From Bacteroidota bacterium (GTDB lineage: Bacteria; Bacteroidota; Bacteroidia; Chitinophagales; Saprospiraceae): DNA of 64,000 bases. Positions 1 to 64,000 of this stretch are shown here, piece by piece (the stretch's first letter is position 1; each line of letters opens with the position of its first letter). The position numbers were made by a program, and so were the translations under genes. The notes beneath the pieces are model-generated. The model was given only the letters and a program-made list of their open reading frames with translations. It did not search any database and had not been told where the DNA came from. The stretch spans positions 124,001 to 188,000 of the forward strand of contig WGNL01000007.1 in assembly GCA_016124585.1 (NCBI GenBank), read 5' to 3'.

Positions 1-1
1 A

Positions 2-2959
2 GATAGTGTGGATGTCCAGTTCCACGATGCCACTACGATTTTACAAAATGGCATCTCCATCGACAGCTTCTTTTGGGTGTCAAGCAATGGTGATACTTCA
101 AGCTTGGCTAGCCCAGTTTTTACGGTCTATGCAGGCCAAACTTTCCAAGTGACGATGAATATTTTCACTTCGAATGGCTGCGATGGCTCAAAATTGAAAG
201 AGCTGAAATTGGAGTTTATTGAAATAAATTTTGCAGATTCTGTAGTGCTTTGCCAAGGTGATTCAACTGCTTTGAATCCCTTTGGAAATACGGGTTACGA
301 GTACCATTGGACTCCTAACATCGCCATCAGCAATCCAGATGTAGCGAACCCAACCGTTTGGCCAACCCAAACCACGGTTTATTCCGTCGAAATCACAAAT
401 TTTTCCCCCGACACATGTTCCGTAACAAGGACTGTGACGGTCTTTGTACCTGAAAAAATTAACGTAGCTGCACCTTCTGACACGCTGACCTGTGGGGCAC
501 CTGTCATGCTTTGCGCAGCAGCCAACCTGACCAATCTGGATTATGATTGGACGGCGATACCCGGTGGTTTTATCGGCAGTGGTTCCTGTCTGACGGTGCT
601 TCCTTCCACAGATACGGAATATGAAGTCATTGCTACCGATCAGTATGGTTGCCATAATGAAGACACCGTATTTGTAGCTGATGAATCAGTCAAAATCAAT
701 TGGCAACAAGCTGGATTTGAGTGTCCGGAAACTCAAATTCCTTTGACGGTAAATAACCTCGTTTCCGACCACAACCTCAGTTATATTTGGAGCGCCACGC
801 CTCCCGGGCAAATTTTGCCACCTGCTGTTGGTGCAACGGTGAACGTGTTGACGCCACCTGCCAATGGCTCAGCCAACTACAGCGTCACCGTGACCAACCA
901 ATACGGATGTACGAAATCACTTTCGCAGGCTATTTCGAGCTTCAATTTTGTACCTACCGTTGTTCAATCTGTGGATGTGTGCCCCGGAGTAGGGGAAGAA
1001 TTGAATGTCGGAGCCAATCCTAACCTAAATTACCTGTGGTCTCCGGGTGCAGGCCTTAGTTGTACAACATGCCCAAATCCAACTGTAACCGTTTCACAAT
1101 CAATAGTGTACACGGTAACAATTTCTGATGAATTTGGGGTTGATCATTGCGAAGAGACCTTTCAAGTGGATGTAAATTCAGCGCCTGTCATTGAAATAAC
1201 AGAGACGGTGGACACCTTTACTTGTGGCCAACCGATTGTGATTGCTGGCCAACCGAACGTTCCTGTGGTGACTACTATTTGGAAAGATGCTCAGGGTAAC
1301 CAGCTTGGCAATTCAACTACGCTGGCGGTTGACCCTGATAGTTTGGCTACTTATACCATCTGTGTTACGGATGCTTTTGGCTGCTCCGCAACGGATGAGG
1401 TAGTGGTCGCCAACAACCAGTTAGACATCCTGCTGGATGGCAACGGTGTGATAGACACTTGTCCCATGCCAAATTACAATATCTGCGTCACGAACTTAGA
1501 CTTCAATGATATTCTGACCTACAATTGGACGACTTCCAACGGTGGCACTATCCTGAGCGGTGGCAATACGGCTTGCCCAGATGTGACGACGCAACAAGGT
1601 GTCACTTCAACTTTCCAAGTTGTGGTAACCAACCAGTTTGGTTGCAGTGAAACCAAGGACTTCGATGTTACAACTTACAGTTTCAACCCGATAGCTAGAG
1701 AGATTGCAGACATCTGTCCAAATATTTGGACGCCAATTAATCCTGAGGCTGCAGCATCCGATTTGATTTACCACTGGTCGCCACAAGTCGGTCTGGATTG
1801 TTACAATTGCCCGAACCCAAGTGCTTTCTTGGAAAACAATCAGACCTATCAAGTTACGATTCAAGGATTCCACGGGGCAGATACCTGTTCATTCTCACAA
1901 ACTGTACAGGTGCGGGTAATGCCAAAGCATAACCTCACGACCAGTCCGGTCGATACCATGCTTTGCGATAGTATCGATTTGACCTTATCCGCATTTTACA
2001 CCAGCAATGTCATTTCCAATGTAGCTTGGTCGCAGACCACAGACTTTTCAAATCCATTTGCAAACACAGACACTGTGACGGTGACGCCATATGAAACGGA
2101 GTATTATTTTGTGCAAACGACTGATACGCTGGGCTGTCATGATACGGCGCAAATTGTCGTGTATGCATATCCTGTTGATATTTCCATTGATCCACAACTT
2201 AATTTCTGTGAGGAAATCGGTGAGTTGTTAATCCCCGTTATCAATCACCATCCTAATCAAAACTTGACTTTTGATTGGGTGCCTACTCAGTATATTGATA
2301 CGCAAAATCCAGATGGAAGTATCCTCGTAACGGGCTTAATGTTCGATGAAACATTTACGGTGGTGGCCACCAACCAATACGGTTGTACAGAGGAAGAATC
2401 AACTGAAGTAAGTTACTACGACATTGAGCCGACTTTGGGGCAAATCACTTCCACCAAAGACACGATTTACTACAATTCGGGTGAGTTTTCTCAGCTTGAA
2501 ATCACTTCTGTTCCGGGCTATACCTACCAATGGTCACCAGAGGAGGGCCTTGACGACCCCACTATTCCCAACCCAATCGCAATGCCTGATGAAACTAGAA
2601 CCTACACGGTGCTGGTGACGGATGAAGGCGGGTGCCAGGCGTTCAGGGAAATAACAATTGAAGTAATCAACCCGGATTGTGATGAGCCGAACTTATTTTT
2701 ACCCAATGCATTCACACCGAACAGTGATGGTGAAAACGATGTGATTTATTTCCACAGCAATATCGTGGCTACCATGGAACTGGCCATTTATGATCGCTGG
2801 GGTCAACGGGTTTTTTACTCGGAAGACCAAAATGTCGGCTGGGACGGCACTTTCAAAGGAGAAAAGTTGACGCCAGATGTCTATGGCTTTTATCTACATG
2901 CCAAATGCTACAACGGCCAGGAATACTTCAAAAAAGGAAATATTACCTTATTAAGGTAG
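2..2959 (+). CDS. Secreted PKD/Ig-like repeat protein with T9SS type B (gliding motility-associated) C-terminal domain, 5' truncated
   Basis: The frame is open to the window edge (GAT AGT precede the first GTG at 8), so the N-terminus and signal peptide lie outside. About 980 residues remain. They consist of Cys-containing Ig/PKD-like beta modules with recurring Y-x-W-S/T-P and VTNQ(Y/F)GC signatures. A long repeat of roughly 260 residues is visible: two segments share the order VTNQxGC, then a CP motif, then WSP-x-x-GL-x-C-x-x-CPNP. The last 90 residues (LFLPNAFTPNSDGENDV ... YDRWGQRVF ... GWDGTF ... GxYGFYL ... GNITLLR) match the gliding-motility-associated C-terminal domain that sends cargo to the type IX secretion system. 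By family knowledge it is exported and surface-attached or released; adhesion or matrix function is inference. An inverted-repeat terminator follows the stop. Confidence 0.9.
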   Translation, partial: DSVDVQFHDATTILQNGISIDSFFWVSSNGDTSSLASPVFTVYAGQTFQVTMNIFTSNGCDGSKLKELKLEFIEINFADSVVLCQGDSTALNPFGNTGYEYHWTPNIAISNPDVANPTVWPTQTTVYSVEITNFSPDTCSVTRTVTVFVPEKINVAAPSDTLTCGAPVMLCAAANLTNLDYDWTAIPGGFIGSGSCLTVLPSTDTEYEVIATDQYGCHNEDTVFVADESVKINWQQAGFECPETQIPLTVNNLVSDHNLSYIWSATPPGQILPPAVGATVNVLTPPANGSANYSVTVTNQYGCTKSLSQAISSFNFVPTVVQSVDVCPGVGEELNVGANPNLNYLWSPGAGLSCTTCPNPTVTVSQSIVYTVTISDEFGVDHCEETFQVDVNSAPVIEITETVDTFTCGQPIVIAGQPNVPVVTTIWKDAQGNQLGNSTTLAVDPDSLATYTICVTDAFGCSATDEVVVANNQLDILLDGNGVIDTCPMPNYNICVTNLDFNDILTYNWTTSNGGTILSGGNTACPDVTTQQGVTSTFQVVVTNQFGCSETKDFDVTTYSFNPIAREIADICPNIWTPINPEAAASDLIYHWSPQVGLDCYNCPNPSAFLENNQTYQVTIQGFHGADTCSFSQTVQVRVMPKHNLTTSPVDTMLCDSIDLTLSAFYTSNVISNVAWSQTTDFSNPFANTDTVTVTPYETEYYFVQTTDTLGCHDTAQIVVYAYPVDISIDPQLNFCEEIGELLIPVINHHPNQNLTFDWVPTQYIDTQNPDGSILVTGLMFDETFTVVATNQYGCTEEESTEVSYYDIEPTLGQITSTKDTIYYNSGEFSQLEITSVPGYTYQWSPEEGLDDPTIPNPIAMPDETRTYTVLVTDEGGCQAFREITIEVINPDCDEPNLFLPNAFTPNSDGENDVIYFHSNIVATMELAIYDRWGQRVFYSEDQNVGWDGTFKGEKLTPDVYGFYLHAKCYNGQEYFKKGNITLLR

Positions 2960-2970
2960 TTGGTCGATAG

Positions 2971-3034
2971 CCGGATTGTTTTATTAATGTGTTGTTGTCT
3001 TGACGTGAAACAATACAGCAATAAAACAATCCGG
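2971..3034. terminator. Bidirectional terminator-like inverted repeat between convergent genes
   Basis: A perfect 15-bp inverted repeat, CCGGATTGTTTTATT (2971-2985) and AATAAAACAATCCGG (3020-3034), with a 34-nt loop. It lies between the 3' ends of the T9SS cargo gene (+) and the DUF58 gene (-), so it can serve both strands. Confidence 0.6.
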
Positions 3035-3043
3035 TAATCCATG

Positions 3044-4366
3044 TCAAATCATTCCCCTCGACTTCAATTCCAGGTACTTATTGATGGTGTTCATCGACAA
3101 ATCTTCCGGGCGAGTGAGTATGGTCTGGATGCCGTGCTGTCGCAAAACATGAGCCATGGCAGATTTCTCGGCAAGGTAGTTTTGTGCCATTGTTTGGGTA
3201 TAAATTCCCTCTATCGTCTTCGCATCTTCCTTCACAAATTCTTGAATCTCTGTGTTTTCGAAGAAAACTACTACCAACAAGTGAAAATTGTTGATGCGCC
3301 GCAGGTATGGTAGCACCCGCTCAAGAGCATACATGCTTTCGAAATTGGTGTAGAGCAAAATCAGGCTGCGACCTGTAATGAGTTTTCGGGCGATGTGGTA
3401 GAGCAGCTCATAATTGGCCTCCAATGGCCTTTCTTTTTCATTGTAGAGCGCATGAAGGATTTTGTTCAACTGATTTGCCTTCCGGTCAGCCTTGATGGTG
3501 GAGCCAATTTTGTCGGAGAAGGTGATGAGGCCAGCCCGGTCGTATTTTTTCAAAATGATATTGGAAATGGCTAGGCTGGTATTGATGGCATAGTCCAGCA
3601 AACTTAGGCCGTTGAACGGCATTTTCATTGAACGGCTCTTGTCGATAAGGCAGTAAACCTGTTGTGAACGTTCGTCCTCGTACATGTTTACCATGAGCTT
3701 GCTCTGTCGACTCGTGGCTTTCCAATTGATGCTACGGTAGTCGTCACCGAGCACATAATTTTTGATTTGGTCAAACTCATAACTGTGGCCTATCCGCCGA
3801 ATTTTTCGAAGCCCTTCCTGTGAACTGGTTCGGTTGAATGCAAGCAGTTCATAATGCTTCATTTGTAAAACGGATGGGTAAACGGGGACATTCATCGGTT
3901 CAGATGCTCGAAAACGGCGCTGCGCCAGCCCAATTTTGGTTTCAGCAAAAATATTTGTGTTGCCAAACGCATATTCCCCCCTGGACAGCGGCCTTAGTTC
4001 GTAAGCTAGCTGATTTTCTTCGCCTGCATGAAGTCCGATTTTTTGTTCAAAATCCCGCTTCTGAAATTGAAAGGGCAATTCATCTACCACTGTGAGGTGG
4101 AGCGGGCGTTGGGAGTGGTTGGCAATTTTCAGAATGACCTTGTTCTCATCACTGAGTGACAGCAGTTTTGGCAGTTTTCTTTCGGCAGTCACGTCCACGT
4201 TCTTTCCAAAAAGGAGCAAAATATCTGCAACCACGAAAGCTATACTCACACAAAAGGCAACGATACCCAAAATATATAACGCTGGCACAATGTAACCCAT
4301 GGTGAATACTACGGCTACCATGCCAAAAGTGATGAAAAAACGGTTGGAGAGGTATAGGTTGCGCAT
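3044..4366 (-). CDS. DUF58 domain membrane protein
   Basis: 440 aa. Two hydrophobic segments near the N-terminus (about residues 9-50) anchor the protein. The core DUF58 signature is present (GDDYRSINWKATSR), followed by a von Willebrand A-like segment with a DKSRS MIDAS-type motif and the AGLITFSDKI stretch. DUF58 proteins usually sit beside a MoxR-type AAA ATPase and VWA-domain BatA/BatB proteins and are thought to help mature or assemble envelope or stress proteins. No MoxR gene is visible here, so the partner must lie elsewhere. The ATG at 4366 directly precedes the first membrane segment. The gene converges on the T9SS cargo gene and diverges from hppD. The family call is firm; the biochemical role is not known. 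Confidence 0.88.
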   Translation of the reverse strand: MRNLYLSNRFFITFGMVAVVFTMGYIVPALYILGIVAFCVSIAFVVADILLLFGKNVDVTAERKLPKLLSLSDENKVILKIANHSQRPLHLTVVDELPFQFQKRDFEQKIGLHAGEENQLAYELRPLSRGEYAFGNTNIFAETKIGLAQRRFRASEPMNVPVYPSVLQMKHYELLAFNRTSSQEGLRKIRRIGHSYEFDQIKNYVLGDDYRSINWKATSRQSKLMVNMYEDERSQQVYCLIDKSRSMKMPFNGLSLLDYAINTSLAISNIILKKYDRAGLITFSDKIGSTIKADRKANQLNKILHALYNEKERPLEANYELLYHIARKLITGRSLILLYTNFESMYALERVLPYLRRINNFHLLVVVFFENTEIQEFVKEDAKTIEGIYTQTMAQNYLAEKSAMAHVLRQHGIQTILTRPEDLSMNTINKYLELKSRGMI

Positions 4367-4453
4367 TAAAAAAAGGTGCGTTGAGGTTTACTGGTGATTT
4401 TTTTCAACGCAAATAAAGCAGGAATTATTGATAAAACGGCTAGGATGAAAACC

Positions 4454-4461
4454 TATCTTTG
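4454..4461 (+). promoter_or_regulatory. -7 promoter element of hppD
   Basis: TATCTTTG matches the Bacteroidota sigma-A -7 consensus TAnnTTTG and lies 36 nt before the ATG at 4498. The nearest upstream TTG (4428-4430) gives a 23-nt spacer, longer than the usual 17-20 nt, so the -33 element is uncertain. Confidence 0.55.
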
Positions 4462-4497
4462 CACCGTTATTTTTCTAAAAATGCTAAAATTGCCACT

Positions 4498-5622
4498 ATG
4501 GAAGTCCTGACAAAATCTAAACCAATCGAAACCACAGACACATTTCCCATCAACGGCACCGACCATATTGAATTTTACGTCGGCAATGCCAAACAATCAG
4601 CGCTGTATTATCAAGCAGCTTTTGGCTACCAATGGATTGCTTACCGTGGCCCAGAAACGGGCTGTCGTGATAAGGTGAGCTATGTGCTGCGCCAAGGTAA
4701 AATCACCTTGGTACTTACCGCCGCACTTTCGCCTGACCATGAAATTGCGAAGCACGTTGCCCTTCACGGCGATGGTGTGAAAGTTCTTGCCCTTTGGGTG
4801 GACGACGTAGAAACTGCCTACCAAGCAGCCATCGAGCGTGGTGCTGAACCAGCGATGAAACCTACCGTCCTCGAAGATGAAAACGGCGTCGTGAAAATGG
4901 CTGCTATCAAAACCTATGGTGAAACTTGGCATACGCTCGTGCAACGCAGCGAGTACGATGGCCCATTTTTGCCAGGCTTTGAAGCTCGGCAAAGTGCTTA
5001 CCCAGCCAAATCAGTTGGTCTGAAATATGTGGATCACTGCGTCGGCAACGTTGAACTTGGCGCTATGAACAAATGGGTCAAATTCTATGAAGATGTGATG
5101 GGCTTCAAACTGCTCGTGACCTTCGATGACAAGGATATATCTACTGAGTACACTGCCTTGATGTCAAAAGTAGTTTCCAACGGCAACGGCTACATCAAAT
5201 TCCCCATCAACGAACCTGCCGAGGGCCGGAAGAAATCACAAATCGAAGAGTACCTCGACTTCTACCGCAGCGCCGGGGTGCAACACATTGCTGTCGCAAC
5301 GGATGACATCATCAGCACTGTGAGCCAGCTACGTGCTAACGGCGTGGACTTCCTGTACGTCCCAGAAAACTACTACGAAGATGTACTCGATAGAGTAGGC
5401 CACATTGAAGAAGACCTTGCGGAGCTTCGCAAACTGAACATTCTGATTGACCGTGACGAGGAAGGCTATCTGCTGCAAATCTTCACGAAACCAGTGGAAG
5501 ACCGCCCGACTGTTTTCTACGAAATCATCCAGCGTGCTGGCGCAAAATCCTTCGGAAAGGGCAATTTCAAAGCACTTTTCGAAGCAATTGAGCGGGAGCA
5601 GGAGCTGCGGGGAACGCTTTAA
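4498..5622 (+). CDS. hppD: 4-hydroxyphenylpyruvate dioxygenase
   Basis: 374 aa from ATG 4498. An in-frame TTG at 4459 exists, but it overlaps the -7 promoter box and is unlikely. The enzyme converts 4-hydroxyphenylpyruvate, O2 to homogentisate and CO2 in tyrosine catabolism. Two vicinal-oxygen-chelate halves are visible: the N-terminal one starts with GTDHIEFYVGNAKQ, the C-terminal one with YVDHCVGNVE. The Fe(II) facial triad is intact: His in DHCVGN, His in GVQHIAVAT and Glu in FYEIIQR. The C-terminal FGKGNFKALFEAIEREQ tail, which closes the active site, is complete. Length is typical for the family. homogentisate dioxygenase and fumarylacetoacetase genes are not in the window. The next gene, fabI, is separated by a simple-sequence inverted repeat and is probably transcribed separately. 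Confidence 0.97.
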   Translation: MEVLTKSKPIETTDTFPINGTDHIEFYVGNAKQSALYYQAAFGYQWIAYRGPETGCRDKVSYVLRQGKITLVLTAALSPDHEIAKHVALHGDGVKVLALWVDDVETAYQAAIERGAEPAMKPTVLEDENGVVKMAAIKTYGETWHTLVQRSEYDGPFLPGFEARQSAYPAKSVGLKYVDHCVGNVELGAMNKWVKFYEDVMGFKLLVTFDDKDISTEYTALMSKVVSNGNGYIKFPINEPAEGRKKSQIEEYLDFYRSAGVQHIAVATDDIISTVSQLRANGVDFLYVPENYYEDVLDRVGHIEEDLAELRKLNILIDRDEEGYLLQIFTKPVEDRPTVFYEIIQRAGAKSFGKGNFKALFEAIEREQELRGTL

Positions 5623-5631
5623 ATAATGGTG

Positions 5632-5710
5632 AATGATAAATGGTGAATGATGAATTTAGCACTTGGTTGCTGTTTCAACATTTAGCATTTAGCATTCATC
5701 ATTTATCATT
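5632..5710. repeat. Simple-sequence imperfect inverted repeat upstream of fabI
   Basis: The left arm (5632-5660) is built from AATGATAAATGGTGAATGATG words and the right arm (5685-5710) ends AGCATTCATCATTTATCATT. Pairing is good but interrupted. The right arm ends 8 nt before the fabI ATG. It belongs to a recurring class of such elements in this window (12105-12183, 34647-34719, 58477-58529). Confidence 0.6.
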
Positions 5711-5718
5711 AAAAAACT

Positions 5719-6522
5719 ATGTCAAACAACTTACTACAAGGAAAAACGGGCGTCATCTTCGGCGCTCTTGACGAGCAATCCATCGCCTGGAAAGTAGCGG
5801 AGCGCTGCCATGAGGAAGGTGCTAAAATTGTGCTTTCCAATGCGCCCGTGGCCATGCGCTTCGGCAAAATCAATGAACTGGGTGAAAAAATCAGCGCCCC
5901 CATTATTTCCGCCGATGCCACTTCGATGGAAGATTTGGACAAACTGTTCACAGGTGCTACGGAGCATTTTGGGGGTAAAATTGACTTCGTACTCCACAGC
6001 ATCGGCATGTCGCTGAACGTACGTAAAGGAAAATCCTACACCGACCTGAACTACGATTTCATGAGCAAAACCTTCGACATCAGTGCCATGTCGTTCCACC
6101 GGGTGATGCAGACGCTGTGGAAGCAGGAGGCGATGAACGATTGGGGAAGTATTGCAGCTTTGACCTACATCGCAGCGCAACGGGTTTTCCCTGATTACTC
6201 GGAGATGGCAGAATCAAAGGCATTGCTGGAGAGTTTTGCCCGCAGTTTCGGCTATCATTTTGGCACTCGAAACCACGTTCGAGTGAATACCGTTTCACAG
6301 TCCCCTACTTGGACGACAGCGGGTAGCGGTGTGAAAGGCTTCAAAGAGTTTTTTGATTATGCGGACAAGATGTCACCGCTCGGAAATGCCTCAGCAGAAG
6401 CTTGTGCGGACTACTGTGTGTTCTTGTTTTCTGACTTGAGCAAAATGGTAACAATGCAAAACCTTTACCACGATGGTGGTTTCTCCAACATGGGGATGAA
6501 CCCGGCAGTACTTGGTTTATAA
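5719..6522 (+). CDS. fabI: Enoyl-[acyl-carrier-protein] reductase (NADH), FabI
   Basis: 267 aa short-chain dehydrogenase of the FabI type. It reduces trans-2-enoyl-ACP in the last step of each fatty-acid elongation cycle. The N-terminal nucleotide-binding region reads GKTGVIFGALDEQSIAWKVAE, with the relaxed FabI glycine motif. Then come ISADAT (NAD adenine contact), VLHSIGMS and the catalytic Tyr-x6-Lys pair (Y160, K167) in DYSEMAESKALLES. A second Tyr (Y150 in ALTYIAAQR) is at the position expected for FabI. The length matches bacterial FabI (about 260-270 aa). A strong bidirectional terminator follows. It is probably the main, essential ENR; no FabK, FabL or FabV is seen here. Confidence 0.95.
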   Translation: MSNNLLQGKTGVIFGALDEQSIAWKVAERCHEEGAKIVLSNAPVAMRFGKINELGEKISAPIISADATSMEDLDKLFTGATEHFGGKIDFVLHSIGMSLNVRKGKSYTDLNYDFMSKTFDISAMSFHRVMQTLWKQEAMNDWGSIAALTYIAAQRVFPDYSEMAESKALLESFARSFGYHFGTRNHVRVNTVSQSPTWTTAGSGVKGFKEFFDYADKMSPLGNASAEACADYCVFLFSDLSKMVTMQNLYHDGGFSNMGMNPAVLGL

Positions 6523-6543
6523 ACTTAGGTTAAATAAAAAACG

Positions 6544-6575
6544 AAAGCCCATCCGTTATGAAGCGGATGGGCTTT
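6544..6575. terminator. Bidirectional rho-independent terminator between fabI and rplI
   Basis: A perfect 12-bp stem AAAGCCCATCCG (6544-6555) / CGGATGGGCTTT (6564-6575) with an 8-nt loop, followed by a T run on the + strand and preceded by an A run for the - strand. It serves the convergent fabI and rpsF-rpsR-rplI units. Confidence 0.92.
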
Positions 6576-6596
6576 TTTATTTGAATCAAAATTTGA

Positions 6597-7130
6597 TTAC
6601 AAGTTGTCGTCAGAAGACTCAGCAGCAGCGTCCAAAGCAGCTTCAGCAGCAGCTTCCGCCAAACGCTTGGCGAGTTCTGGATCATCAGGTATCACCTCGA
6701 AGTCAATCTTAGCGTCCACATCTGGGTGAAGGTCAAGCGTAGCTACATAGCTACCAATCATTTTGATGTGGTCATCTGGAAGAAGGATGTCCCTGCGGTC
6801 AACGTCAATATCCAATTGGTCACGCAATGCTTGCGCAAGCTGGATATTCGTTACGGAACCAAAGATTTTACCAGAAGTGCCAGTTTTGGCAGTTATGGTC
6901 AATTTTTGTCCCTTCAATTTGGCAGCAATTGCTTTGAAAACATCTAGCTGTTTGTTCAACTTGGCGTTTTCTTGACGCTTAAAGCTGTCGAGGTTGTTAC
7001 GGTTTACTTTGTTGGCAACGATGGCCAAGCCCTGTGGAATCAGGAAGTTGCGGCCATATCCGTCTTTCACCTTAACGATGTCAAACTTGCGGCCAACTTT
7101 ATCGAGATTTTTAAGAAGGATAATATCCAT
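6597..7130 (-). CDS. rplI: 50S ribosomal protein L9
   Basis: 177 aa starting at ATG 7130 (MDIILLKNLDKVGRKFDIV). A longer in-frame start at 7202 would add a non-conserved simple-sequence peptide. The L9 N-domain signature GYGRNFLIPQGLA is present, then the long connecting helix and the C-domain with KTGTSGKIFGSVTNIQLAQAL. The protein is about 28 residues longer than typical L9 because of an acidic/alanine-rich tail (AEAAAEAALDAAAESSDDNL). It is the last gene of the rpsF-rpsR-rplI operon and ends at the shared terminator at 6544-6575. Confidence 0.96.
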   Translation of the reverse strand: MDIILLKNLDKVGRKFDIVKVKDGYGRNFLIPQGLAIVANKVNRNNLDSFKRQENAKLNKQLDVFKAIAAKLKGQKLTITAKTGTSGKIFGSVTNIQLAQALRDQLDIDVDRRDILLPDDHIKMIGSYVATLDLHPDVDAKIDFEVIPDDPELAKRLAEAAAEAALDAAAESSDDNL

Positions 7131-7236
7131 TGTTCTGCGAGTTTGCGGCGGTTGGAAATTGAAAATTGGAAATTGGAAATTGGCCAAAGCGGCATTCACC
7201 ATTTACCATTTACCATTCACCATTCACCAGAATGAA

Positions 7237-7506
7237 CTATTTCAGCAAGTCTGTCAAGTAAGGCAACAGGGCGAGGTGACGGGCACGCTTAACAGCGGTA
7301 GCCACTCGGCGCTGGTACTTCAGTGAGTTGCCGGTAATGCGGCGTGGAAGTACTTTACCTTGTTCGTTGACAAATTGCAGCAGAAAATCAGCGTCTTTGT
7401 AATCGATATATTTGATGCCGAACTTGCGAAAGCGGCAATACTTCTTGCGTTGCTGGCCGATGTTCGGATTGCTGAGAAACTTAATATCGTCTCTTGATGC
7501 AGCCAT
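7237..7506 (-). CDS. rpsR: 30S ribosomal protein S18
   Basis: 89 aa. S18 signatures are clear: [22 protein letters not shown], then the [10 protein letters not shown] and [18 protein letters not shown] blocks. S18 binds S6 and the 16S rRNA platform. It lies between rpsF (51 nt away) and rplI (106 nt away) in the conserved order. The gap before rplI holds tandem ACCATT words. Confidence 0.97.
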
Positions 7507-7557
7507 GATTTTTGAATTTTTTTGTTAAAAAAATTAATGTTGAACGTCGGTCGAGTA

Positions 7558-8277
7558 CTATTCTTCCTCGTCCTTTGAACCACCGGTAACAACTTTGCCA
7601 CCTTTCAGTTCGTCCTGCCATTTCTTGAGCTTGTCCCACTCGCCTTGAGCCGCCAACTCAGCCTGTGCCGGCCAAGTAGTTGGGTCTTGGAAGCTGAAAC
7701 GATCGCCAGCAGCATTGAGCAGGTCCTTGATTTGGTCCGGCGTCATGGCAGCCAATTTGCCAAAAGAATCAATGTTGGCAGCTTTCAATACCTCAGCGAT
7801 CTTAGGGCCAATGCCTTCGATACGCTTCAGGTTGTCTGGCTGTTGTGGCTGTGCTTTGGCAATTTTTGCTTTAGGAGCGGCTGCCGCAGGTGCACCAGTT
7901 GGAGAGTTCAAATCAGCGCCACCTTTGGTTTTCCGCTTGGTTTTGCCGATAACGCCCGCACGTTTGTCAGCGTTGTACTTAACGCCGTACTTGTCCAAGG
8001 CAATGGTAAGGAAGCGCAGGAGACGTTCGTCACGGCGCATGTTGAGTTCTAGCGAGCTGAGGTACTGTGCTGCTTCCGATTGGAACTCGACGCAGTAGTA
8101 GTACCCAGAGTGGCGCTTGTTGATTTCGTAAGCCAACTGGCGCAACCCCATCTCATCCACATGCACGATGCTAGCCCCAGCACCCTGGAGTTGATCGACA
8201 TATTTCTGAGCTGTCGCCTTGATTTCATCGCCCGACAGAACTGGATCTACGATGAAAGTTACTTCGTAATTACGCAT
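7558..8277 (-). CDS. rpsF: 30S ribosomal protein S6 with fused C-terminal helix-hairpin-helix domain
   Basis: 239 aa, about twice the usual S6 length. Residues 1-120 form a normal S6 (MRNYEVTFIVDPVLS; GLRQLAYEINKRHSGYYYCVEF; RRDERLLRFLTIALDKYGVKYN). An Ala/Pro/Lys linker follows at about 120-148. Residues about 150-228 form a helix-hairpin-helix-like module (LKRIEGIGPKIAEVLKAANI, then PTTWPAQAELAAQGEWDKLKKWQDELKGG), and the end is acidic. From memory this same HhH module is appended to other ribosomal proteins, notably L21, in Bacteroidota; its attachment to S6 is less familiar. First gene of the rpsF-rpsR-rplI operon. The ATG at 8277 is the only sensible start. No frameshift separates the two parts. 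Confidence 0.95.
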   Translation of the reverse strand: MRNYEVTFIVDPVLSGDEIKATAQKYVDQLQGAGASIVHVDEMGLRQLAYEINKRHSGYYYCVEFQSEAAQYLSSLELNMRRDERLLRFLTIALDKYGVKYNADKRAGVIGKTKRKTKGGADLNSPTGAPAAAAPKAKIAKAQPQQPDNLKRIEGIGPKIAEVLKAANIDSFGKLAAMTPDQIKDLLNAAGDRFSFQDPTTWPAQAELAAQGEWDKLKKWQDELKGGKVVTGGSKDEEE

Positions 8278-8397
8278 ACTATTTTGAAGTAGTTAAAAAT
8301 GAATCCGGTGCATCCGCCCCAACTGTTGATTTTCAACGGTTTATGATGAAATTCAACCCTCGTAGCGAAGTGCTTTCCGAAAAGGCGGGCAAAAGTA
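8278..8397 (-). promoter_or_regulatory. rpsF promoter (-7 box) and roughly 110-nt leader
   Basis: On the minus strand TACTTTTG (complement of 8390-8397) matches TAnnTTTG. The implied leader to the ATG at 8277 holds a short hairpin, GTTGA/TCAAC around an AAAA turn, and downstream a GGATGCACCGGAT segment. Many rpsF-rpsR operons are autoregulated through an S6:S18-binding leader RNA with a conserved CCG; the ACCGGA here may correspond to it, but I did not fold it. Confidence 0.35.
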
Positions 8398-8453
8398 GTG
8401 AGATTTATTGGAAAAAGATAGGGTTGGTTTAAAAATAGTTGGCAGTAAGGCAG

Positions 8454-8483
8454 TTGGCAGTGTGCAGCCAGCGACTACCTTTG
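8454..8483 (+). promoter_or_regulatory. Promoter of the RsmI-like methyltransferase gene
   Basis: TTG (8454-8456), a 19-nt spacer and TACCTTTG (8476-8483) fit the Bacteroidota promoter. The ATG is at 8512. Confidence 0.6.
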
Positions 8484-8511
8484 GCCTCAATGACAAATGA
8501 CTCAATGACAA

Positions 8512-9213
8512 ATGACTAAACTCGGCAAACTTTACCTGATTCCTTGCCCACTTGGCGAAAATGCGAATGAAACAATTCCAACTTATGTGGTGGATATTTT
8601 GCACCAGTTGACCTATTTGGTAGCTGAACGAGCAAAAACGACCCGGCATTTCATCAAATCAACGAATCCAACGAAGTCCATTTCGGAGTTTCAAATCGAA
8701 GAGCTTAACGAGCATACGCCCGCTGTTGAGCTTGAGAATCTCTTGAAACCTGCTTTGGAGGGAAATGATTTGGGCATCCTGAGCGAGGCAGGCTGTCCCG
8801 GTGTTGCCGACCCTGGTGCCAAATTGGTGGAACTGGCACATCGAAAAGGCGTGGAGGTAGTTCCGCTTGTCGGCCCGTCGTCCATCTTGCTGGCGTTGAT
8901 GGCGAGCGGAATGAACGGTCAGTCTTTTGCATTTCACGGCTACCTCTCCGCCAAATCCCCTGCCGATGACCTCAAACGGTTGGAACAACTCGCTGCCAAG
9001 CACCGCCAATCCCAGATTTTTATTGAAACACCTTACCGAAACAAGGCCATCATTGAACAAGCGCTGCGGGTTTTACAACCGAATACTAAGTTTTGCATCG
9101 CTGCGGATTTGACCTTGGCGACGCAATTTGTGCAAACAAAAACGATTGGCGAATGGAGGAGAACACCACCGGCGTTGTTGGAAAAGCGGCCGGTGGTGTT
9201 TTTGATTGGATAA
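8512..9213 (+). CDS. SAM-dependent methyltransferase of the RsmI / tetrapyrrole-methylase fold
   Basis: 233 aa. Features of the TP_methylase fold are visible: GKLYLIPCPLG at the N-terminus, then LVAERAKTTRHFIK, the SEAGCPGVADPGAKLVELAH motif and the VPLVGPSSILLALMASGMNGQSFAFHGYL stretch. The SEAGCP-x-x-ADPG and GPSS motifs are typical of RsmI, which 2'-O-methylates C1402 of 16S rRNA. Bacteroidota usually encode a full-length RsmI and this shorter paralogue with more divergent ends, so the exact RNA target is uncertain. Single gene with its own promoter. It is preceded by duplicated CAATGACAAATGACT words that overlap the ATG. Confidence 0.85.
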   Translation: MTKLGKLYLIPCPLGENANETIPTYVVDILHQLTYLVAERAKTTRHFIKSTNPTKSISEFQIEELNEHTPAVELENLLKPALEGNDLGILSEAGCPGVADPGAKLVELAHRKGVEVVPLVGPSSILLALMASGMNGQSFAFHGYLSAKSPADDLKRLEQLAAKHRQSQIFIETPYRNKAIIEQALRVLQPNTKFCIAADLTLATQFVQTKTIGEWRRTPPALLEKRPVVFLIG

Positions 9214-9291
9214 TTATGAGCTAGCAAATTATTGGGCAAGCTAATGGTGAATACCCATTTATGTCTAACCAATTAATTTGGCGGCCAAGAA

Positions 9292-12093
9292 TCAATCCTC
9301 CTCACTCCCCCGCACATCAATCGTAATTCCCCCTTCCTTCCCAAATCCCTGAATCGAATACGCAAACGTCAGCATCACGTAGCGGCGCAGGGAACTGATA
9401 CGCTGCTCCTCCAAATAATTCAGCTCGCTGTTACGGCGGACGCTCAGGTTTTTATCCAAAATATCGAAGGCAGAAAGGGTCAGTTTGCCTCGGTTGTTTT
9501 TCAATAAATACCTGGAAATGCTGGTCTCCCAGAGCGGCACGACCTGTTCGCTCCCGAAATTCACATCGGAATAAACCGAGTACCGGAACTTGCTCCCAAA
9601 TTCCCACTTGGAGTTTGGATAAACAGTCGCCTCGGCGTAGTAGCGGCGGTTGAGGTAGGTCTGGTTCAGGGCTTCGGCGTCCGAGTAGGTCGTTTTGTTG
9701 TGGCTAAGCCGGACCCCGATAGTGGCATCGAATTTCTCCTTTTTCCGGTTGCTGAACGACAGGTCAAGGCTGTTCGTGAGGCGGTCGGTGTTGTTTTCCA
9801 GTTCGTTCACGAAGAGGATGCCCCGGTTCCAGGACGAGTTCAACCCAATCCGAATGGTCGTTTTCAATGGGCGAAGTGGGGTGTTAAAATCCACGAAACC
9901 CCGCAACGTCCGGTCATTTTTCACGTTCACCGGGCGAATTGTTCTGCGGAACAGCGAGTCCACCGAACTGGCATTGGTGATACGGTCTTTCACATATTCC
10001 GCTTGGATGTTTGCGAAGAAACTGGTGAACGTGAACTGGTCGAAGCGCATGAAATTGGCGCTCAGTTCATGGGCATATTCAGGTTGTAAGTTCGGGTTGC
10101 CGACGTACTGGTTTAGCGGGTCGGAATTGTCCACCAGCGGCTGCAATTGCTCAGGCGATGGCTCCCGCAGATTGGTCTGGTACTCGAACCTGAAATTCCT
10201 GCCGATGCCCGGCTCGTAATTGAAAAACAGGCTGGGTAAAATGCGGGTGAAATTGCGTTTCAAAGTCTCCAATTCGCCTCGTTGTTGGCCTTCAAGCGAG
10301 GAGCGTTGCAAGGCGCTGCCACCCGTGAGGTTCCACAATTTTCGGTTCATCATGAAATTCAGGCCCGCCCGGTCGTATGTGTAACCCCGGTCGTAATGGT
10401 TGGTCAGGTTATCATTCTGCTGCTCTCCTCCGGGGCCAATGTCATAAAAATCCTTGCCCGTTTCGTTGGTGTAATTCTGGCGGGAGGCATTGATTTCCAA
10501 GTACTTAGCCTTGCCAAGCGGTTCGGTGTACGAGGCGCTGAGGCCGTAGCTCATGGCATCATCTGAGGTAGTCTGGCGCTGGTTTAGAGCGATACGGGTG
10601 CTATCCGTTTGATAAAAATCAGTTGAGGAAATCAGCTTCCCATCCTGCGAATTGGTACCCAAATTGAACGACCCGTCCGCCACAAATGCCCTGCCTTTTT
10701 TACCAAAACGATGGCGATAAGTGGCCGTATTCGTCAGGTCTAGGCGTTGGCCGCTTGAAGTGTAATCACGGTCGTTGTTGTTTTCCAAAAATCCATTTGC
10801 TCCGAAGGTCTGACTGTTGCCAAAACTGTTGTAGTGAGCATCACTGAGTGCCAAACTGCTCCGCAATGAGACATCTTGAAAGCTGTCGATTTCATGCTTC
10901 AGGTTGATGTTCAAGCGATGGTTGACGCTTTCCGTGTGGCGAGTTTCGTCCTCGGTGCTGAGGAAACTCTGGTCGCCCAAGAGGTTCTGGCGCTTGACGC
11001 TGCGCTCAATATCGTTCTGGATTTTGCTCAGAAAGTAGCTGCTGCGCAGCGAGGTTTTCTTCCCAAAATCCCGATTGAAATTCAGGCCACCTGCCCAAGT
11101 GGTGAGGATGCCGTCCACCTGACCTCCTTCCAACGGAATGCCCGTTTGCCCCAAGTCAAATGACAAGCGTACGCTGCGATTTCCGCCACCACCACCGCTC
11201 ATCATGCTGCCGAGGCCTCCCATGAACTGCATGTAATCGTTGAAGCTGAAACCTGCTTGGTTGTTGTTGTTTGCCATGCCGATGGCTGAGATTTGGCTGT
11301 TTTTTGAAAAGCGGTTGAGGTTGAATCGGCCTTTGTATCGCTCGTCAGTGCCACCGCCAACTGTCGCATTCCCGAAATAGCCGTTCTTGTGATCTTCCTT
11401 CAATTCGAGGTTGATGGTCTTTGACTCCCGCCCATCTTCAATGCCCGTGAATTCGGCCATGTCCGATTTTTTGTCGTACACCTGCACCTTGTTCACGGCG
11501 TCAGCAGGTAGGTTTTTGGTGGCCACCTGCGGGTCATTGCCGAAGAACTCCTTACCATCCACAAAGACATTCTGCACGGTTTCGCCCTGCGCCTTGATGG
11601 TGCCATCGGCCTGCACCTCCACGCCGGGCAGCTTTTTCAAAAGGTCTTCAACTGGCGCACCCGGTTGTACTTTGAAGGCGGCGGCGTTGTAGTTGATAGT
11701 GTCGCCGTTCATGCGCAGTGGCACCCGGTCGGCGGTGACTTCCACTTCTTCGAGTACGGAAGAGGCAGGGGCAAGTGTGATTTTGCCCAACTCCAATTTT
11801 TCATTCCCAGCGGGAACCTCAATCGGCTGCCAATGCGTCTCCATGCCCACATAGCTCACTTGCAGCAAGTACTCGCCGAGCGTAATTTTTTTGATGGTGA
11901 AATGCCCATCTGTCTCGGTGATGCCGAAAGCGGAAAGTGTAGAATCCTTTTTTTCCATCAGAACGACGGTAGCGGAGAGCAGGCCACTGCCCGTGCTGTC
12001 AGTGACTATGCCCGAGAGTTCTACAGTTTTTTGGGCAAGGATTTTTACTGAGAAAAGTAGGATTAGAAATACAATCGGGTATTTAGTTTTCAT
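9292..12093 (-). CDS. TonB-dependent-receptor-like outer membrane beta-barrel protein with carboxypeptidase-like N-terminal domain
   Basis: 933 aa from ATG 12093, chosen because a signal peptide (MKTKYPIVFLILLFSVKILAQ) follows directly; an upstream in-frame start at 12150 adds simple-sequence residues. After the signal peptide comes a carboxypeptidase-regulatory-like beta-sandwich (TVELSGIVTDSTGSGLLSATVVL...). Next is a plug-like region (VTADRVPLRMNGDTINYNA ... LLKKLPGVEVQADGTI) and a long barrel of alternating aromatic/polar strands. A Gly-rich Met/Ser stretch (about residues 290-310) is probably a loop. It is the outer membrane beta-barrel family that often pairs with GLPGLI proteins, as here: the GLPGLI gene lies 87 nt upstream on the same strand. 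Ligand unknown. The pair diverges from a two-component system that may regulate it. Confidence 0.85.
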   Translation of the reverse strand: MKTKYPIVFLILLFSVKILAQKTVELSGIVTDSTGSGLLSATVVLMEKKDSTLSAFGITETDGHFTIKKITLGEYLLQVSYVGMETHWQPIEVPAGNEKLELGKITLAPASSVLEEVEVTADRVPLRMNGDTINYNAAAFKVQPGAPVEDLLKKLPGVEVQADGTIKAQGETVQNVFVDGKEFFGNDPQVATKNLPADAVNKVQVYDKKSDMAEFTGIEDGRESKTINLELKEDHKNGYFGNATVGGGTDERYKGRFNLNRFSKNSQISAIGMANNNNQAGFSFNDYMQFMGGLGSMMSGGGGGNRSVRLSFDLGQTGIPLEGGQVDGILTTWAGGLNFNRDFGKKTSLRSSYFLSKIQNDIERSVKRQNLLGDQSFLSTEDETRHTESVNHRLNINLKHEIDSFQDVSLRSSLALSDAHYNSFGNSQTFGANGFLENNNDRDYTSSGQRLDLTNTATYRHRFGKKGRAFVADGSFNLGTNSQDGKLISSTDFYQTDSTRIALNQRQTTSDDAMSYGLSASYTEPLGKAKYLEINASRQNYTNETGKDFYDIGPGGEQQNDNLTNHYDRGYTYDRAGLNFMMNRKLWNLTGGSALQRSSLEGQQRGELETLKRNFTRILPSLFFNYEPGIGRNFRFEYQTNLREPSPEQLQPLVDNSDPLNQYVGNPNLQPEYAHELSANFMRFDQFTFTSFFANIQAEYVKDRITNASSVDSLFRRTIRPVNVKNDRTLRGFVDFNTPLRPLKTTIRIGLNSSWNRGILFVNELENNTDRLTNSLDLSFSNRKKEKFDATIGVRLSHNKTTYSDAEALNQTYLNRRYYAEATVYPNSKWEFGSKFRYSVYSDVNFGSEQVVPLWETSISRYLLKNNRGKLTLSAFDILDKNLSVRRNSELNYLEEQRISSLRRYVMLTFAYSIQGFGKEGGITIDVRGSEED

Positions 12094-12104
12094 AGCAAGA
12101 TTTT

Positions 12105-12183
12105 TAATGGTAAATGATGAATGATAAATGGTGAAATTGGGAGCGACCACTATTTATCATTCATCATTTACTATTTACCATTA
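12105..12183. repeat. Simple-sequence inverted repeat between the GLPGLI and receptor genes
   Basis: The left arm 12105-12133 (TAATGGTAAATGATGAATGA...) pairs with the right arm 12148-12183 with one mismatch and one 7-nt gap. The right arm covers the TAA stop of the GLPGLI gene. As RNA this is a long hairpin between two operon genes, 11 nt before the receptor ATG on the minus strand. Confidence 0.75.
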
Positions 12184-12945
12184 GTTTCTTATCATCACAC
12201 GCATCGTACCAGGTGCACCACCGGACTCCATGCCCATTTCCTTCATTTTTTCCGCTTCGATTTTCTTGAATTCTTCGGCGGTCATCTCCTTGCCCTTGGA
12301 CGGTTTTACGAGGGCATCCTTCGGCAATTCTTTGAACTCTACTTGGGTAGCCACGATGGTGCGCTGGTCGCCATTCAGGTTCATTTCCAAAATCAAACCC
12401 GGCAAACCAGCATTCACACTCGGACCAGTGGGGACGGGGATTTGCGGGGTAAACCATGCGACGATATTGGTGGCGCTGTCGAGTTGTACAGTGGCTTTTT
12501 GGCAAACGAACCCAAGCAATTTCTTTTGCTCACCTGTGATTTTCCAAGCTGGAGATTTGGCCTTGTCGGTAATGAGGAAATTCCGACCAAAAAACTCACG
12601 ACTTTCGAGGGTCGTGCCTCCGGCTATGTCCCGGTAGAATTTGTTGTTGGGCCGTTGGATTTTCATCACGAACTCACCTCCGTCGTTATTGCCGCTCATT
12701 TCAACGTTGCCTTCATCCTCGGTTCCAGCTTTGTCTTGGTAGAGTGAAGCATTGGTGTTAAAAAAAAGCGTTTTTGGAAACGACTGGGTAGATGGCATCA
12801 TCTTTTTCATTTGCTCAGCTTCTGGGCCATCGCCAAAATCCATTTGTAGTTTCACAGTCTCTGTGTAGGTGATTTCGCCTTCGGTTTGCTGGGCGAAGAT
12901 GCTGATTGGCAGCAGCGCTGCGACGAGGAATACAATGCGTTTCAT
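12181..12945 (-). CDS. GLPGLI family secreted protein
   Basis: 254 aa. A signal peptide (MKRIVFLVAALLPISIFAQ) is followed by a lipocalin/LolA-like beta-rich domain. The family-defining motif GLPGLILEMNLNG is present, preceded by VAWFTPQIPVPTGPSVNA. The C-terminus is charged (EEFKKIEAEKMKEMGMES). GLPGLI proteins are periplasmic proteins of Bacteroidota, of unknown biochemical role, typically next to an outer-membrane receptor as here. It is probably the first gene of the GLPGLI-receptor operon. The 183-bp divergent region to the histidine kinase holds repeated operator-like sequences at 12957-12983 and 13051-13088. Confidence 0.92.
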   Translation of the reverse strand: MKRIVFLVAALLPISIFAQQTEGEITYTETVKLQMDFGDGPEAEQMKKMMPSTQSFPKTLFFNTNASLYQDKAGTEDEGNVEMSGNNDGGEFVMKIQRPNNKFYRDIAGGTTLESREFFGRNFLITDKAKSPAWKITGEQKKLLGFVCQKATVQLDSATNIVAWFTPQIPVPTGPSVNAGLPGLILEMNLNGDQRTIVATQVEFKELPKDALVKPSKGKEMTAEEFKKIEAEKMKEMGMESGGAPGTMRVMIRN

Positions 12946-12956
12946 GACTTTTCTAT

Positions 12957-12983
12957 GTTGATAAAAGGTTGATGAGGGTTGAT
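12957..12983. promoter_or_regulatory. Helically phased GTTGAT repeats upstream of the GLPGLI gene
   Basis: GTTGAT occurs at 12957, 12968 and 12978, i.e. at 10-11 bp steps, 12 nt before the GLPGLI start on the minus strand. Similar ATCAAC repeats at 9-10 bp spacing occur at 46137-46171. A protein-binding or leader-RNA element is inferred. Confidence 0.4.
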
Positions 12984-13050
12984 AGCAAATTGGTAATCAG
13001 GCCCTCGTGAAATTGATGAGGCAAAATTAGAGCAGCATTTTTCGAAAGCA

Positions 13051-13088
13051 GGTTAACCAACCTTAGTCTAAGGTTAATTAAGGTTAAT
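13051..13088. promoter_or_regulatory. Tandem TAAGGTTAAT operator candidate for the neighbouring response regulator
   Basis: Two perfect adjacent copies of TAAGGTTAAT (13069-13078, 13079-13088), plus a GGTTAACC palindrome at 13051-13058, put GGTTAA at 13051, 13072 and 13082 (21- and 10-bp steps). Direct repeats at about 10-bp spacing are the classic OmpR-family binding arrangement. The site lies between the divergent GLPGLI and histidine-kinase genes. Confidence 0.6.
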
Positions 13089-13116
13089 GGGGCTGGAAAG
13101 GCGTTGGGCCACACCT

Positions 13117-13124
13117 TAACTTTG
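13117..13124 (+). promoter_or_regulatory. -7 box immediately before the histidine kinase ATG
   Basis: TAACTTTG matches TAnnTTTG but ends only 4 nt before the ATG at 13129. The message would be leaderless, or start inside the annotated gene, with the next ATG at 13165. Confidence 0.45.
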
Positions 13125-13128
13125 CAGC

Positions 13129-14580
13129 ATGAAGCTTGACCGCCATCGGTTTTCCATTGTGTTGATGTCTGCTAGCCTCCTCCTGCTGGCAGCCTTCCTA
13201 ATGCTTTTTGTGAAAAAAGCCTGGGACGACGAGGTGTTGGCCTTGAAGAAGGAGACTGGTTTCCTTTTCGTCAACAGCATCCGGGGTATCGAGGGGCACA
13301 TGATGGACCGCATCATCACGCACAACATCAAAGGGGAACCGGGCGATTCGCTTCATCAGGAATTTACGATTCGGATGCCGGAGCCGCCCAAAGGCGATTC
13401 TCTCAAAGTCATGACCTTCGTGGCAGAAAAGAGTATGCGGTTTACCGAAGGTGACACCAATGTGCAAATCCGAATTGCCGCCACCCCGAAAGCCAAGGAC
13501 GAAAGCGAGATGTCAGGCTCTCTTTCCATGATAATTGCTTTGTCAGATAAGGATTCCTTCGAGGTAAAACGCAATCCTGAACTGGTCTGGAACATGCTCG
13601 ACTCCAATTTCACTGCCTCCATGCAGCGGTCGAAATTGCCCATCAGTTTTCAGGTGGTTCGGTTGGGTGGTGATACGCTTTGTCCAGAGGAAGGAATGCG
13701 TTCCGGTAGCTACACCGACCTTGCCAGTGGGGATAGTTATGTGGCGGAACTATCGAATTACAATGGCTATATTTTCAAAAAAATACTGCCAGAATTGGGC
13801 TTCTCACTGGGGCTGTTTGGCTGTGTGTCGCTGGCTTTTTTCACTGTGTTCAAAAACCTTCAAACCCAGCGCCGTTTGACGGAACTGAAAAACGATTTCA
13901 TTCAGAATGTGACGCACGAACTCAAAACACCGATTGCCACGGTTGGTGTTGCCATTGAGGCGCTCCGCAATTTCGATGCGATGAAAGACCCCGCCCGCAC
14001 CGAGGAGTACCTCGATATTTCCAAAAGCGAACTGAACCGCCTCAGCCTACTCGTGGACAAAGTGCTGCGAATGTCCCTTTTTGAAAAAACGGCACCTGTG
14101 CTCCATCTTGAAGCGGTTGATTTTCAGGCAGTTGTGGAGGAAGTATTGGCTTCCATGCGGTTGCAGTTTGAGAACCAAAATGCACGAGTCAGTTTTGAGG
14201 CAAGCGGTGAAGATTTAAGAGTAAATGGCGACCGCCTCCACCTGACAAGTCTCGTCTATAATCTGCTGGACAACGCCTTGAAATACAGCCTAGGCCAGAC
14301 TGAAATTGCTGTCCGCCTATTTTGCGAAGCGAACGAAATCCATTTTGAAGTGGCCGACCGAGGCATCGGCATTTCGCCAGAGCATCGGGAGCGGATTTTT
14401 GAAAAATTCTATCGGGTACCGACAGGAAATGTGCACAATACCAAAGGGCACGGGCTGGGACTGAGCTACGTAGCGAGCGTGGTGCAACAGCACGGCGGCA
14501 AGATTAAAGTGGAAAGCAGCGATGATTTCAAAACTATTTTTTCGATACAGTTGCCTAGCCTCCTCGCAAACAAAACATGA
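13129..14580 (+). CDS. Sensor histidine kinase (membrane-bound, HisKA/HATPase)
   Basis: 483 aa. A membrane segment lies at about residues 9-28, an extracytoplasmic sensor region at about 30-220 and a second membrane segment at about 221-241. Next are the HisKA dimerisation helix with the phosphorylatable His263 (NVTHELKTPIATVG) and the ATPase domain with N box NLLDNALKYS, G1 VADRGIGIS and G2 GHGLGLSYV. It should autophosphorylate and pass the phosphate to the response regulator encoded by the next gene, which overlaps by 4 nt (ATGA). The sensor domain resembles no named family I recognise. Divergent from the GLPGLI/receptor pair, so envelope sensing is likely but inferred. Confidence 0.93.
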   Translation: MKLDRHRFSIVLMSASLLLLAAFLMLFVKKAWDDEVLALKKETGFLFVNSIRGIEGHMMDRIITHNIKGEPGDSLHQEFTIRMPEPPKGDSLKVMTFVAEKSMRFTEGDTNVQIRIAATPKAKDESEMSGSLSMIIALSDKDSFEVKRNPELVWNMLDSNFTASMQRSKLPISFQVVRLGGDTLCPEEGMRSGSYTDLASGDSYVAELSNYNGYIFKKILPELGFSLGLFGCVSLAFFTVFKNLQTQRRLTELKNDFIQNVTHELKTPIATVGVAIEALRNFDAMKDPARTEEYLDISKSELNRLSLLVDKVLRMSLFEKTAPVLHLEAVDFQAVVEEVLASMRLQFENQNARVSFEASGEDLRVNGDRLHLTSLVYNLLDNALKYSLGQTEIAVRLFCEANEIHFEVADRGIGISPEHRERIFEKFYRVPTGNVHNTKGHGLGLSYVASVVQQHGGKIKVESSDDFKTIFSIQLPSLLANKT

Positions 14581-15266
14581 ATTCAATCAAAATACTCTAC
14601 GTCGAAGACGAGCCTTTCCTTGGTAAAATTGTGAAGGAGAGCCTGGAATCCCGCCAATTCGAGGTGCGGCTGGTGGCGGATGGGGCCAAGGTAATGTCTG
14701 CATTTGAGCAGTTTGAACCGGATGCCTGCGTGCTGGACGTGATGCTGCCGAACCGTGATGGTTTTTCGCTTGGCGAAGAAATCAGGCAAAAACATCCAAC
14801 TGTTCCTATTCTCTTCCTGACCGCCAAAGTGCAGACGGAAGATGTGCTCACTGGCTTCCGTTCAGGTGGAAATGATTACGTGCGCAAGCCATTCAGTATG
14901 GAAGAATTGATTGTGCGGCTGCAAAACCTATTAGCGTTGCGGAGCAAACAAGCCATACAAAACCCACAGGATGGAATTGCTTTGGGTCAATTTCGTTTTC
15001 ACCCCAATCGCCAAGAACTCCGTCTTGGCAACGATTCCCCACGCCTACTTTCCCATCGGGAAACAGAGCTTTTGGCCATGCTTACTTCGCCCGTGAACGC
15101 CAATGTCGCCCGCAAAGATATTCTTGACAAGCTCTGGGGTAACGACAGTTTTTTCAATTCCAGAAACCTCGACGTATATGTCTCCAAACTGCGGGAGTAC
15201 CTGCGGGAAGATGCATCTGTGCAGTTGCTGACGCTGAAGGGGGTAGGGTATCGGTTGGTGTGTTGA
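14577..15266 (+). CDS. OmpR/PhoB-family response regulator
   Basis: 229 aa. The receiver domain has the acidic pocket E10-D11, phospho-acceptor D54 (CVLDVMLPNRDG), T82 (FLTAK) and K104 (VRKPFS). A winged-helix effector domain at about residues 130-229 has the typical end NLDVYVSKLREYLREDASVQLLTLKGVGYRLV. Translationally coupled to the kinase gene by an ATGA overlap. Expected to bind direct repeats; the TAAGGTTAAT tandem at 13069-13088 is the obvious candidate. It ends 3 nt before the stop of the convergent gene. Confidence 0.95.
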   Translation: MNSIKILYVEDEPFLGKIVKESLESRQFEVRLVADGAKVMSAFEQFEPDACVLDVMLPNRDGFSLGEEIRQKHPTVPILFLTAKVQTEDVLTGFRSGGNDYVRKPFSMEELIVRLQNLLALRSKQAIQNPQDGIALGQFRFHPNRQELRLGNDSPRLLSHRETELLAMLTSPVNANVARKDILDKLWGNDSFFNSRNLDVYVSKLREYLREDASVQLLTLKGVGYRLVC

Positions 15267-15269
15267 AGT

Positions 15270-15968
15270 TTATTTTCCCAAAAACAAACCTCCTCCAATT
15301 TCAAATCCTTTTTGGCTCCAAGCGTCTGTGTTTAAATAAGTTCTATTTGTCTCACTTTTTATATTTGGGTAAAATGAGTCTTGTACACGGTAATGTTCTG
15401 TATTAATTTGAATGACTGGTAGCATTGCCATGAGCCGAAGGAAGCCATTTTTATGGTTTATTTGCAAAACAAAATTGACACCTAACCGAGTATAAGCGGC
15501 CCAAATGGTTCGAGAGGATTGGTTGAATGCATAGGGCTGATAGTTGTCATGCTGAACCCCAGCGCTTAAATCGGTTTCTAAAAATAAAATGCGGTTCTCA
15601 TTTTTCTTCGTGAGCTTTATTCCTCTGGCGTATCCCATCCTGCCACTTAGTTGTTTTACGTCCCCACCTCCGATGAAAGTCAAGCCATTGCTAGTATTAG
15701 TAGTTTCATAATCCTCAATTTTGGTGTGATGCCACCCGGATAGGAAAAACCTGTTATAACCGCCCTTCTCCCGAAACTTCAAATAGGAAAAACTTAAGGT
15801 AGGAAAATGGTTAGGCTTGTAAAGATTCGTAACTTTTAAATCGGCAGTATCTGTGATGTGTTGAAGTTCGATAAAATTGTCTTGAAGGACAACTGTGCCT
15901 AAAATTGCTTTTTGGCCGTGTGCAGTAATGGCCAGTAAGAATACAATGAGCGTAATAAACTTTTTCAT
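15270..15968 (-). CDS. Secreted protein of unknown function (outer-membrane-like)
   Basis: 232 aa from ATG 15968; a TTG one codon upstream is less likely. The signal peptide is MKKFITLIVFLLAITAHGQ. The mature part has alternating hydrophobic/aromatic strands (FPTLSFSYLKF, RFFLSGWHH, RTIWAAYTRLGVNFVLQI), suggesting a small beta-barrel or beta-sandwich. I recognise no family. It converges on the response regulator gene with a 3-nt gap, so a shared terminator must lie inside coding sequence or be absent. Confidence 0.75.
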   Translation of the reverse strand: MKKFITLIVFLLAITAHGQKAILGTVVLQDNFIELQHITDTADLKVTNLYKPNHFPTLSFSYLKFREKGGYNRFFLSGWHHTKIEDYETTNTSNGLTFIGGGDVKQLSGRMGYARGIKLTKKNENRILFLETDLSAGVQHDNYQPYAFNQSSRTIWAAYTRLGVNFVLQINHKNGFLRLMAMLPVIQINTEHYRVQDSFYPNIKSETNRTYLNTDAWSQKGFEIGGGLFLGK

Positions 15969-16151
15969 CAAATAGGATTTTAAGATGCAATGTCAAAGTT
16001 AAAAACGGGTATTTCCCGGAATAATTTCCAGCTAATTATTTTAACAATTCATGACCCTCGCCTAAAATTCTGTCCAATCAAAATCTCACTATTTGAGCAC
16101 TTTCCCCCACATTCCCCATCTTTGCCGCTTCGCAAAAAAAATCATTGATTT

Positions 16152-18221
16152 ATGTTGAAAAATATGATAGTCCAGCCGCCCATTGCGCCAGCAAAACCAA
16201 AAGAAATGACCGAACACGGCCACACCCGCATTGACCCTTACTACTGGCTCAACGAACGGGATAACCCTGAAGTCATTGCCTACTTAAACGCCGAAAACGC
16301 TTATCGGGAGGAAGTGATGGCAGATCTAAAAGACCTACAGGAGGAGCTTTTTCAAGAAATAAAGGGCCGCATCAAGGAAAAGGATGAAAGCGTGCCACAA
16401 TTCAACAACGGCTACTGGTACTACCACCGTTTCGTGGAAGGCGGGGAGTACCCCATCCATTGCCGCAAGGCAACGACCCTTGATGCACCAGAGCAAATCA
16501 TGATTGATGTAAACGAATTGGCCAAACCATTCGACTACTACCACGCCACGAGTTTGACTGTCAGCCCAGATAACCGCATCCTGGCTTATGCGGAAGATAC
16601 CGTCAGCCGTCGGATATATACCATCGTTTTCAAAGACTTGGAAACGGGCAAATTGCTATCCGACAGTATCCCGAATACCGACGGCAGCTTCGTCTGGGCC
16701 AACGACAACCAGACACTTTTTTATGGGATAAAGGACGAAACCTTGCGCTGTTTCAAAATCATGAAGCACCGACTCGGCACCGATGCCAGTACAGACTCGG
16801 TGGTTTTTCATGAGGAAGACCCTACCTTCAACCTGGATATTGGAAAGACCAAAAGCCGCAAATACTTGCTCATTGCTTCCTCGCAAACCATCTGCGACGA
16901 GTACCGCTACCTTGATGCCGATACGCCAGATGGCGAATGGCAGGTCTTTCTGCCACGGGAACGAAAACTCGAATACAGCCTTGACCACGGCGACCAATGG
17001 TACATACGTACCAACCTGAATGCCCTAAACTTCCGCCTAATGAGTGCGAAGGAAGGGAGTACCGACAAGGCTGAATGGCAGGAAGTAATTGCTCACCGCC
17101 CAGATGTTTATCTTGAAAACTTTACGCTGTTCAAGTCGCACCTCGTACTGGAGGAGCGCATCAACGGCATCGTGAACATCCGCATCAAATCTTGGGATGG
17201 TAGCCAAGACGGCTACGTGGATTTTGGGGAGGACAGTTACGTAGCACATGCCGCCAACAATCCCGAATTCGGCAGTCCAAACCTGCGCCTTGCCTATACC
17301 TCCCTCACCACTCCTAGCAGTGTTTTCGAGGTTAACCTTGCCTCAAAAGGCAAGACGCTGCTAAAACAACAGGAAGTGCTCGGTGGCTTTGACCGAAACA
17401 ACTACGTTAGTGAGCGCATCTACGCTACCGCACGGGATGGCGTGAAGGTGCCCATTTCCATTGTTTACCGAAAAGGATATAAAAAAAATGGCACGGAGCC
17501 GATCCTCCTCTATGCTTATGGCAGCTATGGTTACAGCATTGACCCCAATTTCAGCGCTGCCCGGCTTAGCTTACTGGATAGAGGTTTTGCTTACGCAATA
17601 GCGCATATTCGGGGTGGGCAGGAGATGGGTCGCCACTGGTACGAGGACGGCAAGCTGCTGAAAAAGCAGAACACTTTCAACGATTTCGTGGACTGCGGCG
17701 ACTACCTCGTGGCCCAGCATTACACCAGCCCCGACCACCTCTTCGCCATGGGCGGCAGCGCTGGCGGCCTACTAATGGGCGCTGTCGTGAACATGCGCCC
17801 CGACCTCTTCAAGGGCGTGGTGGCCGCTGTACCTTTCGTGGATGTAGTGACGACCATGCTCGACGAGACCATCCCCTTAACCACTTTCGAGTGGGATGAA
17901 TGGGGTAACCCAAAAGACCTTGAGTTTTATAAGTACATGCTCAGCTATTCACCGTACGATCAAGTGGAGCGCAAGGACTATCCCGCCATGTTAGTGACAA
18001 CTGGCTTGCATGATTCGCAGGTGCAGTATTTCGAGCCCGCAAAGTGGGTCGCAAAGCTACGTACAATGAAAACAGATAAGAACCCACTGCTCATGCATAC
18101 CAACATGGACGCCGGACACGGTGGGCAGTCGGGCCGCTTTCGGGCATTCAAGGAAGTGGCGATGGAATATGCGTTTATGCTGGACTTGGCGGGGAAAGCC
18201 GTTTTGAGGGATGAGGAATGA
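16152..18221 (+). CDS. ptrB: Oligopeptidase B-like S9 family serine peptidase
   Basis: 689 aa, the normal oligopeptidase B length. An N-terminal seven-bladed propeller (starting HGHTRIDPYYWLNERDNPEVIAYL) is followed by an alpha/beta hydrolase domain. The catalytic Ser lies in MGGSAGGLLMGA (about residue 537), the Asp in the TTGLHDSQVQY region and the His in DAGHGGQSGRF (about 655). The stretch PFVDVVTTMLDETIPLTT is almost diagnostic for oligopeptidase B. It cleaves short peptides after Arg/Lys. No signal peptide is evident, so it is probably cytoplasmic. A monocistronic unit; a REP-like hairpin lies just downstream. Confidence 0.94.
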   Translation: MLKNMIVQPPIAPAKPKEMTEHGHTRIDPYYWLNERDNPEVIAYLNAENAYREEVMADLKDLQEELFQEIKGRIKEKDESVPQFNNGYWYYHRFVEGGEYPIHCRKATTLDAPEQIMIDVNELAKPFDYYHATSLTVSPDNRILAYAEDTVSRRIYTIVFKDLETGKLLSDSIPNTDGSFVWANDNQTLFYGIKDETLRCFKIMKHRLGTDASTDSVVFHEEDPTFNLDIGKTKSRKYLLIASSQTICDEYRYLDADTPDGEWQVFLPRERKLEYSLDHGDQWYIRTNLNALNFRLMSAKEGSTDKAEWQEVIAHRPDVYLENFTLFKSHLVLEERINGIVNIRIKSWDGSQDGYVDFGEDSYVAHAANNPEFGSPNLRLAYTSLTTPSSVFEVNLASKGKTLLKQQEVLGGFDRNNYVSERIYATARDGVKVPISIVYRKGYKKNGTEPILLYAYGSYGYSIDPNFSAARLSLLDRGFAYAIAHIRGGQEMGRHWYEDGKLLKKQNTFNDFVDCGDYLVAQHYTSPDHLFAMGGSAGGLLMGAVVNMRPDLFKGVVAAVPFVDVVTTMLDETIPLTTFEWDEWGNPKDLEFYKYMLSYSPYDQVERKDYPAMLVTTGLHDSQVQYFEPAKWVAKLRTMKTDKNPLLMHTNMDAGHGGQSGRFRAFKEVAMEYAFMLDLAGKAVLRDEE

Positions 18222-18292
18222 GGGGTGAGGGTTGAATAAAGGGTGGGGGTAATTGCCAGAATGCTTTTGTGCGGCTACCACTACGCCCTTTT

Positions 18293-18370
18293 TTGTCATT
18301 GCCGCAGGCAAACTGCGACGTCAAGTGTGATGTCCCGCCTGACATCGCAGTTTGTCTACGGCAATGACAA
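18293..18370. repeat. 31-bp near-perfect palindromic (REP-like) element
   Basis: The arms 18293-18323 and 18340-18370 match at 28 of 31 positions, with a 16-nt centre. All three mismatches are transitions that leave G-U pairs in RNA. The arm starts TTGTCATTGCCG and contains CAAACTGCGA. It lies between ptrB and the STAND gene. Too long and symmetric for a simple terminator, and no T run follows. Confidence 0.8.
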
Positions 18371-18437
18371 AGCGGCGAGTACAGCGCTTGGTTTGAGATT
18401 TTAGGTTTGTTGTTAGAATAATACAATAAACCAGCTA

Positions 18438-18445
18438 TATCTTTG
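18438..18445 (+). promoter_or_regulatory. -7 box of the STAND NTPase gene
   Basis: TATCTTTG, 25 nt before the ATG at 18471. TTG trinucleotides at 18407 and 18410 are 25-28 nt upstream, so the -33 element is imperfectly spaced. Confidence 0.5.
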
Positions 18446-18470
18446 GCTCATCCATCATAAACAGGCCAAT

Positions 18471-20504
18471 ATGCCCCCATTCAATGACACCATTTTCCTA
18501 AGTCCCTATGCTCCCATCCCCGACCACGAGCGCCCGCTCGGCAGAGACGAAGATTTGCAAGAACTTACCCGAAGGTTGCAAGAAGCTGGACAGCTTGTCG
18601 TCGTGAAAGGGCTTGGCGGCATTGGCAAAAGTACCCTCGCCCGTTATTTTGTGGACACCCACCGCCAACAATACCGCCATATCGCTTGGGTAAAAGTAAA
18701 CAACGGCCTTCCTGCTGGTTTTTCACAGGACACTTATCTGCATGGCAAGCTTAATCTTGACCTCTCGCAAATACCACATGAATACGACCGCTTCATTGCA
18801 TGTTTAAATGCTTTGGAAAAACTCGAAGGTCCAAATCTGCTCGTGCTAGACAATGCCGTACAGGATGCTGCTTCCCAAAACTACCGCAGCCAATTGCCAA
18901 AAGCTCCCAAATGGCAGGTGTTGCTGACTAGCCGCTATGAACTGAATGGCTATTCCAAAATGGAATTGGGCAGACTCTCCAACGATGCCGCCCGCCAACT
19001 TTTTGAACGCTGCTACCAAAAACCCGTGGCAAATGAAACTTGGGCTGAAATCTACCAACTCACCGACGGTCATGCCCTTTCGCTTGAATTGTTTGGCAAA
19101 AGCTTGCACAAAACGCTGGGCAGGCTAGGGCCAGAAGGATTAGTGCAACGCCTAAAAGAAAAGAAACTCAATGACCCGGTGTTCCAACAGCACATCGCTT
19201 CCGAGCATAGTGGCGATGAAACCACTGTCTATGAGCATTTGCTTATCACTTTTAATTTATCTGAGTTTGGGGATTACACGATTTGGTTGTTTAAGCAGTT
19301 TGTTGCCTTGCCGCTGATACCACATCGCTTTGATGATTTGGTGGCTTTGCTCCAGATAGACGAGGAGGACAAAGATGATTTGCATAGTGCCTTGCTTTTT
19401 ATGGAAGAAACGGGTTGGTTGGAACGGGAAGGGGATGGGTTTTTGATGCATCCGATGGTGCGAGAGGTGGGGTATTATCTTTTTAAGCCGAAAGATGATG
19501 ATGTGATTAACCTAGTTGAGACAATTACGACATTATTAAACAGGAACGAGGAGAAAGGATTAATTTCGGAATATTATTCACTTAGACCTTTTGGCGAATC
19601 TATTCTTAACAATATTATTTGGAACAACAAGGGCAAACTTGGTGCTTTACAAAATAACTTGGGAGCTTTGTACCTATCAATAGGTGAGTTTAGAAATTCA
19701 ATATACATATTCCAAAAAGCACTAGAAATCACTGAAGATGAATTTGGATTTAACGATGAAAAAACAATCACTTGTTTGAGTAACCTAGCAATTAGTTATT
19801 CACGAACAGAAGAGTTTAGCAAATCCATTGAAAAACTACTTGAAGCACGTGCAAGAATTGAAGTTGAAACTGAATCAAATAAGAAATTAATTTCGTCCAT
19901 TGAAGGCAATTTAGGAGAAGTTTATAGATTGAATAATGATTTCGTAAATGCTGAAATCTTACTTGAGAAGTCAATTGTGAGAGACATAGAATTGTATGGT
20001 AAGGACGATATTGTTGTAGCAAGAAGGCTTAACAATTTAGGATTGGTATATGAAGGACAAGGGAAAAAAGAAAAAGGATGTGAAATTTTAGAACAAGCTT
20101 TAGAAATAATTTTGAAGAATCTCGATCCACAAAACCCTTTAGTAGCAAACGTCCAAAATAATCTTGCTTCTGCTTATCATAAATTGAGGCATCATGAAAA
20201 AGCCTACGAATTATCTATCATATCTTTACAAAGTAACATTAAGAATTATGGAAGAAAACATTATAGAGTGGGTATTCAGCATAATAATATTGGTTGGATT
20301 TTGATTGATATGAAACTATGGGAGAAAGCAATGATTGCTTTTCAAAATTCATTTGAGATTTTAAATGAAACTTTAGGTGACCAACACTCAGGCACACTAA
20401 GTTGTAAAAAAGGGCTCGACATCGTCCAAGCCCAACTCTCCAAAACCACCCTCCCCAAATCCAACCTCCGAAAAAAATTTAAGAAAGTTCGTTTAAAAAA
20501 ATAA
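18471..20504 (+). CDS. NB-ARC STAND NTPase with C-terminal TPR repeats
   Basis: 677 aa. The P-loop GLGGIGKST lies at residues 47-55, Walker B LLVLDNA at 123-129 and an LLTSRYE sensor motif at 151-157. A GxP-like segment TDGHALSLELFGKSL follows, then a helical winged region (about 230-330). Residues about 385-655 hold at least five TPRs of the 42-residue (kinesin-light-chain) type (NNLGALYLSIGEF, SNLAISYSRTEEF, NLGEVYRLNNDF, NNLGLVYEGQGK, NNLASAYHKLRHH). STAND proteins are ligand-sensing switches; some are antiphage sensors and others are regulators, and no effector domain is visible here. The N-terminal third uses GC-rich codons while everything after about 19,250 is AT-rich, as if the sensor half was replaced. 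Monocistronic. Confidence 0.88.
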   Translation: MPPFNDTIFLSPYAPIPDHERPLGRDEDLQELTRRLQEAGQLVVVKGLGGIGKSTLARYFVDTHRQQYRHIAWVKVNNGLPAGFSQDTYLHGKLNLDLSQIPHEYDRFIACLNALEKLEGPNLLVLDNAVQDAASQNYRSQLPKAPKWQVLLTSRYELNGYSKMELGRLSNDAARQLFERCYQKPVANETWAEIYQLTDGHALSLELFGKSLHKTLGRLGPEGLVQRLKEKKLNDPVFQQHIASEHSGDETTVYEHLLITFNLSEFGDYTIWLFKQFVALPLIPHRFDDLVALLQIDEEDKDDLHSALLFMEETGWLEREGDGFLMHPMVREVGYYLFKPKDDDVINLVETITTLLNRNEEKGLISEYYSLRPFGESILNNIIWNNKGKLGALQNNLGALYLSIGEFRNSIYIFQKALEITEDEFGFNDEKTITCLSNLAISYSRTEEFSKSIEKLLEARARIEVETESNKKLISSIEGNLGEVYRLNNDFVNAEILLEKSIVRDIELYGKDDIVVARRLNNLGLVYEGQGKKEKGCEILEQALEIILKNLDPQNPLVANVQNNLASAYHKLRHHEKAYELSIISLQSNIKNYGRKHYRVGIQHNNIGWILIDMKLWEKAMIAFQNSFEILNETLGDQHSGTLSCKKGLDIVQAQLSKTTLPKSNLRKKFKKVRLKK

Positions 20505-20665
20505 ATATTTTCCCTTATCTTCGCAATACATAACAAACCCAATTTCTTCATTATAAAACCCAATCAAAGCTTTTAGCAGTTAGCGTTTCAGTTCTAAATA
20601 AATGCCGGTCAATACAGGCCGGATTGCTTCTATCAATAATTCTATTTTGCGGGACATTTTCTAAA

Positions 20666-20683
20666 ATATGACATAGGTCATAT
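20666..20683. promoter_or_regulatory. CRP/FNR-like palindrome ATATGAC-N4-GTCATAT
   Basis: A perfect 7-bp inverted repeat with a 4-nt centre, of the size and TGAC/GTCA form bound by CRP/FNR-family regulators. No gene starts nearby; the next is at 21043. Confidence 0.35.
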
Positions 20684-20756
20684 ACTGCGTTACATTAGAC
20701 ATTTATTGCGTGTCATTGGTCATTGGTCATTTGGCGTCAGTGATATGGGATTTGTC

Positions 20757-20924
20757 AAATCCCATGCGTCCGATGCCATCGGACATGCCGCCGATGTCAA
20801 AATTGTTAACGCCGATGGCAAATCCCATGTGTCCGATACCGTCGGACACATCGTCGATGCCACCTGACACGTGTCCGATGGCAAAGTTGTTAATGCCGAT
20901 GGCAAATCCCACGTGTCCGCTTGC
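20757..20924. repeat. 21-bp variable minisatellite, eight units
   Basis: Eight consecutive 21-nt units start at 20757, 20778, 20799, 20820, 20841, 20862, 20883 and 20904. Most end CCGATGNC or close to it (20841 ends TCGATGCC, 20904 ends CCGCTTGC). Unit types recur as A-B-C-A-B-D-C-A: A begins AAATCCCA(T/C)G, C begins AAA(A/G)TTGTTAA. The period is a multiple of three, and reading frames through it give seven-residue repeats on both strands, but no convincing gene start is attached. Confidence 0.85.
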
Positions 20925-21042
20925 ATAAGATTTTTATCCGCTGGGGAGGATTGAAATAATAATTGGAAAGTCGTTAAATCTCTGCATTGTCCATAGGAGT
21001 ATTTTATCATCCATATTTTTTAATCTTCAAAAATTGTCAATT

Positions 21043-21435
21043 ATGACTAAAACAACCAAAGGCAGGATTAACCTTGCCAAAAGCCCGGAGGACATCCTCG
21101 CTCAAACCAAGAAAGTGTATGACAAACATGTGGCAGATGGTGCCACGTCGGCACTAAAAACCATGGAAGACTACGATTGGGACGTCAGCGGGCCTAAAAT
21201 TGCCATTGCACAGGGCCATCACGATGACGCATTACGCTACAAAGGCTTGATGGAGGAGGCTTATCGGGAACGGGACGTGCTGATACCGGAATTGAATGAG
21301 ATTAACCGAGCTTCTGCCGCCCAATTGAAGTCCATGAACCGCAAAAACCCCAAGCGGCTGACGGATTGGGGCTACGAGGTGGACGATACACCGCCAGTGT
21401 CAAAGAAAGCGAAGACGCCACCATCAGAAAGCTAA
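21043..21435 (+). CDS. Small hypothetical protein
   Basis: 130 aa from ATG 21043; a TTG three codons upstream is less likely. No signal peptide or membrane segment. The protein is hydrophilic, with a helical first half (SPEDILAQTKKVYDKHVADG), a central HHDDALRYKGLMEEAYRERDVLIPELNEINR helix and a C-terminal NPKRLTDWGYEVDD segment followed by a Lys/Pro/Ser tail. The NPK-x-L-x-x-WG(Y/F)-x-V ending seems familiar from uncharacterised Bacteroidota proteins, but I cannot name a family. It is preceded by the 21-bp minisatellite and ends at a strong terminator. Confidence 0.75.
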   Translation: MTKTTKGRINLAKSPEDILAQTKKVYDKHVADGATSALKTMEDYDWDVSGPKIAIAQGHHDDALRYKGLMEEAYRERDVLIPELNEINRASAAQLKSMNRKNPKRLTDWGYEVDDTPPVSKKAKTPPSES

Positions 21436-21515
21436 ATATATAAGTGGCCATGTAAGCGGTATTATTTTAAAAATACGGCTTTATATATGCTACACTATAT
21501 ACCACATATAATTAA

Positions 21516-21546
21516 AAAGGGGGCAATGCTTGACATTGCCCCCTTT
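21516..21546. terminator. Bidirectional rho-independent terminator
   Basis: A perfect 13-bp stem AAAGGGGGCAATG (21516-21528) / CATTGCCCCCTTT (21534-21546) with a 5-nt loop and flanking A and T runs. It separates the convergent genes ending at 21435 (+) and 21561 (-). Confidence 0.93.
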
Positions 21547-21560
21547 CTTTTTATTGCTGC

Positions 21561-22271
21561 TTACTCACAGGTCATATAATGCTCATATACATGCTCATTA
21601 AACTCTGACCATTTTATCTTATCAAACTTGGCCTTGAGCGTGGAGCACATGCCGTACATTTTATTGAACTCTTCGTCGTAGTTTTTCTTCTGCAATTTGA
21701 AAGCCGTTTGGCCACGAACCGAGACGTAGTAAGATTTCTCATCGCCACCTGCCATGGTCAGGGGGCCTACACCCAATGAAGCGGTTTCGCCAGCGTATGG
21801 GTCGTGGTACACCTTGATTTTGGTGCAAAATGCAGGGTTGAGCAACTGCATCAACATTGTCATTTTTTTCTTTTTTACCATAACTTCAGCTTGCTCAAAA
21901 TAGACGTAGCCTTCCTTGAACTTGTTGGGGTCAAGGGCATCATTATCCCATTTTTGAGCGTCGTAGGCTTGGTCGAGGGCTTTGTTCATCTTGTCCCAGC
22001 CGCTTTGTGGGAGGTACATGTGCTTGATTTGTTCAGGTTTCAGCTTCGATTTTTTACCCGATTCGTCCTCGATTTTTATTTCTTCAATGAGGCCTTTTTT
22101 ACGGTCGATGTTTTTGACATACACCTGCTTTTCGGAGCCGTCCATCATAGTCAGGTAGGCTATTTTTTTGCCGGAGAAAGAGAAGGAAGGTTCCAGGAAA
22201 TCCTGTGCCTTCAGACTAGCTGTGGCCAGCAATACTAGCGCTAGGAAAAGGGAGATTTTGGTTGATTTCAT
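21561..22271 (-). CDS. Secreted hypothetical protein
   Basis: 236 aa with a signal peptide (MKSTKISLFLALVLLATASLKAQ). The mature part begins with an SH3/PRC-like beta segment that would handle a modification or ligand (KKIAYLTMMDGSEKQVYVKNIDRKKGLIEEIKIEDESG). A Lys-rich amphipathic middle region follows (EQAEVMVKKKKMTMLMQLLNPAFC), ending with an acidic/aromatic region (SEFNEHVYEHYMTCE). Probably periplasmic or surface. I recognise no family with a known function. Monocistronic, sharing the terminator at 21516-21546. Confidence 0.75.
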   Translation of the reverse strand: MKSTKISLFLALVLLATASLKAQDFLEPSFSFSGKKIAYLTMMDGSEKQVYVKNIDRKKGLIEEIKIEDESGKKSKLKPEQIKHMYLPQSGWDKMNKALDQAYDAQKWDNDALDPNKFKEGYVYFEQAEVMVKKKKMTMLMQLLNPAFCTKIKVYHDPYAGETASLGVGPLTMAGGDEKSYYVSVRGQTAFKLQKKNYDEEFNKMYGMCSTLKAKFDKIKWSEFNEHVYEHYMTCE

Positions 22272-22375
22272 TAGTTGATGAATTTTTTATGATTAGGAAC
22301 AAAACACCCGAAGGAGATTGGCCACTGGCCATTTTCACAAAAAGGTGCTGCGCAAATATGCGATTTGTTCCAAAA

Positions 22376-22412
22376 AAATAACCGGACAACCTACTAGGAT
22401 GCCCGGTTATTT
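22376..22412 (-). terminator. Terminator of the cyclophilin gene
   Basis: A 10-bp stem AAATAACCGG (22376-22385) / CCGGTTATTT (22403-22412). On the minus strand it is followed by a run of T residues (A run at 22372-22378 on +). Confidence 0.8.
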
Positions 22413-22430
22413 GATGATTTGCTCGAAAGC

Positions 22431-23087
22431 TTACAGTTGGCCGCAGTCGGAAATTACAACAGCCACGGAAGTGCGGCCGCTTTGGCTACCTACCGCTTCC
22501 ATTTTCTTCACGACATCGTAACCCTCGATGACCTGACCGAAAACAACGTGGCGGCCATTCAGCCAAGGTGTCGTCTCAGTACAAATGAAGAACTGGGAGC
22601 CGTTGGTATTAGGGCCGGCATTGGCCATGCTCAGGATACCAGGGCCAGCATGTACACCCGCTTTGCCTTGGAAAGTCTCGTCAGGGAATTTGGCACCATA
22701 GATACTCTCGCCACCCGTGCCGTTGCCGTTGGTGAAGTCGCCACCTTGGCACATGAAAGCAGGGATAATGCGGTGAAATGAACTGCCTTTGTAGCTAAGT
22801 GGTTTGCCGCTCAAGCCAGTACCTTTTTCACCAGTGCAAAGTGCCCGAAAATTTTCGGCAGTCTTGGGCGCTGCATCCGCAAAGAGTTCAAACACGACCC
22901 GGCCAGCAGCTTCGCCACCGATAGTAATGTCAAAATAAACTTTAGGATTGGAAGGGTTTGGTGTTACTGGGGGGGTATAAGTAGCTGTAGACATAGGTGT
23001 TGTTGTTAGTGTTTGTGCAAGAAGTGAAGATGTCCCAAATGCCAGCATCAGTACGCCAGCGAGTAGAGATATGCTTACTTTTTTCAT
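22431..23087 (-). CDS. Exported cyclophilin-type peptidyl-prolyl cis-trans isomerase
   Basis: 218 aa. A signal peptide ([25 protein letters not shown]) is followed by a Thr/Pro-rich linker (about residues 26-50) and a complete cyclophilin domain: [36 protein letters not shown] and [15 protein letters not shown]. The catalytic Arg (FHRIIP) and the FxxQGGDF and QFFI motifs are intact. It should catalyse Xaa-Pro isomerisation in secreted proteins in the periplasm, a sensible function beside the many exported multi-domain proteins here. Own promoter (23186-23193) and terminator, so monocistronic. Confidence 0.95.
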
Positions 23088-23185
23088 GAATAAATTGGTT
23101 TAGATTATTAATTCGCCGAATGCTGACGGGCCTCGACTGCTCCGCCCGGTGAAGCGACGACCGGGAACGCCTTATTTTTACGCCG

Positions 23186-23193
23186 CAAATATA
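23186..23193 (-). promoter_or_regulatory. -7 box of the cyclophilin gene
   Basis: On the minus strand TATATTTG matches TAnnTTTG. It is flanked by GCCGC/GCGGC, forming a small palindrome. The implied leader is about 95 nt. The rest of the 315-bp divergent region (23088-23402) shows no other element I can name. Confidence 0.45.
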
Positions 23194-23402
23194 GCGGCTT
23201 GGTGTTTGGTGTTTCGTGTTTTTTGGGAAATTGCCAAGCTGCCTGTTCCTTTTCCAACCATTACCGTTCCAAGTAGCATCATATTGAATGAAAAGGATTA
23301 AGGGTAAACACAGAATTACTGCATCTTCCATTTGACCGCAATCAAACGCAGTCCGCCTCGCTTTCTTTTGCAAGATTTGTTAATCAATTTCAAAACTAAT
23401 AC

Positions 23403-25808
23403 ATGAAAACCCGACTACTTCACGCCATGCTAGGCGTATTCATTTTGTTTTTTTTCGCTTCGCAAAATGCGTTTTCCCAAAGCCAAATCACTGGAACCAT
23501 CACCAACAGCAAGGGAGACGGCATTTTTTTCGCCACCGTTGCTTTACACAAACAAGTGGACAGCTCCGTCGTTTTGGGTGAGGCTACCGATGCCTATGGA
23601 AAATTCGTCCTGAAAAACATTCCCGATGGCGCTTATTTTCTGCAAGTAAACATGCTGGGTTACCTTGACCAGTGGGTCAGTGACATCAACCTGCCCGCCG
23701 ACAACCGCAAGGATTTCAACCTTAAATTGGAAGATGACGCCAAAACCCTTGCCACTGTTGAGGTAACGGCCAAAGCACCGCTGCTCGAACAGCGTGCCGA
23801 CCGCCTCATCGTCAATGTGGAAAACAACATCACCAGCCTGAACATGAATCTGCTGGACGTGATGAAAAAAGTGCCCGGCGTGCTTGTCGTCGGCGATAAA
23901 CTGCGCATGGCAGGCCAGAGCAATGTCACCATTTTGCTCAATGGCAAAACCACCAAGTACATGGATGTGGATGCCTTGCTGAAGGACATCCCCGGCGACA
24001 ATATCAAGCGGGTGGAGGTCATCCACCAGCCGGGAGCTGAGTTTGAGGCATCAGGGACAGGGCCCATCATCAATATCATTACGAAGAAAAACAACCTCTA
24101 CGGTACTAATGGTAGCCTCAACGCCGGGGTAGGGAAGGGAGAAAACTGGCGCTACCGCACCAACCTCAACCTCAGCCACTACCAAGGCAACCTGAACATC
24201 AACGGCGGCATTGGTACGGGACACAATGCTTGGTACGAGCAGCTTGACCTTGTACGCAAGGTCGGCGAAGACACCTATACCCAAACCTCCCGCAACACCA
24301 ACCCCAGCGACTACTTGCAAGCCAACCTCGCCCTTGACTGGGACCTGACCGAACGCCACCGACTCGGTTTCTCCAGCCGCTGGAACGGCAACCGTCGAGA
24401 TTATGTCATCAAGAACGTGACGGATGTGGATTTTGCCGATGCCAACGACGGCGACCTACAACTCCTCACCGACAATAACCGCAAGGGCGACTGGAACATG
24501 CTTGCCGTGAATCCCTACTACAGTTTTGAGATAGATACGGCTGGCCAGAAACTGGATTTTGATGTGAACTACGTCCGCATCCGGAGCGATATGTCCAATT
24601 TCCTACAGCCCGTGGAGGTGAACTACGGCGTGCTTTTCCCCCAGCAATACTACGAGCAGCCAGGCAACACGGAGATTTACACCACCAGCCTTGACTACAC
24701 TTATCCGCTTACAAAAGATATTAAGTTCCAAACAGGGGGTCGCTACAGCACTGCCGACCTTGACAACGATTTACGCTCTTTTTTGGGTGACTCATCCGGG
24801 GTGTTGCAGCCCAACCTGTTGCAGAGTAACCACTATATTTTCACGGAAGACATCTGGGCAGGCTATGGAAAGCTGGATTGGAAAGTGGGCAAATGGTCTG
24901 GCACAGCGGGCCTCCGCTACGAGGACAGCCAGAGCACGGGCTACTCCGTCACCCTCGATTCGACGCAGGAGCGGCATATCGGAAAGCTGTTCCCCAGCGG
25001 TAGTCTGAGCAGGAGCTTAGGAAAAAAACTTGGCGCTGCCATCGCCTATAGTTACCGCATTGACCGTCCGCATTATGGCGATTTGAACCCCTTTGTTTTT
25101 TACCTCGACAGCTATACTTCTGAGCGTGGCAATCCCCGCCTCCAACCCTCGCTCACGCACAGCACGAAGTTTAGCCTGTTGTTCGAGAACCAGCCTTTCT
25201 TCAATATCGAGTACAAGCAGACCAGCAATTCCACGCAAAACGTCATCCAACAAAACGATGATACGGGCGAGGCTTTTCAGACCAAAGTGAACCTCAAGTC
25301 TTTCAAGGTCTGGAACATCAGCCTGTTTTTCCCGCTTAGTTTTATCCCCAAAGTCAATGGCTACGGTGGCATTATCGCCAATTACGGTAAATACGATTCC
25401 CCCTATCTCGACCAGCAGTTCCGGCAATCAAAATGGGACTATACAGCCTTCCTGAATGCCAATTTTCCGCTGCTGTGGAAAATAGACATGGAGCTAAATG
25501 GCTGGTGGAACAGCGGCGCTTTGGAGGGTATTCTCAACTCCGAGTGGCTTTTCGGCACCGACATTGGTGTGAGCCGCAAATTCTTGAAGGAAAAACTGAA
25601 GGTCAGCGTTGGCGTGGAGAACCCCATCAACCGCTTTTACCACGGCGGCGTCACCTATTCCAATATCCGCCTCGATGTGGTCAATAAATGGGATGCGCCC
25701 GTCTATAATCTAAATATGACCTATAAATTTGGGAACCAGCACATGAAGAGCAAAAACAGTAGGCAAAGTAGTGCTGCTGATATGATAAATCGGGCGCAAC
25801 AGAATTAA
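23403..25808 (+). CDS. Outer membrane beta-barrel / TonB-receptor-like protein
   Basis: 801 aa. The signal peptide is MKTRLLHAMLGVFILFFFASQNAFS. A carboxypeptidase-like domain follows (ITGTITNSKGDGIFFATVALH ... GAYFLQVNMLGY), then a plug-like domain (VTAKAPLLEQRADRLIVNVENNI ... LLDVMKKVPGVLVVGDKLRMAGQSNVTILLNGKTTKYMD ... IKRVEVIHQPGAEFEASGTGPIINI). A C-terminal outer-membrane-barrel family domain ends in alternating aromatic strands. Transport substrate unknown. The C-terminus after the last strand is extended and polar (HMKSKNSRQSSAADMINRAQQN), unusual because outer-membrane barrels normally end in an aromatic residue. Monocistronic; converges on the giant T9SS gene. Confidence 0.87.
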   Translation: MKTRLLHAMLGVFILFFFASQNAFSQSQITGTITNSKGDGIFFATVALHKQVDSSVVLGEATDAYGKFVLKNIPDGAYFLQVNMLGYLDQWVSDINLPADNRKDFNLKLEDDAKTLATVEVTAKAPLLEQRADRLIVNVENNITSLNMNLLDVMKKVPGVLVVGDKLRMAGQSNVTILLNGKTTKYMDVDALLKDIPGDNIKRVEVIHQPGAEFEASGTGPIINIITKKNNLYGTNGSLNAGVGKGENWRYRTNLNLSHYQGNLNINGGIGTGHNAWYEQLDLVRKVGEDTYTQTSRNTNPSDYLQANLALDWDLTERHRLGFSSRWNGNRRDYVIKNVTDVDFADANDGDLQLLTDNNRKGDWNMLAVNPYYSFEIDTAGQKLDFDVNYVRIRSDMSNFLQPVEVNYGVLFPQQYYEQPGNTEIYTTSLDYTYPLTKDIKFQTGGRYSTADLDNDLRSFLGDSSGVLQPNLLQSNHYIFTEDIWAGYGKLDWKVGKWSGTAGLRYEDSQSTGYSVTLDSTQERHIGKLFPSGSLSRSLGKKLGAAIAYSYRIDRPHYGDLNPFVFYLDSYTSERGNPRLQPSLTHSTKFSLLFENQPFFNIEYKQTSNSTQNVIQQNDDTGEAFQTKVNLKSFKVWNISLFFPLSFIPKVNGYGGIIANYGKYDSPYLDQQFRQSKWDYTAFLNANFPLLWKIDMELNGWWNSGALEGILNSEWLFGTDIGVSRKFLKEKLKVSVGVENPINRFYHGGVTYSNIRLDVVNKWDAPVYNLNMTYKFGNQHMKSKNSRQSSAADMINRAQQN

Positions 25809-25825
25809 AAGATGGATTGCTGTAG

Positions 25826-25874
25826 TGTTGAATTGTTTTATTGCTCGTCTTTTCAGTAATATAACAGTTCAACA
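25826..25874. terminator. Imperfect bidirectional terminator
   Basis: The arms 25826-25842 (TGTTGAATTGTTTTATT) and 25858-25874 (AATATAACAGTTCAACA) pair with a few mismatches around a 15-nt loop, between the convergent receptor and giant T9SS genes. Confidence 0.5.
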
Positions 25875-25882
25875 TTATGGTA

Positions 25883-28800
25883 TCATCTCATGATAGTCAC
25901 CCCGCCCTTCCTGAAGACATCGATTTTCCTTCCGCAAACGGTCACCTTGGCACTGACGTACCAGACGACCACGGCAGGGTCCATAGGCTGGTCACGGTAG
26001 ATGCCGTTCCAGCCCAGTTCCGGGTCCTCCGTCACAAAAAGCTGGTTTCCCCAGCGGTCGAAAACCATCAAAAGGAATTCGTCGAAATGGGCGCCTTCCG
26101 CCAGATAGACCCTAAAGACATCGTTCACGCCGTCGTTATTTGGAGAAAATGCGTTTGGCACGTAGAACGGCTCGGCAGGGGAATTGTCGCCCCAGGCCAC
26201 CGAAATTGCACGTTCTTCCGTCTGGCAATCGTCGCTGATTTTCACCTTGAAAATGCCTGCCTGTTCTGCCTGCAGCCAATCCATCTCCGTTCCATCCTCC
26301 CATTTCCAGTGCAGCGGTCCGCTGTGCGAGAGCACCGTTGGCCGAAGGGTGGTGAAGGGCTCATCACAGGGTAGCACATAATCCTCTGTGGCGATTTCCA
26401 GCGTTGCGAGTTCCTGTATTTCAATACTTTGCGAAGCAAGGCAGCCGTGAGCATCCTGCACCTGGACCGTGTGCAGGCCACTGTTTATCCCTTCGAAAAC
26501 GGCCGTCTGCACAAAGCTGCCGCCGTCCAGCGAGGCCGTCACCGGCTGGTCGCCTGCGGCAATGTCCATTTCGATGCTGCCATCCGAGGTGCCGGGGCAA
26601 ACCGCCTCCGAGAACAGGCTGAACCCGATTTGGGGGTGTGCCGTCACCGTCACGTTCACGAGCGAGTCGCAGCCGTTTTGATCTTGAAAAATGTAGTTCC
26701 GTACATCGCCCGGCCTAAGTGTTTCGCCATTGTAAACGATGGAATCTCCGGGACAAACGGCCATTTCCATGAGGGTCGGGGAAGGTGCTTGGAACAGACC
26801 GACCGAAACGAAAATTGTCGAATCGCAGCCGTTTTGGTTTTGGTAAACAAAGCTCATCGTGTCGCCGGGCATCAGAGTTTGTCCATCAAAAATGATTGGC
26901 TCGCCGGGGCAACTAACAAGACTTAAGCTATTTGCTGATGTGGACATCGGCAGTACATTGACCGTCACTGTCGAGTCGCAACCGTTTTGATTTTGAAAAA
27001 TAAAAGCTTGCATTTGTCCGACGGGAATCATTTGCGAAGCGTAAAAAACGGAGTCGCCAGGGCAGCCGAAAAGGGTTAGGATAGTGGCCGATGGGGACAG
27101 CGGCAGTACGTTGACGGTCACCGTAGAATCGCAGCCCAAGTAGGAGGAAAGGACAAACTGCTTGGAACCGCCAGCAGGGATTAAGGTTCCGTTGTAGCTT
27201 GCACTGTCCCCTTGGCAGGCAGTGAGTTGCACCGAGCTAGAGAGCGGAAGGAAGCACAGATTTTTCACTAAAAATTGAACGCCAGTGCTAGCGTGGCAGC
27301 CTTCCAAATGGGCGCTGGTGCTCCATATTACAGGTACCATCAGATTGGGTAAGTGGGCCGTGTCAAGTTGAAGCTGATAGTTTTCCGAAGGGATTTCTTT
27401 AAAAACAAAACCGCCGGATGCGTTGCTGGTAAGCGTATCAATTGGGTTGGCGTTTTGCACCAGAAAAACACCGATTCCGGGGAACGGCGTATCGGCGGCA
27501 TCAATCACGCCATTGTTGTTGGCGTCAAACCAAACGGTGCCGCTAATGTCGCCGACAGGTGTTTCGAGGTTGAGTGAAAGCACATCAGAAAGGCTCACAC
27601 ATCCGTAGATGCTGGTCATTTGCACGGTGTAATTACCGCTTTCAGTCGCTTCGAAATTCGCTACTACACCCTCGGGAGCAGGGATAGTCGTTCCATTCAA
27701 AAACCATTGATATTCAGCGATTTGCGGCATCTGAGGAAGGCAGATTTCGGTCGGGCTACAGCGGGTGTAGCAGCCAACTGGTGCATTCCCTACGGGAGCG
27801 GCGTTGTGGATTTCGATGGGGTCGCTTTTGGTTGTGCAGCCATACTGGTTTGTGACTTGCACTAGGTAGCTTCCGGCAGCAGCAGCGGACATGCTCGTGC
27901 CGTTGTCGCCAGAATTCCAAAGATAAGTCAGGCCAGCTTGCGGATTCACCACGGCGAAAACTGCCTCGGTGCCATCGCAGAGCGGGCCGGGTGGATTGCT
28001 GGTAATTTCCACTGACACTGGCGCCCCATTAATGGTGACGGGGAACGGTCCGACCACTGCTGTGCAGCCCGTCACGATGTCCGTCACGGTGACGGTGTAG
28101 GCGTGTTGCCCAACGGGCAAAAGATTACCGTTTGATTCAGTAAAATTAACTGTTTCACCCGTGCTTCCGTCACTCCACAAGTAGGTGTACTTGTCGTCAC
28201 CGACCATTTCAAGGTAAACATCTTCACCCTCGCAGGCCGTGTAGCTGATCGGGTGATAGGCCACAGGTTGCCCAAAATCGTTCAATTCCACTGCTCGGAT
28301 AGAAGCAACGGGTGCAGGCGTAACCTCTAAAACCACTGGTTCTGGTTTGTAAATGCAACCTTCCGAATCAGTGACAGTTACTGCGTAAACACCTGCTGTT
28401 GAGGTGGTTATGCTAGAACTTGTAGCCCCGTTTGACCAAGACCAATAAGCACCACCACTTGGTGCAGAGAAACTTGCTGCCGTGCCCTCACAGACGGGTG
28501 CAGGGTCATCGGGTGAAATACTGCCAGATAAATCATTCGGTTGGATGGAAATCGGTGCAGAGAAACTCGCTGTGCATCCGTAAATATTGGTAGCGGTCAC
28601 GGTCACCGGGTAGTTCCCAGCTTCTGGGTAGGCGTGCCAAGTGGTTGTGTTTTGAGAGAAATTGCCACTGCCACTGGCTGGGTCACCAAAGTCCCAATCA
28701 TAGGAAATGGCTCCGTTGGAACCATTGGCAGTGAAGTTCAAGGCAGAAGCTGCGCAGATGGCGGCTGGTGGGTCGAAGCTGATGGATGGAAATCCATGAA

Positions 28801-31800
28801 CGGTCACATTCATGGCAAAGCTGACATCACAACCTGTTGAGGATTTGATGGTTAGCTTCACCTCGTAGGTTCCCGTTTGACCAAAAACATGGCTTGGATG
28901 CTGTGCCGTTGAACTGTTCTCAGCACCAGAACTTGGGTCACCAAAATCCCACGACCAGCCCGTGATGCTGGTTCCCGGGAGGAAGGTGCTGAGGTCGGTG
29001 AAGCGGGTCGGTAGTCCGGCGCAAGACTCAATTGAGCTAAACTTGGCTACCAGCGGTATGCGGACATACTCCGAATAACTGTCCAAGCAGCCGGGGCCTG
29101 AGGGGGCGTTGGCATTTTCCACCCATCCCCAAAGCCTTACCAGGTAATAGCCTACTTCGTCAAACTGAAACACAGGTTCAAACTCAGTGCTTTGGTAAAA
29201 ACTGTCTATTAGTGGGTCATAAACCTGCCAAATCTGGGTGTTGGGCAGCAGGTTTTGGGACAGATTGAGAAATTGCACGGAGTCGCAGGTGCTGAGTGGC
29301 TGTGGTGAAAAAATGACTTCGCCATTGGCAGCACAGCCTTGCCCACCTCCTGGGTTTGGTGGTGGCGGTGGCCCAGGGTTCCCACTTCCGCCGCCTCCTG
29401 TGCTGCATTCGGTCAGGTTGATGGATTCTGAAAGCCCTGTACACCCGTTTTGCGAAGTGACCAAAACTTGATAATTGCCGGGTAATGTGGCTATGAAAGT
29501 AGGGGCATCCGAGCCAACGGTCATGTTGTTGTGAAGCCACTGGAAACTGTAACCGTCCTGCGATTCGAGGGCGTTGAGGGTGATGGGATTGGTGTAGCAA
29601 AGATTGAGGAACTGTGTCTTAATTTTTGCCTCTGGCAAAGAAAGCGGTGCGATGAAAAAACTGCCAGAAGCAATACAGCCTGCCGCATCGGTGGTTTTCA
29701 GGTTGTAATGGCCGGGGCCAAGATTGGGCGTCGGCGAAGTGCTGACGGTAGTACCATTTTCATTTTCCCAAACTAAACTCGTGTAATCGCCGATAACTTC
29801 AATGGCAGCCGTTTGACTAGGGCAGAGCGAATCAGGGTAATTGATTTGCGGAGCAATGGGCGCAGTGATTTCCACTTGAAATTCACTGACTACGCCACAG
29901 GCGAGCAGTTTCAAATGCGCCAATCCTGGCGTTTGCCAAAAGACTTCAACATTGGTTGTGCCTTGCCCGCTGAGGATGCCACCAGCCGTTGCTGGCTCCA
30001 CAGACCATTGATAATCAACATCTTGGAAAGGTTGCGTAGTATAATTAGCGCTGCTTTCTTTGCAGAGGTAGTCTGGCCCACTGATGCTCAGGGCGGGGAG
30101 TGGCAGCACTTCAAGGGTGGCAGGTGCAGAGCCGCAGCCGGGGCCGCTTTTGTCGGTCTGTGTGAGGGTGAGGGCGTAAGGCGGTGCAGTGCCCCATTTC
30201 ACGGTGACGCTGCTGCCTTCTTTAGTCGTAGTGCTGCTTCCATTTTTGATAACCCAGTGAAATTCGGGGTTGGCGAGACTGCTTTGGGCGGTGTAGGTGT
30301 AGATGTTCGTAGGGCAAATCTGTGCCGTACCGCTGATGCTTGGTGCTGGTGGTGGCCCGAAAACAGTGACTGGCAAACCCGCCTCGGCGCTGCACGAGCC
30401 ACCACTGTTTGCCGAAGGAATTGCACGGATGATGTACTGGCCGGGGGCAAAATTCCAAGTGGGAGAAACCGATGAAGGCGTGTTTGGTGAAGCCCAAACT
30501 GCAATGCCGTTACTGTCCAAAATTTGCCAATTGGCACCAACTGAACCATTGCTTATCAGAGACTTGTGTTTGTAGCTGGGATGATCACCCACGCAGACTT
30601 CTATCGGCCCTTCGATAAAACTAGGTGGCTTCACCTGCACCTGTTTCTGGCCGCTGCCGGAGCATTCCAGAAAGCAGTTGTTGTAATCCACGCTGACCGT
30701 TCCACCGTTATTTCCCCACTTCACGCTGATTTTATTGGTGTTTTGTCCTTCAGAAATAAGGTTGCCGAAGCCACTCACCGACCAAACGATGTCGGAGCCA
30801 GCGAAGTCGGGGATGGTGTAAGTGGCCTCGCTGTTCGGGCAGACGACGCTGGGGCCATCAATCGTCACTGGCCCGCCGAGGATGCTCACCACTTCCCGCA
30901 CGGGTTTGTCGCAAATATTCGAAGTGCAATTCGTGGCAGTGAGTTGGATACTGCCTGAGTTGCCGCTGTTCCACTGCACCGTCACGAATTCAACCGTAGT
31001 ATCCCCGCCACCGATGATGCTGCCATTTGGGCTGATGACCCAGTTGTAGTTCCCGCAACTGACGTTGGTGCGGTACGTGGCCGAATCGCCCTGACAGATG
31101 GGGCCAATGCATTCAATGTCCGGGATTTCCGCATCGCTGACGTGGATGATCAGCTTGCTGGTATCGGCGCAAACGCAGCCGTTTCCGGCGATGAGTTTTA
31201 CTTCGTAAACACCGGGAGTGCTGAACTTGTGCAGTGGTTCGTCCAGCACGGAGACGGTGCCATCGCCGAAATCCCATTCGGTCTGCGGGGCATCTTCGCT
31301 GGTGTTGGTGAACTGGACGGACTCGCCTTTGCAGAGGCTCAGGACGCCGTTGGTGGCGGCGGGTTCGGAGGTGAAGAGGGACTTGGGTCGGGGGAGGATG
31401 GAGACGCATTGGGAGCCTTTTTTGAAACACGGCATAATTCCGCACCCTGCATAAAATGGGTAAATTTGAGTGTAACCAGTTGAATCTGTGGCGATTATTT
31501 TGTAAAAACTTCCAGTTGGTAGAAGTTCTGTATTGAATGAATATTCGTAATGATTAGGGTTTGATTGATATTGATTTGAGTTAAATTGAAAATTTTCATT
31601 GAGTTCATTAACTAATTGAAAATTTGAAATGGGAAATGTTGTAAGTATATATCCATTTAATTCTCCCAATACGCATAGTGAGTCTGATGGAAGAAATTCA
31701 TTAGTTAGAAAAACAATGGAAGGTTGGTTAATATTGGTAGAATTCACATCGCATGTTCCCAAAATCATATCACCATAGTATATTGTTATTGTCCCTTGAA

Positions 31801-32830
31801 AATCAAACGGGACATTATCACCAGATGAACCACTTCCATTCAATAGATTAGTTCCATTAAATCCAATATTAGATATGCTATAACTCAACCCATCATAGAA
31901 TGGACTTACTGAAAAATTATAGATATTAAGGTAATTTCCTGGTCCATCATTCTGCAAAAAATTTCCACATGTGATGTTAAAGCCATCTTTATTGGGCATA
32001 ACCAATGCTTTCACCTTGCCATTCCCAGCATCACCCCAATCCACAGCCACATTATTTCCATTGGGTGTAAATTCTTCAGAACCATCTACATTCCACATGA
32101 CAGCGTTTCCCTCTAGATTCTCCACCGAATATGTCACCGTACTATGCTCGCAAACCTGCTCGCAAGCACCCGGTTCGGTAGGGCAAAGGGAATTGGTATG
32201 GATTATTAAGGGAGGGTAACAAGGACAGCTATAATATGGCTCATTTGGATTAAATTTATCAATATCATAAATATCGGCACAGCCATCATTGTCATCGTCG
32301 TCGTCCTCACAGTTAGGGATGCCATCTTGGTCGAAATCGCAAGTACAGCTTGTGACAGTAGGTACACAAGGATTCGAGTCATCAGGATCGTAAAGCTGTG
32401 AAGTTGGCAATTCATTGCTAAGATAACCATCACTATCATTGTCAAAACAATACTCAGGAATAATAGGTATTTGAACAATATTACTCCAGAATTCACAATC
32501 TGGCGTTGAAATTTTCAATTCAAATCTACGCCCATAAAATTGACAACAATTGTTAACTGTCAACATGGATGTGTTTTGACCTAAAAAATCAGAGTTTGGG
32601 CCATCATATACGTCTACCCATGTCTATCCATTATCATCCGAATAAAACCATGTGTATTCTAAGCTGCTACTAGGATAAACTGACTGAGTTGTACTTGTAA
32701 TTGTTGCATCACTACCATCGCAGTCCGTTGTACTAATCGTCGCTGAATTCAAACTAGGGTCGCAATTCTGTGCCCATACCCTGCCAAATCCAAGAAAAAG
32801 CAACACCCAAATAAGTAAAACCCTCCCCAT
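25883..32830 (-). CDS. Giant secreted PKD/thrombospondin-3/SdrD-B T9SS cargo protein, interrupted by one in-frame TAG
   Basis: One continuous frame of 2315 codons broken only by TAG at 32624-32626. Residues 1-68 carry a signal peptide (MGRVLLIWVLLFLGFGRVWAQ) and the start of a repeat ending SDDNG. After the stop, 19 in-frame codons (TWVDVYDGPN...) lead into a 2227-residue open stretch. Domains in order: thrombospondin-type-3 Ca-binding acidic repeats (DFDQDGIPNCEDDDDDNDGC), many PKD/Ig-like modules (WDFGDGTVSVLDEPLHKF; WDFGDPSSGAENSS), a Pro/Gly linker (GPPPPPNPGGG), an SdrD-B-like domain (GTVWFDANNNGVIDAADTPFPGIGV), four repeats of about 60 residues (CPGDS...QNGCDSTVTVNV) and a gliding-motility C-terminal domain (FYVPNAFSPNNDGVNDVF ... 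GGVTIMR). Without readthrough the exported form cannot be made. Either a pseudogene, a sequencing error or a suppressed stop. Confidence 0.85.
32624..32626 (-). other. In-frame TAG interrupting the giant T9SS gene
   Basis: The complement of CTA at 32624-32626 reads GAT AAT GGA TAG ACA TGG GTA GAC, in frame with coding sequence on both sides (SDDNG-stop-TWVDVYDG). NG-x-TW is typical of this repeat type, so CAG, AAG or GAG to TAG by one substitution is the simplest origin. Confidence 0.9.
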
Positions 32831-33069
32831 GTCATCGTGTTTTCAACGACCCACCCCGCCCGAAAGAAAGTGCGTGCCGCTCAGTTTTAGAAAAAGTGAA
32901 AAAGCCGCCAAAGGCGGTAATGAAAGGGAAAGTGTTGAACCAGAAAGGAAGTTTTTGCAGACGAAATCGCTGGGCAAAAACTGAGCCACGGAGCGGGTTT
33001 GCGTTGTTAAATCTTCTGTCAGAAACAGTTTTTCTTCCCCATGCCGCCAAAGCGTGCGAGATTTGCGAC

Positions 33070-34593
33070 GTGAACCGTGAATTCCTACTCAATGCCGCCT
33101 TCCTCGTCTTGGTGAACCTGCTCATCAAGCCGTTCTACGTCTTCGGCATCGAGCGGACGGTGCAGGAGCGGGTCGGGCCGGAGCAGTACGGGCTGTATGC
33201 CACGCTGTTCAGTTTTGCGTTCCTGCTGTTCATGGTGAACGATTTCGGCATTCACTATTTCAACAACCGGAACATCGCCCGCCACCCGCAGCTCATTGGT
33301 AAATATTTTCCCAACATCCTGATAATCAAGTCATTGCTGACGGTGCTGTACCTCGTACTGGTTTTCGTGGCAGCACTGGTGCGGGACTTTGAGCCAGCCA
33401 TTTGGCACCTGCTTTTTTTCATCGCCCTCAACCATGTTTTCATCTCGCTAACCGCTTTCCTCCGCTCCAACATCAGCGGCTTAGGCATGTACCGCACGGA
33501 CAGCGTCATCTCCACCCTCGACAAATTGTTGTTGATTGCCATTTGTGCCGTGCTGCTTTGGTCGCCAATTTTCGGGGACAAGTTCCGTATCGAATGGTTC
33601 ATCCACGCTCAAAACCTGAGTTGGGGAATCACGGTGCTGGTTGCTTTTTTTATCGTAAAAAAACAACTCAAAACCCCGCTCCGCCTCCGCCCGAACTGGA
33701 AATTGATGCTGGTCATTCTAAAAAAAAGCGCCCCCTATGCCCTTGCCGTTTTCCTGATGACTGCCTACACCCGCTTCGACATCGTGCTCCTCGAATGGCT
33801 CGCCCCTGACGGAAGGCATGAGGCTGGGGTTTATGCCGCTGCCTACCGCATCCTCGATGCGCTGAACATGGCCGGCTACTTATTTGCTGGGCTACTTTTG
33901 CCTATGTTCACCGTGCTCTTGAAAAGCCCCAGATACTTGTCCCCGCATGGCGTGGACAGTTCCTTTCAGGATGACAAAGCGACGTTGACCAATCAAACCA
34001 TTCAAACGAATCAAACCCTCTCCCTCCTCCGTTTCTCCCTCCAACTCATCTGGGCGGGCACAGTGACGGTGGCGGTCGCTTGTGCTTTTTTCCGCACCGA
34101 ACTCATGCACTTTATTTACCCTGAAAATGCTACGGACTACTATGGTCTGGTGCTGGCACCTATCATCCTGACGCTGGTGCCTTTCAGTGGGATTTTTATC
34201 TACTCCACCCTGCTCACCGCCAACGATAGCCTGCGCAAAATGAACTGGCTCTTTGTGGCGGGTATCGTAGTGAACTTGGTGCTGAACCTGCTGCTCATTC
34301 CACCGATGAAAGCCATGGGCGCTGGACTTTCAGCGTTTTTTACCCAAACCATCGTACTCGTCGGCATGATGTTTTTGGCAAAAAAAGAACTGTATTTGTC
34401 GTTCGAGCCACGGCAATTTTTCAAAATTACCACCTTCGTCAGTTTGGTCTGCTTCGCAAATTGGGCGCTCTACCGCCTACCCGGATTTGATTGGGTGCTA
34501 AAATTTGGCGCTGCGATAGCATTTGGGCTGCTGCTGGCGTTCCTGCTCCGTATGATTAATTTGAAAACGACCTTGGCCATGCTTAAAAAATAA
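33070..34593 (+). CDS. Oligosaccharide flippase / polysaccharide biosynthesis membrane protein
   Basis: About 507 aa from GTG 33070 (MNREFLLNAAFLVLVNLLIKPFYVFGIERTVQERVGPEQYGLY), the point where family-like sequence starts. A longer ATG frame from 32896 adds 58 basic, non-conserved residues and is less likely. About 12-14 hydrophobic helices are seen, in the Wzx/MurJ/MATE-like pattern with GPEQYGLYATLFSFAFLL in helix 1-2. It probably moves lipid-linked oligosaccharide across the inner membrane. The start of a polysaccharide block: the next two genes encode a chain-length-type protein and an O-antigen-ligase-like protein. An odd feature is a polar insertion of about 30 residues between helices (SPRYLSPHGVDSSFQDDKAT). 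Confidence 0.85.
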   Translation: MNREFLLNAAFLVLVNLLIKPFYVFGIERTVQERVGPEQYGLYATLFSFAFLLFMVNDFGIHYFNNRNIARHPQLIGKYFPNILIIKSLLTVLYLVLVFVAALVRDFEPAIWHLLFFIALNHVFISLTAFLRSNISGLGMYRTDSVISTLDKLLLIAICAVLLWSPIFGDKFRIEWFIHAQNLSWGITVLVAFFIVKKQLKTPLRLRPNWKLMLVILKKSAPYALAVFLMTAYTRFDIVLLEWLAPDGRHEAGVYAAAYRILDALNMAGYLFAGLLLPMFTVLLKSPRYLSPHGVDSSFQDDKATLTNQTIQTNQTLSLLRFSLQLIWAGTVTVAVACAFFRTELMHFIYPENATDYYGLVLAPIILTLVPFSGIFIYSTLLTANDSLRKMNWLFVAGIVVNLVLNLLLIPPMKAMGAGLSAFFTQTIVLVGMMFLAKKELYLSFEPRQFFKITTFVSLVCFANWALYRLPGFDWVLKFGAAIAFGLLLAFLLRMINLKTTLAMLKK

Positions 34594-34601
34594 CCGGATA
34601 A

Positions 34602-34631
34602 TTGGTTGGGTTGGGTTTCTACTTACTTTTG
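34602..34631 (+). promoter_or_regulatory. Promoter of the chain-length / O-antigen-ligase operon
   Basis: TTG (34602-34604), a 19-nt spacer and TACTTTTG (34624-34631) fit the Bacteroidota consensus. The transcript would carry an approximately 80-nt leader containing the inverted repeat at 34647-34719. Confidence 0.65.
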
Positions 34632-34646
34632 CGCAATTTTTTAGAA

Positions 34647-34719
34647 GTATGAGTTATGAGTTTCGAACTACATCAGCATTTAAACTCACAACCCATAACT
34701 CATAACTCATAACTCATAC
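34647..34719 (+). repeat. 5'-leader inverted repeat abutting the start codon
   Basis: A perfect 16-bp inverted repeat GTATGAGTTATGAGTT (34647-34662) / AACTCATAACTCATAC (34704-34719), whose right arm ends at the base before the ATG at 34720. Extra tandem AACTCAT copies lie in the loop, allowing slipped pairings. Confidence 0.85.
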
Positions 34720-35832
34720 ATGGAATCCAAGGACAACCTACTAGGCGTCATCTCGACCATTTTTAAGTGGAAAAAAATAATCCTGCTCATCTGCGGCGTG
34801 ACGGCGATCGGGGCGGCGATCATCTCGTTGGTGCTGCCTGTTTACTACAAATCCACGACGATTTTTTACGCTGCCAGCCCTGACCTGGCAGTACCGGAGG
34901 CCATCTTCGGTACCAGCGGCCAAGCACCTGACTACTACGGGACGGAGAACGATATTGACCGCATCCTGAGCATCGCCAATTCCGGGGAACTAACGGCCTT
35001 CATGGTGGACAGCTTCGACCTTTACCAACGCTACGATATTGACCCGAAAAGTTTGCGGGGAAAGCATTACGTCGGTTTGGAATTCCAGAGCCACTTCGAT
35101 GTGGTGAAAACAAAATACGATGCCATCGAACTGAGCATCGAAGACCGTGACCCGAAAGTGGCTGCTGCCATGACCAACGCTGCCCGCAACTACATCAACA
35201 TGTTAGCGCAGCGCCTCATCAAGGAAAGTCAGGCGAAAACAGTGCATACTTTCGAAGAAAATATTGCCCAAAAAGAGGCGGACATGAAGCTGATGAACGA
35301 CTCGATGCAGCATATCCGGGTGCGGTACGGGGTGTACAACACCAAGGCGCAGTCGGAAAACCTGTCGGAACTCATTGCCACAGGCGAGGCAAAGCTCAAC
35401 CAATCGAGGGCAAGAATGGCATCGCTACAACATGCGGGTTTCCGCCAACGAGATACCCTGACTTTGCTGCAAGCAAACATCACAGGCTACGAAGCGCAGT
35501 TACAGCAGCTCTACATCCGTCTCGATACTTTCAACCGGGGCATGGCGCTGATGGATTACCTAGTGGAATCGCAGTTGCAAGCCAGTGAGCAGATCGCCGA
35601 GGACAAGGAACATTACAAAATGTCGAAAGCGGCCTATAATTCTGAATTTCCGGCCATTTTCCTGCTGGAAGAAGGTGAAGTGCCCGTCATCAAGGAGCGC
35701 CCAAAACGGGCAATGATGGTGGTAATTTCGACGATGATTGCCTTTGTTTTCAGCGTGCTGGGCGTGCTGATTTTTGATACCTACCGAGACGTGAACTGGC
35801 GGGAAATCATGGACTTGAAACCTGCTGCATGA
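34720..35832 (+). CDS. Wzz/GumC-like polysaccharide chain-length or co-polymerase protein
   Basis: 370 aa. One membrane segment lies at about residues 18-40 (IILLICGVTAIGAAIISLVLP) and one near the C-terminus at about 330-350 (MMVVISTMIAFVFSVLGVLIF). A periplasmic alpha-helical coiled-coil region lies between them (residues about 160-300, EENIAQKEADMKLMNDSMQ). This is the Wzz/PCP layout; the motif FYAASPDLAVPEAIFG after the first segment is typical of the Bacteroidota form. No cytoplasmic tyrosine kinase domain. It should control length or export of polysaccharide made with the flanking flippase and ligase/polymerase. Its stop overlaps the next start by 4 nt (ATGA), indicating coupling. Confidence 0.88.
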   Translation: MESKDNLLGVISTIFKWKKIILLICGVTAIGAAIISLVLPVYYKSTTIFYAASPDLAVPEAIFGTSGQAPDYYGTENDIDRILSIANSGELTAFMVDSFDLYQRYDIDPKSLRGKHYVGLEFQSHFDVVKTKYDAIELSIEDRDPKVAAAMTNAARNYINMLAQRLIKESQAKTVHTFEENIAQKEADMKLMNDSMQHIRVRYGVYNTKAQSENLSELIATGEAKLNQSRARMASLQHAGFRQRDTLTLLQANITGYEAQLQQLYIRLDTFNRGMALMDYLVESQLQASEQIAEDKEHYKMSKAAYNSEFPAIFLLEEGEVPVIKERPKRAMMVVISTMIAFVFSVLGVLIFDTYRDVNWREIMDLKPAA

Positions 35833-37274
35833 CGCTCGCCGACCAACAAATGCGCAACCTACTCCTCGGTTTCGGCACCCTGACGGTGGCGAGTCTGCTG
35901 GTGGGCGTCGCTGGCGGTTGGTATTGGTTGGCGGGTATCCCTGCTGTGCTGTTGTTTGGGTACATGGCCCTCGTTGATTTCCGCAAAATCTTTTACCTGC
36001 TCTTTTTCTTCATTCCCCTCACCGTGGAGGTTTGGCTTCCCAACGGTACGGTGACTGACATGCCTACGGAGTTCATGACGGTACTTTTGATGGGGATTTA
36101 TTTTGTTTATACGCTCCGCAATGGGCGCACCCTCAGCGCCGATTTCATCAAACACCCCATCACATTGGCGCTACTGGCGCACCTCGGTTGGTTTTTTATC
36201 ACATCTGTTACTTCCCAAAATCATATCATTTCCCTGAAATATTCCTTGGCTAAAATCTGGTACGTCACCACGTTTTTCTTTTTGGCAGGCCATATTTTGA
36301 AGGAAGAAAAAGACCTGAAGCGCCTGACCTGGGTGGTGCTTTTCCCGCTAGTTTTTACCATTTTTTATGTACTCCGCAAACATGCTGCCATTGGGTTCAG
36401 CTTCGAAGGCATCCACACGGTGGTGCAGCCCTTTTACCGAAACAAGGTGGCTTATGCCTGCATGTTGACGATTTTTTTGCCCTTCGTCTGGTTCACCCGC
36501 CAGATGTACCGTATTTGGTCGTGGCCTTGGATGGTACTGGCTGGCGCAACGTTGTTGCTACTCATCGGCATCGAATTCTCTTACACAAGGGCAGCTTACG
36601 GGACTTTGGCAATTGCCGTGGCAGCTTATTTTGGAATAAAATGGCGGCTGATGAAATTCGGGCTGGCCGGAGCTGCACTGCTAGGTCTGCTCTATGTGGT
36701 GGCGATGGTTCACCACAACAACTACCTTGACCACAAGCCCAATTACGAGAAAACCATCACACACGAAGATTTCAACGATTTGCTCACTGCTACTACCAAA
36801 GGACAGGACGTAAGTACGATGGAGCGGGTTTACCGTTGGGTGGCAGGCGGTCACATGATTGCCGAGCGGCCAGTGCTGGGTTTTGGCCCGGGTACGTTCA
36901 CCCATTTTTACAAAACCTACACGCTGCACGGCTTCCGCACCTACGTCAGCGACAACCCGGAAGGTTCCGGCATGCACTGCTACTACCTGATGACGACGGT
37001 AGAGCAAGGTTACTTCGGGGGCTTCCTGTTCATTGCATTGGTTTTCATCGTACTTTTGGCCGGTGAGCGTATTTACCACCAAACCACTGACCCCAACCGC
37101 AAGCGACTGGTGATGATGGTGATGATGACCACGATTATCATTGACGGCCTGCTGCTGATGAACGACCTCGTGGAAACCGATAAAATCGGGTCGTTTTTCT
37201 TTCTTTGTATGGCGGTTTTGGTGAATATTGATATTGCGAATAAGTCAGCAGGTAAGATTAAAATTAGCAGTTAG
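35829..37274 (+). CDS. O-antigen ligase / Wzy-like membrane protein
   Basis: 481 aa with about 11 hydrophobic helices and a large periplasmic loop at about residues 290-370, typical of the Wzy_C / WaaL family. The loop and nearby conserved features are ERVYRWVAGGHMIAERPVLGFGPGTFTHFY and the later HCYYLMTTVEQGYFGG with its His. These resemble the ligase-type R-x-x-x-W and H residues. It would polymerise or ligate undecaprenyl-linked glycans at the outer face of the inner membrane. Co-translated with the chain-length gene (4-nt overlap). Confidence 0.88.
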   Translation: MTLADQQMRNLLLGFGTLTVASLLVGVAGGWYWLAGIPAVLLFGYMALVDFRKIFYLLFFFIPLTVEVWLPNGTVTDMPTEFMTVLLMGIYFVYTLRNGRTLSADFIKHPITLALLAHLGWFFITSVTSQNHIISLKYSLAKIWYVTTFFFLAGHILKEEKDLKRLTWVVLFPLVFTIFYVLRKHAAIGFSFEGIHTVVQPFYRNKVAYACMLTIFLPFVWFTRQMYRIWSWPWMVLAGATLLLLIGIEFSYTRAAYGTLAIAVAAYFGIKWRLMKFGLAGAALLGLLYVVAMVHHNNYLDHKPNYEKTITHEDFNDLLTATTKGQDVSTMERVYRWVAGGHMIAERPVLGFGPGTFTHFYKTYTLHGFRTYVSDNPEGSGMHCYYLMTTVEQGYFGGFLFIALVFIVLLAGERIYHQTTDPNRKRLVMMVMMTTIIIDGLLLMNDLVETDKIGSFFFLCMAVLVNIDIANKSAGKIKISS

Positions 37275-37378
37275 ACAGTTGGAAGTCAGTTAGACAGTTG
37301 TCTAGTCAGGACCGAGTCGAATGGCAAAAAACTTAACGACTACCAGACTGCACACTGCCAACTGACGAACTCAAAAAC

Positions 37379-38551
37379 ATGGATATCTATCAAAGAAAAT
37401 CACGTTGGAAATGGTACCTCGCTACAGCGGGGGCGGTCATCGTGTTGATTTCCATGTTCTACACTAAGTATTTAACAGATAGGCTGGAGGAAGAGGAATT
37501 GAAAAAAGTGCAGCAATTGAAAATTGCCTACGAGACGCTCAGCCAAGAAATGGACGATACGCTCCAAGTGGACGTTACCTTTCAAACCAATTTTTTTACC
37601 GAAAACACAACAGTGCCAATCCTTTTGGCTGACGAGAACGGGAATGCCCAAATGGGACAGAATTTTGGTGAAAAAAATGATACGAACCAAGCTTTCCTGT
37701 CGCAGAAGTTGAAAGAATTTCAAGAAGAAAAAGTTGAACCAGTCATTGTTTCTACGCCTTATGGTGCCCAGCATCTTTATTTTGAACATTCGCTAATCTT
37801 GCGTTTGCTAAAGCTCTATCCTATCCTCCAACTCATTCTCATCGCTGCCTTCATCGCTTTTGGCTACCTCGGTTTTAGTACTAGCCGTCGGGCAGAGCAG
37901 AACCGGGTTTGGGCAGGTATGGCCAAGGAAACTGCGCACCAATTGGGCACACCCATCAGCGGCATCGTAGCTTGGATAGAGCACCTACGTGCATTGCGGG
38001 AGGATGATTCCGAGGTAAACGAAGTGCTTGACGAACTTGGCAACGATGTAGTGCGGCTTGAACTTATCGCCGATCGATTTTCAAAAATCGGTTCGGCACC
38101 TGAACTAACTGCTGCCAATATTTTTGATGAACTGGAAAAATGCCGGGCCTACATGCAGCGCAGGGCAAGCCGAAAAGTGGAGTTCCATTTTCCTGCACCA
38201 GAACTTTATCAGCCCATCACTGTCAAAATTAATTCACACCTTTTCGAGTGGGTAGTAGAGAACCTGCTACGCAATGCCCTCGACTCTATGGAAGGCAAGG
38301 GCAGTATCAGTGCTTCTGTTTACGAAGATCCCCGAAATGTGTTCATCGACCTATCCGATACTGGCAAAGGCATACCCGCCAACAAGTTCAAAACCGTCTT
38401 CCAACCAGGTTATACCACCAAAAAAAGAGGCTGGGGACTTGGGCTTTCGTTGACCAAACGAATTATAGAAGATTATCACTCCGGCAAGATTTTTGTCAAA
38501 AAATCAGTGCTTAATGAAGGAACTACCTTCACCATTCAATTGCCCAAATAG
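37379..38551 (+). CDS. Membrane sensor histidine kinase
   Basis: 390 aa. A membrane segment lies at about residues 12-30, a periplasmic segment at about 31-140 and a second membrane segment at about 145-165. The H box is KETAHQLGTPISG with His187; a HQLGTP box is characteristic of one Bacteroidota kinase group. The N box is VENLLRNALDSM, G1 DTGKGI, and G2 KRGWGLGLSL. The family call is firm; the signal is unknown. No response regulator gene is adjacent. It lies 104 nt after the O-antigen-ligase gene, separated by TTAGACAGTTGG-type simple words, and may be independent of it. Confidence 0.92.
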   Translation: MDIYQRKSRWKWYLATAGAVIVLISMFYTKYLTDRLEEEELKKVQQLKIAYETLSQEMDDTLQVDVTFQTNFFTENTTVPILLADENGNAQMGQNFGEKNDTNQAFLSQKLKEFQEEKVEPVIVSTPYGAQHLYFEHSLILRLLKLYPILQLILIAAFIAFGYLGFSTSRRAEQNRVWAGMAKETAHQLGTPISGIVAWIEHLRALREDDSEVNEVLDELGNDVVRLELIADRFSKIGSAPELTAANIFDELEKCRAYMQRRASRKVEFHFPAPELYQPITVKINSHLFEWVVENLLRNALDSMEGKGSISASVYEDPRNVFIDLSDTGKGIPANKFKTVFQPGYTTKKRGWGLGLSLTKRIIEDYHSGKIFVKKSVLNEGTTFTIQLPK

Positions 38552-38691
38552 CTTGTTTTAACAACTTATTACTTTTTAATAATTGGTTTTTGATTTTATT
38601 TTGACATTTGCCGCCTATTCCTTTTGCCACTTCCTTTGCAACATTTTTGAAATCAAACAGTATCAAGTTTTTGTACTCATCTTTCACATTT

Positions 38692-41346
38692 ATGAAATTT
38701 TATCAAAACTCAATTAGGCTGTTCAGCCTTGCTTTCTTACTGTTTTTTGCTATAATCTCCTTTGCTTTCAAGCCTGTGTCCAATGCCGCCTACGACTATG
38801 TCGTGACCGTGCTGGACGATAAAGGCCAACCGCTTTTCGGGGTCAGCGTTTTTACGAACGACCAGGAAAAAGTAGCGACCACAACGGACGAAAATGGGAA
38901 AGCTACCCTCAAGGACTTGGACAACAAGGACGAAGTAAATTTCACTTTCGTGGGGTTTACGCCACTCCGGTTGCCATTTTACGAGATACGGCGCAGGAAC
39001 GGCATCATCCGAATGAGCCGTGCCGCAACTGAATTGAACGAAGTGGTAGTCATTGGCCGTCGGGATGACTTGCCTTCGCAGGTGCCTTATACTTTCACTA
39101 AGGTCACGAAGGAAAATATCTCTTTTTACGAACCACAAACCACGGCAGATGCCCTTTGGAACACCGCTGGAGTATTTGTGCAAAAAACACAGATGGGTGG
39201 GGGAAGCCCTGTCTTGCGGGGTTTTGAAGCCAACCGAGTACTACTTGTGGTGGACGGAGTTCGCATGAACAGCGCCATCTATCGCAGTGGTCACTTGCAG
39301 AATTCTATAACGGTGGACAATGCCATGCTTGAGCGGACAGAGGTCATTTTCGGCCCAGGCTCACTGCTTTACGGAAGCGACGCCCTTGGCGGAGTCATTC
39401 ATTTCCGTTCAAAAGAGCCCAAACTGGCACTCGGCGACCAACCTTCCACCGTGGAGTCAAACCTGTACACCCGTTATGCCTCAGCCAACGAAGAGAAATC
39501 CATCCACGCTGATGTGAATTACGGAAAGAAAAACTGGGCATCTCTCACCAGCCTTACATTCACTGATTACAATGACCTCCGTGCCGGTGGTAACCGACCA
39601 GATGGTTACGAGGACTTTGGCAAGCGCCTTTATTTCGTGCGCCGCAACGGCAACAACGATGAGGTGGTTGAAAACGTGGTAAAGGATGGTAGTGGCTACA
39701 AGCCAAACTACAACGTACAGATTGGTACGGCCTATTCCCAGATTGATTTCATGGAGAAAATCAAATACCAGCCGAATCGCAACTTTTTTGCAGTGTTGAA
39801 TTTCCAACAGTCAACCAGCACTGATGTTCCACGCTACGATTATCTCACAGAGCTGAAAAATCCTGCTGACCCAACAAGCCTACGCTATGCGGAGTGGTTT
39901 TACGGCCCACAGCGTCGATTGATGACATCGTTGAAATTGCGTTTTTCAAAGCCAACCTCCATTTACGACCGGGCGACAATCATTGCTGCATATCAGCAAT
40001 TGCATGAGAACCGGCTCCAGCGATTGTTGCACAAAAGCCAGCGGATTTACCAGCTGGAAGATGTGAACATCTACTCGATCACCGCTGATTTTGACAAAAA
40101 ACTCAATGAAAGTGGCCGTCAGGTACTGATGTACGGTGTAGACTTGAATTACAACGATATCAATTCCGAAGGCGGACGGGTGAAAATCACCGACGAGTCA
40201 ATCACGAAAAATGCCCTTTCCCGGTACCCAGCCGACAACTCTGTAAAAACAGTAGGTGCTTACGCAAACTACCATGTGACCAATGCCGATACGACATTGG
40301 CGTTGGATGCTGGCCTGCGTTTCACGGGTACAAAATTGCTGTCCATTTATTCTCAATCTGACACTGTCAACACTGTTTGGCCAACCAAGTACTACGAACC
40401 TGGTGTTGGTGCGACCAATAGCGATCTGACTTGGTCATTGGGTGGCACTTGGATGTCAAAAACGGGAACCAAAGTAAGGCTGCTTGGCTCCAAAGCCTTC
40501 CGCTCGCCGAACATTGACGATTACTCACAGTTCCGGCCCCGCAACGGTTACATCAACATTCCTAACACAGATTTGGGCCCAGAACGCTCCTACAATATTG
40601 AGTTGCATTTGGGCCAAAAACTCGGAGCCGAAGGTGACCCATTCCAGATGAACATTGGGCTAACTGGCTTTTACACCTACGTCAAAGACATCATGACCCG
40701 TCGGGCATTTTCGTTGCCGGACGGCACGAACATTGTCACGGTGGATGGCGTAGACTTTGAAACCCGTGCAAACGTGAATGCCAACAAAGGAATCATCAAA
40801 GGCTTGAGTGGCGAACTTCAAGCAAGAATTGGGGAAAAATGGGGACTTGAATCAACATTGACCCTCACGAGGGGCGATGTTTCTTTTGATGTAAAAGATG
40901 CCCAAGGAACGCACCTTTACGACAAGCTGGAACCACTTGACCACATCCCACCTGCGAACGGATTCACTAGCCTAACTTATGAAATTGGCAAGTTTAAAGC
41001 TTCGGCCGTTCTTCGTTACCAATTCGCAAAAAAAGTAAAACGTTACGGCGTATCTGATGTGTCGGTGGATAGCAACGGCAACTTAGTGCTTGGCAGGGGA
41101 GGAACTGAGGACAACTTGGAATATGCCTACTACCATATCGATTCCCAAACTGGCAATGTGGTGTACGACGGCACCTTGGCCTGGACAACTTATAACCTTT
41201 ACACCTCCTACAGTATCTCAAAAATGTTCACCGTGCATGCAGCAGTGGAGAACATTACAGACCTGCACTATCGCCCGTTTTCATCAGGCGTGAGTGCGGC
41301 GGGCCGCAATTTTATTGTGTCGCTTCGGGTAAATTTGAGCAAATAG
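38692..41346 (+). CDS. TonB-dependent receptor
   Basis: About 884 aa from ATG 38692, which starts a signal peptide (MKFYQNSIRLFSLAFLLFFAIISFAF); an upstream in-frame ATG at 38608 adds an unlikely leader. A carboxypeptidase-like domain (VTVLDDKGQPLFGVSVFTND) is followed by a plug with a strong receptor signature (LWNTAGVFVQKTQMGGGSPVLRGFEANRVLLVVDGVRMNS ... LERTEVIFGPGSLLYGSDALGGVIHF). The barrel ends with a classic final strand, GVSAAGRNFIVSLRVNLSK. The plug is of the haem/metal/siderophore receptor type. The next gene, 23 nt downstream, encodes an MbnP-like lipoprotein. Together they suggest copper or another metal chelate uptake, which is inferred. Confidence 0.93.
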   Translation: MKFYQNSIRLFSLAFLLFFAIISFAFKPVSNAAYDYVVTVLDDKGQPLFGVSVFTNDQEKVATTTDENGKATLKDLDNKDEVNFTFVGFTPLRLPFYEIRRRNGIIRMSRAATELNEVVVIGRRDDLPSQVPYTFTKVTKENISFYEPQTTADALWNTAGVFVQKTQMGGGSPVLRGFEANRVLLVVDGVRMNSAIYRSGHLQNSITVDNAMLERTEVIFGPGSLLYGSDALGGVIHFRSKEPKLALGDQPSTVESNLYTRYASANEEKSIHADVNYGKKNWASLTSLTFTDYNDLRAGGNRPDGYEDFGKRLYFVRRNGNNDEVVENVVKDGSGYKPNYNVQIGTAYSQIDFMEKIKYQPNRNFFAVLNFQQSTSTDVPRYDYLTELKNPADPTSLRYAEWFYGPQRRLMTSLKLRFSKPTSIYDRATIIAAYQQLHENRLQRLLHKSQRIYQLEDVNIYSITADFDKKLNESGRQVLMYGVDLNYNDINSEGGRVKITDESITKNALSRYPADNSVKTVGAYANYHVTNADTTLALDAGLRFTGTKLLSIYSQSDTVNTVWPTKYYEPGVGATNSDLTWSLGGTWMSKTGTKVRLLGSKAFRSPNIDDYSQFRPRNGYINIPNTDLGPERSYNIELHLGQKLGAEGDPFQMNIGLTGFYTYVKDIMTRRAFSLPDGTNIVTVDGVDFETRANVNANKGIIKGLSGELQARIGEKWGLESTLTLTRGDVSFDVKDAQGTHLYDKLEPLDHIPPANGFTSLTYEIGKFKASAVLRYQFAKKVKRYGVSDVSVDSNGNLVLGRGGTEDNLEYAYYHIDSQTGNVVYDGTLAWTTYNLYTSYSISKMFTVHAAVENITDLHYRPFSSGVSAAGRNFIVSLRVNLSK

Positions 41347-41369
41347 GCAAACCAAAAAATTTTGAAGAA

Positions 41370-42125
41370 ATGAAAAAACTATTCTATTTCATAATCTTGA
41401 TTTCGTTGGCTTCCTGCCAAGGTGAAGATATCATTGGTCCTTCAGGAACCATTAATTTGAACATCAACGCCGAATACAATGGTCAACCGTTGGTGATTGG
41501 GCAGGCCTACACTTACGACGGGGCTAATCAGATCCAATTTGACCAATTCAATTTTTTCATCAGCAATGTGACGCTGTTGGAAGCTGAAACGGAAGACGAA
41601 ACCGACTTGCTGGACGTTGACCTCGCTGATTTTTCCAGCAACACCACTCCTGGCAATGTACAGCCAGTTTCCTTTGAATTCAGGACAGTTCCTGCGGTGA
41701 AATACGAAGGCCTCAAAATCAGCTTTGGTGTGGCAGCAGGTTCGAACAAAGCATCCGCCAACAGTTTTGGTGCGGGCTATCCGCTCAAAAAGGCGTTTGA
41801 TTCTCACTGGTGGGCTGATGGCAACAGCTTTTTCTTCATGAAGTTGTCGGGCAAATACAACACGGACAAGTCGTTCGAACTTTTCCCTGCCAAAAACGAA
41901 AATTTCATGACGGTGACATTTCAAAAAAACTTCACCTTGGAAGATGGAAAATCGTTTGACCTTGACCTTTCCGTGGATGTGCTGAAATTGTTGCAGGACG
42001 CCAACAACCAACCAATAGATTTCACCAATCCAGCCAACCTTTCCACCTACAACCCTGTCAATGGCGACCTTTCAGCATTGCTGATGGACAATTTTGACAA
42101 GGACAAAGCGCTGAAATTGAATTGA
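41370..42125 (+). CDS. MbnP-family lipoprotein
   Basis: 251 aa. A lipoprotein signal MKKLFYFIILISLASC with Cys16 as the lipidation site. MbnP-like features: NLNINAEYNGQPLVIGQ, the FDQFNFFISNVTLLE strand and SHWWADGNSFFFMKLSGKY. MbnP proteins bind copper and in methanotrophs work with the di-haem enzyme MbnH. In Bacteroidota they usually accompany a TonB receptor, as here. No MbnH gene is visible in the window. Operon with the upstream receptor (23 nt apart); a strong terminator follows. Confidence 0.82.
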   Translation: MKKLFYFIILISLASCQGEDIIGPSGTINLNINAEYNGQPLVIGQAYTYDGANQIQFDQFNFFISNVTLLEAETEDETDLLDVDLADFSSNTTPGNVQPVSFEFRTVPAVKYEGLKISFGVAAGSNKASANSFGAGYPLKKAFDSHWWADGNSFFFMKLSGKYNTDKSFELFPAKNENFMTVTFQKNFTLEDGKSFDLDLSVDVLKLLQDANNQPIDFTNPANLSTYNPVNGDLSALLMDNFDKDKALKLN

Positions 42126-42136
42126 TAATTGAATAT

Positions 42137-42172
42137 GGAGGATTGAAAATTAAGTCCTGTTTTCAATCCTCC
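42137..42172. terminator. Bidirectional terminator
   Basis: A perfect 13-bp stem GGAGGATTGAAAA (42137-42149) / TTTTCAATCCTCC (42160-42172) with a 10-nt loop, then a T run on +. Between the convergent MbnP gene and the gene ending at 42184. Confidence 0.88.
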
Positions 42173-42183
42173 AATCCTCTTTT

Positions 42184-43425
42184 TTACTTCACGGTAAATT
42201 CCCGAAGCATTATCGCACCGCTATTTTTCAAGTTGGAACTGATGATTACCACCTGCTCTTGAAATCCATCGTCCACTGATACGGCTACCGTGTTGGGGGA
42301 AATACTTCCGACACTCAAACAGTGCAGGATGATGAAATTGGTAGGTTTGTCGAGCTTGACGATGGTCTCATATTTTTGACGGGTCACTCGATAGTTTTTT
42401 AGGATGAGGTCACCATTGAGAAAAAGCGAAAGCACGTCACCGTCCACTGTGCCATTGTCCCAGACCCGGATGCGCACGGTCTTGTTTCTCACTTCCATCA
42501 CTCGTTCTACATCCACATTCCGCTGTGTCTTTTTTTCATATTGTCCAATTTCTATAGGCTTCGCAACGGGGCTGTCAATTGATTTGGCAGGTACATTTTG
42601 TTCCAAAATAGCCTGCTCTACAAACAGTTTCCCGGGGGCACAAGGGCCATCTTGGAGGGTATGGCCTTCGATGAAACCGCTCCAAGCACCTGTGAGCGAG
42701 CGCCGGAAACTTTCTTTTTGGTAAAAAAGGCTCCCCGATTTCATGCACCAGCGCCAGCTCGGCACTGATTCTTCTATGATTTCGGTCTCCTCAAAATCCA
42801 GTCGTTGTGCCGTTTCATCGAAAGTCCAGTGAAGGCGGTGTGTAGCGTTTCCACCCTCCCCGTCCGATACGATGTGGGAGGTGCCAGTGCCATCCTTGTT
42901 GAACTCCATTTCAAAATAGAATCCATAATCCCTATCTGACTGGCTGAGGTTGCCAGCATAGCGGCCATGGACAGGGGTATTGGGATATTGAGATTTTGAT
43001 GGATTGCCCGACCCCTGATTGCCAACTGCCAACTCCAGCTTCATAAAACCGGGCTTGCAACCCTGTGCCTCCCAATTGCCCTCCAAAGTAGCAACACCTT
43101 GATTGTCAGCAAATTGCAAGCGCATGTGCTTAAGGCACCAGCGGGCGTTTTCCGGTTCAAGTTGAAGAACCTCCTGCAGCACCAGCATCGTCCCTTCGAG
43201 CTGACCGCCGACTTTGAACTTGGCAGCGCCGCTACCGTCGGCATTGCTGGAAGTGGCTGTGCCGAACACTTTGTCGCCTTCTTGGGTCAAAGACAAGCTG
43301 TAATGAAAACTATTAGGTTTACCATCCTGCGTTATTTCGCCTGACCACTCACCGTTGAGGGACTGCGTGTGGCCTATTTTTACCAAAAAAAGGAAGAAAA
43401 AAAATGCAAAATGTGCTTTTACCAT
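42184..43425 (-). CDS. Secreted hypothetical protein with repeated lipocalin-like beta domains
   Basis: 413 aa from ATG 43425, which begins a signal peptide (MVKAHFAFFFFLFLVKIGHTQS); a 15-residue upstream extension is unlikely. Three parts are visible. Residues about 22-150 are a WSG/TLEGNW-type beta domain that reads like a stress-induced or lipocalin-like 'extracellular cost' module (LNGEWSGEITQDGKPNSFHYSLSL). About 165-270 is a second similar domain with paired Trp/Cys (SWRWCMKSGSL). The C-terminal 110 residues (VRIRVWDNGTVDGDVLSLFLNGDLIL) are a domain I recall from other exported Bacteroidota proteins. No catalytic motif seen; function unknown. Divergent from the DPP-IV gene. Confidence 0.78.
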   Translation of the reverse strand: MVKAHFAFFFFLFLVKIGHTQSLNGEWSGEITQDGKPNSFHYSLSLTQEGDKVFGTATSSNADGSGAAKFKVGGQLEGTMLVLQEVLQLEPENARWCLKHMRLQFADNQGVATLEGNWEAQGCKPGFMKLELAVGNQGSGNPSKSQYPNTPVHGRYAGNLSQSDRDYGFYFEMEFNKDGTGTSHIVSDGEGGNATHRLHWTFDETAQRLDFEETEIIEESVPSWRWCMKSGSLFYQKESFRRSLTGAWSGFIEGHTLQDGPCAPGKLFVEQAILEQNVPAKSIDSPVAKPIEIGQYEKKTQRNVDVERVMEVRNKTVRIRVWDNGTVDGDVLSLFLNGDLILKNYRVTRQKYETIVKLDKPTNFIILHCLSVGSISPNTVAVSVDDGFQEQVVIISSNLKNSGAIMLREFTVK

Positions 43426-43608
43426 AATCGTTTTGGAGCTGGTGTGATGCGAATATTTAACGCAAAGCAACCATTTTTAGCGTAAAATGACTTTTGTTGT
43501 GGCCGCTCAATTTTCACGATGCACGAGGAAATCCGCCCACGGTTTCCACAAACTCGTAACAGTGGCGACTTCGTAATGCTTTTTCATGCCAGATTACAAG
43601 TGGTTCGC

Positions 43609-43616
43609 TACTTTTG
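43609..43616 (+). promoter_or_regulatory. -7 box of the DPP-IV-like peptidase gene
   Basis: TACTTTTG lies 53 nt before the ATG at 43670 and supports that start over the longer frame beginning at 43586. No well-placed TTG was found. Confidence 0.5.
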
Positions 43617-43669
43617 CGAGACTTGAATGGCATTTTGAACCTAATTTTTCACTAAAAATAAAACTGAAC

Positions 43670-45883
43670 ATGAATTTTAGACCCAGCATTTTTAGGGCGA
43701 TTCTTTTTGTGTTTTGTTGCTTCGCAACAATGGAAGCCAGCTTTGGCCAACAGCTAAAATGGGCTGCCGACGGCAATAGCTACCTTACCACTGAAGATGG
43801 CGGCATTGTGAAATACACCTTACCCAAACTTGATAAAACGGTGGTGGTTCCCAAAGAGCTACTCAAGCCCGCAGGGGCCACAGACCCCTTAAAAGTTGAG
43901 GGCTTTTCTATCACAGATGACGGAAAAAGGGCAATGATTTATACCAACAGCAAACGGGTGTGGCGACAAAAGACCCGTGGTGACTATTGGCTCCTCGACC
44001 TCAACAACAAGACCCTCAAGCAACTTGGCAAGGACCGACCAGCTTCCACACTGATGTTTGCAAAGCTCAGCCCAGACGGCACGAAAGCGGCCTACGTGAG
44101 TGAGCACAACGTGTATGTGGAGGAAATTTCGAGCGGCGTCATCAAAAAACTGACAGACGACCTTGGCACAAAAAAACTCATCAACGGTACTTTTGACTGG
44201 GTGTACGAGGAGGAATTCTTCTGTCGGGACGGCTTTCGCTGGGCACCAGATAGCAAAAGCATCGCCTATTGGCAGATAGATGCCAACAAAATCCGTGACT
44301 TCTACATGGTGGACAATATCGACTCGGTGTACAGCAGCATCGTGCCTGTGGAATACCCAAAAGTGGGTGACCCACCAAGTCCCGCACGCATCGGTGTGGT
44401 GGATATTGCGACAGCAAAGACCACTTGGATGGCAGTGCCTGGCGACCCCGCACAGCACTACATCGTGCGGATGGAATGGACGCCAGATGGCAATCAAATC
44501 ATCCTTCAGCAGCTCAACCGCAAGCAGAATGAGAGCAAAATCATGCTCTGTGCACCGAAATCAGGTGAGGCAAAGACCATCTTCACAGAAAATGATGAGG
44601 CTTGGGTTAGCACGGTAAATGAATGGGCAAATGATGCTACAGGCTGGTATTGGCTGGACGGTGGCAAGAGTTTCCTTTGGCCTAGCGAAAAAGATGGTTG
44701 GGAACACCTCTATATCATTTCAACTGATGGCAAAAAAGAAACGCTTCTGACGAAAGGGGAGTACGATGTCATCAGCCTCGACTGCATCGATGAGAAAGGT
44801 GGGCAGGTTTATTTTTCGGCTTCGCCTAATAGTGCCATCCAAAAATACCTGTTCAGCGTGCCGCTGAACGGCAAGGGGAAAGCAGTACAAATCACTGATG
44901 CCAAACTGCCCGGTACGCATACTTACACCATTTCACCCAATGGCAAATATGCCCGCCATCGTTTTTCAAATTATTATACAAAGCCAGTAACCACTTGGGT
45001 GGAATTACCCAGCGATAAGCCGCTGGCAGGCCAAGATGATATTGCAAAAAACTATGACCCAAAGGCCAAGGAAGCCAGCAATGTTGAGTTTTTCAAAGTG
45101 ACGACGGAGGACGGTGTAGAAATGGATGGTTGGATGAAAAAACCCCTGAATTTTGACCCCAATAAAAAATACCCAGTCGTGTTCTATGTGTACGGCGAAC
45201 CAGCAGGCACAACGGTTGATGACAGTTGGGGGGCAGCCAACGACTTCATTTACAGCGGTGACATGAGTGAGGATGGCTACATCCATGTCAGCATTGACAA
45301 CCGGGGAACACCTGCTCCGAAAGGTCGGGCGTGGCGCAAGGCTATTTATCGCAAAATTGGGCAAGTGAACATCCGTGACCAGGCGATGGGCGCAAAGAAA
45401 ATCCTCGAAGCTCCATACTGCGATACCAGTCGGGTGGCGGTTTGGGGCTGGAGCGGTGGTGGTTCTTCCACCCTGAATCTTATGTTCCAATACCCTGAGA
45501 TTTATAAAACGGGCATCTCCATTGCCCCGGTGACCAGTTCCTTGTTTTACGACAATATTTACACCGAGCGATACATGGGCCTGCCACAGGAAAACATGGA
45601 AGACTATATTGCTGGTGCGGCTGTCACCCACGCCAAGGATTTGAAAGGCAATTTGATGCTCATCCACGGCACGGGGGATGACAACGTGCATTTCCAGAAC
45701 TCGGAAATGTTGGTGAACGAGTTGGTTAAGTACAACAAGCAGTTCCAGTACATGGCCTACCCAATGCGCTCGCATGGATTGCGGGAAGGGGAGGGCACGT
45801 TCCTGCACCTCAGCACGATGGTCAGTAAATTTTTGAAGGAGAACTGCCCACCAGGTGGGGTGAGTGTGGGCACTAAACCTTGA
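43670..45883 (+). CDS. Dipeptidyl-peptidase IV-like S9 family peptidase, exported
   Basis: 737 aa from ATG 43670, which starts a signal peptide (MNFRPSIFRAILFVFCCFATMEASFG). The N-terminal DPP-IV propeller includes FDWVYEEEFFCRDGFRWAPDSKSIAYWQ, where the EE pair that binds the substrate N-terminus sits (VYEEEF). The alpha/beta hydrolase domain carries Ser in VWGWSGGGSSTLNL (about residue 596), Asp in HGTGDDNVHFQN (about 668) and His in MRSHGLREG (about 702). It removes Xaa-Pro/Ala dipeptides from peptide N-termini in the periplasm. Monocistronic with a terminator downstream. Confidence 0.95.
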   Translation: MNFRPSIFRAILFVFCCFATMEASFGQQLKWAADGNSYLTTEDGGIVKYTLPKLDKTVVVPKELLKPAGATDPLKVEGFSITDDGKRAMIYTNSKRVWRQKTRGDYWLLDLNNKTLKQLGKDRPASTLMFAKLSPDGTKAAYVSEHNVYVEEISSGVIKKLTDDLGTKKLINGTFDWVYEEEFFCRDGFRWAPDSKSIAYWQIDANKIRDFYMVDNIDSVYSSIVPVEYPKVGDPPSPARIGVVDIATAKTTWMAVPGDPAQHYIVRMEWTPDGNQIILQQLNRKQNESKIMLCAPKSGEAKTIFTENDEAWVSTVNEWANDATGWYWLDGGKSFLWPSEKDGWEHLYIISTDGKKETLLTKGEYDVISLDCIDEKGGQVYFSASPNSAIQKYLFSVPLNGKGKAVQITDAKLPGTHTYTISPNGKYARHRFSNYYTKPVTTWVELPSDKPLAGQDDIAKNYDPKAKEASNVEFFKVTTEDGVEMDGWMKKPLNFDPNKKYPVVFYVYGEPAGTTVDDSWGAANDFIYSGDMSEDGYIHVSIDNRGTPAPKGRAWRKAIYRKIGQVNIRDQAMGAKKILEAPYCDTSRVAVWGWSGGGSSTLNLMFQYPEIYKTGISIAPVTSSLFYDNIYTERYMGLPQENMEDYIAGAAVTHAKDLKGNLMLIHGTGDDNVHFQNSEMLVNELVKYNKQFQYMAYPMRSHGLREGEGTFLHLSTMVSKFLKENCPPGGVSVGTKP

Positions 45884-45943
45884 GGTTTATTATTCGAAAT
45901 AACTGTAACTGTCTGCTTATTGGTCTTTTAGTGGGGTAAAAGT

Positions 45944-45981
45944 AAAAGTGACTGCATTATTGGAATAGTGCAGTCACTTTT
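45944..45981 (+). terminator. Terminator after the DPP-IV gene
   Basis: A perfect 13-bp stem AAAAGTGACTGCA (45944-45956) / TGCAGTCACTTTT (45969-45981) with a 12-nt loop, 60 nt after the stop. Confidence 0.85.
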
Positions 45982-46068
45982 AGTTCAATTAGAAATTTAG
46001 TTTTATGTGTGATTAAACTAATTTATCAATTGTTTAATTGAGTGCAATCAATAGTTTTTCTAAATAAC

Positions 46069-46187
46069 TCAAGTTGCGGATAACTTAGAAAAGGCAGGGT
46101 TGATAACGGTTGATTTTTGCGAATTAGTAGGCAAAAATCAACCGTTATCAACTTTATCAACCATTATCAACCAACATCCGCAACTTG
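46069..46187. repeat. Nested inverted repeat with phased ATCAAC motifs
   Basis: A perfect 22-bp inverted repeat, 46099-46120 (begins GTTGATAACGGTTGAT) and 46131-46152, with a 10-nt loop. An outer arm CAAGTTGCGGAT near 46069 pairs with ATCCGCAACTTG near 46176. ATCAAC occurs at 46137, 46147, 46156 and 46166. Lies between the 3' ends of two convergent genes, after the DPP-IV terminator. The rest of 45982-46460 shows no gene. Confidence 0.75.
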
Positions 46188-46460
46188 GATTAAATATCTT
46201 TTTTAACTTTTCAATTTTGTCAGATATTTTCAACGTATTTGGTGTTTTAACATTAATATCTAAGCACTTATGGAGTGGTATTGCCAGAATGTTATACGAG
46301 TAACAATATGCCAAAAAAACTTGGCCACCCCTAACAGGGGTAACCAAGAGTTGTATTCAATCTATTGGCACACGCCGCTAAGATTAAAGATGGTAGCAGA
46401 CTATTGTCTATTGGTGGTATTTGAAAGTAAATTCGATTGGCTTGAATAGTAAAGATAAAA

Positions 46461-46847
46461 TTATTGTATCAATATAAGAAATGTCCAATCAAAGGGTGTT
46501 ACAGTTGCTTGTGCGAGGGCATACTGAAAGCTAGGAGCAGTGCCAGTACACCCAGTCACACTAGCACTTACCCAACCTCCAGTATTCATTGATAATGTAA
46601 TTGGACTAGGAGTTGTGGAACAACCAGTTGCAGCGCTGGCGGCGTCAAAATCGAAAGGAACTTCCACGGCATCAGGATACGTGCCTGTGACAGTACTGTT
46701 GGCATTGACGCCAACTGTGTACGTGCCATCGACAGTAATTAACCACTTAGAACCAGTGTTGTTAGTAAAACTGTAGTTAACGTGTTGGGCTTGGCCCATA
46801 GTGAAACCAACGAAGGCGAACAAGGCTAAAAGAAGTAACTTTTTCAT
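46461..46847 (-). CDS. Small secreted hypothetical protein
   Basis: 128 aa with a signal peptide (MKKLLLLALFAFVGFTMGQA). The mature part of about 108 residues is Thr/Ser/Gly-rich and beta-like (VNYSFTNNTGSKWLITVDGTYTVGVNANSTVTGTYPDAVEVPF), with two Cys (ATGCSTTPS, VTGCTGTAP) that could form a disulfide. The opening looks like small exported proteins that present a 'FTNNTGS-x-W' strand, common in Bacteroidota, but no function is assigned. Isolated; followed upstream by a long AT-rich non-coding region. Confidence 0.75.
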   Translation of the reverse strand: MKKLLLLALFAFVGFTMGQAQHVNYSFTNNTGSKWLITVDGTYTVGVNANSTVTGTYPDAVEVPFDFDAASAATGCSTTPSPITLSMNTGGWVSASVTGCTGTAPSFQYALAQATVTPFDWTFLILIQ

Positions 46848-47762
46848 AAATAAAAATAGTTTAGATAAATGCCTACTCTATATGCTTTTCGGCTTCCGCA
46901 TTTATTTGTAAGTTGGTCACAAATAAGCATTTGCTATATGTGCCTTTTATTTCGGATAAATAAAGGCATATAGGTGAAGAGTCTCCGTAAACTTAATAGG
47001 GCCTAAAAATTGGAAAAGTAAAAACTTGCAATGCGCCAGCAACACCCTCTATATAAATCGACAAGGTATTGATACCAATGATTGGTAAGCCTAAATATAC
47101 ATAATTTATAGCAGGTTGCTATCATTATGCATTTTTACGAATTGCAGGGTAAGCGGAAAATATTGTTGAAGTTCGGAAAGTGTATCAATACATATCTTAA
47201 GTATATTCTGAATTTCTTAAACTGCCCGAACTGTTAATTTAATTATTATTTTTTTGTATTAAAAGCATCATCAATACAAAAGTAAATAGGCCTCGCATCA
47301 AATGCAAATATTATTATCTAATTTAAAACATTTTTATTAATTGTATTAGTATAAAGCACTAGGTGGGAGGGTGCTGCTAATTTCCATTCTTAGTCGAGTC
47401 AAATAATTTTTCACAACAGAATAATAACGAAAAAAGGGCGGTGGTGAATAATTAAATCAAGCACATTGAATTTTAGTTCTTTTTCCAAAACTTACTTTAT
47501 ACGCATGTTTTTAGTTGACTATTTCGGACAAAAGTTCATTTTTGAAAGATTCCAGAGTAAATTTATGTTTTGCTGCTTCTAAAAAGGGTCTCTCCACATC
47601 TTGGCATATTCCCAATAATTTAATTCACTTATAATTAAAGTCTATTTCAAAAAATGCCTAACTAGTATTTTGATGTAGTTACGCATGATAAATACCAAAT
47701 TCTCTAGACAATATTCCTACCGGACCGCCAATCAGCAGAAGTTGAAAGCCAAGCAAATCCCT
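46848..47762. other. 915-bp AT-rich region without a recognisable gene
   Basis: No plausible ORF or tRNA seen. It contains a hairpin with imperfect arms near 46934-46973 (CTATATGTGCCTTTTATTT / AAATAAAGGCATATAG), a smaller TTATTTGT/ACAAATAA hairpin just before it near 46911, and poly-A/T stretches. Composition differs from the flanking genes; it may be the scar of a lost gene, a leader/promoter for the gene at 46847, or contain an unrecognised RNA. Confidence 0.5.
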
Positions 47763-48797
47763 CTATCTTCCACCATCTGTCATCGCCTTCACCAAAGGCA
47801 CCACCTTCGTGCCTATCAGTTTGATGGAACTCATCAACTGTTCGTGCGTCAGCCCAGCGTTGTCCATTTGAAAAGTAAAACGGTCAATGCCACCCAGCGC
47901 CTCGCTGTGCCGCACCAATTTTTCGGCCACTTCTTCTGGGCCTCCCACCACCAATACGCCTTTTTCAGCGACCAGCGCATCAAACTGATGCTTGGTGACG
48001 GGCGGCCAACCCCGTTCACGGCCCAGTTTTGTCCAAAGTTCAGCGTAACCAGGGTAGTAGTCCCCGATGGCAAATTCCGTATTCTCCCCCACATAACCGG
48101 GAGAATGTAGGCCGACTTTTAATTGGGCAGGGGTAAAACCTGCCTTGCGGCCCGCCTCCCGGTACAAATCCACCAGCGGACGGAATCGGTGCGTCTCCCC
48201 GCCAATGACCGCCACCATCAATGGCAAGCCCAAACTGCCAGCCCTTGCGAAGGATTGCGGCGTACCGCCCACGCCCAACCAAACTGGCAGCTTCTCCTGT
48301 AGCGCACGGGGATACACAGGCTGGTTGTCCAATGGCGCCCGAAACTTGCCCGACCAGGTCACAAACTCCTGTTCCCGAATCTGGAGCAGCAAGTCCAGCT
48401 TCTCCTTAAACAGCGCATCATAGTCGTTCAGGCTGAAACCGAACAGCGGATAGGCTTCCACGGAGGAGCCACGCCCCACCACCAGTTCCGCCCGACCCTT
48501 GGAAATCAGGTCGAGCGTCGCAAAGTTCTGATAGACCCGCACCGGGTCAGCGGCACTCAGCACGGTGACCGCACTGCCCAGCTTGATGCGTTTGGTACGT
48601 GCTGCTGCTGCCGCCAATATCACCGCCGTGGCCGAGTCGAGAAATTCCTTCCGATGGTGTTCGCCGATACCGAACACATCCAATCCGACTTCATCCGCAA
48701 AAGCTATCCTGTCCAGCAATTGCTCCATCGCCTCGACCGGGCGGAGGCTGTTGCTGCCGTACATGGCGGATGCGAAACTGTCTATGCCTATTTCCAT
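47763..48797 (-). CDS. LLM-class flavin-dependent oxidoreductase (luciferase-like monooxygenase)
   Basis: 344 aa. A TIM-barrel of the bacterial luciferase family: MEIGIDSFAS, ADEVGLDVFGIGEHHRKEFLDSA, RTKRIKLGSAVTVLSAADPVRVYQNFATLDLISKGRAELVVGRGS, then VWLGVGGTPQSFARAGSLGLPLMVA. The EHH and GRGS motifs contact FMN. It would oxidise an unknown substrate with reduced flavin and O2. No neighbours point to a pathway. It ends next to the AT-rich non-coding region and is divergent from the Xre-ImmA gene. Confidence 0.93.
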   Translation of the reverse strand: MEIGIDSFASAMYGSNSLRPVEAMEQLLDRIAFADEVGLDVFGIGEHHRKEFLDSATAVILAAAAARTKRIKLGSAVTVLSAADPVRVYQNFATLDLISKGRAELVVGRGSSVEAYPLFGFSLNDYDALFKEKLDLLLQIREQEFVTWSGKFRAPLDNQPVYPRALQEKLPVWLGVGGTPQSFARAGSLGLPLMVAVIGGETHRFRPLVDLYREAGRKAGFTPAQLKVGLHSPGYVGENTEFAIGDYYPGYAELWTKLGRERGWPPVTKHQFDALVAEKGVLVVGGPEEVAEKLVRHSEALGGIDRFTFQMDNAGLTHEQLMSSIKLIGTKVVPLVKAMTDGGR

Positions 48798-48932
48798 AAT
48801 GTTCCTTTTATGGTTTTACCTATTGCTGTTCGTTGCTGGTGGGGAACAAATGGGGGTGGGCAAAGTTTAAAATCGAGAATTGGAAAAGGCAGTGGTATTA
48901 GTAGGATGATAAAATAATTATTTAACCCAATG

Positions 48933-48968
48933 GTTGACAATTGAAAAATAATTTTTACTTTTGTCAAC
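48933..48968 (+). promoter_or_regulatory. Promoter embedded in an inverted-repeat operator, Xre-ImmA/PIN operon
   Basis: TTG (48934-48936), a 19-nt spacer and TACTTTTG (48956-48963) form an ideal Bacteroidota promoter. The inverted repeat GTTGACAA (48933-48940) / TTGTCAAC (48961-48968) covers both elements, as expected for autorepression by the Xre protein encoded 28 nt downstream. Confidence 0.75.
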
Positions 48969-48996
48969 AAATTACATTGTGTAAGCTGATTGAAAA

Positions 48997-50067
48997 ATGG
49001 AGAACGTATTTGGAAATAAATTGGTGTCGGCTCGGAAAATGGCGGGCATGTCCTTGCAAGACTTGGAGGACAAACTGGACAAGCTAGTGTCCCGTCAGGC
49101 GTTACATAAATACGAGCAGGGGAAAATGAAGCCTGATAGCCAAGTGCTGATAGCTTTATCAAATGCTTTGAATGTACCTGTTGATTACTTCTACTCCATC
49201 CCAACCGTACAAGTCGAACTGACGAATATCAGTTATAGAAAATATGCTTCAAAGATTTCAAAAACCGGACAATTGTCAGTAGAAGAAAAAGCTAAAGAAA
49301 TCTGTGAGCGCTATTTAGAATTGGAACACTTGATAAATCCAACTGAGAAGCCAGAACACTTCATCTATGACAAGATTATTGCAAATGCAGATGACGCTGA
49401 AGCTGCCGCAAAAAAACTACGGGAAACTTGGTCGCTTGGCTATGACCCCATCCCCGATGTGGTCGAAATGCTGGAGGACAAGGGTTACAAAGTAGTGGAA
49501 TTAGATGCTCCCGATGGTTTCGATGGAATGAAGGCAGATGTGGATGGGCACAAGCTGATTGCACTCAAACGAAGTACGAAACCAAACGAGGATGTGGTAA
49601 GAAAGCGATTCACCGCCCTGCATGAATTGGCGCACCATGCCTTAAAATTTTCGGATAAACTCTCAGAGAAGGAAGAAGAGAACCTATGCCATACGTTCGC
49701 CTGTGCCGTATTGTACCCTGCCGACATGGCCAAGAAAGAACTGAGCAAGGATAGGTTCCACTTCTATCAAAACGAACTGGTGTTGATTAAAGAAAGGTGG
49801 GGGATTTCCTTCCCTGCCGTTTTCTCAAGGGCATTGCATTTGGGCATTATCTCTTCCTATATATATAAGCGTTTCAATATTGGGTATAAGGAAAGAAAAC
49901 TGCACCTGAACGAGCCAGGGAGGTTTATGAGCAAAGAAAAACCAGTGAAGATGGAACGGCTGATTTATATGGGACTGTCAAAAGAAATCTTGACCATCAA
50001 CGAAGCTGCATTTTTTGCAGGTATGACCGTTGGTGAGTTCCGAAAACAATTGCAGCTATTGGTATGA
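48997..50067 (+). CDS. Xre-family regulator fused to ImmA/IrrE (M78) metallopeptidase
   Basis: 356 aa. Residues about 5-65 form an Xre helix-turn-helix (LVSARKMAGMSLQDLEDKL ... VSRQALHKYEQGKMKPDSQVLIALSNALNVPVDYF). Residues about 120-250 form the M78 peptidase with zinc motif H209-E-L-A-H213 (FTALHELAHH), followed by the EEENLCHTFACAVLYP helix with a candidate third ligand. The helical C-terminus (about 255-356) ends in TINEAAFFAGMTVGEFRKQL. ImmA-type proteases usually cleave a repressor to derepress mobile or defence genes; here the DNA-binding domain is on the same chain. First gene of an operon with a PIN gene (4-nt ATGA overlap). Upstream inverted repeat suggests autorepression. Confidence 0.93.
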   Translation: MENVFGNKLVSARKMAGMSLQDLEDKLDKLVSRQALHKYEQGKMKPDSQVLIALSNALNVPVDYFYSIPTVQVELTNISYRKYASKISKTGQLSVEEKAKEICERYLELEHLINPTEKPEHFIYDKIIANADDAEAAAKKLRETWSLGYDPIPDVVEMLEDKGYKVVELDAPDGFDGMKADVDGHKLIALKRSTKPNEDVVRKRFTALHELAHHALKFSDKLSEKEEENLCHTFACAVLYPADMAKKELSKDRFHFYQNELVLIKERWGISFPAVFSRALHLGIISSYIYKRFNIGYKERKLHLNEPGRFMSKEKPVKMERLIYMGLSKEILTINEAAFFAGMTVGEFRKQLQLLV

Positions 50068-50564
50068 AGATACTCGTCACAGACACCAATGTGTTCTTTG
50101 ATTTGATGAACATCCAAGCCCTCCCTGAATTCTTCGGGTTGGACTTTGAGATATGCACAACGGATTTTGTGGTGAACGAGATACTGCGCTTGGAGCAAGC
50201 TGAACAAATAAAAAACTTCATAAGGTCTAAACAACTCACAGTTTTCAGTTTTTCAGGAGATGAAATCGAAGAAATCGTAAACCTGAAAACAAAGCGCAAC
50301 CTACGGAGAATTGCTGATAAATCGGTCTTATGGAAGGCACTGCAACTTAAATGTACGCTCCTCACAGGCGATAAAAGCCTGAGAAACGAAGCTGAAGAAA
50401 ATGGATTGGAGGTACATGGCAGCATTTGGGCGGTGGCGATGATATTGGAAGCGGAATTATTGAGTAACAGCAAAGGCATTGAACTCTTTGAAAAACTGAA
50501 AATCGTCAACCCAGGGTTGCCTGTTGATGAAATTGAGAAACTAATTATGAAACTAAAATCTTGA
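50064..50564 (+). CDS. PIN-domain putative ribonuclease
   Basis: 166 aa. PIN fold with the acidic residues expected for metal-dependent RNase activity: D7 (VTDTNVFFD), E39 (VVNEIL), D85 (IADKSVLW) and D103 (LTGDKSLRNEA). The C-terminal helix (EIEKLIMKLKS) completes it. Start overlaps the Xre-ImmA stop by 4 nt, so translation is coupled. PIN proteins in two-gene cassettes are usually toxins, and an Xre-ImmA plus PIN pair has been proposed as a toxin-antitoxin type. Toxicity here is inference. Confidence 0.9.
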   Translation: MKILVTDTNVFFDLMNIQALPEFFGLDFEICTTDFVVNEILRLEQAEQIKNFIRSKQLTVFSFSGDEIEEIVNLKTKRNLRRIADKSVLWKALQLKCTLLTGDKSLRNEAEENGLEVHGSIWAVAMILEAELLSNSKGIELFEKLKIVNPGLPVDEIEKLIMKLKS

Positions 50565-50567
50565 GCT

Positions 50568-50834
50568 ATGAAAATAATTGTAAAAGAAGGTCATATTGGA
50601 GTGATGACTTTAAGGGATGGGACGCAAATGAACTATGGGATGAAACGAATAACGCGCAATTTCACCAAGCTCATTTATTACACTGACAAAGGCATCCATG
50701 AAATGCTGAGACCCGACATGAACGAAGAAGAAAAGGCCAAAGCAATGGAATTAAAGAAAATGGACGAAAAGGCGTTGCGAAAGTTGGGGTATGTGGCGGA
50801 GGTGGCTTTGTTAGGCCTACGTACGTTTTCCTGA
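50568..50834 (+). CDS. Small protein of the Xre-ImmA/PIN operon
   Basis: 88 aa, starting 3 nt after the PIN stop. Highly charged, mostly helical C-terminal half (PDMNEEEKAKAMELKKMDEKALRKLGYVAEVALLGL) and a beta-like N-terminal half (MKIIVKEGHIGVMTLRDGTQMNYGMKRITRN). No family recognised. Tight coupling suggests a third component of the cassette, e.g. a regulator or accessory subunit. Confidence 0.7.
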   Translation: MKIIVKEGHIGVMTLRDGTQMNYGMKRITRNFTKLIYYTDKGIHEMLRPDMNEEEKAKAMELKKMDEKALRKLGYVAEVALLGLRTFS

Positions 50835-51002
50835 GAAAACCAGCAAATTGATATCACTCAACACTTACTCAAACACAAGTTATAAAAAGGACTGGGGAGA
50901 CTTTATACAACCGGTTCAAACAGGTTTTCAAGTGAAGTGAGTATCAATTAATTTTCGTGATATTTGCAAAGAAAATTTCTGCACTAAATACAAAAAAAAT
51001 CA

Positions 51003-53756
51003 ATGCTACAATTTTCTCAACCAGGTGCTATAGTTTCATTGATAAATGACAGAAAAAAACCCATTTTTTTTCTTGGTGCTGGTGCCTCAAAACAATCTGG
51101 AATTAAACTGGCGTCTGAAATTGTAGAAGAAGCAGCGAAATGGAAATATTGTATTCAGCAAGGAATGGATATGAATGATCCTAGATTAACTATGAGTGAT
51201 TGGAAAAAATGGCTTCAAACATTTCCTTGGTATACAGAAGATTATAGCACAATTTATCCACGAATTGTAGAAGAGTTTTTACATCCAGTACAAGCTAAAA
51301 AAGATTTTTTTCTTAAGATAATCAACCCACGAATTCCATCGAGTAAGGGGTATGAGAAGTTATCAGAATTACTACACCTTGGGTTACTTGACACAGTATT
51401 GACAACTAATTTTGACAACTGTTTGTATCATGCAGGAGTTCAAATAAGAAAAACAGAATTACAATCTATAAAAACGCCATCAGACTACTCACAATTTTCC
51501 TACACGCCAATCTACCCACAAGTTGTTTATCTTCATGGCTCAGTCGAACATTATACTGATCAAAATCTTATAAATGAAGTTCAAAACTTAAATTCTGAAA
51601 TTGTTAGCATGCTCAAGCCTCTGCTTAAAGATAGGCCATTGGTAGTGATAGGCTATAGAGGCGCAGAACCGTCAATAATGAATGACTTATTGTTAAACCA
51701 ATTGCAATTCACAAACAATTTTAGGCAAGGGGTCTATTGGTGTATTCTTAAAAAAGAGAGTGAAAAATTTTCAAACATTGAAGAATCATTCACTCCTCTG
51801 CTTAAAGACTTTGCTTCGAAATTAGGAAATAATTTTCAGTTGGTAACGATTGATGGCTTTGACGAACTGCTCGAAAAAGAATTATGGGGAAAACTAGCTG
51901 CAACTCAAATTGATGTTAAAAATCTAAATGTCAATCTGTCATTGATAACTGATATTCAAAGAGATGCTGTTTCAAGTTTAAGGAAAAACACATTAGGCCC
52001 AGTTGAAATAGCCTTTATTAGAGAAAGGATTAAGAATTATAGTGAAAGACTGAGAGTAAAAGTGTATAATGATGATGAATGGCTTCATGAACAAATGATA
52101 AGACTTCGTATAGCTGAATCAATTGGAGAATCGGTTGAATTGACAAAATCTGGAATACTGTTGTTTTCATCTCGAACTCAAGAATATGTGCCCGCTTCAT
52201 TTGTAGTTCTGAAGTTTATTGGAAATCCTGATTGGTTAAAAAAAATTACATCTTTTTTAACTGAGAAAGAGATAGACACAATGGTTGATTACAGCATGGG
52301 ATATATAACAAGGGAGATAAAAGGTAATATTTGGAATCAATTAAATGAAGTAACTGATGCATTGGCATTAATAAATAGGCCGTACAGGCTTAAAGGTGAG
52401 ACTTCTGAAAACGTATATCCTTATCCTACGCTAGCATTAAAAGAAATAATTGTTAATAGCTTAGTGCATAGAGATTACTTGATTGATGAATTTGTAAGGA
52501 TTGATGTCTACGAGGATTGTATAATTTTTACGAGCCCTGGAGGGTTAGTAGAAGAAGTAAAGAGGCAATTAAGCACAGAATCTTTAGAAGTAGAAATTAA
52601 AAAAGGTAATAAAGGTATTAAGGGTTATAGGAATCCAGTGATTGCTGATATATTTTATGGAGCAGGTGCAATGGATAAAGAAGGCTCTGGATTGTCTGAT
52701 GTAGTAAAACAAGTAACTAATAACTCCTCCACAGTTTCATTTGGTGTAACTACTGATGAAAAGTATTTTGAAGTAAAAATTTATAAAAGGATAGAAGAAT
52801 TTGATGAAGATACGAAAACAGCAACTCCAATAAAAATAAATGAATCTTCAAAATTTGCTTGTAATTTATTAGAAGTTTTGAATTTACCAGCTAAAGTATT
52901 TCATGCGTCAACAGTAGCTAGAATACCTAAAGATATCTCAAAAATTTTAGGCGAAACTTGGAATCCACCGTGTTTGCTTGCAAGAGAGAGACTTTGGTCA
53001 TTCTATGACTTAACAGAATATCAAAACCCATTAAGAAAATGTGTTGATGTAGGTACTGTGGAAGAACTTTCCCTTGAGGAATTTATCAGCCAAAGTGGTA
53101 ATACTATAGAGTTTGTAAGAATGCTCAACCAATGTATAATTGAACACATGTTCTCGATAGGATTAAGGGTAGATGTTAAAAAGAAAAGGGCATATTTTAC
53201 AAAAACGTTTGAAGAAACTGCAAAAGAAATAACATATCAAGCTAGATTAAAGAAGGCTACTCGAACAGTAGCAAGACCTAAAATAAATTCGAATAGTGGA
53301 AAGATTAGCTATTGGGAGCATAAATCCATCTGGTTTAAGTTTGAACAATTAGGCAATAAATGGTATTTGATAATCAATCCTGCTTACGTTTTTACGACTG
53401 ACGGCATAAAAAATTTACTAAAATCGGAAAGGGTGAATATTTTATCTACAAGGAAGGCATCTAGGGATTATAATATGGCGGTGCATAATGACCTTACCTT
53501 TTGGAGTAATTATTTATCAAATGGGAATGAAAACGCTTTTTTGTTAAGGATGAATAATAAAGAGATAAATGATGGTACTAAGATTGGGCCTATCCCACCG
53601 AGTATAGTAGTATCGTCACGGATGCCTACTGTAGTTGTAAATGACATTTCAGTAAGTGAAGATTATGTTGAGCCCGCTGAACTAATAGATTTAGATCAAG
53701 TTGAAAAAGAACTTGAAAAATTGGCTATTGAGGAAAATCTAGAAAACAAAAAATAA
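51003..53756 (+). CDS. SIR2 - COG2865/RecG-like ATP-binding - APAZ protein, partner of a short prokaryotic Argonaute
   Basis: 917 aa. Residues about 10-295 form a SIR2-like NAD-binding fold: GAGAS at 25-29, TTNFDN with N136, LHG with H178 and GYRGAEPS at 217-224. Residues about 335-595 resemble COG2865 / 'RecG-like' ATP-binding proteins: ELTKSGILLFSSRTQEYVP, ALKEIIVNSLVHRDY (N485, H489-R-D), FTSPGGL, YRNPVIADIFYGAG and KEGSGLSDV, a GHKL-like arrangement. Residues about 620-885 are APAZ-like, with the tell-tale SYWEHKSIWFKFEQLGNKWYLIINPAYVFTTDG. By SPARSA precedent, SIR2-APAZ binds the short Argonaute and destroys NAD+ when it senses target nucleic acid. The extra middle region makes this far longer than characterised SIR2-APAZ proteins. 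AT-rich codons; weak -7 box at 50959-50966. The next start lies 1 nt after the stop. Confidence 0.88.
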   Translation: MLQFSQPGAIVSLINDRKKPIFFLGAGASKQSGIKLASEIVEEAAKWKYCIQQGMDMNDPRLTMSDWKKWLQTFPWYTEDYSTIYPRIVEEFLHPVQAKKDFFLKIINPRIPSSKGYEKLSELLHLGLLDTVLTTNFDNCLYHAGVQIRKTELQSIKTPSDYSQFSYTPIYPQVVYLHGSVEHYTDQNLINEVQNLNSEIVSMLKPLLKDRPLVVIGYRGAEPSIMNDLLLNQLQFTNNFRQGVYWCILKKESEKFSNIEESFTPLLKDFASKLGNNFQLVTIDGFDELLEKELWGKLAATQIDVKNLNVNLSLITDIQRDAVSSLRKNTLGPVEIAFIRERIKNYSERLRVKVYNDDEWLHEQMIRLRIAESIGESVELTKSGILLFSSRTQEYVPASFVVLKFIGNPDWLKKITSFLTEKEIDTMVDYSMGYITREIKGNIWNQLNEVTDALALINRPYRLKGETSENVYPYPTLALKEIIVNSLVHRDYLIDEFVRIDVYEDCIIFTSPGGLVEEVKRQLSTESLEVEIKKGNKGIKGYRNPVIADIFYGAGAMDKEGSGLSDVVKQVTNNSSTVSFGVTTDEKYFEVKIYKRIEEFDEDTKTATPIKINESSKFACNLLEVLNLPAKVFHASTVARIPKDISKILGETWNPPCLLARERLWSFYDLTEYQNPLRKCVDVGTVEELSLEEFISQSGNTIEFVRMLNQCIIEHMFSIGLRVDVKKKRAYFTKTFEETAKEITYQARLKKATRTVARPKINSNSGKISYWEHKSIWFKFEQLGNKWYLIINPAYVFTTDGIKNLLKSERVNILSTRKASRDYNMAVHNDLTFWSNYLSNGNENAFLLRMNNKEINDGTKIGPIPPSIVVSSRMPTVVVNDISVSEDYVEPAELIDLDQVEKELEKLAIEENLENKK

Positions 53757-53757
53757 A

Positions 53758-55245
53758 ATGGCTACCAAAATTAATATAATTGAAATTGAAGACCCCCAAC
53801 TCGAATTTGGAGGTGTCGGTGAATTTTTTGACCCAAAAGAAGGACTGAAACAAGGAGGCCCATTCGACCTAAGGTTCGGCAATGCTAGGCGTGCTAGTAT
53901 TAATATAGGTTTTATTGGGCACGAAGAATCAATTCAAAAAGCATTAAACTGGTTGACTAGATGCAAAGATGAAATTGTAACTAAGATGCCAAATACAGTC
54001 CAGTACCCATCATATCCTGGTTTTAAACAAGTGTTTCGCACTGATATTAATTTTAATACTAAATGGAATTATGTAATAAGCGATGAGAGTTTCAAGAATG
54101 CTTTCTCAAAAAAAAATGATATTGATATCTTTAAAAGTGTTTTAGGACTATTTGAAGCTGGTATCGAAACTTTGAACAATTTAGATTCATTTCGACCTGA
54201 CACAGTAATATGTTGTTTACAAGATGAAGTAGTAGATAAATGTTGGAGTGTTCAAAACACTAAAATAAATAAAAAAGACAGAGAAAAAGTGAAAAATATG
54301 TCTACACAACTTTCTCTTTTTGACGATAATCAATTTGAGCCTATTGAAGAACAACAAGAAGATATTTTGCACAGAGATTTTAGACGAGCTTTAAAAGCCA
54401 TAGCAATGAAGTATAGTCTGCCTATTCAAATAGGTAGAGATACTCTATTTTTAGACCTTAATAATAACCAAGATGCGGCGATAAGGGCATGGAATAGTAG
54501 TGTTGCGTTATATTATAAATCTGGAGGAATGCCATGGCGCTTGCGGCCTGATGCAATAGAAACTTGTTATGTAGGTCTTAGTTTTCACCATCTATATACA
54601 ACACACGAAAAGCACCTTGTACGATCATGCATAGCTCAAGCTTTTTCATCTGATGGAGAAGGATTTGCAATTAGAGGAGCTAATGTTCAATGGGATGATA
54701 ATCAAGGTAAAGATGTCCATCTTACAGAAAAACAAGCAATCCTTGTAGGGGAAAAAATTATTGATGAATATAAAAGAAGGACTGGAAGTACACCATTAAG
54801 AGTAGTTTTACATAAAACAACATATTTTAATGATGAAGAAAAAGCTGGATTACACTATGCTTTAAACAATATACCTGTTGTAGAGTTAGTTAATTTAGCT
54901 CTAACTGATTTTAGACTTGTTAGATTTGGTGATTATCCTCCCAAAAGAGGTACATTATGTATTGTTAATGATCAAGCTGCATACCTTTTTACCTCCGGCT
55001 TCATGCCATCAATAAAGACATATCCAGGCCCTCATATACCTGTGCCAATTCAAATTAAAGCAGAAGATGGTGCGGACATAACAAGAATAGCGAGCGATGT
55101 CATCGCTTTGTCAAGAATGAACTGGAACACTGCTAGTATAACAGGAGGACACCCTGTTACTTTATCGTTTTCAAGAATGGTTGGAGGTATAATGGCAGAA
55201 TACGGAGATAAAGAACCTCCATCTTCGTTTCGCTATTATTTATGA
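53758..55245 (+). CDS. Short prokaryotic Argonaute (MID-PIWI), catalytically inactive
   Basis: 495 aa, without N or PAZ domains. PIWI-type landmarks: ARAWNSSVALYYKSGGMPWRL-like stretch at 242-262, YVGLSFHH at 271-278, the AFSSDGEGFAIRG hairpin, LRVVLHKTTYF at 347-357 and the C-terminal LSRMNWNTASITGGHPVTLSFSRMVGGIMAEY. The usual catalytic Asp in V-G-I-D is Ser275, and the second Asp (H-R-D-G type) is replaced in HKTT, so slicing is not expected, as in other short Argonautes. A QLSLF peptide at 184-188 in a variable linker matches the bacterial sliding-clamp-binding pentapeptide. It should load a small guide and activate the SIR2-bearing partner on target recognition. Separated from the partner gene by 1 nt. 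Confidence 0.92.
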   Translation: MATKINIIEIEDPQLEFGGVGEFFDPKEGLKQGGPFDLRFGNARRASINIGFIGHEESIQKALNWLTRCKDEIVTKMPNTVQYPSYPGFKQVFRTDINFNTKWNYVISDESFKNAFSKKNDIDIFKSVLGLFEAGIETLNNLDSFRPDTVICCLQDEVVDKCWSVQNTKINKKDREKVKNMSTQLSLFDDNQFEPIEEQQEDILHRDFRRALKAIAMKYSLPIQIGRDTLFLDLNNNQDAAIRAWNSSVALYYKSGGMPWRLRPDAIETCYVGLSFHHLYTTHEKHLVRSCIAQAFSSDGEGFAIRGANVQWDDNQGKDVHLTEKQAILVGEKIIDEYKRRTGSTPLRVVLHKTTYFNDEEKAGLHYALNNIPVVELVNLALTDFRLVRFGDYPPKRGTLCIVNDQAAYLFTSGFMPSIKTYPGPHIPVPIQIKAEDGADITRIASDVIALSRMNWNTASITGGHPVTLSFSRMVGGIMAEYGDKEPPSSFRYYL

Positions 55246-55863
55246 AATCGAATCTCACCAACCCGCTGTGTTAAGTCTTCCGTGCCTTCCCCAAACCCAT
55301 ATATTTCACCAGAAAAAAGAACAAGTCCAAGCCAGCGTTTAGCGCAGCGGCACTGGCGAGTTCCCAGCAGCGACCCACAAGAGCCGCTTTGCTAAACTCT
55401 TGGTGGGAACACTGTATTTTTTCACGGGTAGGTGTATAGTTTTGGGCAAAATGGGGAGGCTTGCACCGACGGATTCTTATCGCTGATAATTTTTTGAAGT
55501 GTACTACAATGATGACCAAACAGCACCACCCCCAAAAGCTTTACCCCCAATACGTAAATGATTTATCAAAATAACCTAAAAGTAATCACTGTAACAACGT
55601 AAACGGTGCCTCTATTAGACTATAAACTTTTGGTTGGTAAACACTATAAATTTACGTTCGAGCGAGAATTGTTTTACGTCCCACCATATCATCCTTTAGG
55701 TTCCAAGACCAATCCCGTTACGGAGGTAGAATACCTCCAATAAGTGCCAATAGGTAAAGCACGTGCTTGCTGGACGTAAACCATTGTGGTCCTAGTAGTT
55801 CGGCTTTTAGGTGCTGGAATGGCAGCTTTTACGTCGGAAAAGCAGATATATTCAAACAAAAAA
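55246..55863. other. Non-coding region after the Argonaute operon with local structure
   Basis: No supported gene; ORFs here are short and look like shadows. Two complementary pairs interlock: GTTTAGCGCAGCGGC (55337-55351) with GCCGCTTTGCTAAAC (55383-55397), 13 of 15 paired, and GTTCCCA (55360-55366) with TGGGAAC (55404-55410), a pseudoknot topology. A GGAGGT/ACCTCC hairpin lies at about 55724. It may mark the island boundary. Confidence 0.5.
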
Positions 55864-55889
55864 GCCTTGCCCCTATGCAGGAGCAAGGC
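55864..55889 (-). terminator. Minus-strand terminator
   Basis: GCCTTGC (55864-55870) and GCAAGGC (55883-55889) form a 7-bp stem. On the minus strand it is followed by a T run (A run at 55858-55863 on +). Serves the gene ending at 55921. Confidence 0.75.
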
Positions 55890-55920
55890 CCTTGTTGTAT
55901 TGGCTTATTGCGCCAAATGC

Positions 55921-56448
55921 TCAGGTCGCTTGGCCGTCGGTGCCTTCGCCTTCTTCTTCGCCACCTTCTTCTTCCTCATTGTTGTTATGGCCGCCAGTAT
56001 TCGGGAAGAACTGTTGAAGTTCCTCGTGCTTGGTCTGCCAGTCGGAGCCATTGGGCGTGGAGAGCTTGTAGGTGGTGTATTTATTTTCAAGTAGGGCCGC
56101 TTGGTAGTTGTCGTAGTCGTGCATAATCTTGATGCTTTCCAAGGTGTAGGTCAGGGTATTGAGCCGGAGATTGGTGCCTTCAATGAATTTGCGGTCGAGC
56201 ATGTCATTTGTGAATTCCGTCCAGTCGGTGTCGGGGCAGTCCAGAGCGGGCTGGTTCGAGTGGTAATCGTTTACTTTGTTTACCAGTAATTTGTTCTTCT
56301 CGTTGATACTGCCGTACTTCTGGCGTTGAGCACGGGTAAGGTTGCGGGAGTACGGCGCCACGATGGCCTCAATTGCGGCGAGGCTGTCGTTGATGGCGGT
56401 ACGGTCCTCTGGGGAAAAATGCTGATTGTTCAAATCAATTACTGCCAT
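55921..56448 (-). CDS. Hypothetical helical protein with acidic tail
   Basis: 175 aa from ATG 56448 (MAVIDLNNQHFSPEDRTAINDSLAAIEAIV); an upstream in-frame start at 56514 adds an unlikely hydrophobic leader. No signal peptide. The core of about 140 residues is helical (LAAIEAIVAPYSRNLTRAQRQKYGSINEKNKLLVNKVNDYH ... RLNTLTYTLESIKIMHDYDNYQAALLENKYTTYKL). The tail is Gly/Glu-rich (NNNEEEEGGEEEGEGTDG). A cytosolic structural or binding protein is likely, but I recognise no family. Its own terminator lies downstream. Confidence 0.75.
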   Translation of the reverse strand: MAVIDLNNQHFSPEDRTAINDSLAAIEAIVAPYSRNLTRAQRQKYGSINEKNKLLVNKVNDYHSNQPALDCPDTDWTEFTNDMLDRKFIEGTNLRLNTLTYTLESIKIMHDYDNYQAALLENKYTTYKLSTPNGSDWQTKHEELQQFFPNTGGHNNNEEEEGGEEEGEGTDGQAT

Positions 56449-56644
56449 TTGTAAAAGGTTTAAGAATGAGGAAATCAGCGCTGTTCTTTGTTTGTGACAT
56501 AAATTTAATTTCAATATTTGTTTTTTGAAATTAAATAGCGACTCGTGCTTGGGGATTTACGTATTATTATTACTATTTGTCGGGGAGGTTACATTTGGAA
56601 GCCTTTTACAATGGCTAATGGCTATTTGCCTGGATTCAAGCCAC

Positions 56645-56878
56645 CTACTTACCGACCGCCTTATCCCCCTCATACAAAAACGCCATATCATCCCGGAAAT
56701 CATGGAAAAGATTGGAAGCGTTGACCATCACTTCGTGGGCAGCCCAGTCACGGATGCGGTAGTCAACCCTTTCTTCAAACAGCACTTCGCATTCCCGCAG
56801 TAGGATGTTCATCCAAGCGTCTCGGCTACCTCGGCTTGGAGGCGCTCGACTATCTGGAGCTATTTGACCATATGTCAT
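56645..56878 (-). CDS. Short hypothetical ORF, possibly a gene remnant
   Basis: 77 aa. The segment DAWMNILLRECEVLFEERVDYRIRDWAAHEVMVNASNLFHDFRDDMAFLYEG looks like real protein (varied, amphipathic) rather than random translation, but the first 20 residues (Pro/Arg/Ser-rich) do not. It may be the 3' remnant of a truncated gene. No promoter or family recognised. Confidence 0.35.
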   Translation of the reverse strand: MTYGQIAPDSRAPPSRGSRDAWMNILLRECEVLFEERVDYRIRDWAAHEVMVNASNLFHDFRDDMAFLYEGDKAVGK

Positions 56879-57051
56879 TCAAGACCCCTTATTGTTCAAT
56901 CGAATATTACCCTAGAACTTTTAAGGTTTTCTACCTAGCAGCACCGCTCATCTACTTTTTCCCACCAAAAAAAGAATTAACATCGCCCCCAACGCAACGA
57001 AATTTCGTTTCGAGGCATTAATATGCAGCCAACAGGCAAAAGCATTTGCCT

Positions 57052-57059
57052 ATCTTTGC
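57052..57059 (+). promoter_or_regulatory. -7 box of the inositol-phosphate synthase gene
   Basis: TATCTTTG (position approximate by one base), about 103 nt before the ATG at 57162. The leader is free of strong repeats. Confidence 0.5.
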
Positions 57060-57161
57060 ACCGCTTTTTCCAAATAACATTTTTTCAACACCTGATTGCC
57101 AGCGCAATCGGCTTTTGGGAAGCCCGCTGCACTGGACATAGAACTACACTAAATTTTCAAT

Positions 57162-58466
57162 ATGACAAAAGTTAAACCAGCGAACGGTAAGCTTGGTATC
57201 CTCACTCCGGGTATGGGCGCCGTTGCTTCCACTTTCATGGCCGGTGTCATCGCCGTCAACAAGGGCATCGCCAAGCCCGTCGGTTCCGTCACACAGATGG
57301 GCAATATCCGCCTCGGCAAACGTACCGACAACCGCAATCCCCTGATCAAAGACTTCGTTCCGCTCGCAAAACTGACCGACGTGGTGTTTGGTGGCTGGGA
57401 TATTTTCGAGGACAATATGTATGAGTCGGCACTCAACGCCAAGGTGCTCGACAAAGACTTGCTCGAACAAATCCGCCCAGAATTGGAGGCCATCAAACCG
57501 ATGACCGCCGTTTTTGACCGTAGCTTCGTGAAACGCCTTGACGGCCCACACGTGAAGAAAGCTGCCACCAAGATGGAGCTTGCCGAAGCAGTCATGGAAG
57601 ACATGCGCCGTTTCAAAGAAGAAAATGGCTGTGACCGTTTGGTGATGGTTTGGTGCGGAAGTACCGAGGTGTACATCGAAGCGGGCGACGTGCATTCTTC
57701 CATTGAGAAATTGGAAGCTGGCTTGCGCAACAACGACCCGTCCATTCCGCCAAGCATGATTTATGCGTATGCCGCCGTGAAAATGGGCGTACCATATGCC
57801 AACGGCGCTCCGAACCTTTCCTGCGATTGCGAGGCAATGGTTGAGCTGTCCAAGCAGACCCGCACCCCTATCATGGGCAAGGACTTCAAAACAGGCCAGA
57901 CCTTGATGAAAACCATCGTGGCGCCCGGCATGAAAGTACGTGCCCTCGGAATCCACGGCTGGTTCTCTACCAATATCCTTGGAAATAGGGACGGCGAGGT
58001 GCTCGACGACCCAGATAACTTCAAAACAAAAGAAGTTTCCAAACTCGGTGTTTTGGAAGAAATCCTACAGCCAGAGAACAACCCCGACCTTTACGGCGAC
58101 CTCTACCACAAGGTGCGGATCAACTACTATCCCCCTCACGGCGATAACAAAGAAGGTTGGGACAATATCGACATCTTCGGTTGGCTCGGCTACAAGATGC
58201 AAATCAAGATTGACTTCCTATGCCGGGACTCCATCTTGGCGGCGCCTATCGTACTCGACCTTGCCCTGTTCCTCGATTTGGCAAAACGTGCCGATTTCTA
58301 TGGTATCCAGGAGTGGTTGTCATTCTACTTGAAATCGCCACAAGCCGCAAAGGGCCTTAGCCCTCAGCACGATATTTTCCTCCAAAACCAAAAGCTGCTC
58401 AACACCCTCCGCCACATGATGGATGAGGATTTGATCACGCATTTGGGATTGGACTACTATTATTAA
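57162..58466 (+). CDS. Inositol-3-phosphate synthase (MIPS)
   Basis: 434 aa. NAD-dependent cyclisation of glucose 6-phosphate to myo-inositol 3-phosphate (1L-myo-inositol 1-phosphate). The Rossmann start GKLGILTPGMGAVASTFMAGV is followed by KLTDVVFGGWDIFEDNMYESAL and the tetramerisation/active-site region (GKDFKTGQTLMKTIVAPGMKVRALGIHGWFSTNILGNRDGEVLDDP ... SKL). INYYPPHGDNKEGWDNIDIFGWLGYKMQIKIDFLCRDSILAAPIVLDLALFLDLA is classic MIPS. Followed within 63 nt by a PgpA-like phosphatase gene. In Bacteroides, a MIPS and a PgpA-like phosphatase belong to the inositol-phospholipid pathway, so the same product is likely here. Confidence 0.96.
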   Translation: MTKVKPANGKLGILTPGMGAVASTFMAGVIAVNKGIAKPVGSVTQMGNIRLGKRTDNRNPLIKDFVPLAKLTDVVFGGWDIFEDNMYESALNAKVLDKDLLEQIRPELEAIKPMTAVFDRSFVKRLDGPHVKKAATKMELAEAVMEDMRRFKEENGCDRLVMVWCGSTEVYIEAGDVHSSIEKLEAGLRNNDPSIPPSMIYAYAAVKMGVPYANGAPNLSCDCEAMVELSKQTRTPIMGKDFKTGQTLMKTIVAPGMKVRALGIHGWFSTNILGNRDGEVLDDPDNFKTKEVSKLGVLEEILQPENNPDLYGDLYHKVRINYYPPHGDNKEGWDNIDIFGWLGYKMQIKIDFLCRDSILAAPIVLDLALFLDLAKRADFYGIQEWLSFYLKSPQAAKGLSPQHDIFLQNQKLLNTLRHMMDEDLITHLGLDYYY

Positions 58467-58476
58467 TGGTAAATGG

Positions 58477-58529
58477 TGAACGGTGAATTGTGAATGGTTC
58501 ACCGTTCATTTTTTACAATTCACCGTTCA
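58477..58529 (+). repeat. Inverted repeat abutting the pgpA start codon
   Basis: A perfect 15-bp inverted repeat TGAACGGTGAATTGT (58477-58491) / ACAATTCACCGTTCA (58515-58529). The right arm ends at the base before ATG 58530. An inner GGTTCACCGTTCA segment offers an alternative fold. It separates MIPS from pgpA and could be a leader hairpin or processing site. Confidence 0.85.
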
Positions 58530-59006
58530 ATGTTCTGGAAGCTCATCGCAACCGCTTTTGGCGCAGGTTATTCGCCTGTGGCGCCTGGCACGGCAGGGGC
58601 AGCGGTGGGTGTACTGATGCTATGGGGAATGAGTGAAAAATGGCCGGGACAGTTTTCCGGCGGATGGCCACAAGCGCATTGGTTGCTGGTGGCCATTCTT
58701 GTTTTCTTATTTCTGGGGGTGATAGCTTCGAAAAAACTGGAACCAGAATGGGGCCACGACCCCAGCCGAATTGTCGTGGATGAACTGGTCGGAGTTTGGG
58801 TGGCGATGCTGGGCGTTCCCGTAAACTGGTTAAATTTATTACTTGCCTTTGGCCTTTTCAGGCTATTTGATATTTGGAAACCGCTGGGAATCAGGAAGTT
58901 GGAAAAGCTGCCCGGCGGCTGGGGAGTGATGATGGACGACGTGGCGGCGGGAGTGGCAGCGGCAGTTTTCCTGCACTTATTTCTGATTTTGAAAATGAGT
59001 TTTTAG
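58530..59006 (+). CDS. pgpA: PgpA-like phosphatidylglycerophosphatase A family phosphatase
   Basis: 158 aa from ATG 58530 (MFWKLIATAFGAGYSPVAPGTAGAAVG); the upstream in-frame ATG at 58494 translates the leader repeat and is rejected. PgpA signatures: GAGYSPVAPGTAGA, DPSRIVVDELVGVWVAMLGV (conserved acidic D-E), FRLFDIWKPLGI and GGWGVMMDDVAAGVAAAV, with four hydrophobic helices. PgpA enzymes dephosphorylate phosphatidylglycerophosphate. Next to MIPS the substrate may instead be phosphatidylinositol phosphate, as known for the Bacteroides inositol-lipid cluster; that assignment is inferred from context. Confidence 0.9.
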   Translation: MFWKLIATAFGAGYSPVAPGTAGAAVGVLMLWGMSEKWPGQFSGGWPQAHWLLVAILVFLFLGVIASKKLEPEWGHDPSRIVVDELVGVWVAMLGVPVNWLNLLLAFGLFRLFDIWKPLGIRKLEKLPGGWGVMMDDVAAGVAAAVFLHLFLILKMSF

Positions 59007-59051
59007 GTCAATTTCCCCTATTTTCGCAATTTCTCATTTTCATAAATTCCA

Positions 59052-59708
59052 ATGTTCCCGCACATTCCCTACCATCCTGTAAGTTTCACCGAAACCGAAT
59101 CTATTGAGCGCTCTAAATCTTTCCTTGACTACATGAAGCGCCGCCGTTCCTTGCGTTTCTTCTCCGACCAGCCTGTTCCGAAGGAAGTCATCGAAAATAT
59201 CATCATGACCGCCAGCACCGCACCTTCTGGGGCGCACAAGCAGCCGTGGACTTTCTGCGTGGTGGGCGACCCGGCTATCAAGTCAAAAATAAAGGAGGCA
59301 GCGGAAGATGAAGAACGGGAGAGCTACAGTGGCCGCATGAGCGAGGAATGGCTGCATGATCTTGCTCCACTTGGCACAGACTGGCACAAGCCCTTTCTGG
59401 AGATTGCGCCGTGGTTGATTGTTGTTTTTAAAAAGGCCTACGAACTGGAAGGTGGTGAAAAGCGAAAATGCTACTACGTCAGCGAGTCGGTGGGCATTGC
59501 CTGTGGTTTCTTGTTGTCAGCCATCCACAACGCAGGGCTGGTATCACTTACCCATACCCCAAGTCCGATGAATTTCCTGCAAAAAATCCTTGACCGACCT
59601 GAGAATGAGCGGCCATTTTTGCTGGTTCCGGTTGGCTATCCTGCCGAGGGAGCGACAGTACCCGATTTGCGAAGAAAATCACTCGAAGAAGTCTCTGTCT
59701 GGTGGTAA
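59052..59708 (+). CDS. Nitroreductase-fold flavoprotein of the iodotyrosine deiodinase type
   Basis: 218 aa. The FMN-binding region is RRRSLRFFSDQPVPKEVIENIIMTASTAPSGAHKQPWTFCVV. The active-site lid matches iodotyrosine deiodinase: ERESY (Glu then Tyr four residues later), RM-x-x-EWLHDLAPLGTDW, and Lys in WHKPFL; these correspond to the Glu-Tyr-Lys triad that grips the zwitterion of halotyrosine. The end is PFLLVPVGYPAEGATVPDLRRKSLEEVSV. It likely reductively dehalogenates halotyrosines with reduced flavin; bacterial homologues show this activity in vitro. Physiological substrate unknown. The stop codon lies within the left arm of the inverted repeat at 59705-59790. Confidence 0.92.
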   Translation: MFPHIPYHPVSFTETESIERSKSFLDYMKRRRSLRFFSDQPVPKEVIENIIMTASTAPSGAHKQPWTFCVVGDPAIKSKIKEAAEDEERESYSGRMSEEWLHDLAPLGTDWHKPFLEIAPWLIVVFKKAYELEGGEKRKCYYVSESVGIACGFLLSAIHNAGLVSLTHTPSPMNFLQKILDRPENERPFLLVPVGYPAEGATVPDLRRKSLEEVSVWW

Positions 59709-59790
59709 CACGGACTGCCAGTCCGTGCTTTTTCTGTATCAAATTCTCTTTCCTTAGAATCTAACTTCACGGACTGGCAGTCCGTGTTAC
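59705..59790. repeat. Paired palindromic elements in inverted orientation
   Basis: Each 23-bp arm (59705-59727 and 59768-59790) is an exact reverse complement of the other. Each contains its own palindrome CACGGACTG-C-CAGTCCGTG (centre base G in the right arm). About 40 nt lie between them. The left arm covers the nitroreductase stop codon, and the right arm ends in TAC, the first bases of the TACTTTTG promoter box of the next gene. Confidence 0.9.
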
Positions 59791-59795
59791 TTTTG
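59788..59795 (+). promoter_or_regulatory. -7 box overlapping a palindromic repeat, upstream of gtrA
   Basis: TACTTTTG, whose first three bases are the end of the inverted-repeat arm, ends 4 nt before the ATG at 59800. A transcript from it would be leaderless or near-leaderless. Confidence 0.45.
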
Positions 59796-59799
59796 CGCC

Positions 59800-60189
59800 A
59801 TGATTCAATCCGCTGCAAAATCAGCTTGGTTCCGCTCGCAGGCCGCTGCGCTTACAGCTACAGGCACTGATTTTCTCATTACCATTCTGCTGAAGGAATT
59901 TACTGGACTGGGTTTGGTGGTCAGCAATGCTACTGGTGCATTTTGCGGCGCAGTGGTCAGTTTTTTGTTGCTCCGCAATTGGGCATTCAAGCGGCATGAC
60001 CAGCGTTGGCATGGGCAGGCAATACGTTATATCCTTGCTTCTGGCTTGAGTCTGGTTTTGAACACAGCTGGTGTTTGGTTGTTCTCAGAAGTCTTTGGCA
60101 TTCAATACATTGTTTCGAAAACCATGGTCGCCATTTTTATGGGTTTGACCATAAATTACCTGATGTTCAAGTATTTTGTTTTTCGTTGA
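59800..60189 (+). CDS. GtrA-family membrane protein
   Basis: 129 aa, four hydrophobic helices (LTATGTDFLITILLKEF; LGLVVSNATGAFCGAVVSFLLLRNWAF; ILASGLSLVLNTAGVWLFSEVF; IVSKTMVAIFMGLTINYLMFKYFVF). Matches the GtrA/DPMS3 family, with the typical NYLMFKYFVFR ending. GtrA-type proteins assist lipid-linked sugar translocation or glycosyltransferase function. Its stop overlaps the next start (TGATG), so both are co-translated with the lipid kinase. Confidence 0.92.
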   Translation: MIQSAAKSAWFRSQAAALTATGTDFLITILLKEFTGLGLVVSNATGAFCGAVVSFLLLRNWAFKRHDQRWHGQAIRYILASGLSLVLNTAGVWLFSEVFGIQYIVSKTMVAIFMGLTINYLMFKYFVFR

Positions 60190-61097
60190 TGAACCAAAAT
60201 AAACGCAAAATCCGCTTCATAATCAACCCACGCTCTGGTGCCAACCGCAAGCGGAACCTTCCGCGTTTAATCGAACAGCATCTCGATACCAGCCAATTGG
60301 ATGCAGAAATAAGCCTGACAAAATATGCTGGACATGCCGTTCATTTGGCGAAGGAGGCCGTTGACCTTGGTTTCGAAATGGTGGTTGCTTGTGGCGGCGA
60401 TGGCTCCATCAACGAGATTTCCAGTCAGCTTATCGGGACGCAGACGGTGCTAGGCGTGGTGCCGAGTGGCTCTGGGAATGGTTTTGCTGGGCATCTTGGT
60501 ATTGGTCGTGACGTTGTACGTGCCATCCAATTGTTGAACCACGGCAAGGTCATCACAGTGGATACCTGTCGCATGAATGGCCGCCCATTCGTCAACCTCG
60601 CTGGCATCGGCTTCGATGGTGTCGTTTCAAAACGGTTGCATGACAGCCATGTGCGGGGTTTTTGGGCCTATTTCCGCTATTCTTTGGAGGAAACCTGGGC
60701 TTATCAGATGCAGCATCTTGACATACAATTGGATGGAAAAAAAATCAGCCGTAGCTGTTTACTGGTGGAAGTGGCCAATGCTCCGGTATATGGGTATGGA
60801 TTTTCCATTGTCCCACATGCTGATTTCAAAGATGGCCTACTCGAAGTGCTCGTAATCAAAGCGGCTCCAAAATGGCGTTACTTGCTCGAAAGCTGGCGAT
60901 TTTTGAACCATTCGTTTCACAAAAGCAGCCTGGCCGAGTGCTATACTTGTAGGGAGGTAGTGGTGACGCCCCAATCGCCTACTTGTTATCACCTCGACGG
61001 GGAGGGGTTTGATTTAAGCGCTGAAGCTAGGTTTAGCATCGCACCTCATTCCCTTCGGGTGATGGTGCCAAAGGCTTTTGGTGAAATATTGCGGTAG
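60189..61097 (+). CDS. Diacylglycerol/sphingosine kinase-family lipid kinase
   Basis: 302 aa from ATG 60189, overlapping the GtrA stop by one base; a longer frame from 60006 lies inside gtrA and is rejected. Signatures: RFIINPRSGANRKR, the CGGDGSINEISSQLIG nucleotide/phosphate motif, VVPSGSGNGFAGHLGI and the C-terminal HADFKDGLLEVLVIK with CYHLDGEGF. It phosphorylates a lipid hydroxyl (diacylglycerol or a sphingoid/ceramide type) using ATP. Together with MIPS, PgpA and GtrA it fits a lipid-head-group module; Bacteroidota make sphingolipids, so a ceramide or sphingoid substrate is possible. Confidence 0.92.
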   Translation: MNQNKRKIRFIINPRSGANRKRNLPRLIEQHLDTSQLDAEISLTKYAGHAVHLAKEAVDLGFEMVVACGGDGSINEISSQLIGTQTVLGVVPSGSGNGFAGHLGIGRDVVRAIQLLNHGKVITVDTCRMNGRPFVNLAGIGFDGVVSKRLHDSHVRGFWAYFRYSLEETWAYQMQHLDIQLDGKKISRSCLLVEVANAPVYGYGFSIVPHADFKDGLLEVLVIKAAPKWRYLLESWRFLNHSFHKSSLAECYTCREVVVTPQSPTCYHLDGEGFDLSAEARFSIAPHSLRVMVPKAFGEILR

Positions 61098-61268
61098 CAT
61101 CCCTAATTTTTAAGGTTCGATTTTTTGTTTTTTGCCCTAATATTCAAATGAATTTGAGGCAATTGAAACGAATTCGGCCAACAATGCCAATTCCTTTTAT
61201 TTTTGGCCCGGTATGGCAACTCAATACTTGTCCAGCTTGTTTGCAGTATTTCATTTTTTCCAAAACTC

Positions 61269-62333
61269 ATGCGCCAACATTATACCTTTCCTAGTTTTTT
61301 ATGCCTGATTACCGCTTTTGGGCTGTTCTTTCCTGCTTGTAAATCAGACAAAAAAGAGGCTGCCACACCTGCTGGTGCACCGAAAAAAGACGTTCCACTA
61401 CAAGTAGAAGGGTTTAAAGTCATCAGTAAGAATTTGGCTGAAAACTTGGAGGTGCCCGGCAGTTTGCAGCCATTTGAAGAGACGGAAATCCGGCCTGAAA
61501 TATCCGGGAGGCTTGTTTCCATGAATATCCAAGAGGGTGGGGCAGTGGCAAAAGGCGTACTATTGGCCAAATTGTTTGATGAGGATTTGCAGGCACAATT
61601 AAAAAAACTACAAGTGCAACTTGAGATTGCCCAAAAGACCTTGGAGCGTCAACAGGAGCTGCTCAAAATTCAGGGTATCAGCCAGCAAGAGGTTGACCTC
61701 AGTGAACTGCAAGTGAATAATATCAAAGCTGACATGGAATTGGTGAAGGTGAATATTTCAAAAACTGAAATCAGGGCGCCTTATGCTGGTCAATTGGGGC
61801 TGCGTAACGTGAGCCTTGGCGCTTATGTGTCGCCAACAACCTTGCTGACCACACTTCGGCAAATGAACCGCATGAAGCTTGATTTCACTGTGCCTGAAAA
61901 GTATGGGCAACTTTTTGGAAAAGGAAAGACCGTCCATTTCACAGTGGCAGGGTCTCGACGCAACTTTTCTGCCACGGTTTTAGCAACTGAGATGGCCGTT
62001 GCTGCCGAGACCCGTTCACTCAAAGTGCGTGCTTCCGTGGTGGATTCTGACCCAGCGCTATTGCCGGGCACTTTTGCCAAGGTACTGCTCAATACCAGTG
62101 GCACTGGCGAGACTTTGATAGCACCCACCCAAGCCATCATTCCGCAAGCCAGGGGGAAAAAAGTCGTTGTTTTCAGAGGAGGTAAACCGGAATTCCAGGA
62201 CGTGGAGACCGGTATTCGTGATGAAGATTTTGTACAGGTTTTGAATGGGCTTTCCTTGGGAGACACCGTAGTTACTACGGGATTGTTGGCCATACGGCCT
62301 GGTAGTAAATTGGTGTTGAAAAAAGTAGAATAG
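61269..62333 (+). CDS. RND efflux periplasmic adaptor (membrane fusion) lipoprotein
   Basis: 354 aa from ATG 61269; a longer frame from 61203 has no signal-like start. Lipoprotein signal MRQHYTFPSFLCLITAFGLFFPAC with lipidation Cys. HlyD/AcrA layout: LEVPGSLQPFEETEIRPEISGRLVSMNIQEGGAVAKGVLLAKLFDEDLQAQLKKLQVQLEIAQK (barrel-sandwich plus coiled-coil hairpin), then KTEIRAPYAGQLGLRNVSLGAYVSPTTLLTTLRQ and the membrane-proximal beta domain. No AcrB-type pump or TolC gene follows; a terminator lies right after the stop, so the pump must be encoded elsewhere. Confidence 0.93.
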   Translation: MRQHYTFPSFLCLITAFGLFFPACKSDKKEAATPAGAPKKDVPLQVEGFKVISKNLAENLEVPGSLQPFEETEIRPEISGRLVSMNIQEGGAVAKGVLLAKLFDEDLQAQLKKLQVQLEIAQKTLERQQELLKIQGISQQEVDLSELQVNNIKADMELVKVNISKTEIRAPYAGQLGLRNVSLGAYVSPTTLLTTLRQMNRMKLDFTVPEKYGQLFGKGKTVHFTVAGSRRNFSATVLATEMAVAAETRSLKVRASVVDSDPALLPGTFAKVLLNTSGTGETLIAPTQAIIPQARGKKVVVFRGGKPEFQDVETGIRDEDFVQVLNGLSLGDTVVTTGLLAIRPGSKLVLKKVE

Positions 62334-62355
62334 ACGTCACGGCAATTTTGAGAAT

Positions 62356-62397
62356 AAAAAACCCGGCTCAAAATAAGTCGGGTCAAATGGGTTTTTT
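62356..62397. terminator. Bidirectional terminator
   Basis: AAAAAACCC (62356-62364) pairs with GGGTTTTTT (62389-62397). An alternative inner stem ACCCGGC (62361-62367) / GTCGGGT (62377-62383) competes for the same CCC. Lies 22 nt after the adaptor gene and ahead of the convergent kinase gene. The remaining gap to 62638 shows nothing further. Confidence 0.8.
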
Positions 62398-62638
62398 AAG
62401 GTTATGTGTAATTGGTACTTTAGGGAGAATATGTGTTTCACAGTGAACAACGAGAGGTTAAGAGAATTATGGGGTAAATAAGCTGTGTTTGTTTAATTAC
62501 TTTTTGTAGATTATTTTATTTTTTAATTACTTTCTATTCCAAAGATGCAGTTATTGCCTCACCAATAAAATAGCCATTGTACGAAACGCTGTTTTGATTG
62601 TACGAAAGTGGGTTTTGAGTAAACAAAGGATGAAACAA

Positions 62639-64000
62639 TCAGGAAAGTGGAAGCGTAATCTCTACCCTTGTACCTGATGGATTTTGTTGGCGGTCAAGCA
62701 AATCACTTATTTTTACTTCGTAATTTCCAGGTTTTTTTGCCCGAATAATAGCTAGGCGTTCATTTACAATTTGAAGGCCCCTTGATTGGTGGTCACGCCC
62801 TTGTTGAGCATTTAATTCTGACGACTTTTTCCTTCCTACACCATTGTCCTCCACAACGCATTTAAGAATGCCATTTTCAATTAAAAAAGCAATGTTAATA
62901 TGCCCACCTTCTTTTTTGTGAAATAACCCATGTTTTATGGCATTTTCAATAAAAGGCTGTAACAGCATACTTGGGATTTGCATACTGTAAGTGTCCACTT
63001 CCTGCCCCACGGTAATATTGAATGTGAAAGGTTTGCTGAATCTGTTTGATTCAATTTTCATGTACAACTCTAACAGTTCTATTTCCCGCTCCAATGAAAT
63101 ATTTCCCGCTCTGCTGTTTTCAAGTATAACCCTCATCAGCCTTGCAAATTGATTGACATATTCCATTGCGCCCCGTAAATCTTGTCGAGCAATAAACACA
63201 TTGACTGTTTGTAGGCTATTAAAAACAAAATGAGGATTCATCTGGGAGCGAAGTGCAGCCATTTTATTTTCAGCGACACGAGTGTTGAGTTCTGCTTTTT
63301 CTCGGATTTGAGAAATTCTAAAACGGACGATAAATGCGGTGATCAAGGCAATGGCTAGTATCAATAAGGTAAAGAACCACCATGTTTTGTACCATGGCGG
63401 GGAAATCGAAAATCGGAGAGCTAGATAGGGCTCACTCCATACTCCATCACTGTTTGCTGCTTGCAGCCAGAACTGATAATTGCCTGGTTGTACGTTCAGG
63501 TACCGAACATTAGCCTTTTCACCTTTTGCAATTAAGACAGTATCGCTGTCCATGCCTTTTAGAAAATACTTGAGCTGATTATTGCTGGGGTCACTATATT
63601 CCATTGCTGCAAACTCAAAGTATATGGTATTCTGATTGTATTTGAGTTTGAAATTTTTTATTTCAGTAATATTTGTAGCGCCAGTTTGCTCATCCTTCAA
63701 ACCTTTTAGCACTTCATTGTTTATTTTTATTTCCGTTACTCTAATTAACGGTTTGTTTTTTAATGTGTCAATTCTGCTAGGAGGAATAATGGTGAAGCCA
63801 TTGGAACCGCCAAACCATAATTCCCCATTTTGTCGCTTTGAGGCAGCCAATAGCTGAAATTCATTTGATTGGGTACCATCTGCCAAGCTAAATTGTCTAA
63901 ATTGTCCAGTTTTAGTTTGAAATTGGGTTATGCCTTTTGGTGTGCTCAACCATAGATTCCCCTCTTCATCGGCTTGCATTGCATGAATGTTTTTGTCAAG
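62639..64000 (-). CDS. LytS-type histidine kinase with two-component regulator propeller and Y_Y_Y domains, 5' truncated
   Basis: 454 codons lie in the window; the frame stays open to the edge (LDKNIHA precede the Met at 63979), so the N-terminus is missing. Visible parts: two propeller repeats (EEGNLWLSTPKGITQF; NGELWFGGSNGFTII), a Y_Y_Y-type beta domain (KLKYNQNTIYFEFAAMEYSDPSNNQLKYFLKGMD), one membrane segment (TWWFFTLLILAIALITAFIV), then the LytS/YehU kinase motif ALRSQMNPHFVFNSLQTVN with the putative phospho-His, the QPFIENAIKHGLFHK N box and the DNGVGRK / GLQIVNERL ATPase motifs. It would phosphorylate a LytTR-type regulator; none is visible here. Signal unknown. Confidence 0.93.
   Translation of the reverse strand, partial: LDKNIHAMQADEEGNLWLSTPKGITQFQTKTGQFRQFSLADGTQSNEFQLLAASKRQNGELWFGGSNGFTIIPPSRIDTLKNKPLIRVTEIKINNEVLKGLKDEQTGATNITEIKNFKLKYNQNTIYFEFAAMEYSDPSNNQLKYFLKGMDSDTVLIAKGEKANVRYLNVQPGNYQFWLQAANSDGVWSEPYLALRFSISPPWYKTWWFFTLLILAIALITAFIVRFRISQIREKAELNTRVAENKMAALRSQMNPHFVFNSLQTVNVFIARQDLRGAMEYVNQFARLMRVILENSRAGNISLEREIELLELYMKIESNRFSKPFTFNITVGQEVDTYSMQIPSMLLQPFIENAIKHGLFHKKEGGHINIAFLIENGILKCVVEDNGVGRKKSSELNAQQGRDHQSRGLQIVNERLAIIRAKKPGNYEVKISDLLDRQQNPSGTRVEITLPLS

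Follow-up and report, generated by a model that had tools for sequence, protein, structure and literature searches.

Short-Argonaute systems related to the locus

The closest described systems are SPARSA of the Geobacter sulfurreducens type, with a SIR2-APAZ protein encoded next to a MID-PIWI protein, and SPARDA and SPARHA, with a nuclease-APAZ protein and a short Argonaute, which the available part of one paper places in subclade S2B (PMC12205087). Among the Foldseek matches listed, the solved short-Argonaute effector chains carry TIR, SIR2 or nuclease on APAZ, and none has an ATP-binding module in its title. The architecture in which a COG2865/GHKL-type module lies between SIR2 and APAZ is already catalogued, by sequence in PADLOC (PDLC02402 and PDLC02418) and by description in the available parts of two papers. 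The og_40 of Ryazansky et al. is, by its description, of the same architecture, and an excerpt of that study lists 13 proteins with SIR2 in APAZ group IIb. A 2023 paper, available in part, describes an APAZ protein that combines SIR2 with a histidine kinase domain (PMC10810196). Experiments on the SIR2-COG2865/GHKL-APAZ type were not found in the literature searched, some of it in excerpts, in agreement with the first-pass annotation of this DNA; the PADLOC models and the two papers make the architecture less new than it had implied. Placed between effector and APAZ, a conserved module of this ATP type could represent a step under nucleotide control, undescribed for this class in the literature searched.

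Operon structure and family

The window, a 64,000-nucleotide stretch of a Saprospiraceae contig, contains two plus-strand genes separated by 1 base, as had been read from the letters (Table 1). The locus was confirmed as a short-Argonaute operon whose effector joins SIR2 and APAZ with an inserted COG2865/GHKL module. The 917-aa protein matched PDLC02402 with 1037 bits over residues 7-912, and with Pfam SIR2_2 and PADLOC pAgo_I the pair fits SIR2/APAZ and short-Argonaute models, as anticipated. All motifs named earlier (GAGAS, N136, H178, N485, HRD, PGGL, GSGLSD, and both APAZ strings) were present. The first-pass annotation put SPARSA proteins at about half this size; the characterised GsSir2 has 587 aa, and the effector is about 1.6 times, not twice, that length.

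TABLE 1 Features of the short-Argonaute operon, in positions of the window unless residues are given
Feature	Position	Strand	Evidence
Effector gene, 917 aa: SIR2, COG2865/GHKL-type module, APAZ	51003..53756	+	ORF, Pfam, PADLOC, PDB matches, fold
SIR2 domain, residues about 10-300; GAGAS 25-29, TTNFD 134-138, H178	51030..51902	+	Pfam SIR2_2, SPARSA alignment, invariant columns
Linker of low confidence, residues about 301-329	51903..51989	+	pLDDT, no invariant columns
COG2865-like module without AlbA_2, GHKL fold, residues about 325-605	51975..52817	+	Pfam, fold, alignment
HATPase_c_4 core of the module	residues 497-591	+	Pfam
APAZ domain, residues about 606-850	52818..53552	+	9om4_A match, Foldseek
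Short Argonaute (MID-PIWI), 495 aa	53758..55245	+	ORF, PADLOC pAgo_I, PDB match, alignment

Scanning genome contigs with the effector alignment gave 61 loci, 18 of which (L020 to L037) belong to the family; matches in the other 43 were limited to the SIR2 or the module part. The Argonaute gene was next downstream in 18/18 family loci with sequence reaching the next gene, and the two frames overlapped in 15 of 18 (start codons as chosen). Left out of the 16-row effector alignment were L024, whose frame is split, L026 and L036, which are partial and on contigs that stop before the next gene, and L019, which does appear in the Argonaute tree. L002 and L023 are the same sequence. L032 and L037 are near-identical, so family counts slightly overstate independence. 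Identity of the homologues to the window protein went down to 26%. A single-protein scan of genome contigs for close relatives found none among 20 pattern matches. No family member appeared among 35 loci of a viral scan, one-sided since both patterns lie in SIR2, with all matches inside residues 6-352, or among 10 phage records, none of which covered 80% of the query.

SIR2 domain

The SIR2 region matched Pfam SIR2_2 at residues 131-255 (E 6.9e-9, above the curated cut-off) and the SPARSA chain 8in8_B with two alike (E about 8e-17, residues 18-298). N136 and D138 were kept in 16/16 and H178 in 15/16 aligned full-length homologues, and N136 and H178 line up with the Asn and His of one SPARSA SIR2-APAZ protein. 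According to the available part of PMC10781750, mutation of their counterparts in GsSir2 abolishes NADase activity. By sequence and analogy, the effector is very probably a NADase triggered by guided target recognition. In the SIR2 tree, which also contained 48 other rows picked by similarity, the domain grouped with the SIR2 of SPARSA and of fused proteins (support 92/94); the branches are long, and the tree does not decide the origin of this SIR2.

One relative, L022, lacks the His of SIR2 and the Asp of HRD but retains the module, and a phosphorylase domain lies in front.

Inserted COG2865/GHKL module

The insert had been described as resembling COG2865 proteins with GHKL motifs, and Pfam, fold and conserved motifs agree. 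HATPase_c_4 was found above its curated cut-off (E 2.6e-10), and the profile matched 13/16 homologues at E up to 0.01. Folded alone, the module reached pLDDT 86 and pTM 0.86; its best PDB match in Foldseek was the COG2865 protein DIP2311 (3lmm), followed by the ATP domains of GHKL histidine kinases, and phmmer of the effector to 3lmm gave E 3.6e-4. Because five stand-alone COG2865 rows entered the module alignment (A4), its fold and profile are tilted towards COG2865; the Pfam match and phmmer to 3lmm are free of this bias. In the full-length model, linker residues 301-323 had pLDDT < 50, and residues 301-335 held no invariant column among 16 homologues; with pTM 0.39 this model does not give the arrangement of domains. 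Judged by its own fold and matches, the module forms a domain of its own, neither SIR2 nor APAZ; the first-pass annotation had named a middle region belonging to APAZ or SIR2 as what would refute its reading, and this refutation did not come about. A search for the module in 23 other proteins, APAZ partners or fused forms, found it in none (E up to 10); 5 of them are SPARSA or fused SIR2.

GHKL ATPases share motifs named N-box, G1 box, and G2 box; the G1 box usually opens with Asp, and an N-box of the form E-x3-N is typical of members that pair upon ATP binding, while the kinase form is N-x3-N. The module contains E481, N485, HRD (489-491), PGGL (512-515), RN (543-544), and GSG (561-563, within GSGLSD 561-566). 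E481, N485, H489, R490, G561, and G563 were invariant in the 16 aligned full-length homologues, so that E-x3-N and the G2-box G-x-G occur in 16/16, and E481, N485, G561, and G563 stayed invariant in 21/21 rows after the five stand-alone COG2865 proteins were added. Residues 336-602 hold 23 invariant of 267 positions, including these four (hypergeometric p 4e-5, the four having been named after the alignment was seen). The first G1-box residue is Ser in the window protein, Asn in 14/16 and Ser in 2/16 homologues, and Ser or Asn in the five stand-alone rows; because the usual Asp is replaced, adenine recognition may differ from that of other GHKL proteins. From its motifs and predicted fold, the module probably binds a nucleotide.

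The module shares fold and motifs with COG2865 proteins such as DIP2311 and differs in that the AlbA_2 half is gone, SIR2 stands before it and APAZ behind. With E 0.01 as the limit, SLFN_AlbA_2 was detected in 0/16 homologues, while the positive control L012 gave E 1.9e-19; a Schlafen identity is rejected at that threshold. From the PADLOC models and, by its description, og_40, the 16 members here differ in having no AlbA_2 Schlafen domain and the GHKL half of COG2865 only. RecG helicase, with its superfamily 2 helicase motor, was rejected likewise, as Pfam gave no other helicase family for the 917-aa protein down to a threshold of E 0.1. Of the earlier wording, "COG2865/RecG-like" with RecG/Schlafen-like insertions noted in surveys, the COG2865 part thus stood, and the RecG helicase and Schlafen AlbA_2 parts did not. 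The module type also occurs joined to an Argonaute in the Schlafen-COG2865-Argonaute fusions L157 and L158 (PADLOC PDLC02394). In a search of these two proteins the A4 profile gave E 3e-26 and 3e-25, its alignment reaching as far as the G1 box, with Pfam HATPase_c_4 below cut-off in both; they differ in being a single chain with AlbA_2 kept, no SIR2 found, and a distant Argonaute.

COG2865 proteins are usually assumed to bind DNA or RNA, and the module might give the system another point of contact with the invader. The AlbA_2 of the stand-alone L012 and the fusion of COG2865-like modules to other Argonautes (L157, L158) would favour this; with AlbA_2 in 0/16 members and the invariant positions clustered on nucleotide-site motifs, it is unlikely. 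Improbable, too, is a role of the module as a further effector beside the NADase, such as a kinase or another enzyme that consumes ATP. The GHKL fold, the histidine-kinase domains among the Foldseek matches, and a PADLOC model named SIR2-Kinase favour it, yet the N-box is E-x3-N, rmsd to kinases was about 10-19 Angstrom among the matches listed, and none of the His in residues 336-470, the stretch before the ATP domain where a phospho-acceptor would be expected, is invariant across the 16 members, so that a histidine-kinase identity was rejected. The available text of the 2023 paper also proposes that two-effector proteins may carry out two functions at once (PMC10810196). There is a similarly low probability that the module is an inert spacer setting the SIR2-APAZ distance on a nuclease-type Argonaute backbone. 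In the sample it was confined to SIR2 on a non-SPARSA backbone, the distant fusions L157/L158 excepted, and a low-confidence linker precedes it, but a spacer would not need motif residues that are invariant at identities to the window protein as low as 26%.

Argonaute and APAZ lineage

The Argonaute matched PADLOC pAgo_I (E 1.8e-139) and, in the PDB, 9om4_B of the HNH system (E 2.6e-66); Pfam gave no family for this 495-aa protein. Its APAZ counterpart matched 9om4_A of the same system (E 4.9e-22, residues 618-852), and Foldseek of the full model matched APAZ chains of SPARHA/SPARDA with TMt up to 0.81. MID residues K213 and Q224 were kept in 17/17 Argonautes. S275 and T354 occupy the usual positions of the catalytic Asp residues, in line with the earlier description of a MID-PIWI protein lacking catalytic Asp. 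The GsSPARSA guide contacts N184, R190, and N195 correspond to R227, N237, and I242 and are not kept; five nuclease-type and TIR Argonautes aligned alongside mostly differ there too.

The comparison set of 27 Argonautes and 23 APAZ proteins is a sample, not a census, with L147 and L152 lacking an assigned partner. In the Argonaute tree, the 18 family rows formed a clade by themselves (99/97), close to the nuclease-type clade. AU tests, carried out once the tree was known, rejected grouping with SPARSA (p-AU 1.2e-11 when the fused SIR2 Argonautes were included, 3e-82 when they were not) and did not reject joining the family to the nuclease-type (SPARDA/SPARHA) clade (p-AU 0.18). The family APAZ profile found 14/23 other proteins but 0/5 SPARSA or fused, and also missed 3 TIR and 1 haloarchaeal protein. 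The SPARSA clade does not include this Argonaute, and Argonaute and APAZ are nearest to nuclease-type (SPARDA/SPARHA) systems, from which the locus differs by SIR2 (SIR2_2) in place of the nuclease and by the GHKL module. With SPARSA it shares the SIR2 Asn-His dyad, APAZ, the adjacent MID-PIWI protein, and the operon layout, and differs in the extra module of about 275 residues, the Argonaute clade, and the unmatched APAZ. The first-pass view of an enlarged SPARSA was thus not sustained. That the locus is a plain SPARSA system with a decorative insert is very improbable: Foldseek of the full model ranks SPARSA first (8y80_E, 1.6e-17, 924 columns) and the long-branched, indecisive SIR2 tree groups the domain there, while the Argonaute tree, under the model and sample used, and the APAZ profile stand against it. 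A SIR2 effector on two Argonaute lineages makes effector type alone a poor name for these systems.

Proposed mechanism

The system would act as short-Argonaute abortive infection. By analogy with relatives, MID-PIWI and APAZ would take up an RNA guide and detect invader DNA complementary to it, after which several complexes would assemble, as in SPARTA, SPARSA, and SPARDA; assembly would activate the SIR2 domains, NAD+ would be destroyed, and the infected cell would stop before the phage or plasmid spreads. The inserted module would bind ATP and pair with its neighbour when ATP-bound. As the weakest step, it would serve as a second lock, the SIR2 firing only if assembly on the target and pairing driven by nucleotide occur together. 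Taken whole, a guide-triggered NADase that the GHKL module gates by pairing in an ATP-dependent way is the favoured but tentative explanation, and gating of SIR2 through nucleotide-dependent pairing is in itself possible rather than probable. More doubtful is the full form of two-key immunity, in which an ATP-driven, COG2865-derived GHKL clamp without AlbA_2 licenses a SIR2 NADase on a nuclease-type, assembly-forming Argonaute backbone. If that were true, cell death would require agreement of target recognition with nucleotide state, Argonautes would have gained GHKL modules on at least two occasions (here and in L157/L158), and different effectors could occupy the effector position, as L022 suggests.

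The replaced G1-box Asp, the GsSPARSA guide contacts not kept, the low pTM of the full-length model, and the loss of the SIR2 His and HRD Asp in L022 with its module retained count against the guide-triggered, gated NADase.

Surroundings of the operon

For the upstream HTH-peptidase, PIN, and small ORFs and the downstream ORF, no homologues were found in the 19 family loci (L019 to L037), and these neighbours were therefore left out of the system. A Pfam Piwi search of the host genome gave 0 matches, which is no evidence of absence as Pfam misses this Argonaute too. A repeat search gave nothing readable as element ends. Promoter-like sites numbered 19 against 20.2 in shuffles, and terminator-like sites 7 against 2.3, all inside the two genes and 6/7 on the other strand. 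The flank gene was present in 8 of 41 genomes.

Domain architecture of the effector

The first-pass annotation had read the effector as a SIR2 domain, a COG2865/GHKL-type middle region and an APAZ segment, and this proved essentially right in Pfam, PADLOC, PDB and fold comparisons. Pfam matched SIR2_2 over residues 131-255 (E 6.9e-9) and, further along, HATPase_c_4 over 497-591 (E 2.6e-10). At 1037 bits, the PADLOC model PDLC02402 covered residues 7-912; PDLC02418 (SIR2-Kinase-PNTD1-PNTD2) scored 815 bits. In the PDB sequence search, residues 18-298 matched the SIR2 domain of SPARSA, 440-566 DIP2311 (3lmm; E 3.6e-4) and 618-852 the APAZ of the HNH-type system 9om4.

The full-length model (mean pLDDT 76.6, pTM 0.39) is usable for the predicted individual domains, not for their arrangement. 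Among the best 50 of its 1042 Foldseek matches, SPARSA ranked on top with 924 columns across the insert, followed mainly by SPARHA, SPARDA and SPARTA chains, with target-normalised TM of at most 0.81. The middle segment 325-605, modeled alone from 21 rows, reached pLDDT 86.3 and pTM 0.86; its best structural matches were four DIP2311 chains (E 1.5e-11 to 2e-9), followed by histidine-kinase ATP domains (E from 6.8e-5). With this separate predicted fold and its matches, the outcome named in advance as refuting for structure prediction, a middle region that is part of SIR2 or APAZ, did not arise.

The architecture is already catalogued and not new. APAZ was introduced by Makarova et al. in 2009 (PMC2743648), the accessible part of which mentions neither COG2865 nor RecG, and a 2023 paper (PMC10810196) lists one APAZ protein with SIR2 and histidine kinase domains. 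Protein group og_40 of Ryazansky et al. is likened to the present system by description alone. A literature search short of most subscription papers returned no paper joining APAZ, Argonaute and RecG and no experiment on the SIR2-module-APAZ type, whose function is not described in the literature searched.

Distribution and genomic setting

Of 61 loci from the alignment scan of genome contigs, 18 belong to the family; they span Alphaproteobacteria, Acidobacteriota, Bacteroidota, Ignavibacteriota and one Mycobacterium assembly; a further member lies on a Mesorhizobium plasmid. A full-length match occurred in 2 of 395 genomes sampled from the host phylum, host included. The protein of locus L002 (genome G306, host phylum) is identical to that of L023 from an Ignavibacteria assembly, which makes Bacteroidota, broadly defined as in GTDB, the probable host phylum.

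A short Argonaute gene came next in all 18 loci whose sequence extends to the following gene (the window, L019, L020-L025, L027-L035 and L037, with the L024 effector frame split); in L026 and L036 the sequence stops before it. With start codons as we chose them, the two frames overlap in 15 of the 18 and are spaced by 1, 5 and 30 bases in the other three.

Genes of the short Argonaute operon in the window
Feature	Position	Strand	Description
Effector gene	51003-53756	+	917 aa; SIR2, COG2865/GHKL module, APAZ
Short Argonaute gene	53758-55245	+	495 aa; 1 base after effector gene

The G+C content of the pair (51003-55245) is 33.7%, against 47.3% in the remaining window and about 46% just outside to either side, which suggests, without proving it, that the operon was acquired from elsewhere. 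A second low-G+C stretch (37.6%) lies at 45.5-47.5 kb.

Directly upstream (48997-50834), a regulator with HTH and M78-peptidase domains (PADLOC RmrA, E 4.6e-44), a protein with a weak PIN-domain match and an ORF of 88 aa stand in a toxin-antitoxin-like order; no homologues of these genes were found beside 19 other family loci. In the Mycobacterium assembly (L024), the effector is in two frames, 7881-8471 and 8487-10508, and the Argonaute is intact. An Acidobacteria member (L022:7068-10736) carries a PNP_UDP_1 phosphorylase domain (E 8e-19) N-terminal to a SIR2 domain with Tyr at the catalytic His position and GGGAS instead of GAGAS; its effector was possibly swapped in place.

Conserved residues and putative role of the module

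The SIR2 residues N136 and D138 do not vary across 16 aligned full-length effectors, 15 of which also have H178. Invariant in the module are E481, N485, V488, H489, R490, Y492, G513, R543, N544, D549, F551, M557, G561, G563, D566 and F580. E481, N485, G561 and G563, taken as GHKL-defining, all fall within the 23 invariant of 267 positions (336-602), with P = 4e-5 serving only as a guide since the positions were picked after the alignment was seen. AlbA_2 was found in none of the 16 effectors; it was detected in the stand-alone COG2865 protein L012 (E 1.9e-19).

GHKL ATPases that pair when they bind ATP typically carry the E-x3-N box, and the module sits exactly between the effector domain and APAZ. 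Target-driven assembly occurs in relatives, as a filament in one SPARDA (PMC12205087), and PDB titles among the best 50 of 1042 Foldseek matches name SPARDA and SPARHA filaments and SPARTA and SPARSA tetramers. Taken together, the box, the position and the assembly of relatives suggest that the module may act as a gate through nucleotide-dependent pairing. The G1 box opens with Asn in 14 of 16 and with Ser in two, never with Asp, which counts against ordinary ATP recognition. The family represents a conserved subtype with a putative extra control step, open to test.

Argonaute protein and ancestry

S275 is present in 17 of 17 Argonautes and the T354 column holds 13 Thr and four Ser; we take these to be the places where the catalytic Asps usually sit, which makes target cleavage unlikely. 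K213 and Q224, invariant in the same 17, align with SPARSA K170 and Q181; in the GsSPARSA study (PMC10781750), mutation of K170 removed much of the activity, that of Q181 did not, and N184A abolished it. Since N184, R190 and N195 are not kept in the alignment, the protein does not simply share the guide contacts of SPARSA.

Judged by its Argonaute, the system is not SPARSA. The best PDB match was 9om4_B (E 2.6e-66), with SPARTA chains from 1.3e-49, SPARDA-type from 2.8e-43 and SPARSA just 3.3e-22. The 18 family rows came out as one clade (99/97) in a tree built from 45 Argonautes, with SPARSA (one reference checked, 745 bits to 8in8_C) and fused SIR2 Argonautes elsewhere. A topology uniting the family with SPARSA and the fused proteins was rejected (p-AU 1.2e-11); one uniting it with the nuclease-type group was not (p-AU 0.18). 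The family APAZ profile found 14 of 23 comparison proteins and missed the five SPARSA or fused proteins, three of the TIR proteins and one haloarchaeal protein. By contrast, the SIR2 domain grouped with SPARSA and fused SIR2 (92/94) when set against 48 others; that tree is long-branched, and we do not lean on it. Most simply, the system can be read as a chimera in which a SIR2 domain and a COG2865 module sit on an Argonaute/APAZ backbone of non-SPARSA type.

A COG2865-like module also occurs in two single proteins with SLFN_AlbA_2 and a C-terminal Argonaute, L157:2071-5460 (1129 aa) and L158:2148-5714 on the minus strand (1188 aa). Both match the PADLOC pAgo model PDLC02394 full-length, keep the N-box and HRDY, and match the A4 profile (built with five stand-alone COG2865 rows included), with Pfam HATPase_c_4 under cut-off (E 3e-4 and 7e-4). 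Among nuclease-type short Argonautes, some have APAZ partners with less usual effectors at the N-terminus: DUF4062 (L143, L145), SEFIR (L149) and, under cut-off, an EAD8-like stretch (L160).
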